Source: Microbacterium sp. MYb72
GTDB taxonomy: Bacteria > Actinomycetota > Actinomycetes > Actinomycetales > Microbacteriaceae
Assembly: GCF_002979415.1 (NCBI RefSeq)
Contig: NZ_PCOT01000010.1
Coordinates: forward strand, 1 to 64,000
Direction of reading: 5' to 3'
Length of the DNA stretch: 64,000 nt
Part shown: piece after piece, positions 1 to 64,000 of the stretch
Numbering within the stretch: the first letter of the stretch is position 1
Layout: each line of letters opens with the position of its first letter
The notes under the pieces: model-generated
What the model was told of the DNA's origin: nothing
The model's database searches: none
Seen by the model: the letters and a program-made list of their open reading frames with translations, nothing else
Made by a program: the position numbers and the translations under genes

Positions 1-44
1 ATGTCGTGCGTCTTTGCTCCGGTGATTCTATGCCGGAAACACGG

Positions 45-107
45 GGCACGGCTTCGGAGCGGGGGCGAGGCGCGCCGAGGGGTGGACGCCGTAGAGCGGC
101 GTGTCGG
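45..107. repeat. left copy of sequence flanking the toxin-antitoxin pair
   Basis: The motif GGCACGGCTTCGGAGCGG (45-62), then GCGAGG, then GAGCGGCGTGTCGG (94-107) recurs in the same order to the right of the toxin-antitoxin genes (782-866). No protein is evident here; a short open frame from position 1 to about 141 has no supporting features. Confidence 0.5.
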
Positions 108-146
108 GAACGGGGTCCGCAGCCGTGCTCGTCGCGGGTGATGGTC

Positions 147-176
147 GGTAGCAGGATCCTTGCTACCTGAGTAGCA
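147..176. promoter_or_regulatory. probable autoregulatory operator of the toxin-antitoxin operon
   Basis: Inverted arms GGTAGCA (147-153) and TGCTACC (161-167) surround a 7-base spacer, and a third GTAGCA follows at 171-176, eight bases before the antitoxin start. Ribbon-helix-helix antitoxins typically bind short inverted or repeated boxes like these to repress their own operon. The symmetry is visible; the role is inferred. Confidence 0.55.
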
Positions 177-183
177 TGGAGCC

Positions 184-402
184 ATGAACAGCAAGGTCAG
201 TCTCAGCCTGAGCGAGAGCGATCTGGCGTTCCTCGACCTCGAGGCGCTCAGCGGACGGTACGCGTCGCGATCGGCGGCGGTGCAGGATGCCGTCCGTCTG
301 CTCCGCGAGAGCCGCCTCGCGGATGCCTACGCCGAGGCCTATGCCGAGGGGTACGACCCCGAGTGGGACCTCGCCGACAGCGACGGACTCGCGTCGGCGT
401 GA
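184..402 (+). CDS. ribbon-helix-helix type antitoxin
   Basis: This 72-residue acidic protein is the likely antitoxin of a type II toxin-antitoxin pair. The N-terminal KVSLSLSESDLAFLD segment looks like the beta strand and first helix of a ribbon-helix-helix DNA-binding fold. The middle, SRSAAVQDAVRLLRES, matches the usual 'ra.avr.al..l' second helix. The tail (EAYAEGYDPEWDLADSDGL) is acidic and aromatic, as expected for the part that wraps the toxin. The stop codon overlaps the GTG start of the MazF-like gene, so the two are translationally coupled. An inverted repeat lies just upstream. The exact antitoxin family cannot be settled by eye. Confidence 0.75.
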   Translation: MNSKVSLSLSESDLAFLDLEALSGRYASRSAAVQDAVRLLRESRLADAYAEAYAEGYDPEWDLADSDGLASA

Positions 403-770
403 GCGCGGCATCCATCCCTCTGCTGCGTCGAGGGCAGATCGTCCTCGTGTCGTTCGACCCGGCAGTCGGGTCCGAAGTGCGAAAGACTCGCCCCGCCGTC
501 GTGGTGAGCAACAACACCGCCAACACCGTCGCGAGCCGCAGCTCGAATGCGACGGTGACCGTCGTGCCCCTGACCTCCCGCACCGAGAAGGTGTTCCCGT
601 TCCAGGTGCTCCTCCCCGCCGGCGCGACGGGACTCGATCGCGACTCGAAAGCGCAGGCCGAGCAGATCCGCACGGTCTCGGTCGCCCGGATCGTGCGGCC
701 GGTCGGCTGGGTGCCGGCGGAGCTGCTGGGCGCGGTCGACGAGGCCCTGAGGCTCCACCTGTCGCTCTGA
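399..770 (+). CDS. MazF/PemK-family mRNA interferase toxin
   Basis: A 123-residue protein starting with GTG inside the antitoxin stop (GTGA overlap). The pattern RRGQIVLVSFDPAVGSEVRKTRPAVVVSN is the classic PemK/MazF opening (G-x-I-x-x-x-x-F-D-P...G-S-E-x-x-K-x-R-P-A-V-V-V-S-N). It is followed by TVVPLTSRTEK and by AQAEQIRTVSVARI, which carry the conserved core strands and the 'Q.R.vs..R' region. MazF toxins are sequence-specific endoribonucleases that act on cytoplasmic mRNA and are neutralised by the upstream antitoxin. Length is normal for the family. An upstream in-frame extension exists, but the coupled GTG is the natural start. Confidence 0.9.
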   Translation: MSAASIPLLRRGQIVLVSFDPAVGSEVRKTRPAVVVSNNTANTVASRSSNATVTVVPLTSRTEKVFPFQVLLPAGATGLDRDSKAQAEQIRTVSVARIVRPVGWVPAELLGAVDEALRLHLSL

Positions 771-781
771 CCGTGCGGTCA

Positions 782-866
782 GGCACAGCTTCGGAGCGGC
801 GCCGGGCACAGCTTCGGAGCGGCGCCGCGAAACGCCGGCGAGGATGCCGGGTGAGCGGCGTGTCGG
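782..866. repeat. right copy of toxin-antitoxin flanking sequence, first motif duplicated
   Basis: GGCACAGCTTCGGAGCGG occurs twice in tandem (782-799 and 805-822), followed by GCGAGG and GAGCGGCGTGTCGG (853-866). The same motifs in the same order lie at 45-107, so the toxin-antitoxin module sits between direct copies of about 65-85 bases. Confidence 0.55.
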
Positions 867-891
867 CTTCGAGATCCGCAGCTGTGACCCT

Positions 892-940
892 GAAAGGAGC
901 ACGCCATGGCTCCGGTGCAGGCCGGATACGGTCGCCGCGA
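892..940 (+). other. orphan ribosome-binding site and start codon, possible gene remnant
   Basis: AAAGGAG (893-899) stands seven bases before an ATG at 906. The reading frame that follows (MAPVQAGYGRRDYG...) runs straight into the antisense of the ECF S gene and resembles no protein. It could be the surviving head of a gene cut by rearrangement, or chance. Confidence 0.25.
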
Positions 941-1627
941 CTACGGACGCGGCTGCGGGGTCCGGCCTCCGACGCCCGCACGGCGCAGACGGTCGGCGAT
1001 CAGGATGCCGAGGGCGGTCGCACCCACGCAGCTCGCGAGGGTGACCGCGAAGAACGTGACTTGGAGGCCCACGGTCATGCTCCCGAGGTTGAACGACGCC
1101 CACGCCAGCACCGGGTAGACGACGCCGACGACGATCGCGCCGAGGTAGTGCATCCACGTGCCCCAGTAGCGCCAGATCACGAAGACGAACGGCAGCTCCG
1201 TGAACGCCGCCCACCACAGGTTCGTGAGCACGCTGGCGAATCCGTATCCGGAGAACGGCACGATCACGAGTCCCGCGAGAAGCCCGACCAGGATGCCGAC
1301 GAGCGGCCGGCGCAGCAGTCGCAGCGCGATCACCGAGGGGAGGAGCCACAGCCCCGCCAGCGCGACGCTGACGAACGGCAGTCCGGGGAAGAGGATCGTC
1401 GAGATCCAGTTCGCGGGGGCGAGCAGCAGGCCGCCCGCGACGCCCAGTGCGGCACAGGTGAGCAGCACGGCCGTGGAGTAGCGCGCGCCCTTCGCCCCGC
1501 GGGGCCGATCGGTCGGGGCCGCAGCGGTCCCCGATCCTGCGCCGTTGTAGGGCTGCCTCTCCGTCGCCGCAGCGGCGGCCGCGGCATCCGTCTCCGGGGT
1601 GTGCGCCCCGCCGTCCGTCGCGCTCAT
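941..1627 (-). CDS. ECF transporter S component, YkoE-like
   Basis: This 228-residue membrane protein is the likely substrate-binding (S) subunit of the ECF importer encoded upstream on the same strand. A disordered Ala-rich N-terminus (about 45 residues) precedes five or six hydrophobic segments. Between them are the features ALRLLRRPLVG and FTELPFVFVIWRYWGTW, which resemble the YkoE/PF09819 family. Its start codon overlaps the stop of the siderophore-interacting protein gene (ATGA), so it is the last gene of the operon. Family members linked to thiamine precursors are known. Here the iron box and reductase neighbour suggest an iron-related ligand instead, which is inference. Confidence 0.75.
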   Translation of the reverse strand: MSATDGGAHTPETDAAAAAAATERQPYNGAGSGTAAAPTDRPRGAKGARYSTAVLLTCAALGVAGGLLLAPANWISTILFPGLPFVSVALAGLWLLPSVIALRLLRRPLVGILVGLLAGLVIVPFSGYGFASVLTNLWWAAFTELPFVFVIWRYWGTWMHYLGAIVVGVVYPVLAWASFNLGSMTVGLQVTFFAVTLASCVGATALGILIADRLRRAGVGGRTPQPRP

Positions 1628-2499
1628 ACCAGCGGCTCCGCCGAGGCCTCGCGCGCAGCCTTCGATGCGGGGGACGCCGCCCCGATCTTCCAGTAGCCGC
1701 AGAAGCTGACCGTGTTCTTGTCGACTCCGCGCTCGCCGACGAGGTGCTTGCGGACCCCGGACGCGAGGGCCTGCTCGCCGGCGGCGTAGGCGTGGAAGGG
1801 AGCCGCGGGCAGGTCGCCCTCGCGCAGCGCCGCGAGCGCGAGGGTGCCGGGAGCCGTGGAGTGCGGTCGCACGATCCAGGTGACGTCGATGCCGGCCGGG
1901 TGCGGGAAGTCGAGGGCGTCCTCCTCGCTCGGCACCTCGATGAGGGCGGAGCCGGATGCCGTGGCCGGCAGCGAGGCGCAGATCGAGGAGATCGCGGGCA
2001 GCGCCGTCTCGTCGCCGACCAGCACGACGCGATCGGTGCCGCGCTCGGGGTTGAACGTGAGTCCCTCGTCGATGATCAGCACGTGCTCGCCGGGCTCGCA
2101 CGTCTCGGCCCACCGCGACGCGGGACCGGCCGTGCCCTCGGCGGCTGACCCGTGCAGCACGAAGTCGACGTCGATCTCCGCCCCGGCGTCGGCGGTCGCG
2201 GGGCGGTACGCGCGCACGCTGTAATTGCGCATGACCGGACGCTCGCCATCGGGGATGCGGAGGAACTTCAGGTATCCGAACATCTTGTTCGCCTTCGCGG
2301 GCACGCGGTCGAGCCCCGCTTCGCCGCCGATCGGCAGGAAGAGACGGAACCACTGGTCGAAGCCCATCGGCCGGAACCTCTCGATCTCGCCGCCGCCGAG
2401 GGTGACCCTCACCCAGTGCGGTGCGAGCCGCTCGGTGCGCAGCACCGTCACGTGGAGGAGGTCGGAGGAGAGCGGCTTGACCAGTTTGCTGAACGCCAT
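1624..2499 (-). CDS. siderophore-interacting protein (FAD-dependent ferric reductase)
   Basis: A 291-residue cytoplasmic flavoprotein of the SIP/ViuB family, which reduces ferric siderophores to release iron. The N-terminal FAD-binding barrel holds the flavin motif RNYSVRAYRP. The C-terminal NAD(P)H domain has the family signature VLVGDETALPAI, and near the end VSFCGYWKIG, equivalent to the usual 'GYWR.G'. The start is 11 bases after the ecfT stop, with AAAGG upstream, and the stop overlaps the ecfS start. Lying between T and S genes of an ECF importer, it probably processes whatever that importer brings in. Iron regulation is suggested by the box before the operon. Confidence 0.92.
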   Translation of the reverse strand: MAFSKLVKPLSSDLLHVTVLRTERLAPHWVRVTLGGGEIERFRPMGFDQWFRLFLPIGGEAGLDRVPAKANKMFGYLKFLRIPDGERPVMRNYSVRAYRPATADAGAEIDVDFVLHGSAAEGTAGPASRWAETCEPGEHVLIIDEGLTFNPERGTDRVVLVGDETALPAISSICASLPATASGSALIEVPSEEDALDFPHPAGIDVTWIVRPHSTAPGTLALAALREGDLPAAPFHAYAAGEQALASGVRKHLVGERGVDKNTVSFCGYWKIGAASPASKAAREASAEPLV

Positions 2500-2510
2500 C
2501 GGTGCGCCTT

Positions 2511-3323
2511 TCAGATGTTCCAGGGGAAGAAGAGGGCGAGGATCGTCGCGGAGGCCGCGATCCCCACCACGATGAAGACGAGGTCGCGCCCGCGGAACGG
2601 CACCAGATGCCGCTCGGTGCGCGTGGGGTGGGCGCCGAAGGCGCGGGAGTCCATGGCCAGGGCCACACGCTCCGCGTGCCGGATCGCGCCCGCGAGCAGG
2701 GGGACGATGTAGCCCCAGCCGCGTGCGATCCTGGCGAACGGACCGCGCCCGCCGTGATGGCCGCGCACGCGGTGCGCCGCGCGGATCACCGAGAGCTCGT
2801 AGCCGAAGCGGGGCACGAAGCGGAAAGCCGCGAGGGCCGTGTAGCCGATCCGGTACGGCACGCGCAGCTGCTGCACGCTCGCCCGCACCAGGTCGGGACC
2901 CGTGGTGGTGAGACCGCCGATCAGCGCCAGCGCGATGATCGCTCCGAGGCGCAGGCCGGTGGCGAAGCCGATGGCGAGGGCGCCCTGGTAGAGCGTCCAG
3001 TCGCCGACGCGGAGCAGGGGTGCGGTGTCGCTCACGAGACCGGCATCCACCCAGATCGAGAACCCGAAGCCGATGAGCAGGATGCCGAGGGGCACGGCCG
3101 CGAACAGGATCGCCGCGGTGCGGCCGGTGAGACGTGCGCCGACGAGCAGCACGGCGTAGGAGAGGGCGAGGAACGCGGCCGGTGTCGCGAGGTCCCGCAC
3201 GAAGACGAGCACGAGGATCGCGGGCAGCACGGCCACGACCTTGGAGAGGGGGTTCAGCCCGTACAGGAACTGCCGCGGCGAGGTCGCCGTCATCTCTGCG
3301 TACGGATCGAACGCGGCGCTCAT
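2511..3323 (-). CDS. ecfT: ECF transporter T component (EcfT/CbiQ family permease)
   Basis: A 270-residue inner-membrane protein with about five or six hydrophobic helices. NPLSKVVAVLPAILVLVFVRD near the N-terminus is the usual CbiQ/EcfT opening. The cytoplasmic coupling region has the two Ala-Arg-Gly-like motifs of the family: YELSVIRAAHRVRG and ERVALAMDSRAFGA. These touch the ATPase subunits. The start codon overlaps the ATPase stop (ATGA). It works with the fused ATPase and an S subunit to import a micronutrient. The C-terminus ends in a hydrophobic helix close to the ribosome-binding site of the SIP gene. Confidence 0.88.
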   Translation of the reverse strand: MSAAFDPYAEMTATSPRQFLYGLNPLSKVVAVLPAILVLVFVRDLATPAAFLALSYAVLLVGARLTGRTAAILFAAVPLGILLIGFGFSIWVDAGLVSDTAPLLRVGDWTLYQGALAIGFATGLRLGAIIALALIGGLTTTGPDLVRASVQQLRVPYRIGYTALAAFRFVPRFGYELSVIRAAHRVRGHHGGRGPFARIARGWGYIVPLLAGAIRHAERVALAMDSRAFGAHPTRTERHLVPFRGRDLVFIVVGIAASATILALFFPWNI

Positions 3324-5089
3324 GATCTGCCCGCCAGCATCCGCTGCAGGGCGGGGAGGCGCAGCCCCGCCTCGGAGAAGGCGCGACCGTCGTCGAAGAG
3401 CTCGGCGGTGGGGCCGGCGGCGTGCACGCGCCCGTCACGGAGGATGACGGTGCGAGTGGCGTGCTCGGCGACCAGCTGCAGATCGTGCGTCACGATGACG
3501 ATGGTCGTGCCCTCGGCGCGCAGGTCGTCGAGGAGTGAGAGCAGCTCGGATGCTCGTGCCCTGTCCTGCCCGAACGTCGGCTCGTCGAGAGCGAGCACCC
3601 GCGGCCTGGTGATGAGCGCGGTGCCCACCGACAGGCGTCTCTTCTCGCCGCCGGACAGCAGGAACGGATGCACGTGAGCCTTGTGCTCGAGGCCGAAGCG
3701 CGCGAGCATCTCGGCGACGAGGCTCTCGACCTCGTCGTCTGGCGTGCGCCGCAGCCGCAGGCCGTGGGCGAGCTCGTCGAACACCGTCGGTGCGATGAAC
3801 TGGTGTTCGGGGTTCTGGAAGACGAATCCGATGCGGGCGGACAGCTCGCGCGGAGAGGCGGTGCCCGGGTCGACGCCCGCGACATCCACCCGACGCCGTG
3901 GCGGAGGGACGACCCCCGCGAGGGCCTGGATCAGCGTCGTCTTCCCCGCGCCGTTCGTGCCGACGATCGCGGTGAGGCTGCCGGCGGGGATGCTGAGGTC
4001 GACGCCGTGCAGGATCTCCCGCTTCCCCTTCCGCACGGTCAGGCCGCTGGCCGTGATGATCGGCGGCGCGTCCTGCTCGCTCGTCTCGCGTGCGGCCTCG
4101 GTCGTCGAGTGAGCGGAGCGAGACGACACGCTGTGCGTCGCGACTCCTCTCGTGCGCGGCGCGAAGCTTTTCGTCTCGTCGCTGCGCTCCTCGCTCGACG
4201 ACCGGGAGGCCTCGTTCGACGACCCGGGGGCGGCGGCGAGCGCGGCCCCGAGCTCATCGGGGGTCAGCGGCAGCGGTTCGAGGACGACGCCGGCATCCCG
4301 CATCCGCAGCGCCGCCAGCGTCGCCGACGGAAGCCACACCCCCATCGAGAGCAGCTCATCGACGTTCTCGCGCACCACGGATGCGGCGGGCCCGTCGAAC
4401 GCGACGCGTCCGTCGCGGTCGAGCACGATCGCCCGCGTCACGAACCCCATCGCGGCGTCGAGGTTGTGCTCGACGAGGAGGATCGCCCTGTCACCAGCGG
4501 CGACGACGTCGGCGAGGGCCGCGTAGACGTCGTCGATACCCTGCGGGTCGAGGTTCGCGGTCGGCTCGTCGAGCACGATCAGCGGCGAGCCCATCGCCAG
4601 CGCGCAGGCGATCGCGAGGCGCTGGCGGCCTCCGCCCGAGAGCAGATCGGGGTTGTCCGTCCTCCGGTCCCACAGGCCGACGCGTCGAAGCGCGTCTTCG
4701 GTGCGCCGCTCCACCTCGGCGAGCGGCAGCAGCAGGTTCTCCGGTCCGAAGGCGACCTCGTCGTAGACGGTGCCCGTGACGATCTGGGCATCCGGATCCT
4801 GGAACACCATCGCGACCCGGGTGCTCAGCGACGCGGTCGTCGTCTCGGCGGTGTCGAGGTCGCCCGCGGTCACCGTGCCCGTCATGGTCGCGGGGACGGC
4901 GTGGGGGATGAGTCCGTTGAGCGCCAGGGTGAGCGTCGACTTGCCCGAGCCCGACGGTCCCAGCAGCAGCACGACCTCTCCGGCCGCGATGTCGAACGAG
5001 ACGTCGCCCGGTGAGGGGTGCGCGGCATCCGCGTGGGTGATCGAGAGGTCACGCACGCGCAGAAGGGGCGCGGATGGGCGCACTAGCAC
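3320..5089 (-). CDS. ecfA: ECF transporter ATPase, two fused ABC domains (YkoD-like)
   Basis: A 589-residue protein combining both energy-coupling ATPases in one chain. Domain 1 has Walker A GPSGSGKS at residues 44-51, the Q-loop in MVFQDPDAQI, signature LLSGGGRQRLA and Walker B LIVLDEPTANLD. Domain 2 has Walker A GTNGAGKT near residue 378, signature LLSGGEKRRLS and Walker B VLALDEPTFGQD. Both look active. The linker (about residues 276-340) is unusual: it contains the peptide SEERSDETK encoded by an inverted-repeat element. The start is GTG; a second GTG two codons later (5083) has better spacing from GAGG and may be the real start. It is the first gene behind the iron box. Confidence 0.92.
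   Translation of the reverse strand: MLVRPSAPLLRVRDLSITHADAAHPSPGDVSFDIAAGEVVLLLGPSGSGKSTLTLALNGLIPHAVPATMTGTVTAGDLDTAETTTASLSTRVAMVFQDPDAQIVTGTVYDEVAFGPENLLLPLAEVERRTEDALRRVGLWDRRTDNPDLLSGGGRQRLAIACALAMGSPLIVLDEPTANLDPQGIDDVYAALADVVAAGDRAILLVEHNLDAAMGFVTRAIVLDRDGRVAFDGPAASVVRENVDELLSMGVWLPSATLAALRMRDAGVVLEPLPLTPDELGAALAAAPGSSNEASRSSSEERSDETKSFAPRTRGVATHSVSSRSAHSTTEAARETSEQDAPPIITASGLTVRKGKREILHGVDLSIPAGSLTAIVGTNGAGKTTLIQALAGVVPPPRRRVDVAGVDPGTASPRELSARIGFVFQNPEHQFIAPTVFDELAHGLRLRRTPDDEVESLVAEMLARFGLEHKAHVHPFLLSGGEKRRLSVGTALITRPRVLALDEPTFGQDRARASELLSLLDDLRAEGTTIVIVTHDLQLVAEHATRTVILRDGRVHAAGPTAELFDDGRAFSEAGLRLPALQRMLAGRS
4104..4203. repeat. dispersed inverted-repeat element inside the ecfA linker
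   Basis: GTCGAGTGAGCGGAGCGAGA (from 4104) and, inverted, TCGTCTCGTCGCTGCGCTCC (4171-4190) followed by TCGCTCGAC form two arms around a roughly 45-base loop. Near-identical single arms occur between genes at 14617-14645 and 38277-38303. It is translated in frame in the linker between the two ATPase domains. Confidence 0.65.
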
Positions 5090-5121
5090 GGCCTCGGGTC
5101 AGCGGATCGGACCCTACTAAC

Positions 5122-5140
5122 TTAGCTGAGCCTTACCTAT
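5122..5140. promoter_or_regulatory. DtxR/IdeR-like iron box
   Basis: The 19 bases TTAGCTGAGCCTTACCTAT match the DtxR/IdeR consensus TWAGGTWAGSCTWACCTWA at 16 of 19 positions, counted by eye. It lies 33 bases upstream of the ecfA start, where a repressor would block the promoter of the leftward ECF-SIP operon when iron is plentiful. Confidence 0.75.
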
Positions 5141-5203
5141 TTCGCCACGCGGCATTCACGCGGGCGTCGACGGCGAGGCCGGCCGAAGAGGAGAGGGCCC
5201 GCG

Positions 5204-5749
5204 CTAGCGGCGTGCGACGCCGGCGCGGCTGAGCGCTGTGCCGATGGCGAGGCCCACCGCAGTCCAGGCGATCGGGCCGAGGACCGAGATGACGAGATAT
5301 GCGATCTGCGCCCACAGCGCCATGGTCGACAGGTGCGCGGCGAAGAACACCACGACCGCGACGAACACGCCGATCACCGCGGCGGAGACGAAGAAGCGCC
5401 AGGCGCCCCACGAGCGGTAGCGCGTCAGCGCGGCGACGCCCTCCTGGATCGCGCCGAACAGCAGCGCGGTGCCGATGAAGCGCAGCGCCCACGCGGGGTT
5501 GAAGGCGCTCGCGATGAGCGCGGCGATCACGTGCGTGACGATGGCGACGAGGGGGCGGCGGAGCACCTCCTGCGCGATGATGCCGGGCAGCACGTGGGAG
5601 CCGAGCACGAGTCCGTAGAGGAAGGCGGGGCCGGCGAGCACGGGGACGGTCACCCAGCCCGCAATGCCTCCCAGGATGCCGGTCGCCACACCGATCGCGG
5701 CGCACACGAGCAGGACGCGGGTCGGCAGGGGGGAGCGGGAGGATGCCAC
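5204..5749 (-). CDS. second YkoE-like ECF S component
   Basis: A 181-residue membrane protein with five or six hydrophobic segments, resembling the S component at 941-1627. Shared features include LLVCAAIGVATG near the N-terminus, EVLRRPLVAIVTHVIAAL in the middle, a conserved QE...RYRSWGAWRF loop and an SRAGV C-terminus. It starts with GTG, preceded by GGAG. It lies upstream of the iron box and so is probably transcribed separately from the ECF operon while sharing its ATPase and T subunits, as group II ECF systems do. Ligand unknown; in YkoE relatives it is often a thiamine precursor. Confidence 0.7.
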   Translation of the reverse strand: MASSRSPLPTRVLLVCAAIGVATGILGGIAGWVTVPVLAGPAFLYGLVLGSHVLPGIIAQEVLRRPLVAIVTHVIAALIASAFNPAWALRFIGTALLFGAIQEGVAALTRYRSWGAWRFFVSAAVIGVFVAVVVFFAAHLSTMALWAQIAYLVISVLGPIAWTAVGLAIGTALSRAGVARR

Positions 5750-5894
5750 GTCTCCAGCCTACTGTCGACCAACGGCGGCGACGGCTGGCCGATCGTCTAG
5801 GAACCGGCTGTGGATCTGGTGAGAGTCGGATTCCGGGACTACTTTGAGCGACGGTGCGGCAACGCGGCTGCACCATAGGACATCGGGAGCACCA

Positions 5895-8800
5895 ATGGGT
5901 CGAACACCCCTCCGGATGGCAGCAGCCACCACCCTGGCGACGCTGTTCATCGCTTCAACCGCCACCGCCGGCTACGCAGGAGTAGAGGAGGTGACGCATC
6001 CCACCCCTGTCGAGGGCACTCCCGGGCACTACATCGTCGTGATGAAGTCCGACCCGCTGGCGAGCTACACCGGCGAGGTCAAGGGACTCAAGGCGACCAA
6101 GCCCGTCGAGGGCGAGCAGCTGGAGACGGAGTCCGAGGACTCGCAGCGCTACATCCAGCACCTCGAGACCGAGCAGCAGACGCTCGCGCAGGAGGTCGGC
6201 GTCACGCCGGACACCACGTACCAGACCGTTCTCAACGGGTTCAGCGCTCAGCTCACGGGCGAGCAGGTCGACAAGCTGCGCGCGTCGAAGGACGTCTACG
6301 AGGTGTTCCCCGACGAGATCCGTCACCCCGATGCGCAGACGTCGACGTCCTTCCTCGGACTCGGCGACGACAAGAAGGGACGCGGCGGCCTCTGGCAGCA
6401 GACCGGCGGCGTCGACCGCGCGGGTGAGGGCATCGTGGTCGGTGTGATCGACACGGGCATCGCACCGGAGCACCCCTCGTTCGAGGGCAAGAAGCTCAAG
6501 AAGCAGAAGCGCGACCACAACCGACACAAGGGCAACCAGCCCTACACCGACGGCACCTACGTCTACTTCGACAAGTCGGACGGCGGGCAGTTCAAGTCCC
6601 TCATGGTCGAAGGCCAGGGCTGGGACAAGGGCGACTACTCGACCAAGATCATCGGCGGCCAGTACTTCTACACCGGTGCGCAGGCAGACGGCTTCGACTT
6701 CCAGTACGACTACCTGTCTCCGCGTGACGGCGCAGGCCACGGCTCGCACACCGCGAGCACGGCCGCCGGGAACTTCGGAGTGAAGGCGTCGATCGAGAAC
6801 GTCGACTTCGGCAAGATCTCCGGCGTAGCGCCCGGCGCCAAGATCTCGGCGTACAAGGCCTGCTACGAGGGCCCGGACCCCGCCGTCACGACCGACGACA
6901 TCTGCGCGTTGAGCGACCTCGTCGCGGCGATCGATCAGGCCGTCGCCGACGGCGTCGACGTGATCAACTACTCCATCGGCGGCGGAGCGGCCAAGACCGT
7001 GCTCGCCCCCGAGGACATCGCGTTCTTCAACGCGGCGGCCGCGGGCGTGTTCGTCTCGGCGAGCGCCGGCAACGACGGCCCCGACCCCGTCACGGCCGAT
7101 CACGCATCGCCCTGGTACACGACGGTCGCGGCATCCACCATCCCGACCTGGGAGGGCACCGTCACGTTCGACGGGTTCGCGCAGGCCGGCGCCTCGGTCA
7201 GCGTGCCGTTCGGCACCACCGTGACCGGTCCGTCGATCTACGCGGGGGATGCCGCGGCAGCAGGAGCGGCGAACGCGCAGCAGTGCCTCCCAGGCACCCT
7301 CGACCCGACGAAGGTCGCGGGGCACATCGTGGTCTGCGACCGCGGCAACAACGCCCGCGCCGAGAAGTCGCAGGTCGTGAAGGACGCCGGCGGCAAGGGC
7401 ATGGTCCTCGTGAACGTGCCGGGTGGAGCCGACTCGCTCGACAACGACTTCCACGCCGTTCCGACGGTTCACCTCGCCTCCGCGCACCGTGCGGCCGTGC
7501 TCGCCTACGTGCAGGGCGGCAAGGACCGTCCGATCTCGCTCATCGGCAAGAACACCACCGGCGTCACGACTCCCGTCCCGCAGATCGCGGGCTTCTCGAG
7601 TCGCGGCCCGATGCTCGCCGACGGCAGCGACATCATGAAGCCCGACATCGCAGCGCCCGGCGTCGCGATCCTCGCGGCGACGAACAACGCGCCGGACGAG
7701 AAGCCGACCTTCGGCATCCTCTCTGGCACGTCGATGGCGGCGCCGCACATCGCCGGACTCGCGGCGCTGTACCTCGGCGAGCGTCCGAAGGCCACGCCGG
7801 CGGAGATCAAATCCGCGATGATGACGACCGCCTACGACACGGTCAACGCCGACGGTTCGAAGAACCGGAACCCCTTCGAGCAGGGCGCGGGTCAGGTCGA
7901 TCCGACGCGCTACTTCAACCCGGGCCTGCTGTACCTCAACGGTGCGAAGGACTGGGCGGCGTTCCTGGAGGGCAAGGGACTCGGCGCCTTCGACGGCGTC
8001 GACCCGATCGACGGCAGCGACCTCAACATCGCGTCCTTCTCGATCGGCTCGCTCGCCAGCGCGCAGACCGTCACGAGGACCGTCACGGCCACCGAGAAGG
8101 GCACGTTCACGGCATCCGTCGATCTGCCCGGCGTCAAGACGACGGTGACGCCGTCGACGCTGAAGTTCGACCGTGCGGGGCAGACGGCCACCTTCACGGT
8201 GACCTTCGACAACCAGAGCGCCCCGGTGGAGCAGTGGGCCACCGGCTCTCTGACGTGGACGAGCAAGAAGAACACGGTGCGCTCGCCGATCGCGGTGTTC
8301 CCGGTGACGGCGGATGCTCCGCCCGAGGCCTCGGGCACCGGTGTCGACGGATCCGCCACGGTGGAGATCGTCCCCGGCGTGACCGGCGACCTCGCCCTCA
8401 CGCTGTCGGGTCTCACCCCGTTCGAGCTCCTCGCCGACCCGGACGGCCGGGTCGATGGGCACTCGGGCGACGAGGCGTCGGGCGATGCCGACAAGAACGT
8501 CTCCTGGCTGGTCGACGTGCCGGCCGGCACGACGCTGTCGCGCTTCGACCTCGACTCGTCGGATGACGCAGGCAGCGACCTCGACCTCGCGGTCTACCGC
8601 GTGGTCAGCCCTGACGACCTGCGCTACTACGACAAGTGGCAGTCGGCGACGGGTTCGGCCGACGAGCAGGTCACGCTGAAGGCTCCGAAGGCCGGAACCT
8701 ACCTGGTGGTCGCGAACGTGTACTCGACCTCGGCGCCGATGACGTGGGACATGACCGTCGCCAACGTGCAGCCGAGCGGAGAGGGCGCCTTCACGGCCAC

Positions 8801-8945
8801 CCCGAACCCGATCGCGGCGACGCGCGGCACCAAGACGAGCTTCCAGCTCGGCTGGAGCGGCCTCACCGCCGGGACCCGCTACCTCGGCCTCGTGCAGTAC
8901 GGCGAGTCGGCGGTGTCGACCATCCTCACGGTCGACGCGCAGTAG
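5895..8945 (+). CDS. secreted subtilisin-like serine protease (S8) with I9, PA and Fn3-like domains
   Basis: A 1,016-residue exported protease. Residues 1-30 form a signal peptide. An inhibitor I9 propeptide (HYIVVMKSDPLASY to about residue 145) follows. The catalytic triad is Asp186 (GVIDTGI), His282 (GAGHGSHTA) and Ser613 (SGTSMAAP), with oxyanion Asn393 (SAGNDGP). A protease-associated insert lies between Asn and Ser (VVCDRGNNARAEKSQVVKDAGG). The C-terminal part has Fn3-like and pre-peptidase-type beta domains. The ATG at 5895, preceded by GGGAG, is preferred over an upstream in-frame start that would spoil the signal peptide. It probably degrades external protein. No sorting signal is visible, so it is likely released. 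It appears monocistronic, with a terminator directly after it. Confidence 0.93.
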   Translation: MGRTPLRMAAATTLATLFIASTATAGYAGVEEVTHPTPVEGTPGHYIVVMKSDPLASYTGEVKGLKATKPVEGEQLETESEDSQRYIQHLETEQQTLAQEVGVTPDTTYQTVLNGFSAQLTGEQVDKLRASKDVYEVFPDEIRHPDAQTSTSFLGLGDDKKGRGGLWQQTGGVDRAGEGIVVGVIDTGIAPEHPSFEGKKLKKQKRDHNRHKGNQPYTDGTYVYFDKSDGGQFKSLMVEGQGWDKGDYSTKIIGGQYFYTGAQADGFDFQYDYLSPRDGAGHGSHTASTAAGNFGVKASIENVDFGKISGVAPGAKISAYKACYEGPDPAVTTDDICALSDLVAAIDQAVADGVDVINYSIGGGAAKTVLAPEDIAFFNAAAAGVFVSASAGNDGPDPVTADHASPWYTTVAASTIPTWEGTVTFDGFAQAGASVSVPFGTTVTGPSIYAGDAAAAGAANAQQCLPGTLDPTKVAGHIVVCDRGNNARAEKSQVVKDAGGKGMVLVNVPGGADSLDNDFHAVPTVHLASAHRAAVLAYVQGGKDRPISLIGKNTTGVTTPVPQIAGFSSRGPMLADGSDIMKPDIAAPGVAILAATNNAPDEKPTFGILSGTSMAAPHIAGLAALYLGERPKATPAEIKSAMMTTAYDTVNADGSKNRNPFEQGAGQVDPTRYFNPGLLYLNGAKDWAAFLEGKGLGAFDGVDPIDGSDLNIASFSIGSLASAQTVTRTVTATEKGTFTASVDLPGVKTTVTPSTLKFDRAGQTATFTVTFDNQSAPVEQWATGSLTWTSKKNTVRSPIAVFPVTADAPPEASGTGVDGSATVEIVPGVTGDLALTLSGLTPFELLADPDGRVDGHSGDEASGDADKNVSWLVDVPAGTTLSRFDLDSSDDAGSDLDLAVYRVVSPDDLRYYDKWQSATGSADEQVTLKAPKAGTYLVVANVYSTSAPMTWDMTVANVQPSGEGAFTATPNPIAATRGTKTSFQLGWSGLTAGTRYLGLVQYGESAVSTILTVDAQ

Positions 8946-8956
8946 CCCCCGCAAGA

Positions 8957-8995
8957 CGGAACGCGGTGAGGTCGCACAGACCTCACCGCGTTCCG
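8957..8995 (+). terminator. intrinsic terminator after the subtilase
   Basis: CGGAACGCGGTGAGGTC (8957-8973), loop GCACA, and the perfect complement GACCTCACCGCGTTCCG (8979-8995) form a 17-base-pair stem. It lies between the protease stop and the converging pirin gene and may serve both. Confidence 0.8.
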
Positions 8996-9099
8996 TCGCG
9001 TCTTCGGAGAACGGAGACGGATGCCGCGCATCAGGGCGTGTCGGCGGGGACACGCCGCGTCGGCGTCGGATCATCTGGGGTTTCCGAGGCGAGGCGGCC

Positions 9100-10017
9100 T
9101 CAGATCCTGCGGCCCCGTGGCATCAGTCGCACGTCGGGCAGGGGAGGGGCGGGGATGCGCACGTCGTGCCCCTCGACCTCGCCGAAGCGGGCTGACGCGG
9201 CCTCCCAGTCGGCCCTCGCGACGGCGATCTCGTCGTGCGTGCGGCCTGCGAAGTTCCACCACATCACGATCTCGTCTTCGAAGGGCTCGCCGCCGAGCAG
9301 GAACAGCAGCGCCCCTTCGGCGCTCGACACCTCCACGCTCTCCCGCGAGTCGCCGAGATAGAGGGTGTCGTTCAGGGCGAGCGGATGCTCCGCCACGGTC
9401 GCCGCGCCCTCGACGAGCATGATCCCGTGCTCCCAGTCGGCGCGCAGCGGCAGGTGCACGGTCGTCCCGGCCGGCACCACGATCTCCGCGCCGACGATCG
9501 GCGTGTGCACGGTCGCCGGAGACGTCGCCCCCGCGAACTCGCCGAGCACGACGGTGGCCGCGGCATCCGCTCCGTCGACGGCGGGCAGCGTGACACCTGG
9601 CAGCGCGGTGTGGCGTTCGAATCCGGCGGCGCCGTGCCGCGCCGACTCGGGCAGCACGACCCAGAACTGCAGGGCGTCCAGTGGGATCGGCTCCTCGCCG
9701 ATCGAGTACTCCGAGTGCGAGATGCCGTTCCCCGCGGTCATGAGGTTCAGCTGCCCGCGGCGCAGGTCGGCGTCGCTGCCGAGCGAGTCACGATGACGGA
9801 TCTCCCCGACCAGCGGCCAGGTCACGGTCTGCAGGCCGATGTGGGGGTGCGGTTCGACGCGCATCCTCGTGTCTGCGGGACCGAACCGGTCGAGGAAGCA
9901 CCAGGCGCCGATCGTCGGCAGGTTGCGGTGCGGCAGGGCGCGCAGCACGTTCATGCCGCGCACGCCGCCGAGGGGCACCTCCCGTGGCTCGAGGATGAGC
10001 CGGTGCTGACCGATCAT
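9100..10017 (-). CDS. pirin family protein
   Basis: A 305-residue bicupin of the pirin family. The N-terminal metal-binding cupin shows EPHPHIGLQTVTW and later GNGISHSEYS, equivalent to the HPHRGFETVTY and G.GI.HSE metal ligands of pirins. The C-terminal half carries the pirin C domain ending LFLLGGEPFEDEIVMWWNF. Pirins are iron-binding proteins; some bacterial members act as quercetin dioxygenases or enzyme regulators, and the role here is unknown. It overlaps the stop of the acetyltransferase gene upstream (ATGA), so the two are translated together. Confidence 0.9.
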   Translation of the reverse strand: MIGQHRLILEPREVPLGGVRGMNVLRALPHRNLPTIGAWCFLDRFGPADTRMRVEPHPHIGLQTVTWPLVGEIRHRDSLGSDADLRRGQLNLMTAGNGISHSEYSIGEEPIPLDALQFWVVLPESARHGAAGFERHTALPGVTLPAVDGADAAATVVLGEFAGATSPATVHTPIVGAEIVVPAGTTVHLPLRADWEHGIMLVEGAATVAEHPLALNDTLYLGDSRESVEVSSAEGALLFLLGGEPFEDEIVMWWNFAGRTHDEIAVARADWEAASARFGEVEGHDVRIPAPPLPDVRLMPRGRRI

Positions 10018-10316
10018 GAGTCGCGGCGTCCGGGCCAGCGGATCTCCGCCCCGGGGATCTCGTGCGTCTCGAGGTACTTCGCGATGTACGGGCACAGCGG
10101 CACGATCGCCTCGCCGGATGCCGCGGCATCCGTCAGGGCGTCCTTCGCGAGGATGCCGGCGAGCCCCCGCCCCTGGAACGCCGGATCGATCTCGGTGTGC
10201 GTGAAGCGGATCGCGCCGGGGCGCAGCTCGAACTCCGCGAAGCCGGCGAGGCCGCCGTCGAGCGTGATCTCGTAGCGGGAGGCGTCGTCGTTGCGGGTGA
10301 CGGCGATATCGGTCAT
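10014..10316 (-). CDS. small GNAT-like N-acetyltransferase (YjdJ/COG2388 type)
   Basis: A 100-residue single-domain protein of the GNAT_2/YjdJ group. It has the acetyl-CoA binding pattern TEIDPAFQGRGLAGILAKDALTDA and the closing VPLCPYIAKYLETHEI, where the Cys-Pro-Tyr motif is typical of this small family. The substrate is unknown. AAGGAG precedes the ATG. It is the first gene of a two-gene operon with pirin, a common arrangement in high-G+C actinobacteria. Confidence 0.88.
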   Translation of the reverse strand: MTDIAVTRNDDASRYEITLDGGLAGFAEFELRPGAIRFTHTEIDPAFQGRGLAGILAKDALTDAAASGEAIVPLCPYIAKYLETHEIPGAEIRWPGRRDS

Positions 10317-10476
10317 CGGATGCTCCTTCTGCGGTCTGCGTCCAACCTACGCCCGCCGGGAGCGGGAGGGCTCGCTCCGCGCGCCGACGCCCGGCCTGGC
10401 CTCCGTCTCTCAGATGGGGAGTCGTCTCGTAGGCGGGGCGTCGGGCGCAGACGGGGCCGGGCGCGACGGAGCGGGC

Positions 10477-11919
10477 TCAGTGCACGGGCTCGGCGTCGGC
10501 GAGACCGTGCGCGTCCTCCCGGCTCGTGCGGGGGAAGGCGAAGCTCACGGCGACGAAGATCGTGAGCGTGATCGCCGGCACGATGAGGGTGTGCTGGAAC
10601 GCCTCCGACGGTGACCCAGACCCCGCGGCGTCGAAGAACACCGAGGCGAAGATCGCGACGCCCACGGCACTGGCGATCGCCTGCACCGCGGTGAGCACTC
10701 CGGATGCCGAGCCGATCTCATCATCCTTCACGGCCGCGAGGATCGTGCTGAACAGGGCGGCGATGATCGCTCCCCCGCCCATGCCGAAGAGGACGATGCC
10801 GGGGGCGATCCCCCAGATGCTGAAGTCTCCCGGCTGCTGGAGCTCGAACCACAGCAGAGCGGCGCCGGCGAGCTGCGTCACGGCGCCCAGCTGCAGCACG
10901 GAGCGGCCGATCTTCTCGGCGAGCCAGGCGCCGCTGAGCGCTCCGCCGATCGCGGAGCCGATCGCGAGGGGCAGGTTGCCGAGTCCGGCCTCGCCGGCGG
11001 TGAAGCCGTTGCCCTGTTGCAGGAACAGCGTCAGCACGAGCTGCGTGCCGGTGAGGCTGCTGAAGAAGAGGGCGATGCCCACGAGCCCGAACGTGTAGGC
11101 GCGCCGCGTGAACATGGTGGCGGTGACCAGCGGCACGCCTCCTCGGCGCAGCAGGCTGTGCTGCTGCCAGCCGAACACGACGAAGCCGAGAGCGCCGACG
11201 ACCACGCACACCCAGGCCCAGACCGGCCAGTCGAGCTCGGGGCCGAACGTGAGGGCGAGCACGAGCAGGCCGGATGACAGGATGATGAGCGCGCCCCCGA
11301 CGGGGTCGATCGTGACCCTGCGGTCGCCGGATCGCTTCGGCAGGATGCGCCAGGCGACGATCAGCGCGGCGATCCCGATGGGCAGGTTCACCAGGAAGAC
11401 GGAGCGCCAGCCGAGTCCGAACAGGTCGGCCTCGATGAGTCCGCCGCCGATGACAGGACCGAGGATGCCGCCGAGTCCGAGCGCGGGCCCGAACACGCCG
11501 AACGCGGTCGCCAGCTCGGCGCCCGAGAGGTTCTCGCGCAGCAGTCCGAGCCCCTGGGGGAGCAGCAGTGCGCCCGCGGCGCCCTGGACGAGTCGGAACG
11601 CGATGAGGGTCTCGGGGCTCGGCGCGAGCGAGCAGGCGAGGGATGCCGCGGTGAACACGGTGAGCCCGAGCAGGAACATCGGTCGGCGCCCGTACCGGTC
11701 GCCCAGCCGGCCGCCGAGGATGAGTCCGGCGCCGAGGGCGAGGGCGTAGCCGCCGATCACCCACTGGAGTCCGAGCGGGGTGACCCCGAGGGACGTCTCC
11801 AGCGAGGGCCCGGCGACGTTGACGATGGTCGCGTCGAGCATGTCCATGATCTCGGCGGCGAGCATCACCCCGAGGATCGCCCAGCGCCAGCGGTAGGGAG
11901 GTTCGGTCGTTTCGGCCAT
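10477..11919 (-). CDS. MFS multidrug efflux transporter, DHA2 (EmrB/QacA) family
   Basis: A 480-residue inner-membrane exporter with about 14 hydrophobic helices. The first helix contains LDATIVNVAGPSL, diagnostic of the DHA2 drug:H+ antiporters. The A-like loop GGRLGDRYGRRPMF and motif C-like GPALGLGGILGPVIGG follow. It diverges from a MarR regulator across a short AT-rich operator region, the standard arrangement for a drug pump kept off until a ligand binds the repressor. The exported compound cannot be predicted. No terminator is obvious downstream; 10317-10476 holds nothing I recognise apart from the AAGGAG site of the acetyltransferase gene. Confidence 0.9.
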   Translation of the reverse strand: MAETTEPPYRWRWAILGVMLAAEIMDMLDATIVNVAGPSLETSLGVTPLGLQWVIGGYALALGAGLILGGRLGDRYGRRPMFLLGLTVFTAASLACSLAPSPETLIAFRLVQGAAGALLLPQGLGLLRENLSGAELATAFGVFGPALGLGGILGPVIGGGLIEADLFGLGWRSVFLVNLPIGIAALIVAWRILPKRSGDRRVTIDPVGGALIILSSGLLVLALTFGPELDWPVWAWVCVVVGALGFVVFGWQQHSLLRRGGVPLVTATMFTRRAYTFGLVGIALFFSSLTGTQLVLTLFLQQGNGFTAGEAGLGNLPLAIGSAIGGALSGAWLAEKIGRSVLQLGAVTQLAGAALLWFELQQPGDFSIWGIAPGIVLFGMGGGAIIAALFSTILAAVKDDEIGSASGVLTAVQAIASAVGVAIFASVFFDAAGSGSPSEAFQHTLIVPAITLTIFVAVSFAFPRTSREDAHGLADAEPVH

Positions 11920-11932
11920 GTCATCTCACATC

Positions 11933-11957
11933 TTGATAATCAATAGAATTAGCAATT
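11933..11957. promoter_or_regulatory. MarR-type operator between efflux pump and regulator
   Basis: Two short palindromes lie side by side: TTGATAATCAA (11933-11943) and AATTAGCAATT (11947-11957). The stretch is strikingly AT-rich in a G+C-rich genome. Placed between the divergent start codons at 11919 and 11970, it would let the regulator control both genes. Confidence 0.65.
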
Positions 11958-11969
11958 ATTCATACTACT

Positions 11970-12485
11970 ATGACAGACATGGATGCGACGTCGAACCAGC
12001 GTGCGGCTGGACGAGAGGGCTACTCGCCGTCGAGTCGCCACGAGACCGAACCGGCGGAGGAGCGCGACATCCGGTCGCGCGTGCAGCAGCTCACGATGCG
12101 GCAGCAGCGGTTCGAGAGATCGCTCGCGAAGCGGCTCGACCTGGATGCCGCCGGACTGGAGGTCGTCGACCATCTCATCTCGTCCGGGCCGACGACGCCG
12201 ACCGAGCTCGCGCACCGGGTCGAGATCTCTACCGCCGCCATGACCCTCGTGCTCAACAGGCTCGAGGATCGAGGGCACATCGGCAGGGAGCGGCATCCGT
12301 CCGACGGGCGCAAGCTCATCGTGACGGTGTCGAATGCCGCAGCCGCCGACGCCGAGCGGATGGTCGCGCCGCTCATCGACGAGGTCGAGGACGTGATCTC
12401 GGCGATGAGCGAGGAGGAGCGCGCCGTCGTCTCGCGATTCCTGGACGACCTCATCGGCGCCTACGACCGCTCGACTCCGGACTGA
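11970..12485 (+). CDS. MarR family transcriptional regulator
   Basis: A 171-residue winged-helix repressor. About 35 polar residues precede the domain. The DNA-binding part is DAAGLEVVDHLISSGPTTPTELAHRVEISTAAMTLVLNRLEDRGHIGRERHPSDGRKLIV, with the recognition helix around STAAMTLVLNRLE and the wing at RERHPSDGRK, all typical of MarR. A long C-terminal helix supplies the dimer interface. It is divergent from the DHA2 pump and presumably represses it. The distance to the next gene, recQ, is 59 bases; recQ has its own promoter-like TTACGCT. Confidence 0.92.
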   Translation: MTDMDATSNQRAAGREGYSPSSRHETEPAEERDIRSRVQQLTMRQQRFERSLAKRLDLDAAGLEVVDHLISSGPTTPTELAHRVEISTAAMTLVLNRLEDRGHIGRERHPSDGRKLIVTVSNAAAADAERMVAPLIDEVEDVISAMSEEERAVVSRFLDDLIGAYDRSTPD

Positions 12486-12544
12486 GCCGCCCGCCTGTGG
12501 AGAACGCGGGGCGTGACGTCGGCGGGGGTGGTTACGCTGGAGGG

Positions 12545-14584
12545 ATGCCGCAGACTCCCCGTGACCCGTACGAGGATCTGCCGTATGCAGACGAGCCCTG
12601 GGGTGACGGGTGGGAGCCGAGCGAGCCGCCGGAGCCCATGGACTGGGAGCCGCAGGGCTCAGGGTACGAGCCTCCGCTCGACTGGGGGCCCGGCCCGCGG
12701 ACGCCCGTGACGGCATCCGCCCCGGCATCCGGTCCGGCATCCGGTGCGCCCGTGCGCAGGGCGACGCCCAGCCACTTCGCCACCGCGCGGGAGGCGCTGC
12801 ACACGGTCTTCGGCTATGACGAGTTCCGCGGCGACCAGGCCGAGATCGTGGAGCAGGTGATCGGCGGCGGTGATGCCGTCGTGCTCATGCCGACCGGCGG
12901 CGGAAAGAGCATCACCTATCAGGTGCCGGCGCTCGTGCGCGAAGGCACCGGACTCGTGATCAGCCCGCTCATCGCCCTCATGCACGACCAGGTCGACGCC
13001 CTGCGCGCCAACGGCGTGAACGCGGCGTACCTCAACTCAACGCAGTCGATCGACGAGCGGCGCGAGGTCGAGCGCGCGTACGTCGCTGGCGAGCTCGATC
13101 TCATCTACGTCGCGCCGGAGCGGCTCAGCAGTGCGCAGACCACCGCGCTGCTGCAGCGCGGCACCCTGAGCGTCATCGCGATCGACGAGGCGCACTGCGT
13201 GTCGCAGTGGGGTCACGACTTCCGTCCCGACTACCTCGCTCTCGGCGACCTCGGCGAGAGGTTCCCCGGGGTGCCGCGCATGGCGCTCACGGCCACGGCC
13301 ACCAGGGCCACGCACCAGGAGATCACCGAGCGACTGCGCCTCGACGCCGCGCGGCACTTCGTGGCGAGCTTCGACCGCCCGAACATCCAGTACCGGATCG
13401 TGCCGAAGGTCGATCCGCGCAAGCAGCTCGTCGCCTTCATCCGCTCGATGCCGGAGGGCGCAGCGGGCATCGTCTACGCCCTCAGCCGCAAGTCGGTGGA
13501 GCAGACCGCGACGTACCTCGCCGCGCAGGGCTTCGACGCGCTGCCGTATCACGCGGGGCTTCCGGCCGAGGTCCGCGCGACCAACCAGTCGCGGTTCCTC
13601 CGCGAAGACGGCGTGGTCATGGTCGCCACGATCGCGTTTGGCATGGGCATCGACAAACCCGACGTGCGCTTCGTGGCCCACATCGACCTGCCGAAGTCGG
13701 TCGAGGGGTACTACCAGGAGACCGGTCGCGCCGGCCGAGACGGCGAGGCCTCCGTCGCCTGGATGGCCTATGGCCTCGGCGACGTGGTGCAGCAGCGCCG
13801 TCTCATCGACCAGAGCCCCGGCGACCGCACGTTCAAGATGCGCATGGGGCAGCACCTCGACGCGATGCTCGCCCTGTGCGAGACCGTCGAGTGCCGCAGG
13901 CAGAACCTGCTCGGCTACTTCGGCCAGGAGTCGCAGCCGTGCGGCAACTGCGACACGTGCCTCGAAGACACCGCGACCTTCGACGGCCTCATCCCCGCGC
14001 AGAAGCTCCTCTCGACGATCGTGCGTCTCAAGAAGGAGCGCAACCAGGCCTTCGGCGCCGGTCACCTGATCGACATCCTCCGCGGCGCGTCGACCGAGCG
14101 CATCCGTCAGCAGGGCCACGAGAAGATCGCGACCTACGGCATCGGCGCCGACCTCTCCGATCAGGACTGGCGCAGCGTGGTGCGGCAGCTCCTCGCTCGC
14201 GGCATCCTCGTCGCGCAAGGCGAGTACGGCACTCTGGCCCCCGGCGAGCTCGCGGTAGGCGTGCTGAAGGGCGAGACCCCTGTGCCGCTGCGCAAAGACA
14301 CCATCGGCCGGCCGGCGTCGGCGCCTCGCGCCCGCAAGGCGAGTGCGGCGGATGCGCTGGATGCCGGAGACCGCCCGCTGTTCGAGGCGCTGCGCGCCTG
14401 GCGTGCGGAGACCGCGCGAGAGCAGGGTGTGCCCGCGTACATCGTCTTCGGCGATGCGACACTGCGTGCCCTCGCTGAGCATCGGCCCGCGTCGATGGGG
14501 GCGCTCGACGGGATCACGGGCATCGGCGAGAAGAAGCGCGAGGCCTACGGCGAGGGCGTGCTCGCCGTGATCGCCGCAGGCTGA
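12545..14584 (+). CDS. recQ: ATP-dependent DNA helicase RecQ
   Basis: A 679-residue 3'-5' DNA helicase for recombination and repair. Walker A is PTGGGKS with Lys121, the DEAH box is IDEAHCVSQWGHDFRPDY, and motif VI is QETGRAGRDG. The RQC zinc cysteines appear in CETVECRRQNLLGYF and CGNCDTC. The C-terminal HRDC domain (about residues 600-675) ends MGALDGITGIGEKKREAYG. The first 90 residues are an unusual Pro/Trp/acidic disordered tail followed by repeated Pro-Ala-Ser encoded by CCGGCATCC repeats. The ATG has GGAGG close upstream, and TTACGCT may serve as -10 of a very short leader. Confidence 0.95.
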   Translation: MPQTPRDPYEDLPYADEPWGDGWEPSEPPEPMDWEPQGSGYEPPLDWGPGPRTPVTASAPASGPASGAPVRRATPSHFATAREALHTVFGYDEFRGDQAEIVEQVIGGGDAVVLMPTGGGKSITYQVPALVREGTGLVISPLIALMHDQVDALRANGVNAAYLNSTQSIDERREVERAYVAGELDLIYVAPERLSSAQTTALLQRGTLSVIAIDEAHCVSQWGHDFRPDYLALGDLGERFPGVPRMALTATATRATHQEITERLRLDAARHFVASFDRPNIQYRIVPKVDPRKQLVAFIRSMPEGAAGIVYALSRKSVEQTATYLAAQGFDALPYHAGLPAEVRATNQSRFLREDGVVMVATIAFGMGIDKPDVRFVAHIDLPKSVEGYYQETGRAGRDGEASVAWMAYGLGDVVQQRRLIDQSPGDRTFKMRMGQHLDAMLALCETVECRRQNLLGYFGQESQPCGNCDTCLEDTATFDGLIPAQKLLSTIVRLKKERNQAFGAGHLIDILRGASTERIRQQGHEKIATYGIGADLSDQDWRSVVRQLLARGILVAQGEYGTLAPGELAVGVLKGETPVPLRKDTIGRPASAPRARKASAADALDAGDRPLFEALRAWRAETAREQGVPAYIVFGDATLRALAEHRPASMGALDGITGIGEKKREAYGEGVLAVIAAG

Positions 14585-14616
14585 GCCGCGCTCACGCGGC
14601 GGTCGGGTTCCGGTCT

Positions 14617-14645
14617 TTGAGCGAGGAGCGCAGCGACGAGACGAA
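14617..14645 (+). repeat. dispersed element, intergenic copy
   Basis: GAGCGAGGAGCGCAGCGACG followed by AGACGAAA matches one arm of the element in the ecfA linker (4171-4199, opposite orientation) and the intergenic copy at 38277. It lies between recQ and the converging unknown gene. Confidence 0.6.
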
Positions 14646-14708
14646 ACGCGGTGGCGGACGCTCACAGCACTCCCTCCATCGCCGGGAGGAGTCAGCCGCT
14701 GACCGTGC

Positions 14709-15932
14709 TCATCGCCCGGCGGCCCACTCCGGGTTCACGGCGATCGCCGTGACGTGGAGGTCGCGCCGGGGGAAGTCGATGCCGTCGACGTCGATCTCGA
14801 TCCGGCGCTCGCCGCTGATGGCATCCGCGCTGAAGATCGCGAAGCTGAGGAGCTTGTCATACGATTCGCCGCGGCTCGGGTTGATGAAATCCTCCTCCGT
14901 GGCGACGCCGAAGACGCGTCCTCCGCTCTGCGCCAGTGCACCCTGGTCGGTGCCGACGACCGGACTCAGGTCGCCCAGGAACCCGCCCAGATCCGCCGCC
15001 GGCTCGGCGTCCACCGACCTCGACTCCGCGATCTCGGCGAGCGGGATCGACCACAGGGTGGCCCCGGCGGCCCAGTGCAGTCGTCCCTCCCAGACGAAGG
15101 GCGTGCCCGATTCCCACCCCAGCACCGACTCGGGGTAGTGGATCTCGAGTTCCTGTCTGTCCCCTGTGGTCCGGTCCCAGATCTGCAGGCTCTGGTGCGC
15201 CGACGTCTTCTCGTCGACGATCTCGCCCAGGCCGAGCGCGCGGTCCTGGTCGCAGACCAGCGTGCGGACGCCGGTGAACACGCCGAGCCCGTCGATGTCT
15301 CGTGAATCCGGCGTCACGATGCGCACACCGGACTCGTCGACCAGGGCGACATCGTCGCCGCACGTGGTCAGCGCGGGGTTGACGTACCCGAGGTCGATCG
15401 TCGTGATCTCTTCCGTGGCGGCATCCACGAAGGCCAGCTGCTGACCTTCGGCCGAACCCGTGTACACCGCGAAGCCGTCGGCGACGGCGAGCCTCGCCCG
15501 CTCCGACGACGACTCCTTCGCGCCCGACAGGGGCAGCGCCGTGAGTCCGTCGTCATGGATCAGGTACTCGTCTGCGGGGCCGCCGACGCTCAGTCCCGCC
15601 TCCGACCACGCGAGCCTCGACTCCTCGAAACCCCGTTCCTCGAGCTCCACCGACCGCGTCTCTCCGGCCTCGTTCACGAGTACGAGATAGGCGTGGTCGC
15701 CGGCGTGCAGGCGCAGGGCCACGACGGCGTCTTCGAGGCCGAAGTCCTCGGAGATGGGTGGGGCGTTCAGCATCCTGACAACGGAGGGGATGCCGAAGAA
15801 CGCCGCCCAGATGCCGACCAGCACGAGGGCGACGATGATCCAGCTCTTCAGCAGACCGGGCCCCGTGCCCTTCCCGCCACGATCAGGGCGCCCCTTCGCC
15901 TTCTGTGCCGCTCGGCCCCCCGCAGTGCTCAT
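14709..15932 (-). CDS. membrane-anchored protein of unknown function, possible beta-propeller
   Basis: 407 residues. A basic N-terminus rich in Gly, Arg and Lys (about 27 residues) precedes a single transmembrane segment (SWIIVALVLVGIWAAFFGIPSV region), giving a type II topology. The large outer part has repeating short strands with patterns such as GFAVYTGSAEGQQLAFVDAATEEITTIDLG and LQIWDRTTGDRQELEI, suggesting WD40 or YncE-like propeller blades. I do not recognise the family. It is transcribed towards recQ. The gap to the regulator upstream (15991) is 58 bases on the same strand, so co-transcription with the double TetR gene is possible. Confidence 0.7.
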   Translation of the reverse strand: MSTAGGRAAQKAKGRPDRGGKGTGPGLLKSWIIVALVLVGIWAAFFGIPSVVRMLNAPPISEDFGLEDAVVALRLHAGDHAYLVLVNEAGETRSVELEERGFEESRLAWSEAGLSVGGPADEYLIHDDGLTALPLSGAKESSSERARLAVADGFAVYTGSAEGQQLAFVDAATEEITTIDLGYVNPALTTCGDDVALVDESGVRIVTPDSRDIDGLGVFTGVRTLVCDQDRALGLGEIVDEKTSAHQSLQIWDRTTGDRQELEIHYPESVLGWESGTPFVWEGRLHWAAGATLWSIPLAEIAESRSVDAEPAADLGGFLGDLSPVVGTDQGALAQSGGRVFGVATEEDFINPSRGESYDKLLSFAIFSADAISGERRIEIDVDGIDFPRRDLHVTAIAVNPEWAAGR

Positions 15933-15990
15933 GGGAACGATCCTGTCAGAGCGAGGCGGTGCTCGACGGTCGGAGGTGCGGGGACGCGTC

Positions 15991-17253
15991 TCAGCGTGCG
16001 GGAAGCACGTCGTCCAGGTGGGCGCGGAGCTGCACGGCGACGTCCACCGCGTCGCGGTCGTAGAGCCACTGGTACTGCAGGCCGTCCCACAGGGCGATGA
16101 GCCAGATCGCCTCGCGCTCGGGGTCGCGATGCTCTGGCAGGTCGCCGTCGAGCTGAGCGAGCCGGAACACCTCGGTGAAGTAGTCCAGGCTGCGCTCGAA
16201 ACGGCGGATGAAGTAGTCGTGGGCGGGGTGGCCTGCGGGCACGGCCTCGCACGAGAGCACCGCGTACACCTCGATGAGGCCGGGTTCGACCTCGGCGTTG
16301 TGCGCGGCGCCCGCGGGCATCCCGCGCAGGAGGTCGGCCGCGCGGCAGGGGGTCGTCGCGTGGTCCTGGAGGCGGATCGCGTCGTCGCGTTCCATGAGCA
16401 CCGCGCTCAGCAGCGCCTCCTTGGTCGCGTAGTGGTGCAGCAGCGTCGACTTCGACACCCCCACCGCCTCAGCGATGTCGCGCAGGCTGGTGTCTCCGTA
16501 TCCGCTGCGGGCGAAGAGCTGCGTGGCGTCGACGAGGATCTGCGCTCGACGTCGGCGGCCGGCCGCGTAGCCGGCCTGGTCCTCGTCGGCGAGGCCGCTG
16601 AGCGCCAGTTCGGGAAGAGGGCCCGACGGCTCGGCGGGCGCTTCGGGCTCCTCGGGGTCGCGCCATCCGACCGGCGTCGCCCACAGCCCTTCCCGCTCTT
16701 CGAGCATCTCCACGACGTCGACGCGCTCCGGGAGGTACTGCGCCATGAGCTGCAGGCCGTCCCACCCGGCCATGTGGCGGATCGTCTCGCCTTCGAGCTC
16801 GCGATCCGCGGAGATCACGCCGTGGTCCACGGCATCCTGCATCGCGTCGACCGTCAGCTCGCGCATGGTGGCGTAGCGCTCGCGCATCCGCTCGTGAGCG
16901 GGGTGGGCCGGGGCCGACGCCTCGCCGGTGAGTGCGGCGTACAGCTCCAGGTAGCCGGGGGTCTCCGCGTTGCGGGTGGCGAGCTCGGACAGCACGAGGG
17001 ACCCCGGCTCGGCGGCGGCGGTGAGGACGCTGACGGCCTCGGCGTTCTCCTCCTCGAACTGCGCGACGACCTCGGCGAGCAGGTCGTCCTTCGAGGCGAA
17101 GTGGCCGAGGAGACCGGGATGACTGACGGATGCCGCGGCGGCGATGTCGCGAAGCGAGGTGGAGCGGTACCCCTGGGCGACGAAGAGCTCGCGGGCAGCC
17201 GTGAGGATGCGCTGCCTCGTGGCAGCGGCACGAGCATGCCGGGTGTTCGTCAT
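15991..17253 (-). CDS. double-headed TetR family regulator (two fused TetR domains)
   Basis: A 420-residue protein, about twice the usual TetR length, containing two complete units. Unit 1 has its helix-turn-helix at about residues 10-60 (RILTAARELFVAQGYRSTSL, RDIAAAASVSHPGLLGHF). Unit 2 begins near residue 228 with ILVDATQLFARSGYGDTSL and RDIAEAVGVSKSTLLHHY. Each is followed by its own helical ligand/dimer domain ending in a similar WDGLQ segment. The ATG at 17253 has GGGAGG eight bases upstream and is preferred over an extended start. It is divergent from a sugar transporter/GH3 operon, with two operators between. It probably represses that operon until a sugar binds. Confidence 0.9.
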   Translation of the reverse strand: MTNTRHARAAATRQRILTAARELFVAQGYRSTSLRDIAAAASVSHPGLLGHFASKDDLLAEVVAQFEEENAEAVSVLTAAAEPGSLVLSELATRNAETPGYLELYAALTGEASAPAHPAHERMRERYATMRELTVDAMQDAVDHGVISADRELEGETIRHMAGWDGLQLMAQYLPERVDVVEMLEEREGLWATPVGWRDPEEPEAPAEPSGPLPELALSGLADEDQAGYAAGRRRRAQILVDATQLFARSGYGDTSLRDIAEAVGVSKSTLLHHYATKEALLSAVLMERDDAIRLQDHATTPCRAADLLRGMPAGAAHNAEVEPGLIEVYAVLSCEAVPAGHPAHDYFIRRFERSLDYFTEVFRLAQLDGDLPEHRDPEREAIWLIALWDGLQYQWLYDRDAVDVAVQLRAHLDDVLPAR

Positions 17254-17285
17254 CGCATCCTCCCAGGACACTCTATCCTCGCTCA

Positions 17286-17327
17286 TTACCAATCGGTCGA
17301 GATTCACTTACCAAACGGTCGAGATTC
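17286..17327. promoter_or_regulatory. twin operators for the double TetR regulator
   Basis: TTACCAATCGGTCGAGATTC (17286-17305) and TTACCAAACGGTCGAGATTC (17308-17327) differ by one base and start 22 bases apart, about two helical turns. Each contains a short dyad ACCAANCGGT. They lie between the divergent regulator and transporter genes. Confidence 0.75.
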
Positions 17328-17390
17328 GTGTATCGTCGAGTCCGCGCCGATCGCGGAAGACCGGCGGAACCTTGCCCGAAAGGATCTCCC

Positions 17391-18689
17391 ATGACAGAGC
17401 TGTCATCGGCTGCGAACGCCGCAGCCGCCGGAACCACCGGCTTCAAGCTCCCCGGAACCACCCCCGAGAAGACCCCCCGCGGCTATACGCCCGGTCTCGC
17501 CGCGGTGAACTTCGGCGTCTACCTCGCCCTGCTCACCCCGGTCATGGTCTCGATGGCCTTCAAGGTCCAGCACCTCGACCCGACCAACACCGAGGGGAGC
17601 CTCGGCCTCGTGATGGGCGTCGGCGCCGCATTCGCCCTCGTCGCCAACCCGCTCGTCGGGCGCCTCTCCGACCGCACCACCTCGCGCTGGGGGATGCGTC
17701 GTCCGTGGATCCTCGGCGGTTCGATCGTCGGTCTCGGCGGGTTCGCCCTCATCGGCGCCGCGTCGTCGGTGTGGATGGTGCTGCTCGCCTGGTGCCTGGT
17801 GCAGACCTCGATGAACGCGGTCCTCGCCGCAGCGAACGCCACCCTGCCCGACCAGGTGCCCGTCTCCAGCCGCGGCAAGGTCTCCGGTCTCGTCGGCATC
17901 ACCACCCCGATCGGCATCCTCGCCGGCAGCTTCCTGGTGAACTTCCTCCCCGGCGACTTCGAGCGCTTCGTGGTCCCGGGCGTGATCAGCCTGATCCTCG
18001 CCATCGTCTTCGTGGCCATCCTCAAGGACCGCGTGCTCACCGAGAAGCCCGCCGAGCGCTTCACGATCGGCATGTTCTTCGGCTCCTTCGTCTTCAACCC
18101 GCGCAAGCACCCCGACTTCGGCTGGACGTGGCTGACCAAGTTCATGGTGATGTTCGGCTACGCGGGCATCGCGACCTTCCTGCCGCTCTACCTCGTCACC
18201 AAGTTCGGCCTCGACGAGCAGGGCGCCGTCGGCATCATCCTCGCCGCCAACCTCGCCTCGATGGCGGCCATGGCCGTGTCCTCGCCCCTCGGCGGGTTCC
18301 TCTCCGACAAGATCGGCAAGCGACGCCCGTTCGTCGCCGTCGCCGGCGTGATCATGGTCGTCGGTCTCGTGATCCTCGCGATCGCCCCCAGCATCCCGGT
18401 CGTGATCATCGGCCAGGCCATCATCGGCCTCGGCGCCGGCTCGTTCTTCTCGGTCGACCTCGCCCTCGCCACCGAGGTGCTGCCGAACCCGGACGACGTC
18501 GCGAAGGACCTCGGCGTGCTGAACATCGCCAACGCCCTTCCGCAGTCGATCGCCCCCGCCGTCGCCCCCGGCATCATCGCCCTGGGTGCCGCGACCCCGC
18601 TCGGCGGCTATCCCACCTGGTACCTGTTCGGCGCGGTCGTCGCGCTCGCAGGCGCCGTGCTCGTCTACCGCATCAAGGGAGTCAAGTGA
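17391..18689 (+). CDS. MFS transporter, probable glycoside importer
   Basis: A 432-residue inner-membrane protein with about 12 hydrophobic helices. The loop between helices 2 and 3 is NPLVGRLSDRTTSRWGMRRPW, and GKVSGLVGITTPIGILAG and GGFLSDKIGKRRPF follow, resembling MFS and GPH-type sugar carriers. The ATG has AAAGGA upstream. Two bases separate its stop from the GH3 glycosidase start, so the pair form one operon. Import of an oligosaccharide or glycoside that the GH3 enzyme then cleaves in the cytoplasm is the obvious reading. The twin operators upstream suggest substrate induction. Confidence 0.88.
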   Translation: MTELSSAANAAAAGTTGFKLPGTTPEKTPRGYTPGLAAVNFGVYLALLTPVMVSMAFKVQHLDPTNTEGSLGLVMGVGAAFALVANPLVGRLSDRTTSRWGMRRPWILGGSIVGLGGFALIGAASSVWMVLLAWCLVQTSMNAVLAAANATLPDQVPVSSRGKVSGLVGITTPIGILAGSFLVNFLPGDFERFVVPGVISLILAIVFVAILKDRVLTEKPAERFTIGMFFGSFVFNPRKHPDFGWTWLTKFMVMFGYAGIATFLPLYLVTKFGLDEQGAVGIILAANLASMAAMAVSSPLGGFLSDKIGKRRPFVAVAGVIMVVGLVILAIAPSIPVVIIGQAIIGLGAGSFFSVDLALATEVLPNPDDVAKDLGVLNIANALPQSIAPAVAPGIIALGAATPLGGYPTWYLFGAVVALAGAVLVYRIKGVK

Positions 18690-18691
18690 CG

Positions 18692-20452
18692 ATGTCCGAA
18701 CGGAACGAACGCCCCTGGCTCGACGCCGATCTGCCCGTCGACGAGCGCGTCGAGCTGCTGCTCTCCGAGATGACCCTCGAGGAGAAGGCCGGGCTCTTCT
18801 TCCAGACCATGATCGTGATGGGCGAGGGCGGTGAGCTCTCCGAGGGCGACGCGAACTTCGGCATCCCCTCGAACCGCGAGTACGTGGTCGGCCACCACAT
18901 GAACCATTTCAACCTGCTCGGCGTCGCGCCGAAGGCGAGCGACATCGCCGCCTGGCACAACAGGCTGCAGGAGCTCGCGGCATCCACTCGCCTCGGCATC
19001 CCCGTGTCGATCTCGACCGACCCGCGGCACTCGTTCAGCGACAACCCCGGCGCGACGATGTTCGCGGGGCCCTTCTCGCAGTGGCCGGAGCCTCTCGGTC
19101 TGGCGGCCACGCGTGACGCCGCGCTCGTCGAGCGCTTCGGTGACATCGCCCGCCAGGAGTACACGGCGGTCGGCATCCGCGTCGCTCTGCACCCGCAGGT
19201 CGACCTCGCTACCGAGTCGCGCTGGGCCCGGCAGCTGCAGACCTTCGGCGAGGATGCCGCCCTCGCCGGTGAGCTCGGGGCGGCCTACGTGCGCGGCTTC
19301 CAGGGCGAATCGTTCGGCCCCGGCTCGGTCTCCACGATGACCAAGCACTTCCCCGGGGGCGGTCCGCAGAAGGACGGCGAGGACCCGCACTTCGACTACG
19401 GGCGCGAGCAGGTCTACCCCGGCGACAACTTCGAGCACCACCTCCTTCCGTTCGAGGACATCTTCGCCGCCGGCGGTCGCCAGATCATGCCCTACTACGG
19501 CATGCCGGTCGGCACGCAGTATGAGGAGGTCGGCTTCGGCTTCAACAAGGGCGTGCTCACGGGGCTGCTCCGCGAGCGGTTCGGATTCGACGGCATCGTC
19601 TGCACCGACTGGGGTCTGGTCACCGACCAGCCGATCATGGGCACGGACTTCGCCGCGCGCGCCTGGGGCGTCGAGCACCTCACCCCCGCCGAGCGCATGG
19701 TGAAGATCCTCGACGCCGGCGCCGACCAGTTCGGGGGCGAGAACGAGACGGAGCTGCTGATCGGCCTCGTGCGCTCGGGAGAGGTCGCGGAGGCTCGTCT
19801 CGACGTCTCCGCGCGTCGCCTGCTGCGCGAGAAGTTCGAGCTCGGGCTCTTCGAGGACCCCTATGTCGACGTGGATGCCGCGGACGCCATCGTCGGCTCC
19901 GCGGAGTTCCGCGCGGCGGGCGAGCAGGCGCAGCGCGCCTCGGTCGCGGTGCTGTCGAATGACGGGGTGCTTCCGCTGCGGACGGGGCTGAAGCTCTACG
20001 TCGAGGGCATCGCGCCCGAGGCGGCGGCGCGCTACGGCGAGGTCGTCGCGACGCCCGCGGAGGCGGATGCCGCGATCCTGCGTCTGCAGGCCCCGTACGA
20101 GCAGCGCGCCTCGATGTTCGAGAACTTCTTCCACGCGGGCTCGCTCGACTTCCCGGAGGACGTCATCGCCCACGTCGCCGAGGTCGCGGCATCCGTCCCG
20201 ACCATCGTCGATGTGTTCCTCGACCGCCCCGCCATCCTCGGACCGATCGTGAATGCCGCAGGCGCTGTCGTCGCGAACTGGGGCGCGGGCGCCGAGGCGC
20301 TGCTCGACGTGCTCACGGGCGCCGTTCCCGCGACGGGGAAGCTGCCGTTCGACGTGCCGAGCTCGATGGCCGCTGTCGAGGCGTCGCGGCCCGACGTCCC
20401 GTTCGACACGGCGGACCCGCTGTTCCGTTTCGGGCACGGTCTGTCCCTGTAA
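18692..20452 (+). CDS. glycoside hydrolase family 3 protein
   Basis: A 586-residue glycosidase without a signal peptide, so cytoplasmic. The GH3 (alpha/beta)8 domain contains RLGIPVSISTDPRHSFSDNPGATMFAGPFSQWPEPLGLAAT, TKHFPGGGPQKDGEDPHFDYGR, and the nucleophile motif IVCTDWG with Asp306. The C-terminal alpha/beta sandwich (about residues 405-586) is short and lacks the Fn3-like tail of many beta-glucosidases, ending LPFDVPSSMAAVEASRPDVPFDTADPLFRFGHGLSL-like. Specificity (glucoside, xyloside or N-acetylglucosaminide) cannot be read from sequence by eye, although no NagZ-type KH(F/I)PG..GD..H.D loop in its classic form is present. Co-transcribed with the MFS carrier. Confidence 0.9.
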   Translation: MSERNERPWLDADLPVDERVELLLSEMTLEEKAGLFFQTMIVMGEGGELSEGDANFGIPSNREYVVGHHMNHFNLLGVAPKASDIAAWHNRLQELAASTRLGIPVSISTDPRHSFSDNPGATMFAGPFSQWPEPLGLAATRDAALVERFGDIARQEYTAVGIRVALHPQVDLATESRWARQLQTFGEDAALAGELGAAYVRGFQGESFGPGSVSTMTKHFPGGGPQKDGEDPHFDYGREQVYPGDNFEHHLLPFEDIFAAGGRQIMPYYGMPVGTQYEEVGFGFNKGVLTGLLRERFGFDGIVCTDWGLVTDQPIMGTDFAARAWGVEHLTPAERMVKILDAGADQFGGENETELLIGLVRSGEVAEARLDVSARRLLREKFELGLFEDPYVDVDAADAIVGSAEFRAAGEQAQRASVAVLSNDGVLPLRTGLKLYVEGIAPEAAARYGEVVATPAEADAAILRLQAPYEQRASMFENFFHAGSLDFPEDVIAHVAEVAASVPTIVDVFLDRPAILGPIVNAAGAVVANWGAGAEALLDVLTGAVPATGKLPFDVPSSMAAVEASRPDVPFDTADPLFRFGHGLSL

Positions 20453-20460
20453 TCGTGCAC

Positions 20461-20502
20461 GAAGAGACGCCCCGCCGGCTTCGGCCCGCGGGGCGTCTCT
20501 TC
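20461..20502 (+). terminator. terminator of the MFS/GH3 operon
   Basis: GAAGAGACGCCCCGC (20461-20475) and GCGGGGCGTCTCTTC (20488-20502) form a perfect 15-base-pair stem nine bases after the GH3 stop. The rest of the gap up to 20737 holds no evident gene; TTACTATCTCCTTAG near 20641 might belong to the sigma factor promoter. Confidence 0.85.
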
Positions 20503-20737
20503 GTCTGGGTGGGGGCGTGTCGCGAGGCCTCACCACGCTGCGCTTCGAGGTGTCGAGCGGCTGCGAGGAGCTCGATTGTGCACGGCGGGAAAGGTGGGCA
20601 GGGGCGACGGCACACCCGTCATCCGGGCCATCTCGGCGCGTTACTATCTCCTTAGCACTGCTGTAGGGGGGAAGCCGAGTCGACGGATCGTCGGGCTCGG
20701 ATTGGTCTGCGGCTGGCAAGGAGTGATCGGAGGGGGC

Positions 20738-21313
20738 TTGTCAGCGCGTGAGAAGCGCCGTGACGCGGCGATCGCGTCGGCGCGCGAGGAGTTCGCTGCG
20801 CTCTTCGCGGAGCATCGGACCACGGTGCGCCGATACCTCGAACGAGGCCTGTCGAATGACGACGACGTCGATGACGTCCTCGGAGACGTGTTCATGCTGG
20901 CCTGGGTCAAGTTCGACCCGAAGCGGCCGTTCCGCCTCGCCTGGCTGCTGAAGGTCGCAGACAACAAGCTGCGCGACCATGAGCGAGGGGCGAAGGCGCG
21001 AGCGCGGTTGTTCGATGCGATCGGGCTGATGTCGGTGCCCGGTGCGGGTCGGGCCGACGTGCTCGATCACCTCGCCGTGCGACAGGCCGTCGCCACGCTG
21101 AATCAGCGGGAGCGCAGCATCGTCGAGCTGATCTACAGCGAGAGGCTGTCGGCCGGTGAGGTCGCCGTGCGGCTGGGCTGTTCGCAGGCCGCGGTGAACA
21201 CCGCCCTGAGCCGCGCGAGGACGAAACTCAGGGCGCAGCTGGCCACGGAATCGGATGCAGCGCCTCCCGTGTCGACGACGGGGCTGGTAGCCGTGCCGCG
21301 CGGCGACAGCTGA
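20738..21313 (+). CDS. sigma-70 family (ECF-like) RNA polymerase sigma factor
   Basis: About 191 residues with two sigma regions. Region 2 (about residues 12-85) reads FAALFAEHRTTVRRYLERG, then NDDDVDDVLGDVFMLAW and RPFRLAWLLKVADNKLRDHER. Region 4 (about residues 115-170) reads LNQRERSIVELIYSERLSAGEVAVRLGCSQAAVNTALSRARTKL. That is the usual two-domain extracytoplasmic-function layout. The TTG start at 20738 follows GGAGGGGG; an in-frame GTG at 20723 and further upstream starts are alternatives. No anti-sigma gene is adjacent, and the genes after it converge on it with an 8-base gap. The regulon is unknown. Confidence 0.85.
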   Translation: MSAREKRRDAAIASAREEFAALFAEHRTTVRRYLERGLSNDDDVDDVLGDVFMLAWVKFDPKRPFRLAWLLKVADNKLRDHERGAKARARLFDAIGLMSVPGAGRADVLDHLAVRQAVATLNQRERSIVELIYSERLSAGEVAVRLGCSQAAVNTALSRARTKLRAQLATESDAAPPVSTTGLVAVPRGDS

Positions 21314-21321
21314 GTCGTTCG

Positions 21322-21786
21322 TCAGATCAGGATGCGCTCGACTTCGACAGCGTCGCCGAGCCAGCCGAGCTCCTCGAAGAGCTCGTCATGAGAACGCCCC
21401 GGCTCAAGGTCGATTGCGACGTAGCCGGGAGCGAACCACTCGCAGAGGTACTCCGTTCGGGCGATCAGGTCGTGAAGACGCGAGTGCACGGCCTCGACGT
21501 CTTCGGACCGCACGATCGCCACCCGAGCGACTCCGTTGCCCGATCGTCGCGCCACGGAGCGGATGACGAAGCCGGACTCCGAGTCCGCCCGGACGACATC
21601 ACCGAGTGCGAGGTCGTAGGCGAAGAACGGGATGCAGCAGATCTCGAAGAGGTCGTCGCCCACGCGCCTGGTCCAGAGCTGCTCGAAGCTCTCGCCAGGG
21701 CCGACGTCATCGACAGCCGCCCTCAGCATGACACTCTGGCGAGGGCGATGCACAGGATTCGGATGCGCCGCGATCCTCACCGTCAC
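21322..21786 (-). CDS. DUF4265 domain protein
   Basis: 154 residues with the DUF4265 pattern: EQLWTRRVGDDLFEICCIPFFAYDLALGDVVRADSESGFVIRSVARRSGNGVARV, then a C-terminal half ending in LFEELGWLGDAVEVERI. No signal peptide or membrane segment is present, so it is cytoplasmic. The start is a GTG overlapping the stop of the gene before it. Function of the family is not established; it is often seen among small accessory genes, including immunity-type clusters. It is the last of three leftward genes, and converges with the sigma factor gene. Confidence 0.75.
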   Translation of the reverse strand: MTVRIAAHPNPVHRPRQSVMLRAAVDDVGPGESFEQLWTRRVGDDLFEICCIPFFAYDLALGDVVRADSESGFVIRSVARRSGNGVARVAIVRSEDVEAVHSRLHDLIARTEYLCEWFAPGYVAIDLEPGRSHDELFEELGWLGDAVEVERILI

Positions 21787-22433
21787 CTGAGGGGCTCCGA
21801 TGACGTGTTCCGTCGGGTGGGCATGCCGAGGCTGATGACGAGATAGCTTTCAGCATCGTAGATCGAGTGGATGACCGCGCGAACGGTGCTGGCCAGAGAG
21901 GCGGCGCCTTCGACGGTAAGAGAGCGATCCGCTCGTCGGAGGATCGTTCTTGCGGCTTCGTCGCACACGTAGGCGTTCAACGGATACCCTGACGCGCCCC
22001 GTCTGATCAGCCGTACGAGCTGCGAAGGTTCCCTCTGCAGTTCTCTCCAGCGGATCACGCGATCTTCCACGAACACGACATCCGCGAGCCCAGGATCGCC
22101 CTCGCGTGCCAGGTCGTCTTCGACCACGAGGACTGCTGCCCCGGTCGACGCCTGGTGATGCAGGTGTTCGCCGAGGAGATGATCCACGACGTGGTGGTCG
22201 ATAGATCGGGAGTGGTCGTCGAGCACCGGCGTCATGTCGGCATCCGACACGATGGCGAACGCGCTCGTGGCCGTCGGCAGCCGTTGGCTGACGAACTCGG
22301 CCAACGCGGACCCTTGTTCCAGGGAGGCCTGCGACCATGCCTGCGCCGGAGAGAGGTCTGCGTTCCTCGAGCGAACGCCGATCATGACACCTGCACCTGC
22401 CGGAGCATCACGCTTGCACTGTCCTCTCGTCAT
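21783..22433 (-). CDS. hypothetical protein in immunity-like cluster
   Basis: 216 residues from the first ATG; an internal ATG at 22385 (200 residues) is an alternative and neither has a strong ribosome-binding site. I do not recognise it. It is soluble, with alternating helices and strands such as SAFAIVSDADMTPVLDD, AAVLVVEDDLAREGDPGLADVVFVEDRVIRW and a C-terminal AESYLVISLGMPT. It sits between SUFU-like and DUF4265 genes and overlaps the latter by four bases, which implies joint translation. Base composition is a little less G+C-extreme than in surrounding genes, judged by eye. Confidence 0.6.
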   Translation of the reverse strand: MTRGQCKRDAPAGAGVMIGVRSRNADLSPAQAWSQASLEQGSALAEFVSQRLPTATSAFAIVSDADMTPVLDDHSRSIDHHVVDHLLGEHLHHQASTGAAVLVVEDDLAREGDPGLADVVFVEDRVIRWRELQREPSQLVRLIRRGASGYPLNAYVCDEAARTILRRADRSLTVEGAASLASTVRAVIHSIYDAESYLVISLGMPTRRNTSSEPLR

Positions 22434-22461
22434 CCTCGTGTCGTGGCCGCTCCATCGGTCG

Positions 22462-23052
22462 TCACAGCGTCATCGCCGTGCGGTGGAAGTCGACCAGATC
22501 GGGATCCTGTTCGCTCAGTCTGTCTTCGAAGGCGTCCCAGCCGTGGTTCGACACGTAGTCCGCTTCGCTGTCGGTGATCGGTACCAGCCAGGCGATGACG
22601 ATTGTGCCGTCGTCGTCGGAGTACGTCGCGAACTCGTCAGGGAAGTACGTCGGCATCGTGACGTACAGCGCGGTCAGGTCAGACCCGGGGACGAGCGCAC
22701 CTGCGGGGCCGATCACGTCGCCTCGCAGCAGCGCCCGCCCCATTCGGATCGCCATCTCGCCGACCTGGAGGAGCAAGGATGCGACGTCGTCGGGCTCGAG
22801 CGCATCAGGAGCGAGCATCAGCAGCTCCTGTCGAATGCGGAGGTCGGAGGTGGGCGACGGCAGCACTCGCCTGCTCAGCCCGAGAGTGGAGTAGGCGACG
22901 GAGCCGGCGCCCGAGCCGCCCGCGAAGCGGACGATCTGGAACGGTGTCTTCGCGCCATCGGGGGCGACCGTCCAGCCGGTTCGAATCGGGCCCAGAGCGC
23001 ATTCGAGGTGCTCGACGAGACCTGGAGCGTCATGGTCAGAAACGCGAGTCAT
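22462..23052 (-). CDS. suppressor-of-fused (SUFU)-like domain protein
   Basis: 196 residues resembling the bacterial SUFU domain: LVEHLECALGPIRTGWTV at the N-terminus, FQIVRFAGGSGAGSVAYSTLGLSRRVL, RQELLMLAPDAL and the later VTMPTYFPDEFATYSDDDGTIVIAWLVPITDSEADYVSNHGWDAFEDRLSEQDPDLVDFHR. The last block, with 'l.Pit..E..y....G...fe..l', is characteristic. Bacterial SUFU proteins are proposed immunity proteins in polymorphic toxin systems. ATG at 23052 has AGGAGG seven bases upstream, better than the extended start. First gene of the leftward trio; no toxin gene is visible nearby. Confidence 0.8.
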   Translation of the reverse strand: MTRVSDHDAPGLVEHLECALGPIRTGWTVAPDGAKTPFQIVRFAGGSGAGSVAYSTLGLSRRVLPSPTSDLRIRQELLMLAPDALEPDDVASLLLQVGEMAIRMGRALLRGDVIGPAGALVPGSDLTALYVTMPTYFPDEFATYSDDDGTIVIAWLVPITDSEADYVSNHGWDAFEDRLSEQDPDLVDFHRTAMTL

Positions 23053-23300
23053 CGTTGCCTCCTGAGGTGTTTGCATGACGACGCTGCTCCGGAGGGGGAA
23101 CAGCGCTCGCGAACGCGTGGACGAGAACCATACGGCATCCCCGTCACAATCCTTCACTTCTGAAGTTTTCTGTGGATCCGCTGGACATTCGGTGAGGTGT
23201 ACCGGAATACTGACATGGCATGCGCTCTGTCGACTCGATGTCGATACCTGGGGAGGGCCTTGTGACGCGAACGAAGTTCTGCATCACACGGGAGAGGCGA

Positions 23301-26300
23301 ATGAAGAACATTGAGGGGAAGACCCTGCGGAGACGCAGGGCAATCGGAGGGGGCATCGCCGCGGCAACCGCGGGCGCTGTCATCCTCACCAGCGCGCTGG
23401 TGCCCATGGGCGCCACTGCCGCACCGAGCGATGATTCCGAGGCACTCGGCCAGATCATCCGCACCGAGCTGCTCGGCGGAGACATCCTCGATGTCTCGCA
23501 GGCCGTCAGCGGGAATCCGAGCGACATCGGGCCGGAGATCACTCCGCTCAACGTCACTCTGCTCCAGGGGCTGACCGTCGATCTCGGCGGCGGCCTCCAG
23601 CTTCCGCTGATCTCGGGTCCGGGTGGCGCAGGCCTCCTCGACCTCGGTCAACTCGGCGTGCTCAACTCGTACGCGGGGTCGCCCACGGCGAACACCTCGA
23701 CGGCCAGCGCCGGTGCGATCAGCCAGGACGGCACGATCGCCACCGACATCAACAACCCCGGCGCCTACGGCAACGCGAAGCTGAACCTGACCGACGTGCT
23801 CGACCAGCTCGGTGTCGCGGGGATCACCGATCAGGTCGTCGACAACCTCGGCATCGAGCTCGGCGCGATCGCCTCGACCGCGACCGCCACGGGCACCGCG
23901 TCGGACGTGACCTTCGCTTCGGAGTACACGGTCGCGGACCTGGAGCTCAACGTCTCGAGCCCGCTCGTCGGCACCGTCGCGACCTCGCTCGGCGGCGTCC
24001 TCGGCGGCGTCGGCGACACGCTGGACGCGGCCGTCGGCACCGGCGGTGTCCTCGACTCCGTGGTCAGCGCCGTCAACCTCAACCTCGGTGTTCCGGCCGT
24101 CCTGCAGGTGCAGATCGGCGGCGGAACGATCGCGATCGACGGGCTCGACGCGGCGATCACCGCCGCGACGAACACCCTGATCAACGAGCCGCTGGCCGAC
24201 CCCAACGGAATCGTCTCGATCAACCTCGCGAACGGCCTCGTCTCGGTCGACCTCGCGAAGATCGTCAACGGGCCTGCGGCGACCGACCTCAACGGTCTCG
24301 ACCCGAACACGCTCGTCCTCGACGACACCACGATCACGGCGATCACCTCCGCGGTCACCGCGGCCCTCGGGACGCTGACCACCAAGGTCACGACGGTCGT
24401 CACCGACCTGATCAACAACCTGAGCCTCCACATCGAGCTCGGCGCGCACGTCACCGCGCTCCTGCTGAACGCCGATGTCGACATCACCGTCGACGTGAAG
24501 CTCGGTCAGCTCACGGGCGCGATTCCCGGGAGCCCGGTCGTCGGCGTCGACGGAGATCTGCTGGGCATTCCGCTCGGCGGCGTTCTCTCGCTCGTCACGA
24601 CGCCGGTGATCAACCTGCTCACGACCACGCTCACGCCGGTCATCAGCACGCTGCTCACCACGGTCACCAGCGGTCTCGCCCCGGCGCTCGACGGCATCCT
24701 CAACCCGGTCGTCGCCGCGCTGAGCCCGCTGTTCGACGCGCTGAACGAGGTCGTCGAGATCACGATCAACGAGCAGGAGGAGCCGGGAGTCCTCGGCGCC
24801 GAATCGTTCACGGTCAACGCCATCAGCTTCGAGCTCCTGCCAGGGCTGGGTGCGCTGAACCTCGACCTCGCCTCCTCCACGGTGCGCGCGGCCGAGATCG
24901 CGGCGGTCGACCCGACGGTCGATGCGCAGGATCCGGTTCAGGCCGGAAGCAACCTGCCGGTGGTCGGTGCGAACTGGGTTCCCGGATCCACGGTGACCCT
25001 CACGCTGCGCAACGCCTCGAACGACACGATCGGCACGCCTGTGACGTTCACGGTCGAGGCCGACGGCAGCTTCCCGGCGAACACCGTCTACGCGATCCCC
25101 GCGGGCACCGACGTCGGAACCGACTACGTGCTGACCGCGGCTGACGACGAGGACCCGCAGAACGTCGCGACCGACACGGTCTCGATCACCGCGGGCGGCG
25201 GCGGAGACGTGAACACCAACGCGGCGGCTTCGGCATCCGCGTCGGCAGACGCGACCGCGAGCGGCGACCCGGCAGCGCAGGCTGCGGCACAGGCTGCGGC
25301 TCTCGCCGATGCGACGTCCCAGGCTTCGGCTGCGGCGACGGCGAACGCCGACCAGGCCGCGAAGGCCGCGGCGACGGTCACCGCAGACGCCTCGACCAAC
25401 GCCTCGGCGGACTCGACCTCGGCGGCGAACGCTCAGGCGGCGGCTGCTGCTCAGGCATCCGCTCAGTCGAATTCGGCGGCGACGACGCTCGCGGACGCGA
25501 ACTCCTCGGCTTCGTCGAAGGCTGCGGCGACCGCTACGTCGTCGGCCAACGCGTCGCAGGAGGCCTCGACCAACGCGAACGCCGCGGCATCGGCATCCGC
25601 CTCGGCGAACGCCGACGTGTCCAGCTCGGCTGTGGCTCAGGCCGCGGCTCAGGCGGCGGCGTACACCTCGACCGACGCGAACGCATCTGCGAGCGCGGCG
25701 ACTGACTCGGACGCGATCGCGGCTGCAAAGGCTGCGGCCACCACGACCGCATCGACGGCGGCAACCGCGGACGCGACCTCGGCCGCGAATGCGAACGCTG
25801 CGGTCGCTGCTCAGGCTGCGGCTCTGGCCAATGCGTCCACCAACGCAGCTGCGTCGGGATCTGTCACGGGCGATCAGGACACGAACGCATCCACGGCATC
25901 CCAGGCTGCGGCCATCACCAACGCGTCGACCAACGCCTCCGCGAACGCGGTCGCCGAGGCGAGCGCATCGACCGACCCGGGAGCGCAGACGCAGGCGTCC
26001 ACCAACGCATCGGCAGAGGTGAACACCAACGCATCGGCATCGGCAGCTGCGTCGGCCCAGGCGGACAACGACAACAACGCGGCGGCTCAGGCTGCTGCGG
26101 TCGCTGCTGCACAGGCGAACGCAGACACGAAGGCGAGCGCGAAGGCGACGGCCAACGCCACCGCCGCGGCGCAGGCCGCAGCAACGGCTCAGGCTGAGGC
26201 GGGAGCGTCGACCAACGCATCGACCGATGCCACCAGCGAGACCAACGCCCGTGCGGCTGCGGCTGCGCAGTCGTCGGCCGAGGCTGACAGCTCGCAGGCC

Positions 26301-26840
26301 GCTTCGGCTCAGGCCCAGGCCAATGCCTCGGCTGCGGCATCCGCTGCTGCCAACGCGAACGCGTCGACCGAGGCCTCGGCCGCGGCTGCCGCCGATGTGA
26401 AGGCGTCTGCCTCGACGAACGCGAACGCCTCGGCGGCCGCGAACCCGCAGGGCAAGCTCGGCATCACGATCAAGTCGCCGGTCCTGGAGCGCGGCCAGCA
26501 GCAGACCGCTGTCGGCACGGGCTTCAAGCCGGGCGAGGTCGTCACCGGCGTGATGAACTCCGACCCGCTGGCGCTGGGCACCCAGGTGGCCAACGCTCAG
26601 GGCACGGTCACGTTCACGTGGGCGATCCCGGCCGGCACCGACCTCGGCACGCACACCGTCACGCTCACCGGCCCCGAGTCGGGTAGCGTCGCGGGTACGT
26701 TCAAGGTCGTGGCCACCGGCCTCGCCGCCACCGGCGGCACGGCGCCCAACGGCTGGATCGTTCTCGGAGCCCTGCTCCTGATGTTCGGTCTGGGTACGGC
26801 GCTGGTCGCACGCAAGCGCGCGACGGCCGCAGCAGAGTAA
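23301..26840 (+). CDS. giant Ala-rich cell-wall surface protein (choice-of-anchor G-like) with LAXTG signal
   Basis: 1,179 residues. A basic start and signal peptide (about residues 1-40) precede a domain of about 550 residues rich in repeated L-N-L-x-V-x strands, like choice-of-anchor G proteins. Next come a small beta domain (about 545-635), a long low-complexity Ala/Ser/Asn/Thr region (about 637-1050), another beta domain (KLGITIKSPVLERGQQQTAVGTGF) and the sorting signal LAATG at 1141-1145, a hydrophobic helix and RKR. LAXTG is the class E sortase type. An alternative GTG at 23262 with GGGGAGGG would lengthen the n-region by 13 residues. No sortase is in the window. Followed by DUF5819 and HTTM genes. 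Confidence 0.85.
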   Translation: MKNIEGKTLRRRRAIGGGIAAATAGAVILTSALVPMGATAAPSDDSEALGQIIRTELLGGDILDVSQAVSGNPSDIGPEITPLNVTLLQGLTVDLGGGLQLPLISGPGGAGLLDLGQLGVLNSYAGSPTANTSTASAGAISQDGTIATDINNPGAYGNAKLNLTDVLDQLGVAGITDQVVDNLGIELGAIASTATATGTASDVTFASEYTVADLELNVSSPLVGTVATSLGGVLGGVGDTLDAAVGTGGVLDSVVSAVNLNLGVPAVLQVQIGGGTIAIDGLDAAITAATNTLINEPLADPNGIVSINLANGLVSVDLAKIVNGPAATDLNGLDPNTLVLDDTTITAITSAVTAALGTLTTKVTTVVTDLINNLSLHIELGAHVTALLLNADVDITVDVKLGQLTGAIPGSPVVGVDGDLLGIPLGGVLSLVTTPVINLLTTTLTPVISTLLTTVTSGLAPALDGILNPVVAALSPLFDALNEVVEITINEQEEPGVLGAESFTVNAISFELLPGLGALNLDLASSTVRAAEIAAVDPTVDAQDPVQAGSNLPVVGANWVPGSTVTLTLRNASNDTIGTPVTFTVEADGSFPANTVYAIPAGTDVGTDYVLTAADDEDPQNVATDTVSITAGGGGDVNTNAAASASASADATASGDPAAQAAAQAAALADATSQASAAATANADQAAKAAATVTADASTNASADSTSAANAQAAAAAQASAQSNSAATTLADANSSASSKAAATATSSANASQEASTNANAAASASASANADVSSSAVAQAAAQAAAYTSTDANASASAATDSDAIAAAKAAATTTASTAATADATSAANANAAVAAQAAALANASTNAAASGSVTGDQDTNASTASQAAAITNASTNASANAVAEASASTDPGAQTQASTNASAEVNTNASASAAASAQADNDNNAAAQAAAVAAAQANADTKASAKATANATAAAQAAATAQAEAGASTNASTDATSETNARAAAAAQSSAEADSSQAASAQAQANASAAASAAANANASTEASAAAAADVKASASTNANASAAANPQGKLGITIKSPVLERGQQQTAVGTGFKPGEVVTGVMNSDPLALGTQVANAQGTVTFTWAIPAGTDLGTHTVTLTGPESGSVAGTFKVVATGLAATGGTAPNGWIVLGALLLMFGLGTALVARKRATAAAE
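25211..26450 (+). repeat. coding low-complexity Ala/Ser/Asn/Thr repeat region
   Basis: About 410 codons made almost only of GCN, TCN, AAC, ACC and GAC, giving irregular units such as NASTNAS, AQAAALA and ASASANA. The units are degenerate rather than exact, so this is a protein stalk-like repeat, not an array of identical DNA repeats. Confidence 0.85.
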
Positions 26841-26861
26841 GACAGAAACGCTGTCACAGGT

Positions 26862-26888
26862 CGGGGTCGCCCTCATCGGGCGGCCCCG
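26862..26888 (+). terminator. hairpin between surface protein and DUF5819 genes
   Basis: CGGGGTCGCCC (26862-26872), loop TCATC, and GGGCGGCCCCG (26878-26888) pair with one mismatch. There is no T tract. It may attenuate rather than end transcription, giving high surface-protein output and lower output of the next two genes. Confidence 0.6.
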
Positions 26889-26913
26889 GCCTTCAGTGAT
26901 GAGAAGGACTCTT

Positions 26914-27732
26914 ATGAGCACGAAGACCGATCAGGCTCCGAGCGACACGGAGGCGGATGCCGTCGCTGTCGCGACCAGACCACGACCGACCTGGTGGGTG
27001 AAGCTCATCGCCTTCGTCGCGTGCCTGTTCACCCTGTGGCACGTGTTCGCGTCGTTCCTGTGGATCGCGCCGTACTCGGCGCTGCGCGAGATCCCCACGC
27101 AGGACGTGCTCGCCAGCTACATGCTGCCGATGTTCGGCCAGTCGTGGAGCGTCTTCGCCCCCGAGCCGATCAACGGGGACTACCACTTCAACGTCCGCGC
27201 CGTCATCGAGAAGGACGGCGAGGAGGTCGAGACCGGCTGGGTCAGCGCGACCGACGTCGAGCTCTCGATGATCCGCTACAACCTCTTCCCGCCGCGCGCC
27301 GGCATCCAGTCCAGCGAGGTCGCGAGCGGGCAGATGAACGCGTACAACGACCTCAGCGAGCAGCAGCAGGCCGTCGCCGCCCTCGACTTCGCGAAGGACG
27401 GCTGGGAGGACTGGATGGTCGGCTCGTTCGACAAGCTCGAGGGCGACGACAAGCCCTCAACGGTCGAGTACATGAAGGCCGAGCACCTGGCCACCGCCTA
27501 CGCCACGCAGGTCGCCTACGCGATCTGGGGAGCGGATGCCGTCGTCAAGGTGCAGTACCGGGTGAGCCGGCAGAACGTGGTCCCCTACGCCGAGCGCAAC
27601 AACCCCAACGCCCAGCGCCCCGATCCGACGTTCTCCACGACCGGGTGGCGCGCGCCGATCGAGGAAGAAGGACAGAATCGCGGCAACTTCGCCGACGTCT
27701 TCCGTGCACAGTTCGAGAGGACCCAGCAGTGA
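26914..27732 (+). CDS. DUF5819 family protein, SdpA-like partner of the HTTM protein
   Basis: 272 residues with one N-terminal transmembrane helix (WWVKLIAFVACLFTLWHVFASFLW), then an extracytoplasmic domain. The segment YMLPMFGQSWSVFAPEPINGDYHFNVRAV is the hallmark of DUF5819, which resembles SdpA of the sporulation-delaying protein system in having one anchor and a 'W..F.P.P' motif. ATG at 26914 has AGAAGGA upstream. Its stop overlaps the GTG of the HTTM gene, a coupling typical of obligate partners. Proposed role, by analogy only: helps the membrane partner process or modify an exported protein, most simply the surface protein upstream. Confidence 0.8.
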   Translation: MSTKTDQAPSDTEADAVAVATRPRPTWWVKLIAFVACLFTLWHVFASFLWIAPYSALREIPTQDVLASYMLPMFGQSWSVFAPEPINGDYHFNVRAVIEKDGEEVETGWVSATDVELSMIRYNLFPPRAGIQSSEVASGQMNAYNDLSEQQQAVAALDFAKDGWEDWMVGSFDKLEGDDKPSTVEYMKAEHLATAYATQVAYAIWGADAVVKVQYRVSRQNVVPYAERNNPNAQRPDPTFSTTGWRAPIEEEGQNRGNFADVFRAQFERTQQ

Positions 27733-28871
27733 GCGTCGACACCCGGGCGCCGAAGGCGCCCAAGACCGTGAAGAAGACGGACGCTCCGGCATCCGCCCCC
27801 GAGGCGCCGCAGGCGTCCTTCCCCGCGCGCCTGCTCACCTTCGTCGCGTCGATGATCTCGGGATTCTGGGCGATGCTGCTGTCGGCCGTCGACAAGATCT
27901 CGGCGTTCGTCTCGGACTGGCTGTTCAACGGCAAGAAGGCCCTCTACGGACTCGCGGTCACCCGCATCCTGTTCGGCGTCACGGCCCTCGGCCTGCTCGC
28001 CTCGAACTTCGGCACCCGCCTGTACACCTTCGGCTCGGGTTCCGCGTGGAACGGCGAGCTCGCTCAGCCGGTCAGCGACTTCCCGAAGATCTGGATCTTC
28101 AGCGCGTTCCACGCGGCCATGGGCAACGATCTCGCCTACACGGCGCTGTACCTGCTGCTCGCCGTGCTGGCCGTGCTGTTCGTGCTCGGCTGGCGGTTCC
28201 GCATCGTGCTGCCGGTCTTCTTCTGCCTGTGGGTGGGCTTCATCGAGGCCAACGACATGGTCGGCGATCAGGGCGACAACATGTTCCGCATCGCGCTGCT
28301 GCTGCTGTTCTTCGCCGACCCCGCCGCCCGCTGGTCGCTCGACGCCCGCCGCCGCGCGAAGAGCGGCGACTGGTTCGCCGCCGGCAGCCAGCCCGCGCTG
28401 CTCGGCACGGTTTTCCACAACCTCGCGCTGGTGGCGCTCACCGCACAGGTCTGCTTCGTCTATGCATCCGGCGCGCTGTTCAAGGCCGGGGGTGCGCCGT
28501 GGGAGCAGGGGTACGCGGTCTACAACCCGCTGCACACCATGCGCTTCGGCACGTGGCCGGTGCTGAGCGAACTCGTCACGACCTGGGGCCCCATGGTCGT
28601 GGCGTTCAGCTGGGGATCCATCCTGCTGCAGGTGGCGTTCCCGCTCGCGCTGCTCACGCGTCCGACGCGGCTCATCGCGCTGGTCGGCATCCTCTCCTTC
28701 CACATCGGCATCGCCGTGCTGATGGGTCTGCCGTGGTTCTCGCTGACGATGATCGCGATCGACTCGATCTTCATCCGCGACCGCACCTGGGAGCGTCTGA
28801 GCACGGGCGTGCGCCGACGCTGGAACGCGGCCAAGACGGCGCCTCCGCCTCCCGCATCCTCTCTGGCCTGA
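27729..28871 (+). CDS. HTTM domain membrane protein (vitamin K gamma-carboxylase-like / SdpB-like)
   Basis: 380 residues, GTG start overlapping the DUF5819 stop. After a polar N-terminus and one helix come about seven hydrophobic segments of the HTTM fold. Typical pieces are YGLAVTRILFGVTALGLLASN, RVLGWRF-like VLGWRFRIVLPVFF, GDNMFRIALLLLFFAD, and the conserved VCFVYASGALFKAGGAPWEQGYAVYN with Lys and Trp. The family includes vitamin K-dependent gamma-carboxylase membrane domains and SdpB, which matures a peptide toxin with SdpA. Chemistry of bacterial HTTM proteins is mostly untested. No C-terminal carboxylase lumenal domain is present. Confidence 0.85.
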   Translation: MSVDTRAPKAPKTVKKTDAPASAPEAPQASFPARLLTFVASMISGFWAMLLSAVDKISAFVSDWLFNGKKALYGLAVTRILFGVTALGLLASNFGTRLYTFGSGSAWNGELAQPVSDFPKIWIFSAFHAAMGNDLAYTALYLLLAVLAVLFVLGWRFRIVLPVFFCLWVGFIEANDMVGDQGDNMFRIALLLLFFADPAARWSLDARRRAKSGDWFAAGSQPALLGTVFHNLALVALTAQVCFVYASGALFKAGGAPWEQGYAVYNPLHTMRFGTWPVLSELVTTWGPMVVAFSWGSILLQVAFPLALLTRPTRLIALVGILSFHIGIAVLMGLPWFSLTMIAIDSIFIRDRTWERLSTGVRRRWNAAKTAPPPPASSLA

Positions 28872-28924
28872 CCCGGACTGTGCCGAGGGCACAACGTGAC
28901 CGGGGGATGCCGCGGCATTCGATT

Positions 28925-28939
28925 GTGTGAATGTCACAC
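28925..28939. promoter_or_regulatory. palindromic operator upstream of the acyl-CoA oxidase-like gene
   Basis: GTGTGA-ATG-TCACAC is a perfect 6-3-6 inverted repeat, 64 bases before the start codon. It could bind a TetR- or GntR-type fatty acid regulator. The three-base spacer does not fit a CRP site. Confidence 0.5.
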
Positions 28940-29003
28940 GTGAGTTCTCTCGATGTTGTGGCAGACCTACCATTGACGTACCCCACGTCTTGAGAGGAAC
29001 GCC

Positions 29004-31040
29004 ATGGTCGACGTCGCCACCGTGTCCGAAGTGAAGAACCCGCAGCCCGATGTGGAGCAGATCACCGAGCTCCTGATGGGCACCTGGGCTGACATCCGTC
29101 GCCAGGCCCGCGAGATGATCAAGGACCCCGCCTTCTGGCGCAAGGACGACCTCGGCAAGGACGAGCACCGCGAGCGCGTGCTCAGCCAGCTGCACCTTCT
29201 CGTCGAGAACAAGGCCGTGCACCGTGCGTTCCCGAAGCGCCTCGGCGGCGAGGAGAACAACGGCGCCAACATCGCAGGCTTCGAGGAGCTCGTCGTCGCC
29301 GACCCCAGCCTCCAGATCAAGTCGGGCGTGCAGTGGGGCCTGTTCGGTTCGGCCGTGCTGCAGCTCGGCACCGCCGAGCACCACGACAAGTGGCTGCCCG
29401 GCATCATGAGCCTCGAGATCCCCGGCGCATTCGCGATGACGGAGATCGGCCACGGGTCCGACGTCGCCTCGGTCGGCACCACCGCGACCTACGACCCGGA
29501 GACGGAGGAGTTCGTCATCCACACGCCGTTCCGTGCGGCGACCAAGGAGTACCTGGGCAACGCGGCCCTGCACGGCGTCGCGGCCACGGTCTTCGCGCAG
29601 CTGATCACGAACGGCGTTAACCACGGCGTCCACTGCTTCTACGTGCCGCTGCGCGGGGAGGACGGCGTCGACCTGCCGGGCATCGGCCGCGAGGACGACG
29701 GGCTCAAGGGCGGGCTCAACGGCATCGACAACGGCCGCCTCAGCTTCGACCACGTGCGCGTCCCCCGCACGAACCTGCTGAACCGCTACGGCGACGTCGC
29801 GGCTGACGGCACCTACTCCAGCGCGATCGACAGCCCCGGCCGCCGCTTCTTCACGATGCTCGGCACGCTGGTGCAGGGACGTGTCTCGCTCGACGGCGCC
29901 GCATCCTGGGCATCCGCTCTCGGGCTCAAGATCGCGATCACCTACGCGACCGAGCGTCGCCAGTTCGGCGGGGCCGACGGGCAGGAGGTCGTGCTTCTCG
30001 ACTACGGCAAGCACCAGCGCCGTCTGCTGCCGCGCCTCGCGACGACCTACGCGCAGATCTTCGCGCACGACGAGTTCCTGCAGAAGTTCGACGGCGTCTT
30101 CTCCGGACGCACCGACACCCCCGACGACCGCGAAGACCTCGAGACGCTGGCGGCGGCCCTCAAGCCGCTGTCGACGTGGCACGCGCTCGACACCCTGCAG
30201 GAGGCTCGCGAGGCGTGCGGCGGAGCGGGATTCATGTTCGAGAACCGCCTCGTCGGGCTCCGTGCCGACCTCGACATCTACGTCACCTTCGAGGGCGACA
30301 ACAACATCCTGCTGCAGCTGGTCGGCAAGCGTCTGCTCACCGACTACGCGAAGCAGTTCAAGGGCAAGGATGCCGCGGCCCTCGCGAAGTTCGCCGTCGG
30401 CCAGACCGCGGGCAAGGTGTTCCACGGTGCGGGTCTCCGTCAGCTCGGGCAGGCCGTCGCCGACCTGGGCTCGACGGCCCGCTCGGTGGAGAAGGGCCTG
30501 CGGGAGGAGCAGCAGCACGAGCTGCTCGCCGACCGCGTGCAGCAGATGGTCGCCGACATCGCAGGGCGCCTGCGCGCGGCGGGCAAGGACAAGGAGCTCG
30601 GAGCGCGGCTCTTCAACGAGAACCAGGCCGAGCTCATCGAAGCCGCTCGTGCGCACGGCGAGCTGCTGCAGTGGGAGGCGTTCACCGACGGGGTGAACCG
30701 CGCGACGGATGCCGGCACCAAGAAGGTCCTCACCTGGCTGCGTGACCTCTTCGGCCTGCAGCTCATCGAGAAGCACCTCGCCTGGTACCTCATCAACGGC
30801 CGCCTCTCGACGCAGCGCGCCGCCGCGGTGTCGAGCTACATCGACCGCCTGTGCGCGCGCCTGCGTCCGTATGCGCTCGACCTCGTCGACGCGTTCGGCT
30901 ACGAGCAGGAGCACCTGCGCGCCCCCATCGCGAGCGGGGCCGAGAAGGCCCGTCAGGACGAGGCCCGTGCGTACTACGCCGACCTCGCGGCATCCGGCAA
31001 CGCCCCGATCCAGGAGAAGGCGCTGAAGAAGCAGCGCTGA
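29004..31040 (+). CDS. acyl-CoA dehydrogenase / acyl-CoA oxidase family protein
   Basis: 678 residues, longer than ordinary acyl-CoA dehydrogenases (about 380-400) and similar to acyl-CoA oxidases. The FAD/acyl-CoA core has AFAMTEIGHGSDVASVGTTATYD, TYATERRQFGG and ACGGAGFMFENRL, followed by IYVTFEGDNNILLQLVGKRLL, where EGDN marks the acyl-CoA oxidase-like subgroup. The last 200 residues are helical, like the ACOX C-terminal domain. It probably introduces the 2,3 double bond in beta-oxidation of fatty acyl-CoAs; whether oxygen or an electron-transfer flavoprotein accepts the electrons is uncertain. It has its own palindrome-marked promoter region and a strong terminator, so it is monocistronic. 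Confidence 0.9.
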   Translation: MVDVATVSEVKNPQPDVEQITELLMGTWADIRRQAREMIKDPAFWRKDDLGKDEHRERVLSQLHLLVENKAVHRAFPKRLGGEENNGANIAGFEELVVADPSLQIKSGVQWGLFGSAVLQLGTAEHHDKWLPGIMSLEIPGAFAMTEIGHGSDVASVGTTATYDPETEEFVIHTPFRAATKEYLGNAALHGVAATVFAQLITNGVNHGVHCFYVPLRGEDGVDLPGIGREDDGLKGGLNGIDNGRLSFDHVRVPRTNLLNRYGDVAADGTYSSAIDSPGRRFFTMLGTLVQGRVSLDGAASWASALGLKIAITYATERRQFGGADGQEVVLLDYGKHQRRLLPRLATTYAQIFAHDEFLQKFDGVFSGRTDTPDDREDLETLAAALKPLSTWHALDTLQEAREACGGAGFMFENRLVGLRADLDIYVTFEGDNNILLQLVGKRLLTDYAKQFKGKDAAALAKFAVGQTAGKVFHGAGLRQLGQAVADLGSTARSVEKGLREEQQHELLADRVQQMVADIAGRLRAAGKDKELGARLFNENQAELIEAARAHGELLQWEAFTDGVNRATDAGTKKVLTWLRDLFGLQLIEKHLAWYLINGRLSTQRAAAVSSYIDRLCARLRPYALDLVDAFGYEQEHLRAPIASGAEKARQDEARAYYADLAASGNAPIQEKALKKQR

Positions 31041-31069
31041 GCGGCATCGCCTCGGTCGAAATGCGTTAG

Positions 31070-31118
31070 TCGGCGCCTCGCGTCGGAATCCTGTGTGGTT
31101 TCCGACGGGAGGCGCCGA
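31070..31118 (+). terminator. strong terminator after the acyl-CoA oxidase-like gene
   Basis: TCGGCGCCTCGCGTCGGAA (31070-31088) and TTCCGACGGGAGGCGCCGA (31100-31118) pair along nearly the whole length, followed by TTTCGG. The converging membrane protein gene ends at 31146, so it may act both ways. Confidence 0.85.
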
Positions 31119-31145
31119 TTTCGGTGCCGGCCGGAGAGGTGAGCC

Positions 31146-32213
31146 TCAACCCTGAGTCGGCGGGTGCCCCTGAGTCGGAGGGTAGGGCTGCCCCTGCTGG
31201 TAGGGCTGCCCCTGCTGGTTGGGCTGGTAGGGCTGCCCCTGCTGGTAAGGCGGCGCGGGCGGGTAGGGCTGCCCCGGAGCGTAGGGCTGAGGGGCGGCCG
31301 CGGGTTCGGGTGCCGGATAGTTCAAGGGATAGCCGTCCGCACCGAGCGGGGCGACGTAGGTCCCCGGCAGGATGCGGTTCTGCGCGCGTGCCCTCAGCAG
31401 CACGGCCGTGAACAGCGCATAGGCCAGCGCTGCCGCGACCCCGGCGCCCATCACCAGCAGCGGCGGGACGGAGCGGCTCATCTCCCTCGAGAGGGTGAAG
31501 AGCACGTCCTGGAATCCGCTCCCCGGTGAGAGCGAGAGCGGCGTGAGCACGAGCAGCACCACGGCGGGGAGCAGCAGAGCGAACGGCGACCACCGGGTCG
31601 TCATCACCCCCGCGACGACCAGCACGGCGCCGCTGAGGACCGCCGCGATCGCATCGAACGACACGTCGAAGCGGTACTGCTGGAGCGCGACGAGCATCCC
31701 CCTGCTGATGCCGAACGCGAGCAGTCCGATCCCGACGGTGAGCAGCACGGGTGCCGCGACGAGTCCGACGATGTTCATCGCCATCCGGGGTCGGGCGGGC
31801 GAGCGCCGCGCGAGGAGCAGCACGAGCCCCATCGCGCCGAACGCGAGGAACAGGGCGAGCGGGATTCCGTAGACGATGCCGTCGACCCACTCCTGCGGCA
31901 GCGGTGACTGATACATCGAGAGCAGCAGAGAGGGGAAGATCGCGAAGACGAGGCTCGCGAGCGCCAGGACGCCGACCGTGAGCAGCCCCGCCGAGCTCCA
32001 GAACCCTGTCGCCACGACCGCCAGCAGCAGGAGGATGCCGACGGCCTGCAGCAGCACGGGGCCGAGGAGTCGGCTCGGGTCGAAGCCCCCGAACGCGGTG
32101 AAGGTGTAGTACCACGCACGCCCTCCGGCGCTGAGGAGCCCGGCGCCGATCGGGGCGATGACGACCGCGAACAGTGCGGTGATGATCCGGGCAGGCATGG
32201 ATGATCTGCGCAT
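31146..32213 (-). CDS. multi-pass membrane protein with Pro/Gln/Tyr-rich tail, unknown function
   Basis: 355 residues. About eight hydrophobic segments fill residues 5-285, with no recognised motif. The cytoplasmic or exposed tail (about 300-355) is made of imperfect repeats of QQGQPYPP and PYQPNQ, a disordered composition common in actinobacterial division-site and secretion proteins. ATG at 32213 is preceded by GGAGGG and chosen over an extension that would add an unrelated basic leader. It is divergent from the alcohol dehydrogenase gene across 122 bases. Function unknown. Confidence 0.75.
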
Positions 32214-32335
32214 GGGACGTCCCTCCAGAGTCGTACCGGCCACGGTACCGGGCCGACGGGCGCCCTGCACGGCGATCGTCCGGCAGGGCGCGGAACGCGG
32301 GAGAATGGCGGAGTACGCCATACAGAGGAGCGCCC

Positions 32336-33379
32336 ATGACCCGCGTCACCGCCTACGCCGCCCCCAGCGAAGCAGCCCCGCTCGAGAGGACCACGATCGA
32401 ACGGCGGGATCTCGGCCCGCACGACATCCTGATCGACATCGCCTTCGCGGGCATCTGCCACTCCGACATCCACACCGTGCGCGGCGACTGGGGTCCGCAG
32501 CACTACCCGCTCGCTCCTGGTCACGAGATCGCCGGCACCGTCGCCGCGGTCGGGGAGAGCGTCACGACGCATGCGATCGGTGATCGCGTCGGCGTCGGAT
32601 GCCTCGTCGACTCGTGCGGAGAGTGCCCCGCCTGCCGCCGCGGCGAGGAGCAGTTCTGCCGCGAGGGCGCCGTCTTCACCTACGGCAGCACCGACCGCGA
32701 CGGCACCATCACCCAGGGCGGGTACTCGCAGCAGGTCGTCGTGACCGAGGGCTTCGTCGTGCGCATCCCCGACGCGATCCCGCTCGACAGGGCCGCCCCG
32801 CTGCTCTGCGCCGGCATCACCACGTACTCCCCGCTGCGGCGCTGGGGTGTGGGGCCAGGCACCCGCGTCGCCGTCGTCGGCATGGGCGGGCTCGGCCACA
32901 TGGGCGTGCAGCTCGCGCATGCGCTCGGCGCGGAGGTGACGGTGCTGTCGCAGACCCTGAGCAAGAAGGACGACGGCATCCGGCTCGGAGCAGACCACTA
33001 CTACGCGACCGCCGACCCTGCGACCTTCAAGGAGCTGCGCGGGTCGTTCGACGTCATCCTCAACACGGTCAGCGCGGTGATCGACCTGCGCGCATACCTC
33101 GGGCTGCTCGCGATCGGCGGGACGATGGTGTGCGTCGGGGCGCCGGGCGAACCGCTCGGGCTGCCGATCGGCTCGCTCATCGGCGGCAACAAGACCCTCG
33201 CCGGGTCGAACATCGGCGGCATCGCCCAGACGCAGGAGATGCTCGACTTCTGTGCCGAGCACGGCATCTCCGCCGAGATCGAGGTGATCCCGGCATCCGA
33301 GATCAACACCGCCTACGAGCGCGTGCTCGCCTCCGACGTGCGGTACCGGTTCGTCATCGACGCCTCCACCTTCGCCTGA
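32336..33379 (+). CDS. zinc-dependent alcohol dehydrogenase, NAD(P)-dependent (AdhA/YahK-like)
   Basis: 347 residues of the medium-chain dehydrogenase family, cinnamyl-alcohol dehydrogenase-like branch. Catalytic zinc ligands lie in [15 protein letters not shown] and PGHEIAGTV. The structural zinc Cys cluster is [20 protein letters not shown]. The nucleotide-binding turn is [19 protein letters not shown]. Residues after it, [21 protein letters not shown], suggest NADP-type enzymes, where Ser rather than Asp follows the second strand. It likely reduces broad-range aldehydes. The ATG follows GAGGAG. Alone in its transcription unit, ending at a shared terminator. Confidence 0.93.
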
Positions 33380-33384
33380 TCGCC

Positions 33385-33417
33385 GGAGGGGAGCAGCGGA
33401 CGACGCCTCTCCCCTCC
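33385..33417. terminator. bidirectional terminator
   Basis: GGAGGGGAG (33385-33393) and CTCCCCTCC (33409-33417) form a nine-base-pair stem in the 46-base gap between the converging alcohol dehydrogenase and nucleoside hydrolase genes. Confidence 0.7.
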
Positions 33418-33425
33418 GTCGAGGG

Positions 33426-34403
33426 TCAGCCGACCAGGATGCCGGCTCCGGTCATCCGCGCGATCAGGTGCGGAGCGAGCGGGGCATCGGTTCCGAGCAC
33501 CACGCGAACCGTCGCCCCCGGCTGATCCACCGAGCCTCGTCTCTGCCCGCGCAGGTCGCAGATGGTCTGCCCGCGCGCCGGACCCGCCGTGGTGTCGACC
33601 ACGACGCTCACCGCCGGGGCGACGATCGCGGCGATCCCGCCGACCGCGATCGCCGCGGCGAGGGGATCGTGCAGTGCGCTGCTGCGCTCGCCGTAGGTCT
33701 CGACGTAGAAGTCGAAGTAGAAGTCGAGCATCTCGCCGACCGTGCGGGCGAGCGGCACGTCCGAGGCGAGCAGCGCGGCGCGGTCGTCTTCGTCGAAGAC
33801 GTTCTCCATCGTCACGTCCAGGGGCACGAGGGTCACCGGCCAGCCCGCGGAGAGGGTCGCAGAGGCGGCCTCCGGGTCGTTGCCGATGTTGGCCTCCGCC
33901 ACCGGGGTGATGTTGCCCGGCACGAGGGCTGCGCCGCCCATGACCGTGACGCCCGCCACGCGAGAGGGCAGGGTCGGGTCGAGAGCGAGCGCGGTGGCGA
34001 GGTTGGTGAGCGGCCCGACCGCGATCACCTCGAGGTCTCCGGCGTGCTCGTGGGAGAGCCGGATCAGCATGCGCGCGGCGTCCTCGTCCTCGGGCGTCCG
34101 TGCGGCGGGCGGGAGGACGACTTCGCCGATGCCGTTGTCGCCGTGGACGTGCGGAGCGCCGCCGTCGTACGGGTGGGTGAGGAAGTCATGCGCGCCGACG
34201 GCCACGGGCACGTCGGTGCGACCGGCGACGGCGAGCAGGCCGAGGGTGTTCACCGCGGCCTGCGCCGAGCTGGTGTTGCCGCTGACGGTGCCGACGCCGA
34301 CGAGCGCGATCTCGGGTGAGGAGAGCAGGTAGGCGAGGGCGAGGGAGTCGTCGATGCCGGTGTCGCAGTCGAAGTAGACGGGACGGGCGGTGGCGTGTGT
34401 CAT
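33426..34403 (-). CDS. nucleoside hydrolase (IunH family)
   Basis: 325 residues. The calcium/ribose-binding signature DCDTGIDD is at residues 12-19, followed by the family blocks VGVGTVSGNTSSAQAAVNTLGLL, PHVHGDNGIG, EVIAVGPLTNLATAL and VMGGAALVPGNITPVAEANIGNDPEAA, and ALHDPLAAA near the C-terminus. All residues needed for N-glycosidic cleavage of nucleosides to ribose and base seem present. The enzyme is cytoplasmic. It lies downstream of an MFS transporter on the same strand and divergent from a GntR-ribokinase pair, so its ribose product can be phosphorylated by the neighbouring kinase. GGAG precedes the ATG. Confidence 0.93.
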   Translation of the reverse strand: MTHATARPVYFDCDTGIDDSLALAYLLSSPEIALVGVGTVSGNTSSAQAAVNTLGLLAVAGRTDVPVAVGAHDFLTHPYDGGAPHVHGDNGIGEVVLPPAARTPEDEDAARMLIRLSHEHAGDLEVIAVGPLTNLATALALDPTLPSRVAGVTVMGGAALVPGNITPVAEANIGNDPEAASATLSAGWPVTLVPLDVTMENVFDEDDRAALLASDVPLARTVGEMLDFYFDFYVETYGERSSALHDPLAAAIAVGGIAAIVAPAVSVVVDTTAGPARGQTICDLRGQRRGSVDQPGATVRVVLGTDAPLAPHLIARMTGAGILVG

Positions 34404-34424
34404 GGAGTGCTCCGGTGGTCGGGA

Positions 34425-34448
34425 GGGCGGCCGCGGCTGTGGCCGCCC
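34425..34448 (-). other. intercistronic hairpin
   Basis: GGGCGGCC (34425-34432) and GGCCGCCC (34441-34448) pair in the gap between the MFS stop and the nucleoside hydrolase start on the same strand. It may set the ratio of the two products or protect mRNA ends. No T tract is present. Confidence 0.4.
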
Positions 34449-34454
34449 GAGGGG

Positions 34455-35870
34455 TCAGGAGGCGTCGACGGGGACGCGGGGGCGGATGAGGAAGCTGGTG
34501 ATGAGGGCCAGAGCGGTGATGCCGACGGAGATCCACAGCGCCGTGACGTAGCCGCCGGGGGTGCCCTGCGCGGCGAAGGGGGCGACGATGCCGATGCCGA
34601 GACCGGCGCCGATGCCGAAGGCGCTGCCGTTCAGGCCGGGGAGCGCCGCCGGCGCCTCCGCGGGCGACTGCACGACGCCCAGGCCGTTGATCGTGGTCAG
34701 CACGATGCCGTTGTACGTGATGCCGAGGAGCGCGATCATGGCGAACACCACCCAGAAGCTCTGGGGGAGCAGGGCGATGACGACCAGCAGGACGAGACAG
34801 GCGATCATGCCCACGCGCAGGACGGGGATCCATCCGCGGCGCCCGGCGAGCCAGCCCGACATCGGCGCGGCGAAGACGCCGATCAGCGCGGGCGGGGCGA
34901 GGAAGAGCAGAGCCGCGGTGGCGGCGTCGAGGCCGAATCCGTGGGTGCCGTCCTGGCTGAGCAGCACCACGGTGAAGTTGATGACGGCGAAGACGCTCGA
35001 CAGGGTCAGCACGGTCGTCGCGAGCACCGGCCACACCTGGCGGGAGCGCAGGTGCTCGACGGCGATCAGCGGGGTCGCACGCCTCTTCTCGACCACCCAG
35101 AACGCCACGAGGGAGGCGACGGCGCCCGCCAGGAACAGGAGGGTGACCGGGGCCAGCCACCCCGCGCTCGGTCCGGAGGACACGAAGTACGTCACGCAGA
35201 TCAGCGCGATCGACAGTACGGCAGCTCCCCACCAGTCCATCTTTCCGCTCGACGCGCTGACCTGCGTGGCCGGGATCACCCTGGCCACGCAGACGATCGC
35301 GATGAGGCCGACGATGAAGATGACGACGAAGATCGAGCGGAAGCCGAAGGCCTCGCTCAGCAGGCCGCCGATGTAGCCGTCGACGCCGCCGACCCCGCCG
35401 TTGACGGCGGTGATGATGCCGAGGGTCGTGCCGAAGACCTTGGCGCTCAGCGATTCGCTGAGGATCACGTAGGCGAGTTGGAACGCGGCACTCGATGCGC
35501 CTTGGAGGACACGTCCGATGAGCAGCACGGTGAGGTTCGGCGCGAAGATGCACAGGAGCGTGCCGAGAGACAGGATGCCGAGCACGATGAACAGGGCGCG
35601 CTTGCGCCCGATGAAGTCGCTCCAGCGTCCGAGGACGACGCCGCCGACGGCGCCGGCGACGAAGAACAGGGAGGACACCTGCGACACGCGCCCGATGTCC
35701 TCGCCCAGCTGTGCGGCGATGTCGGGCAGGGCGGGCGTGATCATGCTCGCGTTCAGCTGATACGAGAGCACGCCGAGGATCAGGGTGGCGACCAGCCCGA
35801 CGGCGCGCGCACCGCGGACGGGCTCGCGGACGGGTGCGCCGGGGGAGGCGGTGGGGGCGTGGGTGTGCAC
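34455..35870 (-). CDS. MFS transporter, probable nucleoside importer
   Basis: 471 residues with about 14 hydrophobic helices. LSYQLNASMITPALPDIAAQLG, GRWSDFIGRKRALF and the C-motif-like GGVGGVDGYIGGLLSE place it in the major facilitator superfamily near the DHA2/drug-like branch. The GTG start at 35870 follows AAGGAG by six bases; an out-of-frame ATG further up is unrelated. The neighbours (nucleoside hydrolase, ribokinase and a GntR regulator) suggest it moves nucleosides or ribosides, which is inference from context because the sequence alone looks like an exporter family. Divergent from gntR over an operator. Confidence 0.85.
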   Translation of the reverse strand: MHTHAPTASPGAPVREPVRGARAVGLVATLILGVLSYQLNASMITPALPDIAAQLGEDIGRVSQVSSLFFVAGAVGGVVLGRWSDFIGRKRALFIVLGILSLGTLLCIFAPNLTVLLIGRVLQGASSAAFQLAYVILSESLSAKVFGTTLGIITAVNGGVGGVDGYIGGLLSEAFGFRSIFVVIFIVGLIAIVCVARVIPATQVSASSGKMDWWGAAVLSIALICVTYFVSSGPSAGWLAPVTLLFLAGAVASLVAFWVVEKRRATPLIAVEHLRSRQVWPVLATTVLTLSSVFAVINFTVVLLSQDGTHGFGLDAATAALLFLAPPALIGVFAAPMSGWLAGRRGWIPVLRVGMIACLVLLVVIALLPQSFWVVFAMIALLGITYNGIVLTTINGLGVVQSPAEAPAALPGLNGSAFGIGAGLGIGIVAPFAAQGTPGGYVTALWISVGITALALITSFLIRPRVPVDAS

Positions 35871-35913
35871 GGAGACTCCTTCGTCATGGGTGCCGTCGGG
35901 TGCGGCTTGTATG

Positions 35914-35938
35914 ATGTTATACCTCTCCGGTCTAACAT
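35914..35938. promoter_or_regulatory. GntR operator of the nucleoside island
   Basis: ATGTTATACC (35914-35923), spacer TCTCC, and GGTCTAACAT (35929-35938) form an inverted repeat with one mismatch in ten. It lies between the divergent MFS and GntR starts, 44 bases from one and 73 from the other. Confidence 0.75.
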
Positions 35939-36011
35939 GGTCAACACGAGGTGTCCCGTGCTTGAATACGGAGGACGCTCGCGCCGGAGCGGCGACGGAA
36001 GGAGCGACAGG

Positions 36012-36797
36012 ATGACGAACGGGATCGAGCAGTTCCTCGGACGGAGTCTGACGAGCACCGTCGGGCAGCCGCTGCGCGTCGCCGTCTACTCGCGCATCGC
36101 CGACGGCATCCGCTCCGGCATCTTCGAGCTCGGCTCCGCCCTGCCGCGGGAGACCGAGCTGGGCGTCGCGCTGGGCGTCAGCCGCACCGTGGTCCGCGAG
36201 GCGCTGATGCTCCTCGAAGAGGACGGGCTCATCATCACGCGCCGAGGCATCGGCCGATTCGTCGCCGACGACCTGCCGCGCGTGGGGCTCGAGGAGCTGC
36301 GGCCGCTGGAGCAGGCGCTCTCCGACGGCGACGACGACGTGGTCGTGCGCATGCTCAGCTTCGACCTGCAGTCCACCACCGACTTCACCTCCAGCAAGCT
36401 CGCGCTCGACCCCGCCGCGAACACGTGGTTCCGCGAGGCCGTCGTCGAGCGGCGCGGCGAGCCGGTCGCGATCCTGCAGGAGCACCTGCCCGCCGGCCGC
36501 TACCTCAGCGACATCAGCCGGCCGATCGCCGACGCGCTGGAGGAGGCGGCGACCTCACCGTCGAGCATCCTGGCAGCGCTGCGCGAGCGGACCGACGTCG
36601 TCTTCGACTCCGCGGTCTGCGAGATCACCGTCAACGTGGTCGGCGCATCGCGCGGGTCGCTCCTCGGCCTCGGCGCCGCCGAGCCGGTGCTCATCCTCAC
36701 CCAGACCGTTACCACGGGGGGAGCCCCCGTGTACCTCGCCAAGTGCATCGTCTCCTCCCGAGTCGGTCATCTCTCCGTCGTCCAGACCACGTCCTGA
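36012..36797 (+). CDS. GntR family transcriptional regulator, UTRA-type
   Basis: 261 residues. The N-terminal winged helix reads RVAVYSRIADGIRSGIFELGSALPRETELGVALGVSRTVVREALMLLEEDGLIITRRGIGRFV. The larger C-terminal part, with EQALSDGDDDVVVRMLSFDLQSTTDF, a middle AVVERRGEPVAILQEHLP and the closing GGAPVYLAKCIVSSRVGHLSV, fits a UTRA/HutC-like ligand domain. The ligand would be a nucleoside, ribose or ribose phosphate. ATG at 36012 has AAGGAG upstream. A near-perfect palindrome in the divergent promoter is its likely site. It runs straight into the ribokinase gene. Confidence 0.88.
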   Translation: MTNGIEQFLGRSLTSTVGQPLRVAVYSRIADGIRSGIFELGSALPRETELGVALGVSRTVVREALMLLEEDGLIITRRGIGRFVADDLPRVGLEELRPLEQALSDGDDDVVVRMLSFDLQSTTDFTSSKLALDPAANTWFREAVVERRGEPVAILQEHLPAGRYLSDISRPIADALEEAATSPSSILAALRERTDVVFDSAVCEITVNVVGASRGSLLGLGAAEPVLILTQTVTTGGAPVYLAKCIVSSRVGHLSVVQTTS

Positions 36798-36809
36798 TTG
36801 CGAGCCCCC

Positions 36810-37649
36810 GTGCAGAGTCCCCTTCCCCTCACCGTCGTCGGAAGCATCAACGTCGACCTCACCGCACGCGCAGAGCGTCTTCCGCAGGCGGGTGAGACCG
36901 TGGGCGGAGGCCGCCTGGTCCGCGAAGCCGGAGGCAAGGGCGCCAACCAGGCCGCCGCAGCCGCGCGGCTGGGCGCCGCGGTGCGCATGATCGGCGCGGT
37001 CGGACCCGACGCCGACGGAGCGTGGATGCGCGCCGAGCTCGATGCCGCGGGCGTCGACACCTCCGGTCTGCAGGCGGGCACGGAGCCGACCGGCGTCGCC
37101 CTCATCGTCGTCGACCGCGAGGGGGAGAACCAGATCGCCGTGTGCGAAGGCGCCAACGGGGAGGTCTCCCTCGACGGCGTCGAGTTCGCCGAGGGCGAGG
37201 CGGTGCTCGCGCAGCTGGAGATCTCCATGGACCTCGTGGTCGAGCTGGCCGCGCGGGCGCGCGGATACCTCGCGGTGAACGCGGCGCCGGCCCGCGAACT
37301 GCCGGACGCAGTGCTGCGACGCGCGGACCTCATCATCGTCAACGAGACGGAGTACGCCCTCATCCCCGCCCTCCGCACGGCCGCTCGGGTCGCCGTCACC
37401 TACGGCGGCGACGGGGCGAAGCTGTTCGAGGGCGGTGTCGAAGTCGCCGCGGCCCCTGCCGTGAAGACGACGGTGGAGAACACGGTCGGCGCGGGTGATG
37501 CGTTCTGCGCCGCGCTGACGATCGGCCTCGCCTCCGGGGCATCCGCCGCCGAAGCGCTCTCCGTGGCGTGCGCCGTCGGAGCCGCCGCGGTGGCCGATCC
37601 GCGGTCGCAGCCCCTCCTCGACCCCTACGACGCCTACCTCGCGCGCTGA
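36810..37649 (+). CDS. rbsK: ribokinase / PfkB family sugar kinase
   Basis: 279 residues from GTG at 36810; a TTG at 36798, directly after the gntR stop, would add four residues. Family features are TVVGSINVDLTARAERLPQAGETVGG at the N-terminus, GGKGANQAAAAARLG, and the anion-hole/catalytic motif ENTVGAGDAF with Asp230 as base. These fit ribokinase, which makes ribose 5-phosphate. The substrate is supplied by the nucleoside hydrolase nearby. It is co-transcribed with and directly behind gntR. Confidence in the family is high, in ribose as the substrate moderate to high. Confidence 0.9.
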   Translation: MQSPLPLTVVGSINVDLTARAERLPQAGETVGGGRLVREAGGKGANQAAAAARLGAAVRMIGAVGPDADGAWMRAELDAAGVDTSGLQAGTEPTGVALIVVDREGENQIAVCEGANGEVSLDGVEFAEGEAVLAQLEISMDLVVELAARARGYLAVNAAPARELPDAVLRRADLIIVNETEYALIPALRTAARVAVTYGGDGAKLFEGGVEVAAAPAVKTTVENTVGAGDAFCAALTIGLASGASAAEALSVACAVGAAAVADPRSQPLLDPYDAYLAR

Positions 37650-37687
37650 GAGCCGGCGGTGTCCGTCGCCGCGGATAGCCTGGGAGC

Positions 37688-38257
37688 ATGACCTCCCTCA
37701 TCGCAGGACCCGACGCACTCGACCGCTGCGCCTGGGTCGGTGACGACGCCGAATACCGCCGGTATCACGACGAGGAGTGGGGCACCCCGCTCCGCGGCGA
37801 CAGGGCGCTCTTCGAGAAGATGGCGCTGGAGGGCTTCCAGGCTGGTCTGTCGTGGATCACGATCCTGCGCAAGCGTCCGAGGTTCCGCGAGGTGTTCGCC
37901 GGCTTCGAGCCCGAGGCCGTCGCCGAGTTCGATGAGGGAGACGTCGAGCGGCTGATGGCGGATGCAGGCATCATCCGCAACCGGGCGAAGATCGAGGCCA
38001 CGATCGGCAACGCGCGGCTCGTGCGGGACATGGCCGATGGCGAGCTCGACGCCCTGATGTGGTCGTTCGCGCCTCCGGCCTCCGGCATCCGTCCGCGCAG
38101 CATGGCCGACGTCGCCGCCGTGACCGCCGAGTCGACCGCGATGAGCAAGGAGCTGCGGCGACGAGGATTCCGCTTCGTGGGACCGACGACGATGTACGCC
38201 CTGATGCAGTCCGCGGGAATGGTCGACGACCACATGGAGGGATGCTGGCGCGCCTGA
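37688..38257 (+). CDS. tag: DNA-3-methyladenine glycosylase I
   Basis: 189 residues. The enzyme removes 3-methyladenine from alkylated DNA. RCAWVGDDAEYRRYHDEEWGTPLRGDRALFEKMALEGFQAGLSW is the diagnostic Tag opening, with Cys14 and the His of YHDEEWG as zinc ligands. The C-terminal DHMEGCW supplies His182 and Cys186, completing the zinc snap. The middle block IIRNRAKIEATIGNA is also conserved. A promoter-like GATAGCCT lies about ten bases before the ATG, so the message may be almost leaderless. The gene is 38 bases after ribokinase and possibly co-transcribed, though unrelated in function. Confidence 0.95.
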   Translation: MTSLIAGPDALDRCAWVGDDAEYRRYHDEEWGTPLRGDRALFEKMALEGFQAGLSWITILRKRPRFREVFAGFEPEAVAEFDEGDVERLMADAGIIRNRAKIEATIGNARLVRDMADGELDALMWSFAPPASGIRPRSMADVAAVTAESTAMSKELRRRGFRFVGPTTMYALMQSAGMVDDHMEGCWRA

Positions 38258-38276
38258 TGCCGTAGGGCGTGCGGAC

Positions 38277-38303
38277 GTTTCGTCTCGCTGCGCCCGCTCG
38301 ACG
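38277..38303 (-). repeat. dispersed element, second intergenic copy
   Basis: GTTTCGTCTCGCTGCGCCCG then CTCGACG is the shortened inverse of the element at 14617-14645 and of the ecfA linker arms. It lies between converging tag and regulator genes. Confidence 0.55.
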
Positions 38304-38330
38304 CCGGCACCACCCCTCAGGGCGTGAGGC

Positions 38331-39077
38331 TCAGCGCCGACCGGTCTCCCTCGTGAGAGCGGAGCGGGAGTCCGACGTGTTCTCGACGGCGAAGGTCGCC
38401 ATCGTCGGCAGGTAGCGGTCGTCGGCGGTCTCGACGAGCGCTCCGTCCTCGGCCCAGGCCATGCGGCGCACGCGCAGGAGCGGGCTGCCGAGCGGGACGG
38501 CGAGGACCTCGGCGTCGAGCGGATCGGCGGCGACCGCGTCGAAGAGATGGCGGGCGCGCGTGGGGGCGAGGCCATGCGCCGTCATTGTCTGGTAGATGCT
38601 CCCGGTGTCGAGATCCGCCGCGAGCAGCACTCGGCCCACGTCGAGGGGGAAGGCGGAGCGCTCGAGCATGGCGGGGGCGTCGTCGAGCAGACGGAGGCGC
38701 ACGATCTCGACCACCGGATCCCCCTGTCCGATGCCGAGCCCGGCGGCGATGTCGTCCGACGCCGGACGGCGGGCGGCTTCGATCACGCGCTGGCCCGGGG
38801 TGCTGCCGATGCTCAGCGCCCATTCGGTGAACGAGATGAACGTCTGGAAGGGCTGCGTCGGGACCATCCTCTTGACCCGCGGGGGAGCGCCGCGGCCGCC
38901 GTCGACCGCTCCCTGCGCGCGCAGGGTCGCGAGCGCCTGTCTGATCGGCCCCCTCGACGTGCCGAACTCGGCGATGAGCGACTGCTCGCTGGGGACGCGC
39001 TCCCCCTCGGGCCATTCGCCGGAGCGGATGCGCGACAGCATCCGCTCGTAGAGCTGTTCGTGCAGCGGTGCGCTCAC
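38331..39077 (-). CDS. GntR/HutC family transcriptional regulator
   Basis: 248 residues with an N-terminal winged helix (LYERMLSRIRSGEWPEGERVPSEQSLIAEFGTSRGPIRQALATLRAQGAVDGGRGAPPRV) and a UTRA ligand domain (TFISFTEWALSIGSTPGQRVIEA, VVEIVRLRLLDDAPAMLERSAFPLDVG, and the closing LVETADDRYLPTMATFAVE). That layout is the HutC subfamily. The GTG at 39077 follows AAGGAGGG and is preferred over longer frames. It is divergent from a wall-anchored phosphoesterase, with an 18-base palindrome between, so that gene and its own are likely targets. Ligand unknown; phosphorylated sugars or nucleotides are reasonable guesses. Confidence 0.9.
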   Translation of the reverse strand: MSAPLHEQLYERMLSRIRSGEWPEGERVPSEQSLIAEFGTSRGPIRQALATLRAQGAVDGGRGAPPRVKRMVPTQPFQTFISFTEWALSIGSTPGQRVIEAARRPASDDIAAGLGIGQGDPVVEIVRLRLLDDAPAMLERSAFPLDVGRVLLAADLDTGSIYQTMTAHGLAPTRARHLFDAVAADPLDAEVLAVPLGSPLLRVRRMAWAEDGALVETADDRYLPTMATFAVENTSDSRSALTRETGRR

Positions 39078-39174
39078 GTGTCGGCCCTCCTTGTCGCTAC
39101 TTCTTCGGGATGGGATCCCGCTCTCTGACCAGTCTGATGCCTGTCGGTGAACATTCGGGGAACTTCGCTGCCAG

Positions 39175-39192
39175 AAGTTGTCATGACTACTT
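39175..39192. promoter_or_regulatory. HutC-type palindromic operator
   Basis: AAGTTGTCATGACTACTT is an 18-base palindrome with one mismatched pair, centred on GTCATGAC. Its GT-N-[core]-N-AC ends resemble HutC-subfamily sites. It lies 98 bases from the regulator start and 87 from the phosphoesterase start. Confidence 0.7.
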
Positions 39193-39279
39193 GCATTCAG
39201 CAGGCTCGTATCGGGCGATACCCGCGCCCTCACCCCGCATCGTCCGACCCACGGTCCCCCACTCCCGAGGAAGAAGCAC

Positions 39280-42090
39280 ATGAGACTCACACGCGGAATC
39301 GGAGCCCTCGCGGCCTCCGCCGCTCTCGCCCTGATCGCCGGAGCGGCGGCGAGCCCCGCCGTCGCCGCCGCGCCCGCACCCCTCGCCGAGGGCTTCACGA
39401 CCGGGTCCGCCGCCCAGGCGCCCGCGGGCTGGAGCGTCGAGAGCAGCAACATCGCCGGCATGCGCACCGGATGGCAGGGGTGGACGTTCCACACCGTGCC
39501 CGAGGTCCTGTCGACCTGGGGCAACAGCGGCGATCGCGGATCGTTCTCCCGCGCCGACGGCATGACCGCCGTGGTGCACTCCGACTCCAACCGCCCCACC
39601 ACAGGGCGCTTCAGCTCGGTGCTCTGGGCGCCCGAGTTCGACCTGCAGTCCGGCGCCGGCGCCGTGCAGGTGACGTTCGACAGCCACTACAAGCAGGGGC
39701 AGGCCCCGCAGACGGCGCAGCTCGTCGCGCGCTTCGACGACGGTGCACCCGTCACCGTGGAGTCGTTCTCGCGCAACCGGCTCGACGAGCAGGTCTCCGT
39801 CGCGGTCCCGGTGCCGTCGGGTGCGGGCAGCGTGCAGATCGGCTGGTCCTACGCCGAGAGCAGCAACAACTGGTTCTGGATGATCGACGACGTGCAGATC
39901 GGCGAGACGGCTCCGGTCGACTCCACCCCGCGCATCCTCTCCGCGACCAAGCCCGTCGCGGCGGCGGGCGCGACGGTGCCCGTGCAGATCGGCGGGCTCC
40001 GTCAGGGGCAGCAGCTGGAGGCGCTGCTCGGCGCCGACGCCGTCTCGGGGATCCCGGTGGCGGATGCCGCGGGCGAGACCTCCTTCTCGGTGACCCTCCC
40101 GGCCGGGACCCCTGCCGGGTCGGCGACCCTGTCGCTCGGAGGGGCGGGCATCGCGCCGGCATCCCTGGAGATCACCGTGCTGGGTGCGGGCGACGCCGAG
40201 ACCCACACGACCGAGCAGCAGATCTGGTTCGACGGCTTCGAGGCCGACACCTGGACGGCCAGCGGGTCGTGGAAGACCTCGACCATCGCCGACGTCATCG
40301 CCGAGTACGGCACCGATCGGAGGCACGCGTTCACCCGCGCCTCCGGGCGGATCGCCGTGGCCGAATCGGCGAAGGCCGCTTTCGACGGCACGCTGACCTC
40401 CGCTCCGATCGCGGTGACGCCCGGTGACGCGCTCGAGCTGCGTCTCGACAGCCACTACCGCAAGCGCGGCGGCGCCCAGCAGGGCACCGTCACGGTGTCG
40501 TTCGACGACGGCACGCAGACCGTGCTCCGTGCGCTCTCCGATGCGGATGAGGAATCCGCCCAGCTGCGGCTGCCGTTCTCCGTGCCAGCGGGGGCGAAGG
40601 CGATGACCGTGCGCGTCGACTTCGAGGCGGCCGCGGCATCCGGCTCCTGGATGCTGGACGACGTCCAGGTCGTGCGTCCGCTCTCCGCCCTCGCCGACGG
40701 CACCACGGCGCAGGCCGTGGTCGACATCTTCAGCGACGTGCAGGGTGCGACCACCCGACTGAGCCAGAACGTGATCCCCGGCTTCCGCGGCATGACGCAG
40801 AAGGCCGACGTGCTCGTCTCGAACGGCGACCTCGTCAGCAACGGCTCGACGTCGAACTACTCCGCGTACTTCGCGGCGCTCGCCGCGGGCGGCGGAGGCC
40901 AGTACGGCACGGTCGTCTCGACCATCGGCAACCACGAGTACTACGGGAGCGACGGGTCGGCGACGTACCAGAAGCGGTTCCTCGACACGACCGGCATGCG
41001 CGACGTCGGCGGTCAGGGCGGACTGTGGGGCGAGGTGCTCGTCGACGGCGAGCTGCCCCTGATCTGGATCGGCAGCGAGTCGTACGACTACTCCGCGAAG
41101 ACGGGCTCCGGCCCCTTCGTCGACTTCAGCTCGGCGCAGTACACCTGGCTGCGCGAGCGCCTCGACCACTGGCGGGCCGAGAACAAGCCCGTGCTGCTCT
41201 TCTCGCACCACCTGCTGCCGTACTCGGTCTCTGGCTCCTACGCGCGCTTCTACAAGAACGACTACGGCCAGGAGGAGGCGCGCTTCGCGGCGCTGCTCGC
41301 GCAGAACCCGAACGTGATCATGTTCAACAGCCACACGCACTGGTCGCCCACTCTGAACGACTGGAGCTCCGAACTGCGCACGGACCCGGCGCAGGCGCAC
41401 GCGCCGACCGTCGTGAACACCGGCGCGGTGACGACGATGTACGGTCCGAGCGGCGACTGGGAGGAGAAGGCCGTCGGCGGCGCCGACCCCGTGGGCCTCC
41501 GCGCCGCCCTCTACGACGACCGCGTGCGGGTGACGGTGTACTCGTTCTCCACGACGGGCGCCTCGGAGATCAAGCACGTCGACGTCCCGCTGCCGACGGA
41601 TGCTCCGGTGGAGCCCGCGCAGCCGCTGATCGACCTCGGCGCCGACACCGTCGTCGCCGGCGGCGAGCTCGCGGTCTCCGGCACGGGCTTCCCGGCGTCG
41701 GCTGAGCTGGCGATCGAGCTGCGCTCCACCCCGGTGCGGGTCGGGCAGGTCACGACGGATGCCGACGGCGCCTTCCGCACCACGGTGACGATCCCGAAGA
41801 GCACGCCCGCCGGGGCGCACACGCTCGCCGTCATCTTGCCCGATGGCACGGAGGCGACGGCGGCGGTCACGGTCACCGCGGCGGGCGGCACCGGTGATGC
41901 GAACGGCACCGGCGGCACAGGCGGAGCGAACGCCTCCGGCGGCGCGAACGGCGGGTCGGGGTCGACCGCGCCGGGCGGAGGACTCGCGACAACGGGCGCG
42001 GAGCCCGCGTGGCTGCTGCTCGCCGGTGCGCTCGCGCTGGCCGCCACCGGCGCGGTGCTCGTCATCCGCCGCCGCGCGACCCGCGGCTGA
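39280..42090 (+). CDS. wall-anchored metallophosphoesterase with duplicated N-terminal beta domain and LAXTG signal
   Basis: 936 residues. A signal peptide (1-30) precedes two similar jelly-roll domains (about 35-210 and 310-470), each with a W-T...STW/ST...GDRGSF or TDRRHAF pattern. The calcineurin-like core has FSDVQG with Asp486, SNGDLVSNG, GNHE with His552, FSHH and NSHTHW; the first metal motif is D-x-Q rather than D-x-H. A C-terminal Ig-like domain, a Gly/Ala/Asn linker and the sorting signal LATTG plus helix and RRR follow. It likely hydrolyses external phosphate esters or nucleotides at the wall. GAGGAAG precedes the ATG. Probably controlled by the divergent HutC-type regulator. Confidence 0.9.
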   Translation: MRLTRGIGALAASAALALIAGAAASPAVAAAPAPLAEGFTTGSAAQAPAGWSVESSNIAGMRTGWQGWTFHTVPEVLSTWGNSGDRGSFSRADGMTAVVHSDSNRPTTGRFSSVLWAPEFDLQSGAGAVQVTFDSHYKQGQAPQTAQLVARFDDGAPVTVESFSRNRLDEQVSVAVPVPSGAGSVQIGWSYAESSNNWFWMIDDVQIGETAPVDSTPRILSATKPVAAAGATVPVQIGGLRQGQQLEALLGADAVSGIPVADAAGETSFSVTLPAGTPAGSATLSLGGAGIAPASLEITVLGAGDAETHTTEQQIWFDGFEADTWTASGSWKTSTIADVIAEYGTDRRHAFTRASGRIAVAESAKAAFDGTLTSAPIAVTPGDALELRLDSHYRKRGGAQQGTVTVSFDDGTQTVLRALSDADEESAQLRLPFSVPAGAKAMTVRVDFEAAAASGSWMLDDVQVVRPLSALADGTTAQAVVDIFSDVQGATTRLSQNVIPGFRGMTQKADVLVSNGDLVSNGSTSNYSAYFAALAAGGGGQYGTVVSTIGNHEYYGSDGSATYQKRFLDTTGMRDVGGQGGLWGEVLVDGELPLIWIGSESYDYSAKTGSGPFVDFSSAQYTWLRERLDHWRAENKPVLLFSHHLLPYSVSGSYARFYKNDYGQEEARFAALLAQNPNVIMFNSHTHWSPTLNDWSSELRTDPAQAHAPTVVNTGAVTTMYGPSGDWEEKAVGGADPVGLRAALYDDRVRVTVYSFSTTGASEIKHVDVPLPTDAPVEPAQPLIDLGADTVVAGGELAVSGTGFPASAELAIELRSTPVRVGQVTTDADGAFRTTVTIPKSTPAGAHTLAVILPDGTEATAAVTVTAAGGTGDANGTGGTGGANASGGANGGSGSTAPGGGLATTGAEPAWLLLAGALALAATGAVLVIRRRATRG

Positions 42091-42094
42091 GACC

Positions 42095-42135
42095 CTGCCC
42101 ATCGGATGCCGCGCCCCACGGCATCCGATGGGCAG
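42095..42135 (+). terminator. terminator after the metallophosphoesterase
   Basis: CTGCCCATCGGATGCCG (42095-42111), loop CGCCCCA, and its exact complement CGGCATCCGATGGGCAG (42119-42135) form a 17-base-pair stem. Confidence 0.88.
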
Positions 42136-42165
42136 TCCTCCCCATGTGCGCCTCTTCATCGCGCG

Positions 42166-42174
42166 GTTAGACTC
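42166..42174 (+). promoter_or_regulatory. conserved promoter core of first giant Ig/Fn3 gene
   Basis: GTTAGACTC here recurs exactly at 48382-48390, at a similar distance (60-70 bases) before the paralogous gene. TAGACT would serve as the -10. No clear -35 is seen. Conservation in otherwise diverged leader DNA supports a regulatory role. Confidence 0.6.
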
Positions 42175-42234
42175 GACAGGTGCGTCGACCGTCCTCAATC
42201 GGGCGGTGGACATCGACCGGGGGGACACCGCGAA

Positions 42235-45200
42235 ATGAAGGCTCTGTCATGGGTACGGACACGTCCGAAGACCCTGGCCTCCGCGGCCGCCGTCACCGTG
42301 AGCGCCGTGGCGATCACGACGATGGCCTTCGCCTATGACGGCAATCCCACGACCAAGGTCGACCTGAACGACGGCGGCGTCTGGATCACCAAGACGTCGA
42401 GCCTGCTGATCGGGCACTTCAACCACGAGTCCACCGTGCTCGACGGCGGGCTGCGCACCAGCGGCGACAACTACGACATCCTGCAGGATGCCGCGAACGT
42501 CCTCGTCGTGGACACGGGAGCTGCGACGCTCAGCTCCGTGGACCCGGCGCGCGTCGCGCTGGGAGACTCCGCGTCCATCCCCGGCTCGGCGAAGGTGGCA
42601 CTCGGCGCCGCCACCGCGGCGATCCTCGACCGCAAGTCGGGCGACCTCTGGGTCGTCCCCGTCAAGGGCATCGCGAGCTTCGAGCTCAAGGCGGCGGACC
42701 CCACGGCGGAGCTCGGGGAGAACGCCGACGTCGCCGTCGCGAAGGACGGCACCGTGTTCGGCCTCTCCGCCGACAAGGGCGAGGTCGTCACCATCCCCGT
42801 CGACAACGAGGGCCAGGCGCTCAAGCCGTCGTCGGCGTCGGTCGGCGACATCGATCCGTCGGGAGAGCACTCGATCACCGCGGTCGGGGACAAGCCGGTC
42901 GTGCTCGATCGCGACGCGGGCGTCGTGATCACCCCGGGAGGCGGCCGCACCGAGATCGCCGACGCGGAGGATGCCGTGCTGCAACAGCCGTCGGCGGCGA
43001 CCGACGCCGTGGCCGTCGCGACCGCGTCTGCGCTGCTGAGCGTTCCGCTCGCCGGGGGCGAGGCGACGAAGACCGAGGCGAGCGGCAAGGGCGTGCCCGC
43101 CGCCCCGGTGTGGCTTCGCGGCTGCACCTACGGGGCCTGGGCCGGGTCAGCGAGCTTCGTGCGCGACTGCGCGGGCGATGCGAGCGACGTGAACGAGAAG
43201 ATCCCGGATGCCGAGGACTCCACGAGCCTCGTGTTCCGCGTGAACCGCGACGTCATCGTGCTGAACGACGCGGTCGGCGGCGCGGCCTGGCTCACCAACG
43301 AGAGCCTGCAGCGCGTCGACAACTGGAACGACATCACCCCGCCGGAGGGGGAGACGGAGAACCAGGAGGACACCACCGAGGAGACGGTCGAGACCACGCT
43401 CCCCGAGCGCAGCGAGCAGAACACGCCCCCTGTCGCAGAGGACGACGAGTTCGGCGTGCGGCCGGGGCGCACCACGATGCTGCCCGCGCTCGACAACGAC
43501 ACCGACGCCGACGGCGACGTGCTCGTCGCCTCGCTCGCGCAGAGCCAGCCGGCGCTGGGCGAGGTGCAGCCCGTCAACAACGGCGGCTCCCTGCAGATCG
43601 CCGTCCCCGAGGACGCGACCGGCGGCGGGTCGTTCGAGTACCAGGTCGACGACGGCCGCGGCGGCAAGGACACCGCGAACGTGCAGCTCTCGGTGCACGG
43701 ATGGGACACCAACGGCGCGCCCGTCCAGCGCCGCACGACCGGCATCGCGGTCGAGGAGGGCGGCTCGGTCTCCTACAACGTGCTCCCGGACTGGCTCGAC
43801 CCCGACGGCGACGACATCTACCTGCAGGACGTCGTGGCGGCGCCCGGCGATGAGGTCGACTTCACCACGGACGGTCAGGTCACGTACCGCGCGGTCGCGA
43901 GCATGCAGGGGCGCAAGGACATCCAGATCAGGGTCGCCGACGGGCTCGGCGAGACCTCGACCGGCGTGCTCCGGCTCGACGTCCGGCCCGCAGGCTCCAC
44001 GCTCCCGAAGACCAACGCCGACCACGTCGTGACCCGCGTGGGGGAGGCCGTCACCGTCGCGCCCCTCGTCAACGACACGAGCTCCGGCCGTGAGCAGCTG
44101 CGCCTGGCCAAGGTCGACGAGACCCCGGGCGCCATCATCGTCCCCGACTTCCCGAACAAGTCGTTCACCTTCCAGTCGGATGCCGCGGGCGTCTACTACG
44201 TGCAGTATCTGGTCAGCGCCGGCCCGAACGCGGTTCCTGGTCTCGTCCGTGTGGACGTGCTGGAGCCGAGCGAGACCGAGCTCCCGCCGATCGCGGTGCG
44301 CGACGTCGCCCTGCTCCCCGCCGGCGGCGAGGTGCTCGTCGGCGTGCTCGGCAACGACTCCGATCCGGCCGGCGGCATCCTCGTCGTGCAGTCGGTCACC
44401 GTGCCGCCGCACAGCGGCATCTCGGTGTCGGTGCTCAACCACGAGACCCTGCGCATCGGCGACCAGGGCGCGCTCGACGAGACCGTGCGGATCGGCTACC
44501 GCATCTCCAACGGCAGTCAGACCGCCGAGGGCGAGGTCGTCGTCATCCCGATCCCGCGCCCCGAGCAGCTGATGCCGCCGGTCGCGAACGACGACCAGGT
44601 CGTCGTTCGTGCGGGCGACGTCGTCACGATCCCGGTGCTCGACAACGACACGCACCCCAACGGCGACGTGCTGCACGTCGCCCCCGACCTCGTCGAGCCG
44701 CTCGTCGACCCGGAGGACGGCGAGGCGTTCGTGTCGCAGGACACGGTCCGGTTCCGCGCCTCCGACACCCCGGGGACGGTCTACCTGACGTATCAGGCCG
44801 TCGACTCCCTCGGGCAGAAGGACGCCGGGTACGTCACGATCCAGGTGCGGCCGATCGACGAGGAGGCGAACTCCGCCCCCAAGCCCAAGGACCTCACGGT
44901 CCGCGCGCTGAGCGGATCGACCGTGCGCATCGCGATCCCGCTCGACGGCATCGACACCGACGGCGACTCGGTCGAGCTCGTCGGGCAGGAGAGCGCGCCG
45001 TCGAAGGGCCAGGTCGCCGAGACCGGCAGCAACTACCTCGTCTACGAGGCGTTCGGCGACGCCACCGGCGTCGACTCGTTCACCTATCGGGTGCGCGACC
45101 GCCTCGGCAAGGAGGGCGTCGCGACCATCAGGGTCGGCATCGCCCCCGGTGACGCCTCGAACCAGGCTCCGTACGCGGTCAAGGACACCGTCGTGGTGCG

Positions 45201-48200
45201 CCCGGGTCGCACGATCGCGGTGCCCGTGCTCTCGAACGACTCCGACCCCGAGGGCGACGCGATCTCGCTCGTCAAGAAGGGCCTCGAGATCCCGCCGGAT
45301 GCCGGCGTCAAGGCCGTGGTGTCCGGCGACCGCGTCGTGGTCACCGCGCCCGACAAGGCGATGGACACGTCGATCCAGTACACGATCCGCGACGCCAGGG
45401 GAGCGACCGCGACCGCGGTGCTGCAGATCACCGTCGACGAGGACGTTCCGCTGAAGGTGCCGACGGCGCGCGACGACCGCATCGTCGCCTCCGACGTGCA
45501 GGACAGCCTGAAGGTCGACGTCGAGGTGCTCGTGAACGACGACGACCCCGACGGCACCGTCGACGCGCTCGACCTCTCGGTCGGGGCAGGCGGCGTCGTG
45601 CGGGAGGACCGCACGATCCGCGTCACGGTCGGCCAGGAGCGCCAGCTCATCCGCTACACGATCACCGATCAGGACGACCAGGAGGCATCCGCCTTCATCT
45701 TCGTCCCCGCGATGAGCGAGCTCCGTCCGACCCTGACCTCGACCAAGCCGGTCGAGGTCAAGAGCGGTGAGACTGTCGAGCTGCCGCTGTCGAAGTACGT
45801 CACGGTCGCCGGCGGCGGCGATGTGCTCCTCACCGAGGCCGCGAAGGTGAGTGCCGTCTACGCCGACGGCTCGTCCCTGATCAAGGATGAGAAGACCCTC
45901 GTCTACACGTCGAAGCAGGGGTACTTCGGCAAGGACGCCTTGACGTTCGAGGTGACCGACGGCTCGGGTCCTGACGACCCTGAGGGTCGCAAGGCCACGC
46001 TGACGATCCAGATCACCGTGCTCCCGCCCGAGAACCAGCAGCCCGTGTTCGTGAACGGCCAGGTCGAGGTCGCTCCGGGCGAGCCCGCGATGCCGCTCGA
46101 TCTCGCCGCCCTCACGACCGACCCCGACCCCGAGGACGCGAAGGGCATCCGCTTCAGCATCGTGGACCAGCCGCCCGGCGGGGTGAAGGCGCGCATCGAC
46201 GGCTCGAAGCTGCTCGTCGAGGCGGACTCCGGTACGCCGAAGGGCACGAGCGCGACCGTCGGGCTGCGCATCGACGACGGCACGACCGAGCCGGTCGAGG
46301 GGTCGGTGGCCGTGCTGGTCGCCGCCTCGACCCGATCGCTCCCGACCGCGAACACCGACACGGTGCCGGAGGCCGACCAGGGCAAGACCGTCACGGTCCC
46401 GGTTCTCGACAACGACGTGAACCCCTTCCCGGAGACGCCGCTCAAGGTCGTCTCCGCGGCGACGGAGACCGGATCGGGAACCGTCTCGTTCACTGCGGGC
46501 GAGGTGAAGGTCACGCCCGCTGCGGAGTTCGTGGGGACGATGGTGGTGCGCTACCGCATCCAGGATGCGACGAAGGACGCCGATCGCGAGGTCGACGGAC
46601 GCATCGTGCTGACCGTGCAGGGCGTGCCGGAGGCGCCGGGAACGCCGACCGTGTCGAGCGTCCAGGACCGCACCGTCGTGCTGTCGTGGTCGCCGCCCTC
46701 GAACAACGGCGCGGAGATCACCTCCTACACCGTGAAGTCCGTCGCCGGGAACTACACGAAGAAGTGCACGTCGACGACCTGCACGCTCGACGGGCTGACG
46801 AACAACGTCGAGTACGTGTTCCAGGTCGTGGCGACCAACCGCGTCGGCGACGGCAAGCCGTCTCCGACCTCCGCGGTGGCCCGCCCCGACGCGCGTCCGG
46901 ACACACCCCAGCCGCCGAAGCTCGTGTTCGGCGACAAGAGCCTCAAGGTCTCGTGGACGACGCCCACGACGCCGGGCTCGCCGGTCGAGTCGTACACGCT
47001 GCAGATCTCTCCGGCCCCGCCCTCGGGCATCTCCGAGAAGTCCGGGGTCACCGGCAACTCCCTGGTCTGGGAGGGGCTGGAGAACGGCTCGAACTACCAG
47101 ATCCAGATCCAGGCGCACAACCGCGCGCCGGAGCCGTCGAGCTGGAGCGGCTGGTCGGCGAGCGAGATCCCGGCCGGTGTGCCCGGCACGGTCGCGGCGC
47201 CGACGGCGAAGAGCGCGCCGTCGGTGGGCAAGCAGGTGCAGATGACGGTGTCCTGGGCCGCCGCACCGCAGAACGGCGACGCGATCGCCGAGTACGAGCT
47301 CGTCGTGATGCGCGGAGGCGGGGTCGTGAACCGCATCCCCGGCATCGCCGGCACCCAGCTCAGCCAGACCGTGAACGTCGACACGTCCACGTCCGACTAC
47401 ACCTACTCGGTGCGGGCGCGGAACAAGGCCGGGTGGGGCGCGCAGAGCCCGGCCTCCGCGCCGCAGCGCGCCTTCGGCAGCCCAGGGGCCCCGACCATCA
47501 CCGGCACTCAGGAGCACGACGGGTACGTCACCGTCTCGTACTCGCTCTCCGACACCAACGGCGCCTCCGGAGGAGAGGTGCGCTACGAGTACTCCCTCAG
47601 CGGCGGCGCCTGGAGCCGCAACTGGGACGGCACGCGCATCAACGCCGCGAACGGCAGCAGCTACACCGTGCGGGTCAGGGCCTACTCGGTCGTCGGCGGC
47701 CAGGAGTCGCAGCCCGGTGCGCCATCGGCGGCCTCGGGGGCTCTGAGGCCGTACGGACCCGTGCAGAACCCCGGCGCCTCCGCGACCAACCAGGGCACCT
47801 CGGTCAGGGTCGCGTGGTCTCCTCCGGCTGCGAACGGCCGTGCGATCACCCAGGTGCTCGTCAGCCTCGACGGCGGAGGATGGCAGGACCTCGGACTCAA
47901 CGGCAGTCGCAGCCTCGGCGGCGGCTACAGCGAGACGCACAGCATCCAGGTCAAGGCCAAGGACGAGGCCGGCCAGTGGTCGAACGTCGTGTCGGCATCC
48001 GCCGTCACCGACAGCCAGCCCGTGCCCGAGGCGTGGGTCACGCGGGGCAACGCCAAGACCAACGGCTGCACCAGCGTCGGAGGCGGTCCCTGCTACAACC
48101 TGCAGCTGAACACGAAGAACTTCGCCGGCGGCTCGTACCGGGTCGAGTGCACGGCCGACGGCAGCGTGTTCTCCACCAACGCGGGTTTCCCGGTCAACAT

Positions 48201-48309
48201 CCCGTCGAACGGTTCCGTGATCATCGACTGCTGGAACGGCTTCGTCACCCGCAAGGGTCTGAACATCATCGGCGGCAACCCGTCGAGCGCCAGGGAAGGC
48301 AACTTCTAG
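42235..48309 (+). CDS. giant secreted Ig-like/Fn3 repeat protein, copy 1
   Basis: 2,024 residues. Signal peptide or anchor at 1-35, ending AFAYDG. Residues 36-390 form a propeller-like domain with repeats such as AAILDRKSGDLWVVPV and DVAVAKDGTVFGLSADKGEVVTIPV. An acidic linker leads to about 11 cadherin-like Ig modules (about 397-1460), recognisable by 'A.DD..VR.G..V.IPVLDNDT.P.GD'. Five Fn3 modules follow (about 1463-1925), the first with paired Cys in CTSTTCTLDGL. The last 95 residues hold four Cys and no sorting signal. Family homologues sit next to MoxR/DUF58 loci in Micrococcales; the role is probably adhesion or a surface scaffold. A terminator follows, separating it from copy 2. Confidence 0.9.
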   Translation: MKALSWVRTRPKTLASAAAVTVSAVAITTMAFAYDGNPTTKVDLNDGGVWITKTSSLLIGHFNHESTVLDGGLRTSGDNYDILQDAANVLVVDTGAATLSSVDPARVALGDSASIPGSAKVALGAATAAILDRKSGDLWVVPVKGIASFELKAADPTAELGENADVAVAKDGTVFGLSADKGEVVTIPVDNEGQALKPSSASVGDIDPSGEHSITAVGDKPVVLDRDAGVVITPGGGRTEIADAEDAVLQQPSAATDAVAVATASALLSVPLAGGEATKTEASGKGVPAAPVWLRGCTYGAWAGSASFVRDCAGDASDVNEKIPDAEDSTSLVFRVNRDVIVLNDAVGGAAWLTNESLQRVDNWNDITPPEGETENQEDTTEETVETTLPERSEQNTPPVAEDDEFGVRPGRTTMLPALDNDTDADGDVLVASLAQSQPALGEVQPVNNGGSLQIAVPEDATGGGSFEYQVDDGRGGKDTANVQLSVHGWDTNGAPVQRRTTGIAVEEGGSVSYNVLPDWLDPDGDDIYLQDVVAAPGDEVDFTTDGQVTYRAVASMQGRKDIQIRVADGLGETSTGVLRLDVRPAGSTLPKTNADHVVTRVGEAVTVAPLVNDTSSGREQLRLAKVDETPGAIIVPDFPNKSFTFQSDAAGVYYVQYLVSAGPNAVPGLVRVDVLEPSETELPPIAVRDVALLPAGGEVLVGVLGNDSDPAGGILVVQSVTVPPHSGISVSVLNHETLRIGDQGALDETVRIGYRISNGSQTAEGEVVVIPIPRPEQLMPPVANDDQVVVRAGDVVTIPVLDNDTHPNGDVLHVAPDLVEPLVDPEDGEAFVSQDTVRFRASDTPGTVYLTYQAVDSLGQKDAGYVTIQVRPIDEEANSAPKPKDLTVRALSGSTVRIAIPLDGIDTDGDSVELVGQESAPSKGQVAETGSNYLVYEAFGDATGVDSFTYRVRDRLGKEGVATIRVGIAPGDASNQAPYAVKDTVVVRPGRTIAVPVLSNDSDPEGDAISLVKKGLEIPPDAGVKAVVSGDRVVVTAPDKAMDTSIQYTIRDARGATATAVLQITVDEDVPLKVPTARDDRIVASDVQDSLKVDVEVLVNDDDPDGTVDALDLSVGAGGVVREDRTIRVTVGQERQLIRYTITDQDDQEASAFIFVPAMSELRPTLTSTKPVEVKSGETVELPLSKYVTVAGGGDVLLTEAAKVSAVYADGSSLIKDEKTLVYTSKQGYFGKDALTFEVTDGSGPDDPEGRKATLTIQITVLPPENQQPVFVNGQVEVAPGEPAMPLDLAALTTDPDPEDAKGIRFSIVDQPPGGVKARIDGSKLLVEADSGTPKGTSATVGLRIDDGTTEPVEGSVAVLVAASTRSLPTANTDTVPEADQGKTVTVPVLDNDVNPFPETPLKVVSAATETGSGTVSFTAGEVKVTPAAEFVGTMVVRYRIQDATKDADREVDGRIVLTVQGVPEAPGTPTVSSVQDRTVVLSWSPPSNNGAEITSYTVKSVAGNYTKKCTSTTCTLDGLTNNVEYVFQVVATNRVGDGKPSPTSAVARPDARPDTPQPPKLVFGDKSLKVSWTTPTTPGSPVESYTLQISPAPPSGISEKSGVTGNSLVWEGLENGSNYQIQIQAHNRAPEPSSWSGWSASEIPAGVPGTVAAPTAKSAPSVGKQVQMTVSWAAAPQNGDAIAEYELVVMRGGGVVNRIPGIAGTQLSQTVNVDTSTSDYTYSVRARNKAGWGAQSPASAPQRAFGSPGAPTITGTQEHDGYVTVSYSLSDTNGASGGEVRYEYSLSGGAWSRNWDGTRINAANGSSYTVRVRAYSVVGGQESQPGAPSAASGALRPYGPVQNPGASATNQGTSVRVAWSPPAANGRAITQVLVSLDGGGWQDLGLNGSRSLGGGYSETHSIQVKAKDEAGQWSNVVSASAVTDSQPVPEAWVTRGNAKTNGCTSVGGGPCYNLQLNTKNFAGGSYRVECTADGSVFSTNAGFPVNIPSNGSVIIDCWNGFVTRKGLNIIGGNPSSAREGNF

Positions 48310-48335
48310 CAGGCGTTCGGCCCGTGCGCGCCGGG

Positions 48336-48369
48336 CGCTCTCGGTGGGGACTCCTCCCCATCGAGAGCG
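48336..48369 (+). terminator. terminator between the two giant genes
   Basis: CGCTCTCGGTGGGG (48336-48349) and CCCCATCGAGAGCG (48356-48369) pair with one G-T wobble. It stands between copy 1 and the promoter core of copy 2, so the copies are probably separate transcripts. Confidence 0.8.
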
Positions 48370-48381
48370 TCCGCCGCGCAA

Positions 48382-48390
48382 GTTAGACTC
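48382..48390 (+). promoter_or_regulatory. conserved promoter core of second giant Ig/Fn3 gene
   Basis: GTTAGACTC, identical to 42166-42174, about 75 bases upstream of the start. It would drive copy 2 and, since no terminator follows that gene, probably the whole MoxR-to-kinase chain. Confidence 0.6.
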
Positions 48391-48462
48391 ATCTGGTATG
48401 CCGCGCGCCCTCGGGCGTGTCGGCCGAGTCCGAGAGTGCACAACCCAGGGGGGATACCGGGG

Positions 48463-51400
48463 ATGAAGGCGTTGTCATGGATGCGTGCGCGTCCGAAGAC
48501 GCTGGCCTCCGCCGCCGGCGTGGCCGCCGCGGCCATCGCGATCACCACCCTCGCGTTCGCCTACGACGGCAACCCCACCACCAAGGTCGAGCTGAACGAC
48601 GGCGGCGTCTGGATCACGAAGACCTCGAGCCTGCTCGTCGGGCACTTCAACCACGAGTCCACGGTCCTCGACGGCGGCCTGCGCACGACCGGTGAGAACT
48701 ACGACATCCTGCAGGACGAGAGCAACGTCCTCGTCGTCGATCGCGGCTCCTCCACCCTCACAGCCGTCGATCCGGCCCGCGTCGCACTCGGCGACAGCTC
48801 CGGCATCCCATCGTCCGCGAAGGTCGTGCTCGGCAACAAGACGGCGGCGATCCTCGACCCGAAGTCCGGAAACCTCTGGGTCATCGCGGTCAGGGCCATC
48901 GCGGGCTTCAAGATCGAGGCGGTCGACCCGACCGCCGAGCTCGGCGACGGCGCCGACGTGGCGGTCGCCGACGACGGCACCGTGTTCGGCCTCTCCGCCG
49001 CCCGCGGCGAGGTCGTCACCATCCCCGTCGACAACGAGGGCGAGCCCCTCGATCCGTCCGAGGCGTCGGTCGGCGACATCGACACCGACGAGGCGCCCAC
49101 GATCACCGCGGTCGGACGCACGGCCGTCGTGTTGGATGCCGCTACCGGTGTCGTCATGACCCCCGGTGGCTTCCGCACCGAGATCCCCGACGCGGCGGAT
49201 GCCGTGCTGCAGCAGTCGTCCGCCGCGGCAGACTCCGTGGCCATCGCGACGCCGTCGGCGCTGCTCAGCGTGCCGCTCGACGGGAGCGATCCGACCGAGA
49301 CCGCGGTCGACGGCACGGGCAATCCGGCCGTCCCCGTGTCGCTGCGCGGGTGCTTCTACGGCGCATGGGCGGGCTCGGCGCGGTTCGTGCGCGACTGTCC
49401 TGGCGACGCCGACGACGTGGAGGCGAAGATCGACGGGGCCGAAGACGCCGCCTCGCTGACCTTCCGCGTGAACCGCGACGTGATCATCCTCAACGACGCC
49501 GTCGGCGGAGCGGCCTGGATGGCCGATGAGAGCCTGCAGCGCGTCGACAACTGGAACGACCTGACGCCCCCGGAGGGCGAGGCGGAGAACGAGGAGGACA
49601 CGACCCAGGAGACGGTCGAGACCACCCTCCCCGACCGCAAGGAGGAGAACACCCCGCCCGTGGCGGAGGACGACTCCTTCGGGGTGCGGCCCGGAGCCTC
49701 CATCCTCCTGCCGGTGCTCGACAACGACAACGACCCCGACGGGGACGTCCTCGTGGCGGCGCTCGCCGAGCAGCAGCCCTCGATCGGCACCGTGCAGCCG
49801 ATCCAGAACGGCGGATCCCTGCAGATCGCCGTCGACGAGAAGGCGACGGGTTCGGCGACCTTCACCTACGAGGCCGACGACGGACGCAAGGGCAAGGACA
49901 CCGCCGCCGTCACCCTCTCGGTGCACGACTGGGACGTGAACGGCGCGCCTGCGCCGAAGCGCAAGACCAGCCTCACCGTCGAGAGCGGCGGGACGGTGTC
50001 GTACAACATCCTCCCCGACTGGATCGACCCCGACGGAGATGACATCTACCTGAAGGCGGTGGCGGCCGCCCCCGGCGACGAGGTCGACTTCAGCACCGAC
50101 GGACAGATCACGTACAAGGCCACGGCGAGCCTGCAGGGCCGCAAGGACATCGAGGTCGCGGTGGCCGACGGCTCCGGCGAGGTCGGCACCGCGTCGATCA
50201 CGATCGACGTCCGCCCTCCCGGCACGACCGACCCCAAGACGAACGCCGATCACGTGGTCACCCGCGTCGGCGAGCAGGTCACCGTCGCGCCGCTCACGAA
50301 CGACACGAGCTCCAGCAGGGAGCCGCTGCGTCTCGGCCGGGTCGACGAGGTGCCCGGCGCCACCGTCATCCCCGACTTCACGAACAAGACGTTCACCTTC
50401 TCCGCCGACGCACCCGGCACCTACTACGTGCAGTACCTCGCGACCGCCGGGCCCAAGAACGGCGAGGGGCTCGTCCGCGTCGACGTGCTCGAGGCCGGGG
50501 CATCCGACCTCGCTCCCGTCGCCGTGCGCGACGTCGCCCTGCTGCCCTCCGGAGGCGACGTGCTGATCGGGGTGCTCGCCAACGACGAGGACCCCGGCGG
50601 CGGCATCCTCGTGGTCCAGTCGGTGTCGATGGAGCCCAGCTCCGGCGTCTCCGTCTCGGTGATCAACCACGAGACGCTGCGCATCACCGACCAGGGGTCG
50701 CTCACCGGTCAGGCGCGCATCACCTACACGATCTCGAACGGGTCGAAGTCGGCAGAGGGCGAGGTCGTCGTCATCCCGATCCCCGCGCCCGACACGATCA
50801 TGCAGCCGGTCGCCAACCCCGACACGGTCACCGTGCGGGCCGGCGACGTCGTGACGATCCCCGTTCTCGACAACGACACGCATCCGAACGACGACGTCAT
50901 GCACGTCGCCCCGGAGCTCATCGAGCCGTTCGTCGACCCGGACGACGGCGAGGCGTTCGTGTCGCAGGACACCGTGCGCTTCAAGGCGGGGCCGGAGGCG
51001 AAGACCGTCTACCTCACGTACGAGGCCGTCGACTCGCGTCAGCAGAAGGCCGCGGGCTACGTGACGATCCAGATCCTCCCCGTCGACGAGGACACCAACG
51101 CGGCGCCGCGGCCGCGCGACCTCGTCGCCCGAGCCCTCGCGGGCACGGAGATCAGCATCGCCGTGCCGCTGGACGGCATCGACGCCGACGGCGACTCGGT
51201 CGAGCTCCTCGACATCGCCTCCAGCCCCACCAAGGGCCGCATCAACGAGACGGGCGCGAACTACTTCACCTACGAGGCCTTCACGGGTTCGAGCGGCGTC
51301 GACACCTTCAAGTACCGGGTGCGCGACCACCTCGGCAAGGAGGGCATCGCGACCATCCGCGTCGGCATCGCCCCACCGGAGCAGGTCAACCAGGATCCGT

Positions 51401-54400
51401 ACGCGGTGAAGGATGCCGTGGTCGTGCGTCCGGGTCGTGAGATCGCCGTCCCCGTGCTGGCCAACGACTCCGACCCCGAGGGCGACGAGATCACGCTCGT
51501 CAGCGAGAAGAACGGCGGACTCGAGGTCCCGAAGGAGCTCGAGGCCAGGGTCTCGGGAGACCGTGTGCTCGTGCAGGCCCCGGACAGGTCTCTCGAGACG
51601 TCACTGCAGTACACGATCCGCGACGCCAGAGGAGCCACGGCATCCGCGATCCTGCAGGTCACGGTCGACGAGGACGTGCCGCTCCAGGCGCCGGTCGCGC
51701 GCGACGACCGGGTGCGTCCAGACGACCTCAAGGACGGCGGGCTGACCGCCGACATCGAGATCCTCACGAACGACGAGGACCCCGACGGCACGACCGACTC
51801 CCTCGATCTCGACCTCGGCGCCGGGGCGACGGCGCTGCAGAACGGCAAGGTCAGGGTCACCGTCACGGACGAGCAGCAGCTCATCCGGTACACGCTCACG
51901 GACCAGGACGGTCTGCAGGCGTCGGCGTTCATCTTCGTGCCGGCCGTGTCTGGTCTGCGTCCGACCATCGACTCGACCAAGCCCGTGCAGGTGGTCAGCG
52001 GCGAGACCATCTCGCTCCCGCTCTCGAAGTACGTGACCGTGGCCGGAGGCGGCACGGCCCGCATCACCGAGCACGCCAAGGTCTCCGCTGTGCACGCCGA
52101 CGGCGCCGATCTGGTGAAGGACGAGTCGACGCTCGTCTACACCTCCGCGGCCGGCTATTTCGGTCAGGACGCGATCACCTTCGAGGTGACCGACGGCACG
52201 GGGCCCGATGATCCAGAGGGGCGCAAGGCGACTCTCACGATCCCGATCGACGTGCTCCCGCCCGAGAACCAGCAGCCGACGTTCGTCAGCGGACAGGTGC
52301 AGGTCGCGCCGGGCGAGAAGGACACGGCACTCGACCTCGCCGCGCTCACCACAGACCCCGACCCGGAAGACGAGCACACCTTCGCGTTCGTGGGCGGGGA
52401 CGGCAAGGGCGTGACCGCGAAGGTCGACGGCGACAAGCTGCTCGTCGAGGCCGCGTCGAGCGCGAAGAAGGGCACCGCCCTCACCCTCGACGTGCGCATC
52501 AGCGACGGCGAGACCGAGCCCGTCGAGGGCACGGTCTCGGTGATCGTCGCGGCATCCACCCGTGCTCTGCCCGCGGCCAACACCGACACCGTCGGCCAGG
52601 CCGATCAGGGCAAGTCGGTGACGGTCCCGGTCCTCGCCAACGACTTCAACCCCTTCCCCGAGACGCCGCTCGAGATCGTGTCGTACGTCGTCGAGTCCGG
52701 CTCTGGTGACGTCTCGAAGAAGGGCGACGAGCTCGTGGTCACCCCGTCGGCGAACTTCGTCGGCACGATGGTGGTGCGCTACCGCATCAAGGATGCGACC
52801 GACGATCCCGACCGCGAGGCCAACGGCCAGGTCGTCGTCACCGTGCAGGGCGTACCAGAGGCCCCGGGCGCGCCGACGGTCACGAGCGTGCAGGACCGCA
52901 CCGTCGTCATCTCCTTCGCGGCGCCGTCGAACAACGGCGCGGAGATCACCAAGTACACGGTGACCTCGGCGCAGGGCTCCTCGTACCGCAAGGAGTGCCA
53001 GTCGACGACGTGCACGCTCGACGGGCTGACCAACAACGTCGAGTACACGTTCCGCGTCACCGCGACGAACCGCGTCGGCGAGGGCAAGCCGTCCGGCACC
53101 TCCGAGGTGGCGCGTCCCGACGCTCGTCCGGACACGCCCAACCCGCCGTCGCTCAAGTTCGGCGACAAGTCGCTCCAGGTGAACTGGGTGACCCCGTCGA
53201 CGCCGGGTTCGCCCGTGGAGAGGTACACGCTCGAGATCTCGCCCGCCCCGCCGTCTGGCATCGCCCAGAAAGAGGTGACGGGCAACTCGATCACCTGGGA
53301 GGGGCTGGAGAACGGCTCCAACTACCAGGTGCGCGTGCAGGCGCACAACAAGGCGCCCGAGCCGTCGAGCTGGAGCGGCTGGTCGGCATCCGAGATCCCC
53401 GCAGGCCCCCCGTTCGCGCCCGCGGCGCCGACGACGACGGAGATCCCGAGCGTGGGCGACCAGGCGCAGATGCAGGTGAACTGGGCCGCCCCGAACAGCA
53501 ACGGCGACGCGATCGACGGCTACCAGCTGGAGATCTACGAGGGGTCCACGCTGAGGCGCACGGTGACGCCCGGCGCCGGCGCCACCAGCCAGGCGGTCAC
53601 TCTGCCGACCTCGGAGACCGCCTACACGTTCCGCATCAAGGCGACCAACAAGGCGGGCTGGGGAGAGTACAGCCCGATGTCGGCGCCGCGCCGCGGAGTG
53701 AACGCCCCCGGGGCGCCGACCGGACTGACGGCGGAACCGCACGACAAGTCGATCGTGATCGCCTACACCCCGGGCTCCCGCAACGGCGCGCGCACGGGCG
53801 AGGTGAGCTATCAGTACCGGCTCAACGGAGGCACCTGGCAGGCCCTGAGCGGTCCGACAATCTCCGGACTCACCAACGGCACGACCTACAAGGTCGAGGT
53901 CAGGGGGGTCGCGACGGTCGACGGTTCGACCTACTCGGGCGCTCCGTCGAACGCGGCATCGGCGGTGCCGTACGGCGTGCCGTTCGCCCCCAAGGCGACG
54001 GCGAAGAACCTCGGCACGCAGGTGCAGCTGAACTGGGATGCCTCCGGCTCGGGCAACGGCCGCAAGATCGACGTCGTGCAGATCAGCGTCGACGGCGGCG
54101 GCTGGCAGAACGTCGCCGTGAGCGGTTCCCGGACCGTCGGCGGCGGATACAAGGAGACCCACAGCATCAAGGTCAGGGCGCAGGACAGCGCCGGCCAGTG
54201 GTCACCGGAGGCCTCCGACTCCGCGCGCACCAACGACCCGCCGGCCGAGGTGCTGAAGACCGAGAAGGGCGCCTCCGGGTCCTGGCCCGACTGCGGCTCG
54301 TCCTCCTGCGCCAAGGTCAGGCTGACCGTGGCGAACTTCAACAGTCCAGGCAACTACCACCTGCAGTGCGACGACGGCAACAAGTGGGGTGGCGGCACGC

Positions 54401-54522
54401 TGTCGTACGTCCCCGCGAACGGCAGCGTCGACCTCAACTGCTACTACGGGTTCCCCGGCAACACGATCCGCGTCTACATCAAAGAGCTCGACAGATACGC
54501 CACGGCGATGGTCTGGTACTGA
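48463..54522 (+). CDS. giant secreted Ig-like/Fn3 repeat protein, copy 2
   Basis: 2,019 residues and collinear with copy 1: the same signal peptide (MKALSW..RPKTLASAA), propeller domain, about 11 Ig modules (about 396-1460), five Fn3 modules (about 1463-1924) and a Cys-containing tail. Identity by eye is highest in the N-terminal 400 residues and the Ig core, and lowest in the last Fn3 modules and the tail, which here reads WPDCGSSSCAKVRLTVANF and ends in Trp-Tyr. ATG at 48463, with GGGG upstream, matches the start of copy 1. Only 43 bases and no hairpin separate it from the MoxR gene, so it is likely the first gene of that operon. Confidence 0.9.
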   Translation: MKALSWMRARPKTLASAAGVAAAAIAITTLAFAYDGNPTTKVELNDGGVWITKTSSLLVGHFNHESTVLDGGLRTTGENYDILQDESNVLVVDRGSSTLTAVDPARVALGDSSGIPSSAKVVLGNKTAAILDPKSGNLWVIAVRAIAGFKIEAVDPTAELGDGADVAVADDGTVFGLSAARGEVVTIPVDNEGEPLDPSEASVGDIDTDEAPTITAVGRTAVVLDAATGVVMTPGGFRTEIPDAADAVLQQSSAAADSVAIATPSALLSVPLDGSDPTETAVDGTGNPAVPVSLRGCFYGAWAGSARFVRDCPGDADDVEAKIDGAEDAASLTFRVNRDVIILNDAVGGAAWMADESLQRVDNWNDLTPPEGEAENEEDTTQETVETTLPDRKEENTPPVAEDDSFGVRPGASILLPVLDNDNDPDGDVLVAALAEQQPSIGTVQPIQNGGSLQIAVDEKATGSATFTYEADDGRKGKDTAAVTLSVHDWDVNGAPAPKRKTSLTVESGGTVSYNILPDWIDPDGDDIYLKAVAAAPGDEVDFSTDGQITYKATASLQGRKDIEVAVADGSGEVGTASITIDVRPPGTTDPKTNADHVVTRVGEQVTVAPLTNDTSSSREPLRLGRVDEVPGATVIPDFTNKTFTFSADAPGTYYVQYLATAGPKNGEGLVRVDVLEAGASDLAPVAVRDVALLPSGGDVLIGVLANDEDPGGGILVVQSVSMEPSSGVSVSVINHETLRITDQGSLTGQARITYTISNGSKSAEGEVVVIPIPAPDTIMQPVANPDTVTVRAGDVVTIPVLDNDTHPNDDVMHVAPELIEPFVDPDDGEAFVSQDTVRFKAGPEAKTVYLTYEAVDSRQQKAAGYVTIQILPVDEDTNAAPRPRDLVARALAGTEISIAVPLDGIDADGDSVELLDIASSPTKGRINETGANYFTYEAFTGSSGVDTFKYRVRDHLGKEGIATIRVGIAPPEQVNQDPYAVKDAVVVRPGREIAVPVLANDSDPEGDEITLVSEKNGGLEVPKELEARVSGDRVLVQAPDRSLETSLQYTIRDARGATASAILQVTVDEDVPLQAPVARDDRVRPDDLKDGGLTADIEILTNDEDPDGTTDSLDLDLGAGATALQNGKVRVTVTDEQQLIRYTLTDQDGLQASAFIFVPAVSGLRPTIDSTKPVQVVSGETISLPLSKYVTVAGGGTARITEHAKVSAVHADGADLVKDESTLVYTSAAGYFGQDAITFEVTDGTGPDDPEGRKATLTIPIDVLPPENQQPTFVSGQVQVAPGEKDTALDLAALTTDPDPEDEHTFAFVGGDGKGVTAKVDGDKLLVEAASSAKKGTALTLDVRISDGETEPVEGTVSVIVAASTRALPAANTDTVGQADQGKSVTVPVLANDFNPFPETPLEIVSYVVESGSGDVSKKGDELVVTPSANFVGTMVVRYRIKDATDDPDREANGQVVVTVQGVPEAPGAPTVTSVQDRTVVISFAAPSNNGAEITKYTVTSAQGSSYRKECQSTTCTLDGLTNNVEYTFRVTATNRVGEGKPSGTSEVARPDARPDTPNPPSLKFGDKSLQVNWVTPSTPGSPVERYTLEISPAPPSGIAQKEVTGNSITWEGLENGSNYQVRVQAHNKAPEPSSWSGWSASEIPAGPPFAPAAPTTTEIPSVGDQAQMQVNWAAPNSNGDAIDGYQLEIYEGSTLRRTVTPGAGATSQAVTLPTSETAYTFRIKATNKAGWGEYSPMSAPRRGVNAPGAPTGLTAEPHDKSIVIAYTPGSRNGARTGEVSYQYRLNGGTWQALSGPTISGLTNGTTYKVEVRGVATVDGSTYSGAPSNAASAVPYGVPFAPKATAKNLGTQVQLNWDASGSGNGRKIDVVQISVDGGGWQNVAVSGSRTVGGGYKETHSIKVRAQDSAGQWSPEASDSARTNDPPAEVLKTEKGASGSWPDCGSSSCAKVRLTVANFNSPGNYHLQCDDGNKWGGGTLSYVPANGSVDLNCYYGFPGNTIRVYIKELDRYATAMVWY

Positions 54523-54565
54523 CGCTCTCTCGAACGACACATACAGAACAGGAAGCACCACGCTC

Positions 54566-55537
54566 ATGACAATGACCCCCGAACAGGCCGCCTGGTTCCA
54601 GGGCACCTTCACCCGCCTCGTCGACAACGTCGACAAGGCCGTGCAGGGCAAGCGCGAGATCGTCTCGCTCGTGCTCGCCTCCATGCTCGCCGAGGGCCAC
54701 GTGCTGCTCGAGGACGCCCCCGGCACCGGCAAGACGAGCCTCGCGAAGGCGCTCGCCGCGACCGTGCAGGGCACCAGCGCCCGCATCCAGTTCACCCCCG
54801 ACCTGCTGCCGTCCGACGTCACCGGCGTCACGATCTACGACCAGCAGTCGCACCGCTTCGAGTTCCACAAGGGACCGATCTTCGCCTCGATCGTGCTCGC
54901 CGACGAGATCAACCGCGCATCGCCGAAGACGCAGTCGGCGCTGCTGGAGGTCATGGAGGAGTCGCGCGTCACCGTCGACGGCGTGACCCACGAGACCGGC
55001 CGGCCGTTCCTCGTGATCGCCACGCAGAACCCGATCGAGCAGGCGGGCACGTACAAGCTGCCCGAGGCGCAGCTCGACCGGTTCCTGATCAAGACCTCGA
55101 TCGGCTACCCCGATCTCGCCATCACCGAGAGCATCCTGGCCGGAGCATCCGACCGCAACCCGTCGGCCGCGCTGTCCGCGGTGATCACGACGAGCGCCGT
55201 CGCCGACATGGCCGACCTCGGTGCATCCGTGCACGTCGAGCCCGCCGTGCTGCGCTACGTCGCCGAGCTCTCCGAGGCGACGCGCAAGGACCCCGCCATC
55301 CGCCTCGGCGTCTCGGTCCGCGGCGCGATCGCGATGGTGCGCATGGCGAAGGTGTGGGCGGCGGCCCACGGCCGTCACTTCGTGCTGCCGGATGACATCA
55401 AGGCCCTCGCACGTCCGGTCTGGCAGCACCGTCTGCTGCTGGATGCCGAGGCGGAGTTCGCCGGCACCACGAGCGACATCGTGATCGCCCGCGTGCTCGA
55501 GAACATCGCGGCGCCGCAGGCGCGATCGGCCGCGTGA
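54566..55537 (+). CDS. MoxR family AAA+ ATPase
   Basis: 323 residues. Walker A is EDAPGTGKTSLAKAL with Lys56, Walker B is IVLADEINRASPKTQSALLEVMEE, and sensor 1 is VIATQNPIEQAGTYKLPEAQLDRF, all diagnostic of MoxR. The C-terminal lid domain ends HRLLLDAEAEF. MoxR ATPases act as chaperones that assemble or activate partner proteins, often with a DUF58 (VWA-like) adaptor, the next gene here. The ATG at 54566 is followed two codons later by another in-frame ATG. The stop overlaps the DUF58 start by one base. Confidence 0.95.
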   Translation: MTMTPEQAAWFQGTFTRLVDNVDKAVQGKREIVSLVLASMLAEGHVLLEDAPGTGKTSLAKALAATVQGTSARIQFTPDLLPSDVTGVTIYDQQSHRFEFHKGPIFASIVLADEINRASPKTQSALLEVMEESRVTVDGVTHETGRPFLVIATQNPIEQAGTYKLPEAQLDRFLIKTSIGYPDLAITESILAGASDRNPSAALSAVITTSAVADMADLGASVHVEPAVLRYVAELSEATRKDPAIRLGVSVRGAIAMVRMAKVWAAAHGRHFVLPDDIKALARPVWQHRLLLDAEAEFAGTTSDIVIARVLENIAAPQARSAA

Positions 55538-56793
55538 TGACGACGGAGGCACTCGAGGCTGCGCCGATCGCCCGCGACGCCGGCTGGCGCGACGTCGCGG
55601 CGGTCATCGGTGCGCGCGGCCTCGCGCGCCTCCGCAAGGTCACCGCGGCGATCCGGCCGCTGGCATGGGTGCTGATGGCGCTCGCCGTCGGCTTCTGGAT
55701 CCTCGGTCAGGTGGCCGGATGGGCGGAGTTCACCGTCGCCGCCGTCGTCATCGCGATCACCGTCGTCCTCTGCGCTCTGTTCCTGATCGGGCGCACCGCC
55801 TACGACGTGTCCCTCGACCTCGCGCGCACGCGCGTCGTCGTGGGGGAGCGCGCGGTCGGCGGCCTGAAGCTCGCGAACCGCGGTACGAGGGCGATCCTGC
55901 CCTCCCGTGTGGTGCTGCCCGTCGGATCGGGCCGCGGCGAGTTCGGCATCCAGCGGCTCGCGCCCGGTGAGGAGGCGGAGGAGCTCTTCGCCATCCCTAC
56001 GCAGAAGCGCGGTGTCGTGAAGGTCGGCCCCGTCAGCGTCGTGCGCGGAGACCCGCTCGGCCTGTTCGAGCGCGCCCACCGCCGCGACGACCCCGTCGAC
56101 CTCTTCGTGCATCCGAAGACCATCCTCTTCGACGGCCAGTCGCTCGGGTACCTGCGCGACCTCGAGGGTCTTCCCGCCGCCGACCTCTCGCGCGACGACG
56201 TCTCGTTCCACGCCCTGCTCGAGTACCAGCCCGGCGACGACCTGCGCCACGTGCACTGGAAGTCCACCGCGCGCACCGGGACGATGATGGTGCGGCAATA
56301 CGAGGAGACCCGGCGCTCGCACTTCGTGATCGGGCTCTCCCGCGCCGCGGCGGAGTACGCCACAGGAGACGACTTCGAGCTCGCGATCTCGGTCGCCGGT
56401 TCCATCGGCCTGCGGGCCATCCGCGACTCGCAGCGCGTCGACGTCCGCGTGCAGGGGCGCGAGCTCCCCGCGGGCACCGGCAAGCAGCTGCTCGACTCGC
56501 TGTCGGCCGTGACCCATTCCAAGCCCCGCCGCGGCGGCATCGAGGACCTCGCCGGCGTCGTCGCCAGGACCATGCCCCTCGCCAGCGTCGTCGTGCTGAT
56601 CTGCGGGTCCAAGGTGCGCTCGGACGACCTCCGTCTGGCATGCTCCCGCCTGCCCTTCGGCGCACGCGTTCTCGCCATCGTCGCCGACCGCTCGACATCC
56701 TCTCCCGCGCTCCGCCGCATCGGCGACGCCGACGTCGTCACCGTCGGCTCGCTCGAGCAGATCCCCCTCGCGCTCCAGAAGGTTCTCGCATGA
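55537..56793 (+). CDS. DUF58 domain membrane protein
   Basis: 418 residues from ATG at 55537 (a GTG one codon earlier is possible). Two transmembrane helices lie at about residues 38-85 (PLAWVLMALAVGFWILGQV and FTVAAVVIAITVVLCALFLI). The DUF58 core is SFHALLEYQPGDDLRHVHWKSTARTGTMMVRQYEETRRSHFVIGLS, the family hallmark, followed by a VWA-like fold. DUF58 proteins partner MoxR ATPases in many bacteria. This one would couple the ATPase to the membrane and to the transglutaminase-like protein next door, whose start it overlaps (ATGA). Confidence 0.93.
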   Translation: MTTEALEAAPIARDAGWRDVAAVIGARGLARLRKVTAAIRPLAWVLMALAVGFWILGQVAGWAEFTVAAVVIAITVVLCALFLIGRTAYDVSLDLARTRVVVGERAVGGLKLANRGTRAILPSRVVLPVGSGRGEFGIQRLAPGEEAEELFAIPTQKRGVVKVGPVSVVRGDPLGLFERAHRRDDPVDLFVHPKTILFDGQSLGYLRDLEGLPAADLSRDDVSFHALLEYQPGDDLRHVHWKSTARTGTMMVRQYEETRRSHFVIGLSRAAAEYATGDDFELAISVAGSIGLRAIRDSQRVDVRVQGRELPAGTGKQLLDSLSAVTHSKPRRGGIEDLAGVVARTMPLASVVVLICGSKVRSDDLRLACSRLPFGARVLAIVADRSTSSPALRRIGDADVVTVGSLEQIPLALQKVLA

Positions 56794-59195
56794 CCGCACC
56801 CGCCACCACGGCCACGGCGCTGCCGCTGCGCCGCTGGATCCTCGACCTCGGAGCGTCCGCGCTGCTCGTCGGCGTCTCCATGGTCGGCTTCTGGCCGACG
56901 TTCGCCGGCGGCTCGTACCTCCCGGCCGCGATCGGCGGCATCCTCCTGGGTCTCGCGATCTCCGCGGTCGCCGCCTGGCGACGCTGGGGCATCCTGATCA
57001 TCGCCGGACTGACCGTCGCGGCGTACTTCGTCTTCGGCGGCGCCCTCGCCCTGCCGCACACCACGCTCCTCGGTGTCGTGCCGACGTTCGACACCCTCCA
57101 GCGCCTCGCGCTCGGCACGGTCACCTCGTGGAAGCAGATGCTCACCACCGTCGCCCCGGTGGCGGCGGCGGACGGGCACCTCATCGTGCCGTTCCTGCTC
57201 GCGCTCGTCGGCACGGTGCTGACGGCATCCCTCGCCCTCCGGCTCTCTCGGGTCGCCTGGGCTCTGATCCCCGCCGGTGCGCTGCTCATGCTCGTCATCG
57301 TGCTGGGCACGCCCGAGCCGGCGTTCCCGCTCGCCCAGGGTCTGGTGTTCGCCGTCATGGCGATCGCGTGGCTCGCGCTCCGCCAGCTGTGGGCGCCGCA
57401 GAACGACGCCGTGTCGGTGAGTGAGGTCGACTCCTCTCGCGCCACCCAGATGCGCATGCGGCGCCTCATCGCGGGCGCGGCGGTGCTTGTCGTCGCGGGT
57501 GGTGCGGGCATCGCCACGAGCGCGGTCGCCGCGCCGGCGCAGCCCCGGCACGTCTTCCGCGACGTCATCATCCCGCCGTTCAACATCCGCGACTATCCGA
57601 GTCCGCTGCAGTCCTTCCGCAAGAACGTGCGCGACGAAGCAGACGAGACGCTGTTCACCGTGAAGGGGCTGCCCAAGGGGGCGCGCATCCGGATCGCCGT
57701 CATGGATCAGTACGACGGCATGGTCTACAACGTCACCGACGGCGGACCCGACTCGTCGAGTGCGTTCGCGCCGCTCCGGTCGAACATGTCACCGGAGGCC
57801 GAGGGCGTCCCCGTCACGCTGAAGGTCGACATCGACCGCTACAACGGCGTGTGGGTGCCCGACGCGGGCGCCGTCTCCGCGATCGACTTCACGGGCGGTC
57901 GCGCAGAGGAGCTGCGCCGCACGGGCTACTACAACACGGAGACCGGCACGGCGGTCGTCACGTCGAAGCTCAAGAAGGGCGACAGCTACACGATCGACAC
58001 GGTCATGCCCGCGCCGCTCGACGACACCCAGCTGGCCGACGTCGACTTCGGCAAGGTGCCCCTCCCGAAGCAGAGCAACGTTCCGGAGGAGCTCACCTCC
58101 CTCGCGTCCGAGACCGTCGCCGGCGCCGAGTCGCCCATCGAGCGCGTCCGCGCGCTGGAGACGTTCCTCGCAGAGGGCGGCTTCTTCAGCCACGGTCTGG
58201 AGGGCGAGGTCCTCTCGCGCGCCGGCCACACGGCCGAGCGCATCTCGACGCTCATCGGCGGCGATCAGATGATCGGCGACGACGAGCAGTACGCGGTCGC
58301 GATGGCGCTGCTCGCGCGTGAGGTCGGCATTCCGGCCCGCGTGGTGATGGGGTACTACCCCGACGAGGAGCGCGAGGGAGACCCCGAGTTCGCGGCCACG
58401 GGCGACGACGTGCACGCGTGGGTCGAGGTCAACTTCGAGGGGGTGGGCTGGCTCACCTTCAACCCGACCCCGCCCGAGGACAAGGTCCCGAACGACCAGA
58501 ACACCAAGCCGAAGGTCGACCCCAAGCCGCAGGTGCTGCAGCCGCCGCCCCCGCCGCAGGAGCCGGTCGACCTCCCGCCGACGCTGCCGGACGACCGCAA
58601 GGGCGAGGACGAGACGTTCAACCTCGCGGGGCTGATCGGCATCATCCTCGCGGTCGGCGGCATCACGCTCGGCATCCTCGCGCTGCTCGCGTCGCCGTTC
58701 ATCGTGATCGGCGCGTGGAAGGCGGCCAAGCGCCGCTCGCGGCGCAACGCGGCCAGGGCGTCCGACCGCATCAGCGGCGGGTGGGACGAGCTGACCGATC
58801 GCGCCGTCGACTACGGAGCCAGGGTCGCGCCCGGCGGCACCAGGGTCGAGGAGGCCGCGACCGTGGCCACCGCCCTCACCCTCCCGCAGGTCACGACGCT
58901 CGCCGAGCGCGCCGACGCCGAGGTGTTCGGACCCGCCGATCCGACCCCTGACGACGTGGACGCGTTCTGGGCGGAGGTCGACGGACTCGTCGGCGGGCTC
59001 GGCAAGGAGGCGGGCTTCTTCAAGAGGATGAAGGCGCGCCTGAGCCTGCGCTCGCTGATGGGCGGCACCGCCGTGGCGACCGGAATGCAGAACCTGAAGG
59101 ATGCCGCCACCGCGCGCGTCCGCCGTGAACCTGGCACGATCAAGAGCAGCACCGCTGCGAAGACGCCCCCCGCACCCGAGAGCGAGACCCCATGA
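56790..59195 (+). CDS. TgpA-like membrane protein with degenerate transglutaminase domain
   Basis: 801 residues. Six or so helices (about 15-250), an extracytoplasmic transglutaminase-like domain (about 255-570), a Pro-rich stretch, one more helix (about 615-640) and a cytoplasmic tail. In active TgpA proteins the nucleophile lies in G-x-C-E-Q-Y/F-A; here it reads GDDEQYAVAM with Asp498 instead of Cys. His542 is kept (DVHAWVEV), but the third triad residue is Asn558 (TFNPTP) instead of Asp. GIPARVVMGYY confirms the fold. Catalysis by the usual mechanism therefore looks impossible. It overlaps both neighbours by four bases (ATGA). Confidence 0.92.
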   Translation: MTAPATTATALPLRRWILDLGASALLVGVSMVGFWPTFAGGSYLPAAIGGILLGLAISAVAAWRRWGILIIAGLTVAAYFVFGGALALPHTTLLGVVPTFDTLQRLALGTVTSWKQMLTTVAPVAAADGHLIVPFLLALVGTVLTASLALRLSRVAWALIPAGALLMLVIVLGTPEPAFPLAQGLVFAVMAIAWLALRQLWAPQNDAVSVSEVDSSRATQMRMRRLIAGAAVLVVAGGAGIATSAVAAPAQPRHVFRDVIIPPFNIRDYPSPLQSFRKNVRDEADETLFTVKGLPKGARIRIAVMDQYDGMVYNVTDGGPDSSSAFAPLRSNMSPEAEGVPVTLKVDIDRYNGVWVPDAGAVSAIDFTGGRAEELRRTGYYNTETGTAVVTSKLKKGDSYTIDTVMPAPLDDTQLADVDFGKVPLPKQSNVPEELTSLASETVAGAESPIERVRALETFLAEGGFFSHGLEGEVLSRAGHTAERISTLIGGDQMIGDDEQYAVAMALLAREVGIPARVVMGYYPDEEREGDPEFAATGDDVHAWVEVNFEGVGWLTFNPTPPEDKVPNDQNTKPKVDPKPQVLQPPPPPQEPVDLPPTLPDDRKGEDETFNLAGLIGIILAVGGITLGILALLASPFIVIGAWKAAKRRSRRNAARASDRISGGWDELTDRAVDYGARVAPGGTRVEEAATVATALTLPQVTTLAERADAEVFGPADPTPDDVDAFWAEVDGLVGGLGKEAGFFKRMKARLSLRSLMGGTAVATGMQNLKDAATARVRREPGTIKSSTAAKTPPAPESETP

Positions 59196-60589
59196 GCCAG
59201 CCCGCGATCGAGAGCAGCGCGCCGATCCCGCGGCGCGCGATCGCCTACCTGATCGACGCCCTGATCGCCGGGGCGATCGCGATCGTCGGCTTCATCGTCG
59301 TCGCCGTGATCGCCTTCAGCACCAGGCCCATCGAGAACCTCATGATCGTGATGCCGATCGGCTACGGGCTGCTCCTTCTGGTCATGATGGGCTGGGCCGT
59401 CGCCTACACCGTGATGCAGACCGGCAAGGGCTCGTTCGGCATGCGCGCGCAGGGCGTGCGGCTCGCCTCGGCGACCGACGGCTCCCCGATCCGCTTCGGA
59501 CGCGCTCTGCTGCGCAACATCGTCTTCTGGCTCACCGCGAGCGTCGTGGTCGGATACTTCTCCCCGCTGTTCGACGGCTCCGGCCGGTTCCAGGGCTGGC
59601 ATGACCGTGTCGCGGATGCTCGTGTGCTCGACGCGCGGCGACCGTCGACGGCGGCGCCCGCAGCGCCCGCCGCTCCGGCGACGACGGCGTTCCCCGTGGT
59701 GGCTCCGGGCCAGGGGTTCCCCGGCATCCCCGCTGCACCGCCGGTCCCCGGCATCCCCGCTCCGGCCGCTCCGCAGCACCCCGGGGCGTTCGCGGCACCC
59801 GCAGCGCCCGCGGCTCCAGCGGCGCCGGTCGTCCCCGCCGCACCCGCCGTTCCTCCGGCTCCGGTCGTGCCCGCGGCTCAGCCGGCGCCGGCTGCTCAGC
59901 CCGCGACCGTCCACCCGGAGCCGGTCGAGCAGGCCGACGCGGGGTCGCTGATCGCCTTCGTGCCCGGCGTCACCCAGCCCCGGCCCCCGGCCGCGGCTGC
60001 ACCCGAGCCCGCTGCCGCTCCGGCGGCGTCGGACCTCGACCCGTCGCTCGACGAGACGGTGGTGCAGCGCCCCGCGCCCGCAGCGCCGATCGCCGCCGAG
60101 CCGACACTCGCCGCTCCGCCTGCTCCTGCCGTGCCGCCCGCTCCTGCGGCGGCGCCCGCTCCCGCCGTGCCGCCCGCTCCCGCAGCGCCGCCCGCCCAGG
60201 ATGCGCTCCCCGTCGACGGCGCGGAGGACGAGGCGGAGCTCGAGCAGACCCGCATCAGCATCCCCGGCCACCGCCTGATCTTCACGTGGGACGACGGCAC
60301 GAGGGTCCCGGTGTCGCGCCGCACGATCTTCGGCCGCAACCCCGCCCCCGAAGACGGCGCCGTGCTCGTGCCCGTGCGCGATGAGACGCTGTCGCTGTCG
60401 AAGACGCACTTCGAGGCGGCATCCGAGATCTCCGGCGGCTGGGTTCTCGACCGCCATTCCACGAACGGCATGACCATCGTGCGCGACGGCCAGCGCATCG
60501 CCTGCCCCGCCGGCCAGCGCGTGCCGGTGCGGCTCGGCGACGCCATCGAGATCGGCGATCGCATCGTCACGGTCGGCGGCTACGCGTGA
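59192..60589 (+). CDS. RDD family membrane protein with C-terminal FHA domain
   Basis: 465 residues. The RDD domain (about 10-150) opens with PRRAIAYLIDALIAGAIAIVGF, has GKGSFGMRAQGVRLASATDGSPIRFGRALLRN and two or three helices. A Pro/Ala linker of about 200 residues follows. The C-terminal FHA domain (about 360-465) shows RRTIFGRNPAPEDG, LSLSKTHFEA and HSTNGMTI, the Gly-Arg, Ser-x-x-His and Asn-Gly residues that bind phosphothreonine. It would recruit phosphorylated partners of the nearby kinase to the membrane. ATG overlaps the stop of the previous gene. Confidence 0.93.
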   Translation: MSQPAIESSAPIPRRAIAYLIDALIAGAIAIVGFIVVAVIAFSTRPIENLMIVMPIGYGLLLLVMMGWAVAYTVMQTGKGSFGMRAQGVRLASATDGSPIRFGRALLRNIVFWLTASVVVGYFSPLFDGSGRFQGWHDRVADARVLDARRPSTAAPAAPAAPATTAFPVVAPGQGFPGIPAAPPVPGIPAPAAPQHPGAFAAPAAPAAPAAPVVPAAPAVPPAPVVPAAQPAPAAQPATVHPEPVEQADAGSLIAFVPGVTQPRPPAAAAPEPAAAPAASDLDPSLDETVVQRPAPAAPIAAEPTLAAPPAPAVPPAPAAAPAPAVPPAPAAPPAQDALPVDGAEDEAELEQTRISIPGHRLIFTWDDGTRVPVSRRTIFGRNPAPEDGAVLVPVRDETLSLSKTHFEAASEISGGWVLDRHSTNGMTIVRDGQRIACPAGQRVPVRLGDAIEIGDRIVTVGGYA

Positions 60590-61401
60590 GGCCCGGACTC
60601 GTCGTCACCACCGGGTCAGCGACGCACCCGGGGCTGCGACGCGCCCTGAACGAGGACGCGTACCTGGCGAGCTCGCCCGTGTTCGTCGTCGCCGACGGCA
60701 TGGGCGGCCACGAGGCGGGAGAGCGCGCGAGCGCCACCGTGATCGAGGAGTTCGCGCTGTTCATCGGCCGGGCATCCCTCGCACTCGACGACGTCCGCTT
60801 CGCCCTGGAGCGGGCGCGGGAGGGCGTCGAGCATCTGTCGACCTCGGGCAACGGGCGCGCCGGCACCACGCTCAGCGGCGTCGTGATCGCCTCGGTCGAC
60901 GGCATGGGCTACTGGCTCGCGCTGAACATCGGAGACTCCCGCACGTATCGTCTCGCCGACGGAGAGCTCGAGCAGATCACGGTCGACCACTCGGTCGTCC
61001 AGGAGCTCATCGAGGCGGGGCAGCTCACCCCCGAGGACGCGGCGACCGATCGGCGGCGCAACATCATCACCAGGGCGATCGGAGCGAGCAGCACGGGGGA
61101 TGCCGACTACTGGCTCTTCCCCGCCGAGCTCGGCGACCGGATCATGGTGTGCTCAGACGGCCTCACCTCCGAGCTCTCCGACGGGCGGATCCGCGAAGTG
61201 CTCACGCTGACGACGGACCCGCAGGAGGCCGCAGACGTTCTCGTCGCCGAGGCCCTGCAGGCCGGAGGACGCGATAACATCACGGTCGTGATCGCGGATG
61301 CCGTGTCGGTGGCCTCGCGCCCCGGCACGCTGCTGGAGACCGACGACACCGACATCGACATGGACACGCGTCCGCGCGAGGCAGCAGGAGGGGTTCGCTG
61401 A
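60586..61401 (+). CDS. PP2C-family Ser/Thr protein phosphatase
   Basis: 271 residues, GTG start overlapping the stop of the RDD-FHA gene. All PP2C metal motifs are present: RRALNEDAYLA, VVADGMGGHEAGERAS, LNIGDSRTYRL, MVCSDGLTSEL and GGRDNITVVIAD. It is cytoplasmic with no membrane helix; the last 25 residues are an acidic, Thr-rich tail (TLLETDDTDIDMDTR) that could itself be phosphorylated and read by FHA domains. It would reverse phosphorylation by the kinase two genes downstream. Its stop overlaps the next ATG by one base. Confidence 0.95.
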   Translation: MRPGLVVTTGSATHPGLRRALNEDAYLASSPVFVVADGMGGHEAGERASATVIEEFALFIGRASLALDDVRFALERAREGVEHLSTSGNGRAGTTLSGVVIASVDGMGYWLALNIGDSRTYRLADGELEQITVDHSVVQELIEAGQLTPEDAATDRRRNIITRAIGASSTGDADYWLFPAELGDRIMVCSDGLTSELSDGRIREVLTLTTDPQEAADVLVAEALQAGGRDNITVVIADAVSVASRPGTLLETDDTDIDMDTRPREAAGGVR

Positions 61402-62897
61402 TGCAGACGATCTATCGACCGGGACAGTGGCACCTGATCGTGATTCCGGGGGCTCTCGTCGCACTGCCGCCGGACGCGCCCGCCGACCTCGTGGCGCGGC
61501 TGTGGGACAGGCTCCCCGCCGAGAAGACCCTCGCCAGCGTGGTCGACGTGCTCACGACGAGCGTCGGGGGATCGTTCACCGCGCTGCCGCCGTTCGCGGC
61601 CGCCGTCGCGGAGGGCACCGACGTCCGCATCGCGCTGCGCGGCGGCGTCGTGGCCAGGATCAGCAGCGGCACGGAGTCCGCGCAGGAGTTCACCGGCGCG
61701 GAGGTGACCACCTGGAGCGAGCGCTTCGTCGGCGGCGCCACCCGCATCGAGATCACGGTGGAGGAGTCGGATGCCGTCGCCGCGCTCCCGGTGCAGAGCG
61801 GGGTCGTGCGGGCCGCGGCCGTGAGCGCTGAGCTCGAGGCGAGCGACGCCGAGCGGATCGTCGCCGTGCTGGGCCCGGCCCCGGTGATCGAGTCCGAGGA
61901 GAGCGGCGTGTCCGCCGCGGTCCTGGGAGGCGTACCCGCTCCGGCGCTCGCGCTGTTCGGTGCGGCTGTCGCACCGGTCCCGCCTCTCGTCGCTCCCGTG
62001 CCGCCGATCGTCGACGTCGCTCCCGTGCCGCCGGTCGCCGGAGCCGCCCCGGTCGACGCTCCCGCATCCGCTGCGGCGCCCGAGCCTTCTGCCGAGGACG
62101 GAGCCGTCGAGGCCCCGATCGATCCGGCGCCCGAGGTCTCCGAGCCGGCGGCCGCGGAGCCGGTGGTCGACGAGGTCCCGGTTCTCCCGGAGTCGGTCGA
62201 GGCGCCGGTCGAGGAGCCGTCCGAGCCCGCCGCGGCGCCGTCCGACGAGGATGAGGCGCCCGACGCGGCATCCGACGAGGACCCGTCGGCCGAGGACGAG
62301 GTCGAGGGGGTCACGCTGATCCCCACCGAGACGCTGTCCCCCCTGAGCGACATCGATGAGTTCGATCAGCTCTTCGGCGAGACCGTGCACACCGCGCCGA
62401 GTTTCGTCGACGCTCCGCCGCCTCCGCCCTTCCCGATCGTGGCCGAGGGCGACCACGACGGAGCGACCATCTCGGCCGCCGAACTGCGGGCGCTGCGCCA
62501 GCAGCCTCCCGTGGCCGACGACGCTCCCACCCAGGTGATCCCCGTCGCCTCGGCCGGTTTCGGCCGCATCCGCGTCTCCACGGGCCAGGTGGTCGAACTC
62601 GACCGCACCGTGATCATCGGCCGGCGTCCGCGATCCACCCGCGCCAGCGGTGAGAACCTGCCGCATCTGGTCGCGGTGGAGAGCCCTCAGCAGGACATCT
62701 CGCGCAGCCACCTCGAGGTGCGCCCCGACGCCGACACCGTCGTCGTGATCGACCTGCACACGACCAACGGCTCGACGCTGCTGCGTCCAGGCGCCGACCC
62801 CGTTCGACTGCATCCCGGTGAGCAGACGCTCGTCCTGTCCGGAGACGTCGTCGACCTGGGAGACGGAGTGACCGTGGCCTTCGAGGACCTGCCGTGA
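61401..62897 (+). CDS. FHA domain protein with long acidic/Pro-Ala linker
   Basis: 498 residues. The N-terminal domain (about 1-150, starting YRPGQWHLIVIPGALVALPPDAP) is not one I recognise; homologues lie in similar loci. The middle (about 180-330) is rich in Pro, Ala, Val, Glu and Ser. The C-terminal FHA domain (about 390-498) has IIGRRPRSTR, DISRSHLEVR and HTTNGSTLL, the phosphothreonine-binding residues. The protein is soluble. It may bridge the kinase and the membrane components. Start and stop both overlap neighbours, giving a fixed order phosphatase - adaptor - kinase. Confidence 0.92.
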   Translation: MQTIYRPGQWHLIVIPGALVALPPDAPADLVARLWDRLPAEKTLASVVDVLTTSVGGSFTALPPFAAAVAEGTDVRIALRGGVVARISSGTESAQEFTGAEVTTWSERFVGGATRIEITVEESDAVAALPVQSGVVRAAAVSAELEASDAERIVAVLGPAPVIESEESGVSAAVLGGVPAPALALFGAAVAPVPPLVAPVPPIVDVAPVPPVAGAAPVDAPASAAAPEPSAEDGAVEAPIDPAPEVSEPAAAEPVVDEVPVLPESVEAPVEEPSEPAAAPSDEDEAPDAASDEDPSAEDEVEGVTLIPTETLSPLSDIDEFDQLFGETVHTAPSFVDAPPPPPFPIVAEGDHDGATISAAELRALRQQPPVADDAPTQVIPVASAGFGRIRVSTGQVVELDRTVIIGRRPRSTRASGENLPHLVAVESPQQDISRSHLEVRPDADTVVVIDLHTTNGSTLLRPGADPVRLHPGEQTLVLSGDVVDLGDGVTVAFEDLP

Positions 62898-64000
62898 CCC
62901 GTCGCCCCTCACCGCCCCCGCAGCTGCCGGGCTTCACCTATGTGGAGCCGCTCGGCACCGGAGGGTTCGCCGACGTCTTCCTGTACGAGCAGCAGATGCC
63001 GCGCCGACGGGTCGCGGTCAAGGTGCTGCTCGCCGACCGGATCTCCAGCGGCGCCGCGCAGGAGTTCGCCGACGAGGCGAACGTCATGGCGATGCTCTCG
63101 ACGCATCCGGCGATCGTCACGATCTACCAGGCCGGCGTCGCGGGCGATGGGCGCCCGTATCTGGTCATGGAGTACTGCCCCCGGCCGAACCTGCAGCTGC
63201 GTGCGCGCAAGGAGCCGTTCTCGGTCGCCGAGGCGCTGCGCGTCGGCGTGCAGGTCGCCGGTGCGGTCGAGACCGCTCACCGGGCAGGGGTTCTGCACCG
63301 CGACATCAAGCCGGCGAACATCCTCGTCACCGAGTACAACCGTCCGGCCCTCACCGACTTCGGCATCGCCTCGACGACGGGCGCGACGGGCGAAGCATCC
63401 GGCATGTCCATCCCGTGGTCGCCGCCGGAGTCGTTCGCCGAGCCGCCGCAGAGCGGGCCGCGCACGGACGTGTGGGCCCTGGGTGCGACGCTGTACACGC
63501 TGCTGGCCGGTCGCTCGCCGTTCGAACGCGTGGGGGAGCGCAACTCCAGCGCCGACCTCATCGAGCGCATCGAGCGCGCCGCCCTGCCGCCCCTCGCGCG
63601 CCCCGACTCCCCGGAGAGCCTGCAGCGCCTGCTCGAGCGCTCGATGGCGAAGAACCCCGACGACCGCTACCCGAGCGCCGTGGCCTTTGCCCGCGCCCTG
63701 CAGAAGGTGCAGATCGAGCTGTCGCACTCGGTCACCCCGATCGACATCGTCGACGACCACGCACCGGCCGAGGAGCAGGAAGACGACGGAGACGGGCTGA
63801 CCCGCGTCAGGGAGATCGTCAGCATCGACCCCGAGGTCGCCGCCTTCACACGTCCGTCGGCGACGACGGAGCGCAAGGCACCGGCGGTCGTGTTCCCCGA
63901 GGTCCCGCGCTACGATCCGCCCCCCGCCGCGCAGGCGCCGTCGATCGAGGAGACCCAGATCCGGGTGCCCGCTCCGGTGCTCGGAGCGGATGCCGACGAG
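62894..64000 (+). CDS. Ser/Thr protein kinase (Pkn type), truncated by the window end
   Basis: The GTG start overlaps the FHA gene stop (GTGA), and 369 codons are visible with no stop before the window ends. The kinase domain spans about residues 12-280: Gly loop PLGTGGFADVFLY, Lys43 in VAVKVLL, catalytic HRDIKPAN with Asp137, Asp155 in DFG, SIPWSPPE as the P+1 region and DVWALGATLYTLLAGRSPF. After it comes an acidic, Pro-rich region with Thr-containing sequences (DGLTRVREI, EETQIRV), resembling FHA targets. Whether a transmembrane helix and external sensor follow cannot be seen. It presumably phosphorylates partners bound by the two FHA proteins. Confidence 0.93.
   Translation, partial: MTRRPSPPPQLPGFTYVEPLGTGGFADVFLYEQQMPRRRVAVKVLLADRISSGAAQEFADEANVMAMLSTHPAIVTIYQAGVAGDGRPYLVMEYCPRPNLQLRARKEPFSVAEALRVGVQVAGAVETAHRAGVLHRDIKPANILVTEYNRPALTDFGIASTTGATGEASGMSIPWSPPESFAEPPQSGPRTDVWALGATLYTLLAGRSPFERVGERNSSADLIERIERAALPPLARPDSPESLQRLLERSMAKNPDDRYPSAVAFARALQKVQIELSHSVTPIDIVDDHAPAEEQEDDGDGLTRVREIVSIDPEVAAFTRPSATTERKAPAVVFPEVPRYDPPPAAQAPSIEETQIRVPAPVLGADADE

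Follow-up and report, generated by a model that had tools for sequence, protein, structure and literature searches.

The window analysed here is a 64,000-nucleotide stretch of DNA from Microbacterium sp. MYb72. At positions 15991-17253, its reverse strand carries a gene for a protein of 420 amino acids (plus stop) that unites two TetR regulators in one chain. TetR units are ordinarily separate proteins that pair as dimers. The open reading frame (15994-17253, reverse strand) begins with an ATG at 17253. A longer version with a GTG start at 17307 was rejected because this codon would fall between the two DNA boxes described below and lies outside the part conserved in relatives. Pfam TetR_N (PF00440) matches two stretches of the protein (110.9 bits against a cutoff of 24; whole-protein E-value 2.4e-32), and TetR_C_6 matches it with 40.2 bits (cutoff 27). 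The reading frame and the duplicated TetR_N match bear out the original prediction, made from the letters of the window, of a 420-residue chain with two full TetR units.

Head 1 comprises residues 1-192 (16678-17253, reverse strand), with its best TetR_N stretch at residues 16-62 and model helices at residues 2-190. Its helix-turn-helix (HTH) occupies residues 33-53 (17095-17157, reverse strand). Head 2, delimited by Pfam, sequence comparison and the structure model, comprises residues 227-420 (15994-16575, reverse strand) and carries its HTH at residues 256-276 (16426-16488, reverse strand). A variable linker, residues 193-226 (16576-16677, reverse strand), joins the two. Conservation was measured in an alignment of 42 sequences, consisting of 41 of the 51 named loci (full-length) and the window protein. 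Mean column identity is 0.887 and 0.876 in the HTHs of heads 1 and 2, compared to 0.697 and 0.753 in their respective ligand-binding parts and 0.501 in the linker. The lowest pLDDT block of the AlphaFold2 model (61, residues 221-230) is also found in the linker region.

The HTH segments of the window protein are unlike each other, as had been claimed, reading SHPGLLGHF in head 1 and SKSTLLHHY in head 2. These head-specific recognition helices recur across 34 fused proteins, mostly as SHPGLL.HF in head 1 and SKSTLLHH[YF] in head 2; exceptions are found in divergent representatives such as L195, L201 and L207. A few copies of the fused gene are interrupted, by a frame break in L126 and by in-frame stops in L197 and L203.

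The forward strand carries a divergent operon of two genes. The first (17391-18689) encodes an MFS transporter (Pfam MFS_1, 8.4e-38), and the second (18692-20452) a beta-glucosidase-like GH3 glycosidase (Glyco_hydro_3, 7.9e-38) that resembles solved beta-glucosidases (8.4e-189 to PDB 9ul7, 'beta-glucosidase'). A search for other fused TetR genes near GH3/MFS operons had been proposed, and such genes are indeed found there: of the 51 named loci, 49 have a divergent GH3 gene and 45 a divergent MFS gene. Four loci (L115, L117, L121 and L124) have GH3 without MFS and still carry at least one box. Within the short flank covered at 17 loci in other genera, MFS is present at 10 and GH3 at 4. The published text available for Paenarthrobacter ilicis (PMC10174432) lists MFS and GH3 genes with neighbouring numbers, named as a putative rebaudioside C transporter and glucosidases, and this naming makes a plant glucoside a reasonable guess for the inducer. 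Farther along the window, an open frame of 1206 amino acids (23220-26840, forward strand) is by eye very rich in Ala/Ser/Asn repeats, and its hydrophobic, basic C-terminus resembles that of a surface-anchored protein.

The 137 bp between the start codons of tetR and the MFS gene house two 20-base boxes. Box 1 (17286-17305, forward strand) is distal from the MFS promoter, towards tetR; box 2 (17308-17327, forward strand) overlaps the putative -35 element of this promoter. They are direct repeats that differ at one base (95% identical) and start 22 bp apart, precisely the arrangement first described for this divergent promoter. With up to three mismatches allowed, they are the sole two matches in the 64-kb window, and 100 shuffles yield none. 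They are likewise the sole matches to a 19-base pattern in the whole 3.9-Mb genome when up to one mismatch is allowed. Chance is ruled out by the retention of these boxes in other species.

The opening of box 2, TTACCA (17308-17313, forward strand), is the putative -35 element. The putative -10 element, TATCGT (17331-17336, forward strand), follows it after 17 bp. A TA...T hexamer is present 17 bp after the TTACCA of the promoter-proximal box in 61 of 68 loci of the genus. A consensus promoter scan of the intergenic region found none, with the putative -10 element scoring below threshold, and the assignment of both elements therefore rests on conservation. At three loci (L064-L066) that lack MFS and have GH3 directly divergent, a box and a -10-like element are retained.

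A position weight matrix (PWM) built from upstream regions of the genus gives the box consensus a.TTACCAatCGGTCGrgwTTCa. At a cutoff of 11, a box is found in 68 of 70 upstream regions, all of which are distinct in sequence: 59 have two boxes, nine have one, and two (L073 and L077) have none. Each of the 59 pairs is spaced at 22 bp, and no box was found on the opposite strand in the 70 regions at this cutoff. Loosening the cutoff to 8 yields 61 pairs, 60 of them at 22 bp and one weak pair (L074) at 21 bp. Letter shuffles give 0.05 matches per 70 regions, even at a cutoff lower than 11. Natural promoters with one box include those of L064, L065, L066 and L076.

Because the matrix was trained on the same genus regions that it scored, regions outside the genus provide the fair test. 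In these, which took no part in the training, boxes occur in 18 of 23 upstream regions (ten with one, seven with two and one with three), compared to 0.01 matches per 23 regions in shuffles, and the spacing is 22 bp in nine of nine cases. The box is absent from several loci in other genera. Two loci counted as lacking a box upstream, L190 and L206, have two and one, respectively, in a scan of the whole locus; the L190 pair is again spaced at 22 bp. The three boxes of L189, in another genus, follow one another at 22-bp steps, with the third copy scoring 8.4. By eye, L191, also in another genus, has a third box at a 22-bp step that is below the cutoff.

Individual boxes have no dyad. Their symmetry score is at most 0.39 over 125 predicted sites. 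Two candidate centres inside the box, one between TTACCA and CGGTCG and one at about the midpoint of the 21-bp box, were tried, and neither is palindromic; the second had been prompted by TACCAA.C, a half-site seen in single-headed relatives. An assignment of heads to box halves by covariation was also dropped. Base 16 of box 2 varies with residue 50 of head 1 (G versus R/K), A being found in 31 of 35 cases and G in 24 of 28. Base 1 of the box, however, divides just as sharply with this residue (among 35 cases, C in 28 and G in 7; G in all 28 of the others). The covariation with base 16 may thus reflect shared ancestry.

The boxes are tightly associated with the fused gene on a genomic scale. 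The exact 19-base pattern has 57 matches in 149 genomes of the genus, and 54 of them are at the fused locus. It is present at this locus in 33 of the 37 genomes with a fused gene, and it occurs in two of the 112 genomes without one. In one of these two, the match belongs to the same operon, truncated where the contig ends. The three remaining sites consist of this contig-cut MFS-GH3 locus (G046), which was counted apart because its contig ends before tetR, a site within a long open frame (G027), and a site just outside one (G081). The last (G081:C1:684540; L233 near 3041) adjoins a 954-residue open frame on its start side and is a possible second target in that genome. The concentration of 54 of 57 exact sites at the fused locus indicates that the regulator is local and dedicated to this locus, and that any wider regulon is small or absent.

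Within the genus, 69 of 295 genomes encode relatives of the fused protein at E-values up to 1e-60, at 71 places, 70 of which were analysed (the one in G250 was omitted). Almost all relatives with a name in the genome collection belong to Microbacterium. In the same family, 19 of 398 genomes have matches at 1e-45, and three of these belong to the genus of the window. The other 16 contribute 17 loci from ten other genera, all with two HTHs. Six further loci with two HTHs come from three other families of the same order (f9, f10 and f12). In a sample of the class, 18 genomes outside the order match over head 2 only, and each of the 11 loci read there has one HTH. A tree of heads was built from 34 head-1, 34 head-2 and 45 single rows, the 34 fused loci being a selection of those retrieved. 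The head-2 rows form one clade (100/97). The head-1 rows need three changes, and two long-branched single TetRs, flagged as unsafe, sit among them; head 1 may nevertheless have a single origin. The tree fits one old fusion that was retained in several lineages.

AlphaFold2 models the single 420-residue chain with a pLDDT of 90.8 and a pTM of 0.90. The best solved match to the fold of this model is Mce3R of Mycobacterium tuberculosis (PDB 9b7y), with a Z-score of 19.7 and an rmsd of 7.1 over 348 residues spanning 5-418. Single TetR chains reach Z-scores of at most 14.2, with an rmsd of 2.3 over 184 residues. According to the available text of the Mce3R report (PMC11667970), this protein is a double TetR of solved structure, in which one chain forms an asymmetric pseudo-dimer that binds a non-palindromic 25-bp site, and 204 double-TetR proteins are predicted in actinomycetes. 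The novelty that had been implied for the fused architecture is thereby lost, since fused chains that read asymmetric sites are of a known kind. Foldseek gives TM-scores of 0.46/0.49 and an rmsd of 11 between the model and Mce3R, TM-scores only a little above the 0.38-0.39 of single heads, which indicates that the heads are not placed just as they are in DNA-bound Mce3R. A conformational difference is one possible reason for the loose superposition of the model. The chain may still adopt the asymmetric intramolecular fold of Mce3R-type double TetRs, in which the units share one four-helix bundle.

The fused protein probably acts locally to repress the divergent MFS-GH3 operon, with one pseudo-dimeric chain on each asymmetric box, chains side by side, and release by an inducer. 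By itself, the 420-residue chain would adopt the fold of a TetR-like pseudo-dimer whose two HTHs differ, and both heads of one chain would occupy one box. This agrees with the suggestion that one chain might form an intramolecular dimer on an asymmetric site, which is supported by the Mce3R-like single-chain model, the dyad-less box and the distinct, conserved HTHs. Two chains would lie next to each other on the two boxes in the same orientation and, as 22 bp is about two helical turns, on the same face of the DNA. Box 2 holds the putative -35 element and spacer of the MFS promoter, such that its occupancy would exclude RNA polymerase; repression is the natural reading of this position. Box 1, located towards tetR, could serve autoregulation and add affinity, and the fused TetR probably represses itself too. 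A beta-glucoside imported by the MFS protein, or the product of its hydrolysis by GH3, would plausibly release the repressor.

The strictness of the 22-bp spacing points to contact between adjacent chains, but the same regularity could also be maintained by helical phasing or by common descent. In a tentative extension of the model, which we hold to be somewhat doubtful, the chains form a polar head-to-tail array with one chain per 20-bp box, and the strict 22-bp repeats, numbering one to three in a fixed direction, reflect direct contact between chains. If so, the strength of repression would depend on how many boxes are present, a control a symmetric TetR dimer cannot exert directionally.

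Other ways of matching two heads to two boxes must be considered. Two chains could assemble symmetrically, with head 1 paired to head 1 and head 2 to head 2, and the resulting dimer could grip both boxes. Pairs of boxes at fixed spacing at 59 of 70 genus loci are what such a complex would use, and the single-chain prediction is compatible with it, being blind to pairing between chains, including a domain-swapped dimer. A symmetric complex needs inverted half-sites, however, whereas the boxes repeat directly, lack a dyad, and none lies on the opposite strand in the genus. Loci with one box (nine of the 70 genus loci and ten of the 23 from elsewhere) or three (L189, and by eye L191) fit it no better. 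Panagoda et al. weighed the same model for Mce3R and, in the published text available (PMC11667970), found that this protein adopts an asymmetric fold. We therefore regard symmetric assembly as unlikely. The related proposal that two chains bridge both boxes finds no support as a requirement, since relatives have one, two or three boxes and one box looks like one unit. It is also improbable that one head only reads DNA while the other has a structural or sensory role, with each box read through homotypic contact between two chains. The box half TACCAA.C does resemble AATACCRAAY, the palindrome half-site of single-headed relatives, and the other half is unlike it. Yet both HTHs are equally conserved and mutually different, and the three conserved blocks of the box extend over 20 bp, exceeding one half-site.

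The role of the protein at these boxes could also be different from that of a repressor. Box 1 is upstream of the -35 element, the usual position for an activator, but box 2 covers the putative -35 element and spacer with the -10 element directly behind it, as expected for a repressor. In addition, most characterised TetR proteins repress, according to the available text of PMC3511530, and activation of the operon is accordingly quite improbable. A very improbable alternative is that the boxes serve another regulator and merely adjoin the fused gene. Binding by the fused protein is a prediction, and the box overlaps a promoter that others might use; the near-exclusive co-occurrence of box and fused gene among the genus genomes argues against this. 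Repression by one chain per box remains our preferred reading.

The fused TetRs found in this genus, elsewhere in its family and in three further families of the order look new as a separate family, and a search of open-access literature found no paper on the double TetRs of this locus or on such box arrays. They apparently constitute a second natural TetR pseudo-dimer beside Mce3R, seemingly unrelated to it, in harmless soil bacteria. Close single-headed relatives keep a palindromic operator, and this makes the transition from a symmetric to an asymmetric regulator and operator, a long-standing question, accessible to testing. Natural arrays of one, two and three boxes at fixed spacing offer graded material on which cooperativity could be tested, as could the use of directional operators in synthetic biology.

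Several known systems invite comparison. Engineered single-chain Tet transactivators carry two TetR units per chain that work as a dimer, as described in the accessible part of PMC1797012. They are man-made and use TetR copies on tetO, whereas the protein studied here is natural and has diverged heads and an asymmetric site. Single-headed relatives from the same genome and class, for example G000:C9:46248-46811, are at most 39% identical to head 2. By eye, both heads bear the PGL..Y, HPAH and DGLQ hallmarks of their subfamily. This one-headed protein has nine orthologues (L155-L163) with the near-palindrome GAATACCRAAYNNNRTTTGGTATT upstream, whose symmetry score is 0.88 compared to 0.39 or less for the fused-TetR box. 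These nine TetRs are good symmetric counterparts to the fused protein.

The closest parallel is Mce3R, which is both the best structural match and the best sequence match in the PDB. Each protein has two different TetR units and two HTHs in one chain, and each has two non-palindromic sites in a divergent promoter region (about 25 bp in Mce3R; predicted here). Mce3R is autoregulated, according to the text available in PMC11667970, as is proposed for the fused protein. Their sequence likeness is confined to the HTH regions. Against the M1 and M2 units of Mce3R, respectively, the scores are 25.7 and 20.5 bits for head 1 and 29.9 and 16.8 bits for head 2, mainly over the HTH. Orthology is unsupported, as both heads score higher against M1 in this pairing test (the tree of heads was built without Mce3R). 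The whole-chain geometry of the model also differs, with an rmsd of 7.1-11 Å. The sites of Mce3R are unequal and 53 bp apart, whereas those described here are direct repeats that start every 22 bp, and Mce3R controls a lipid regulon where the fused TetR would control a glycosidase operon.
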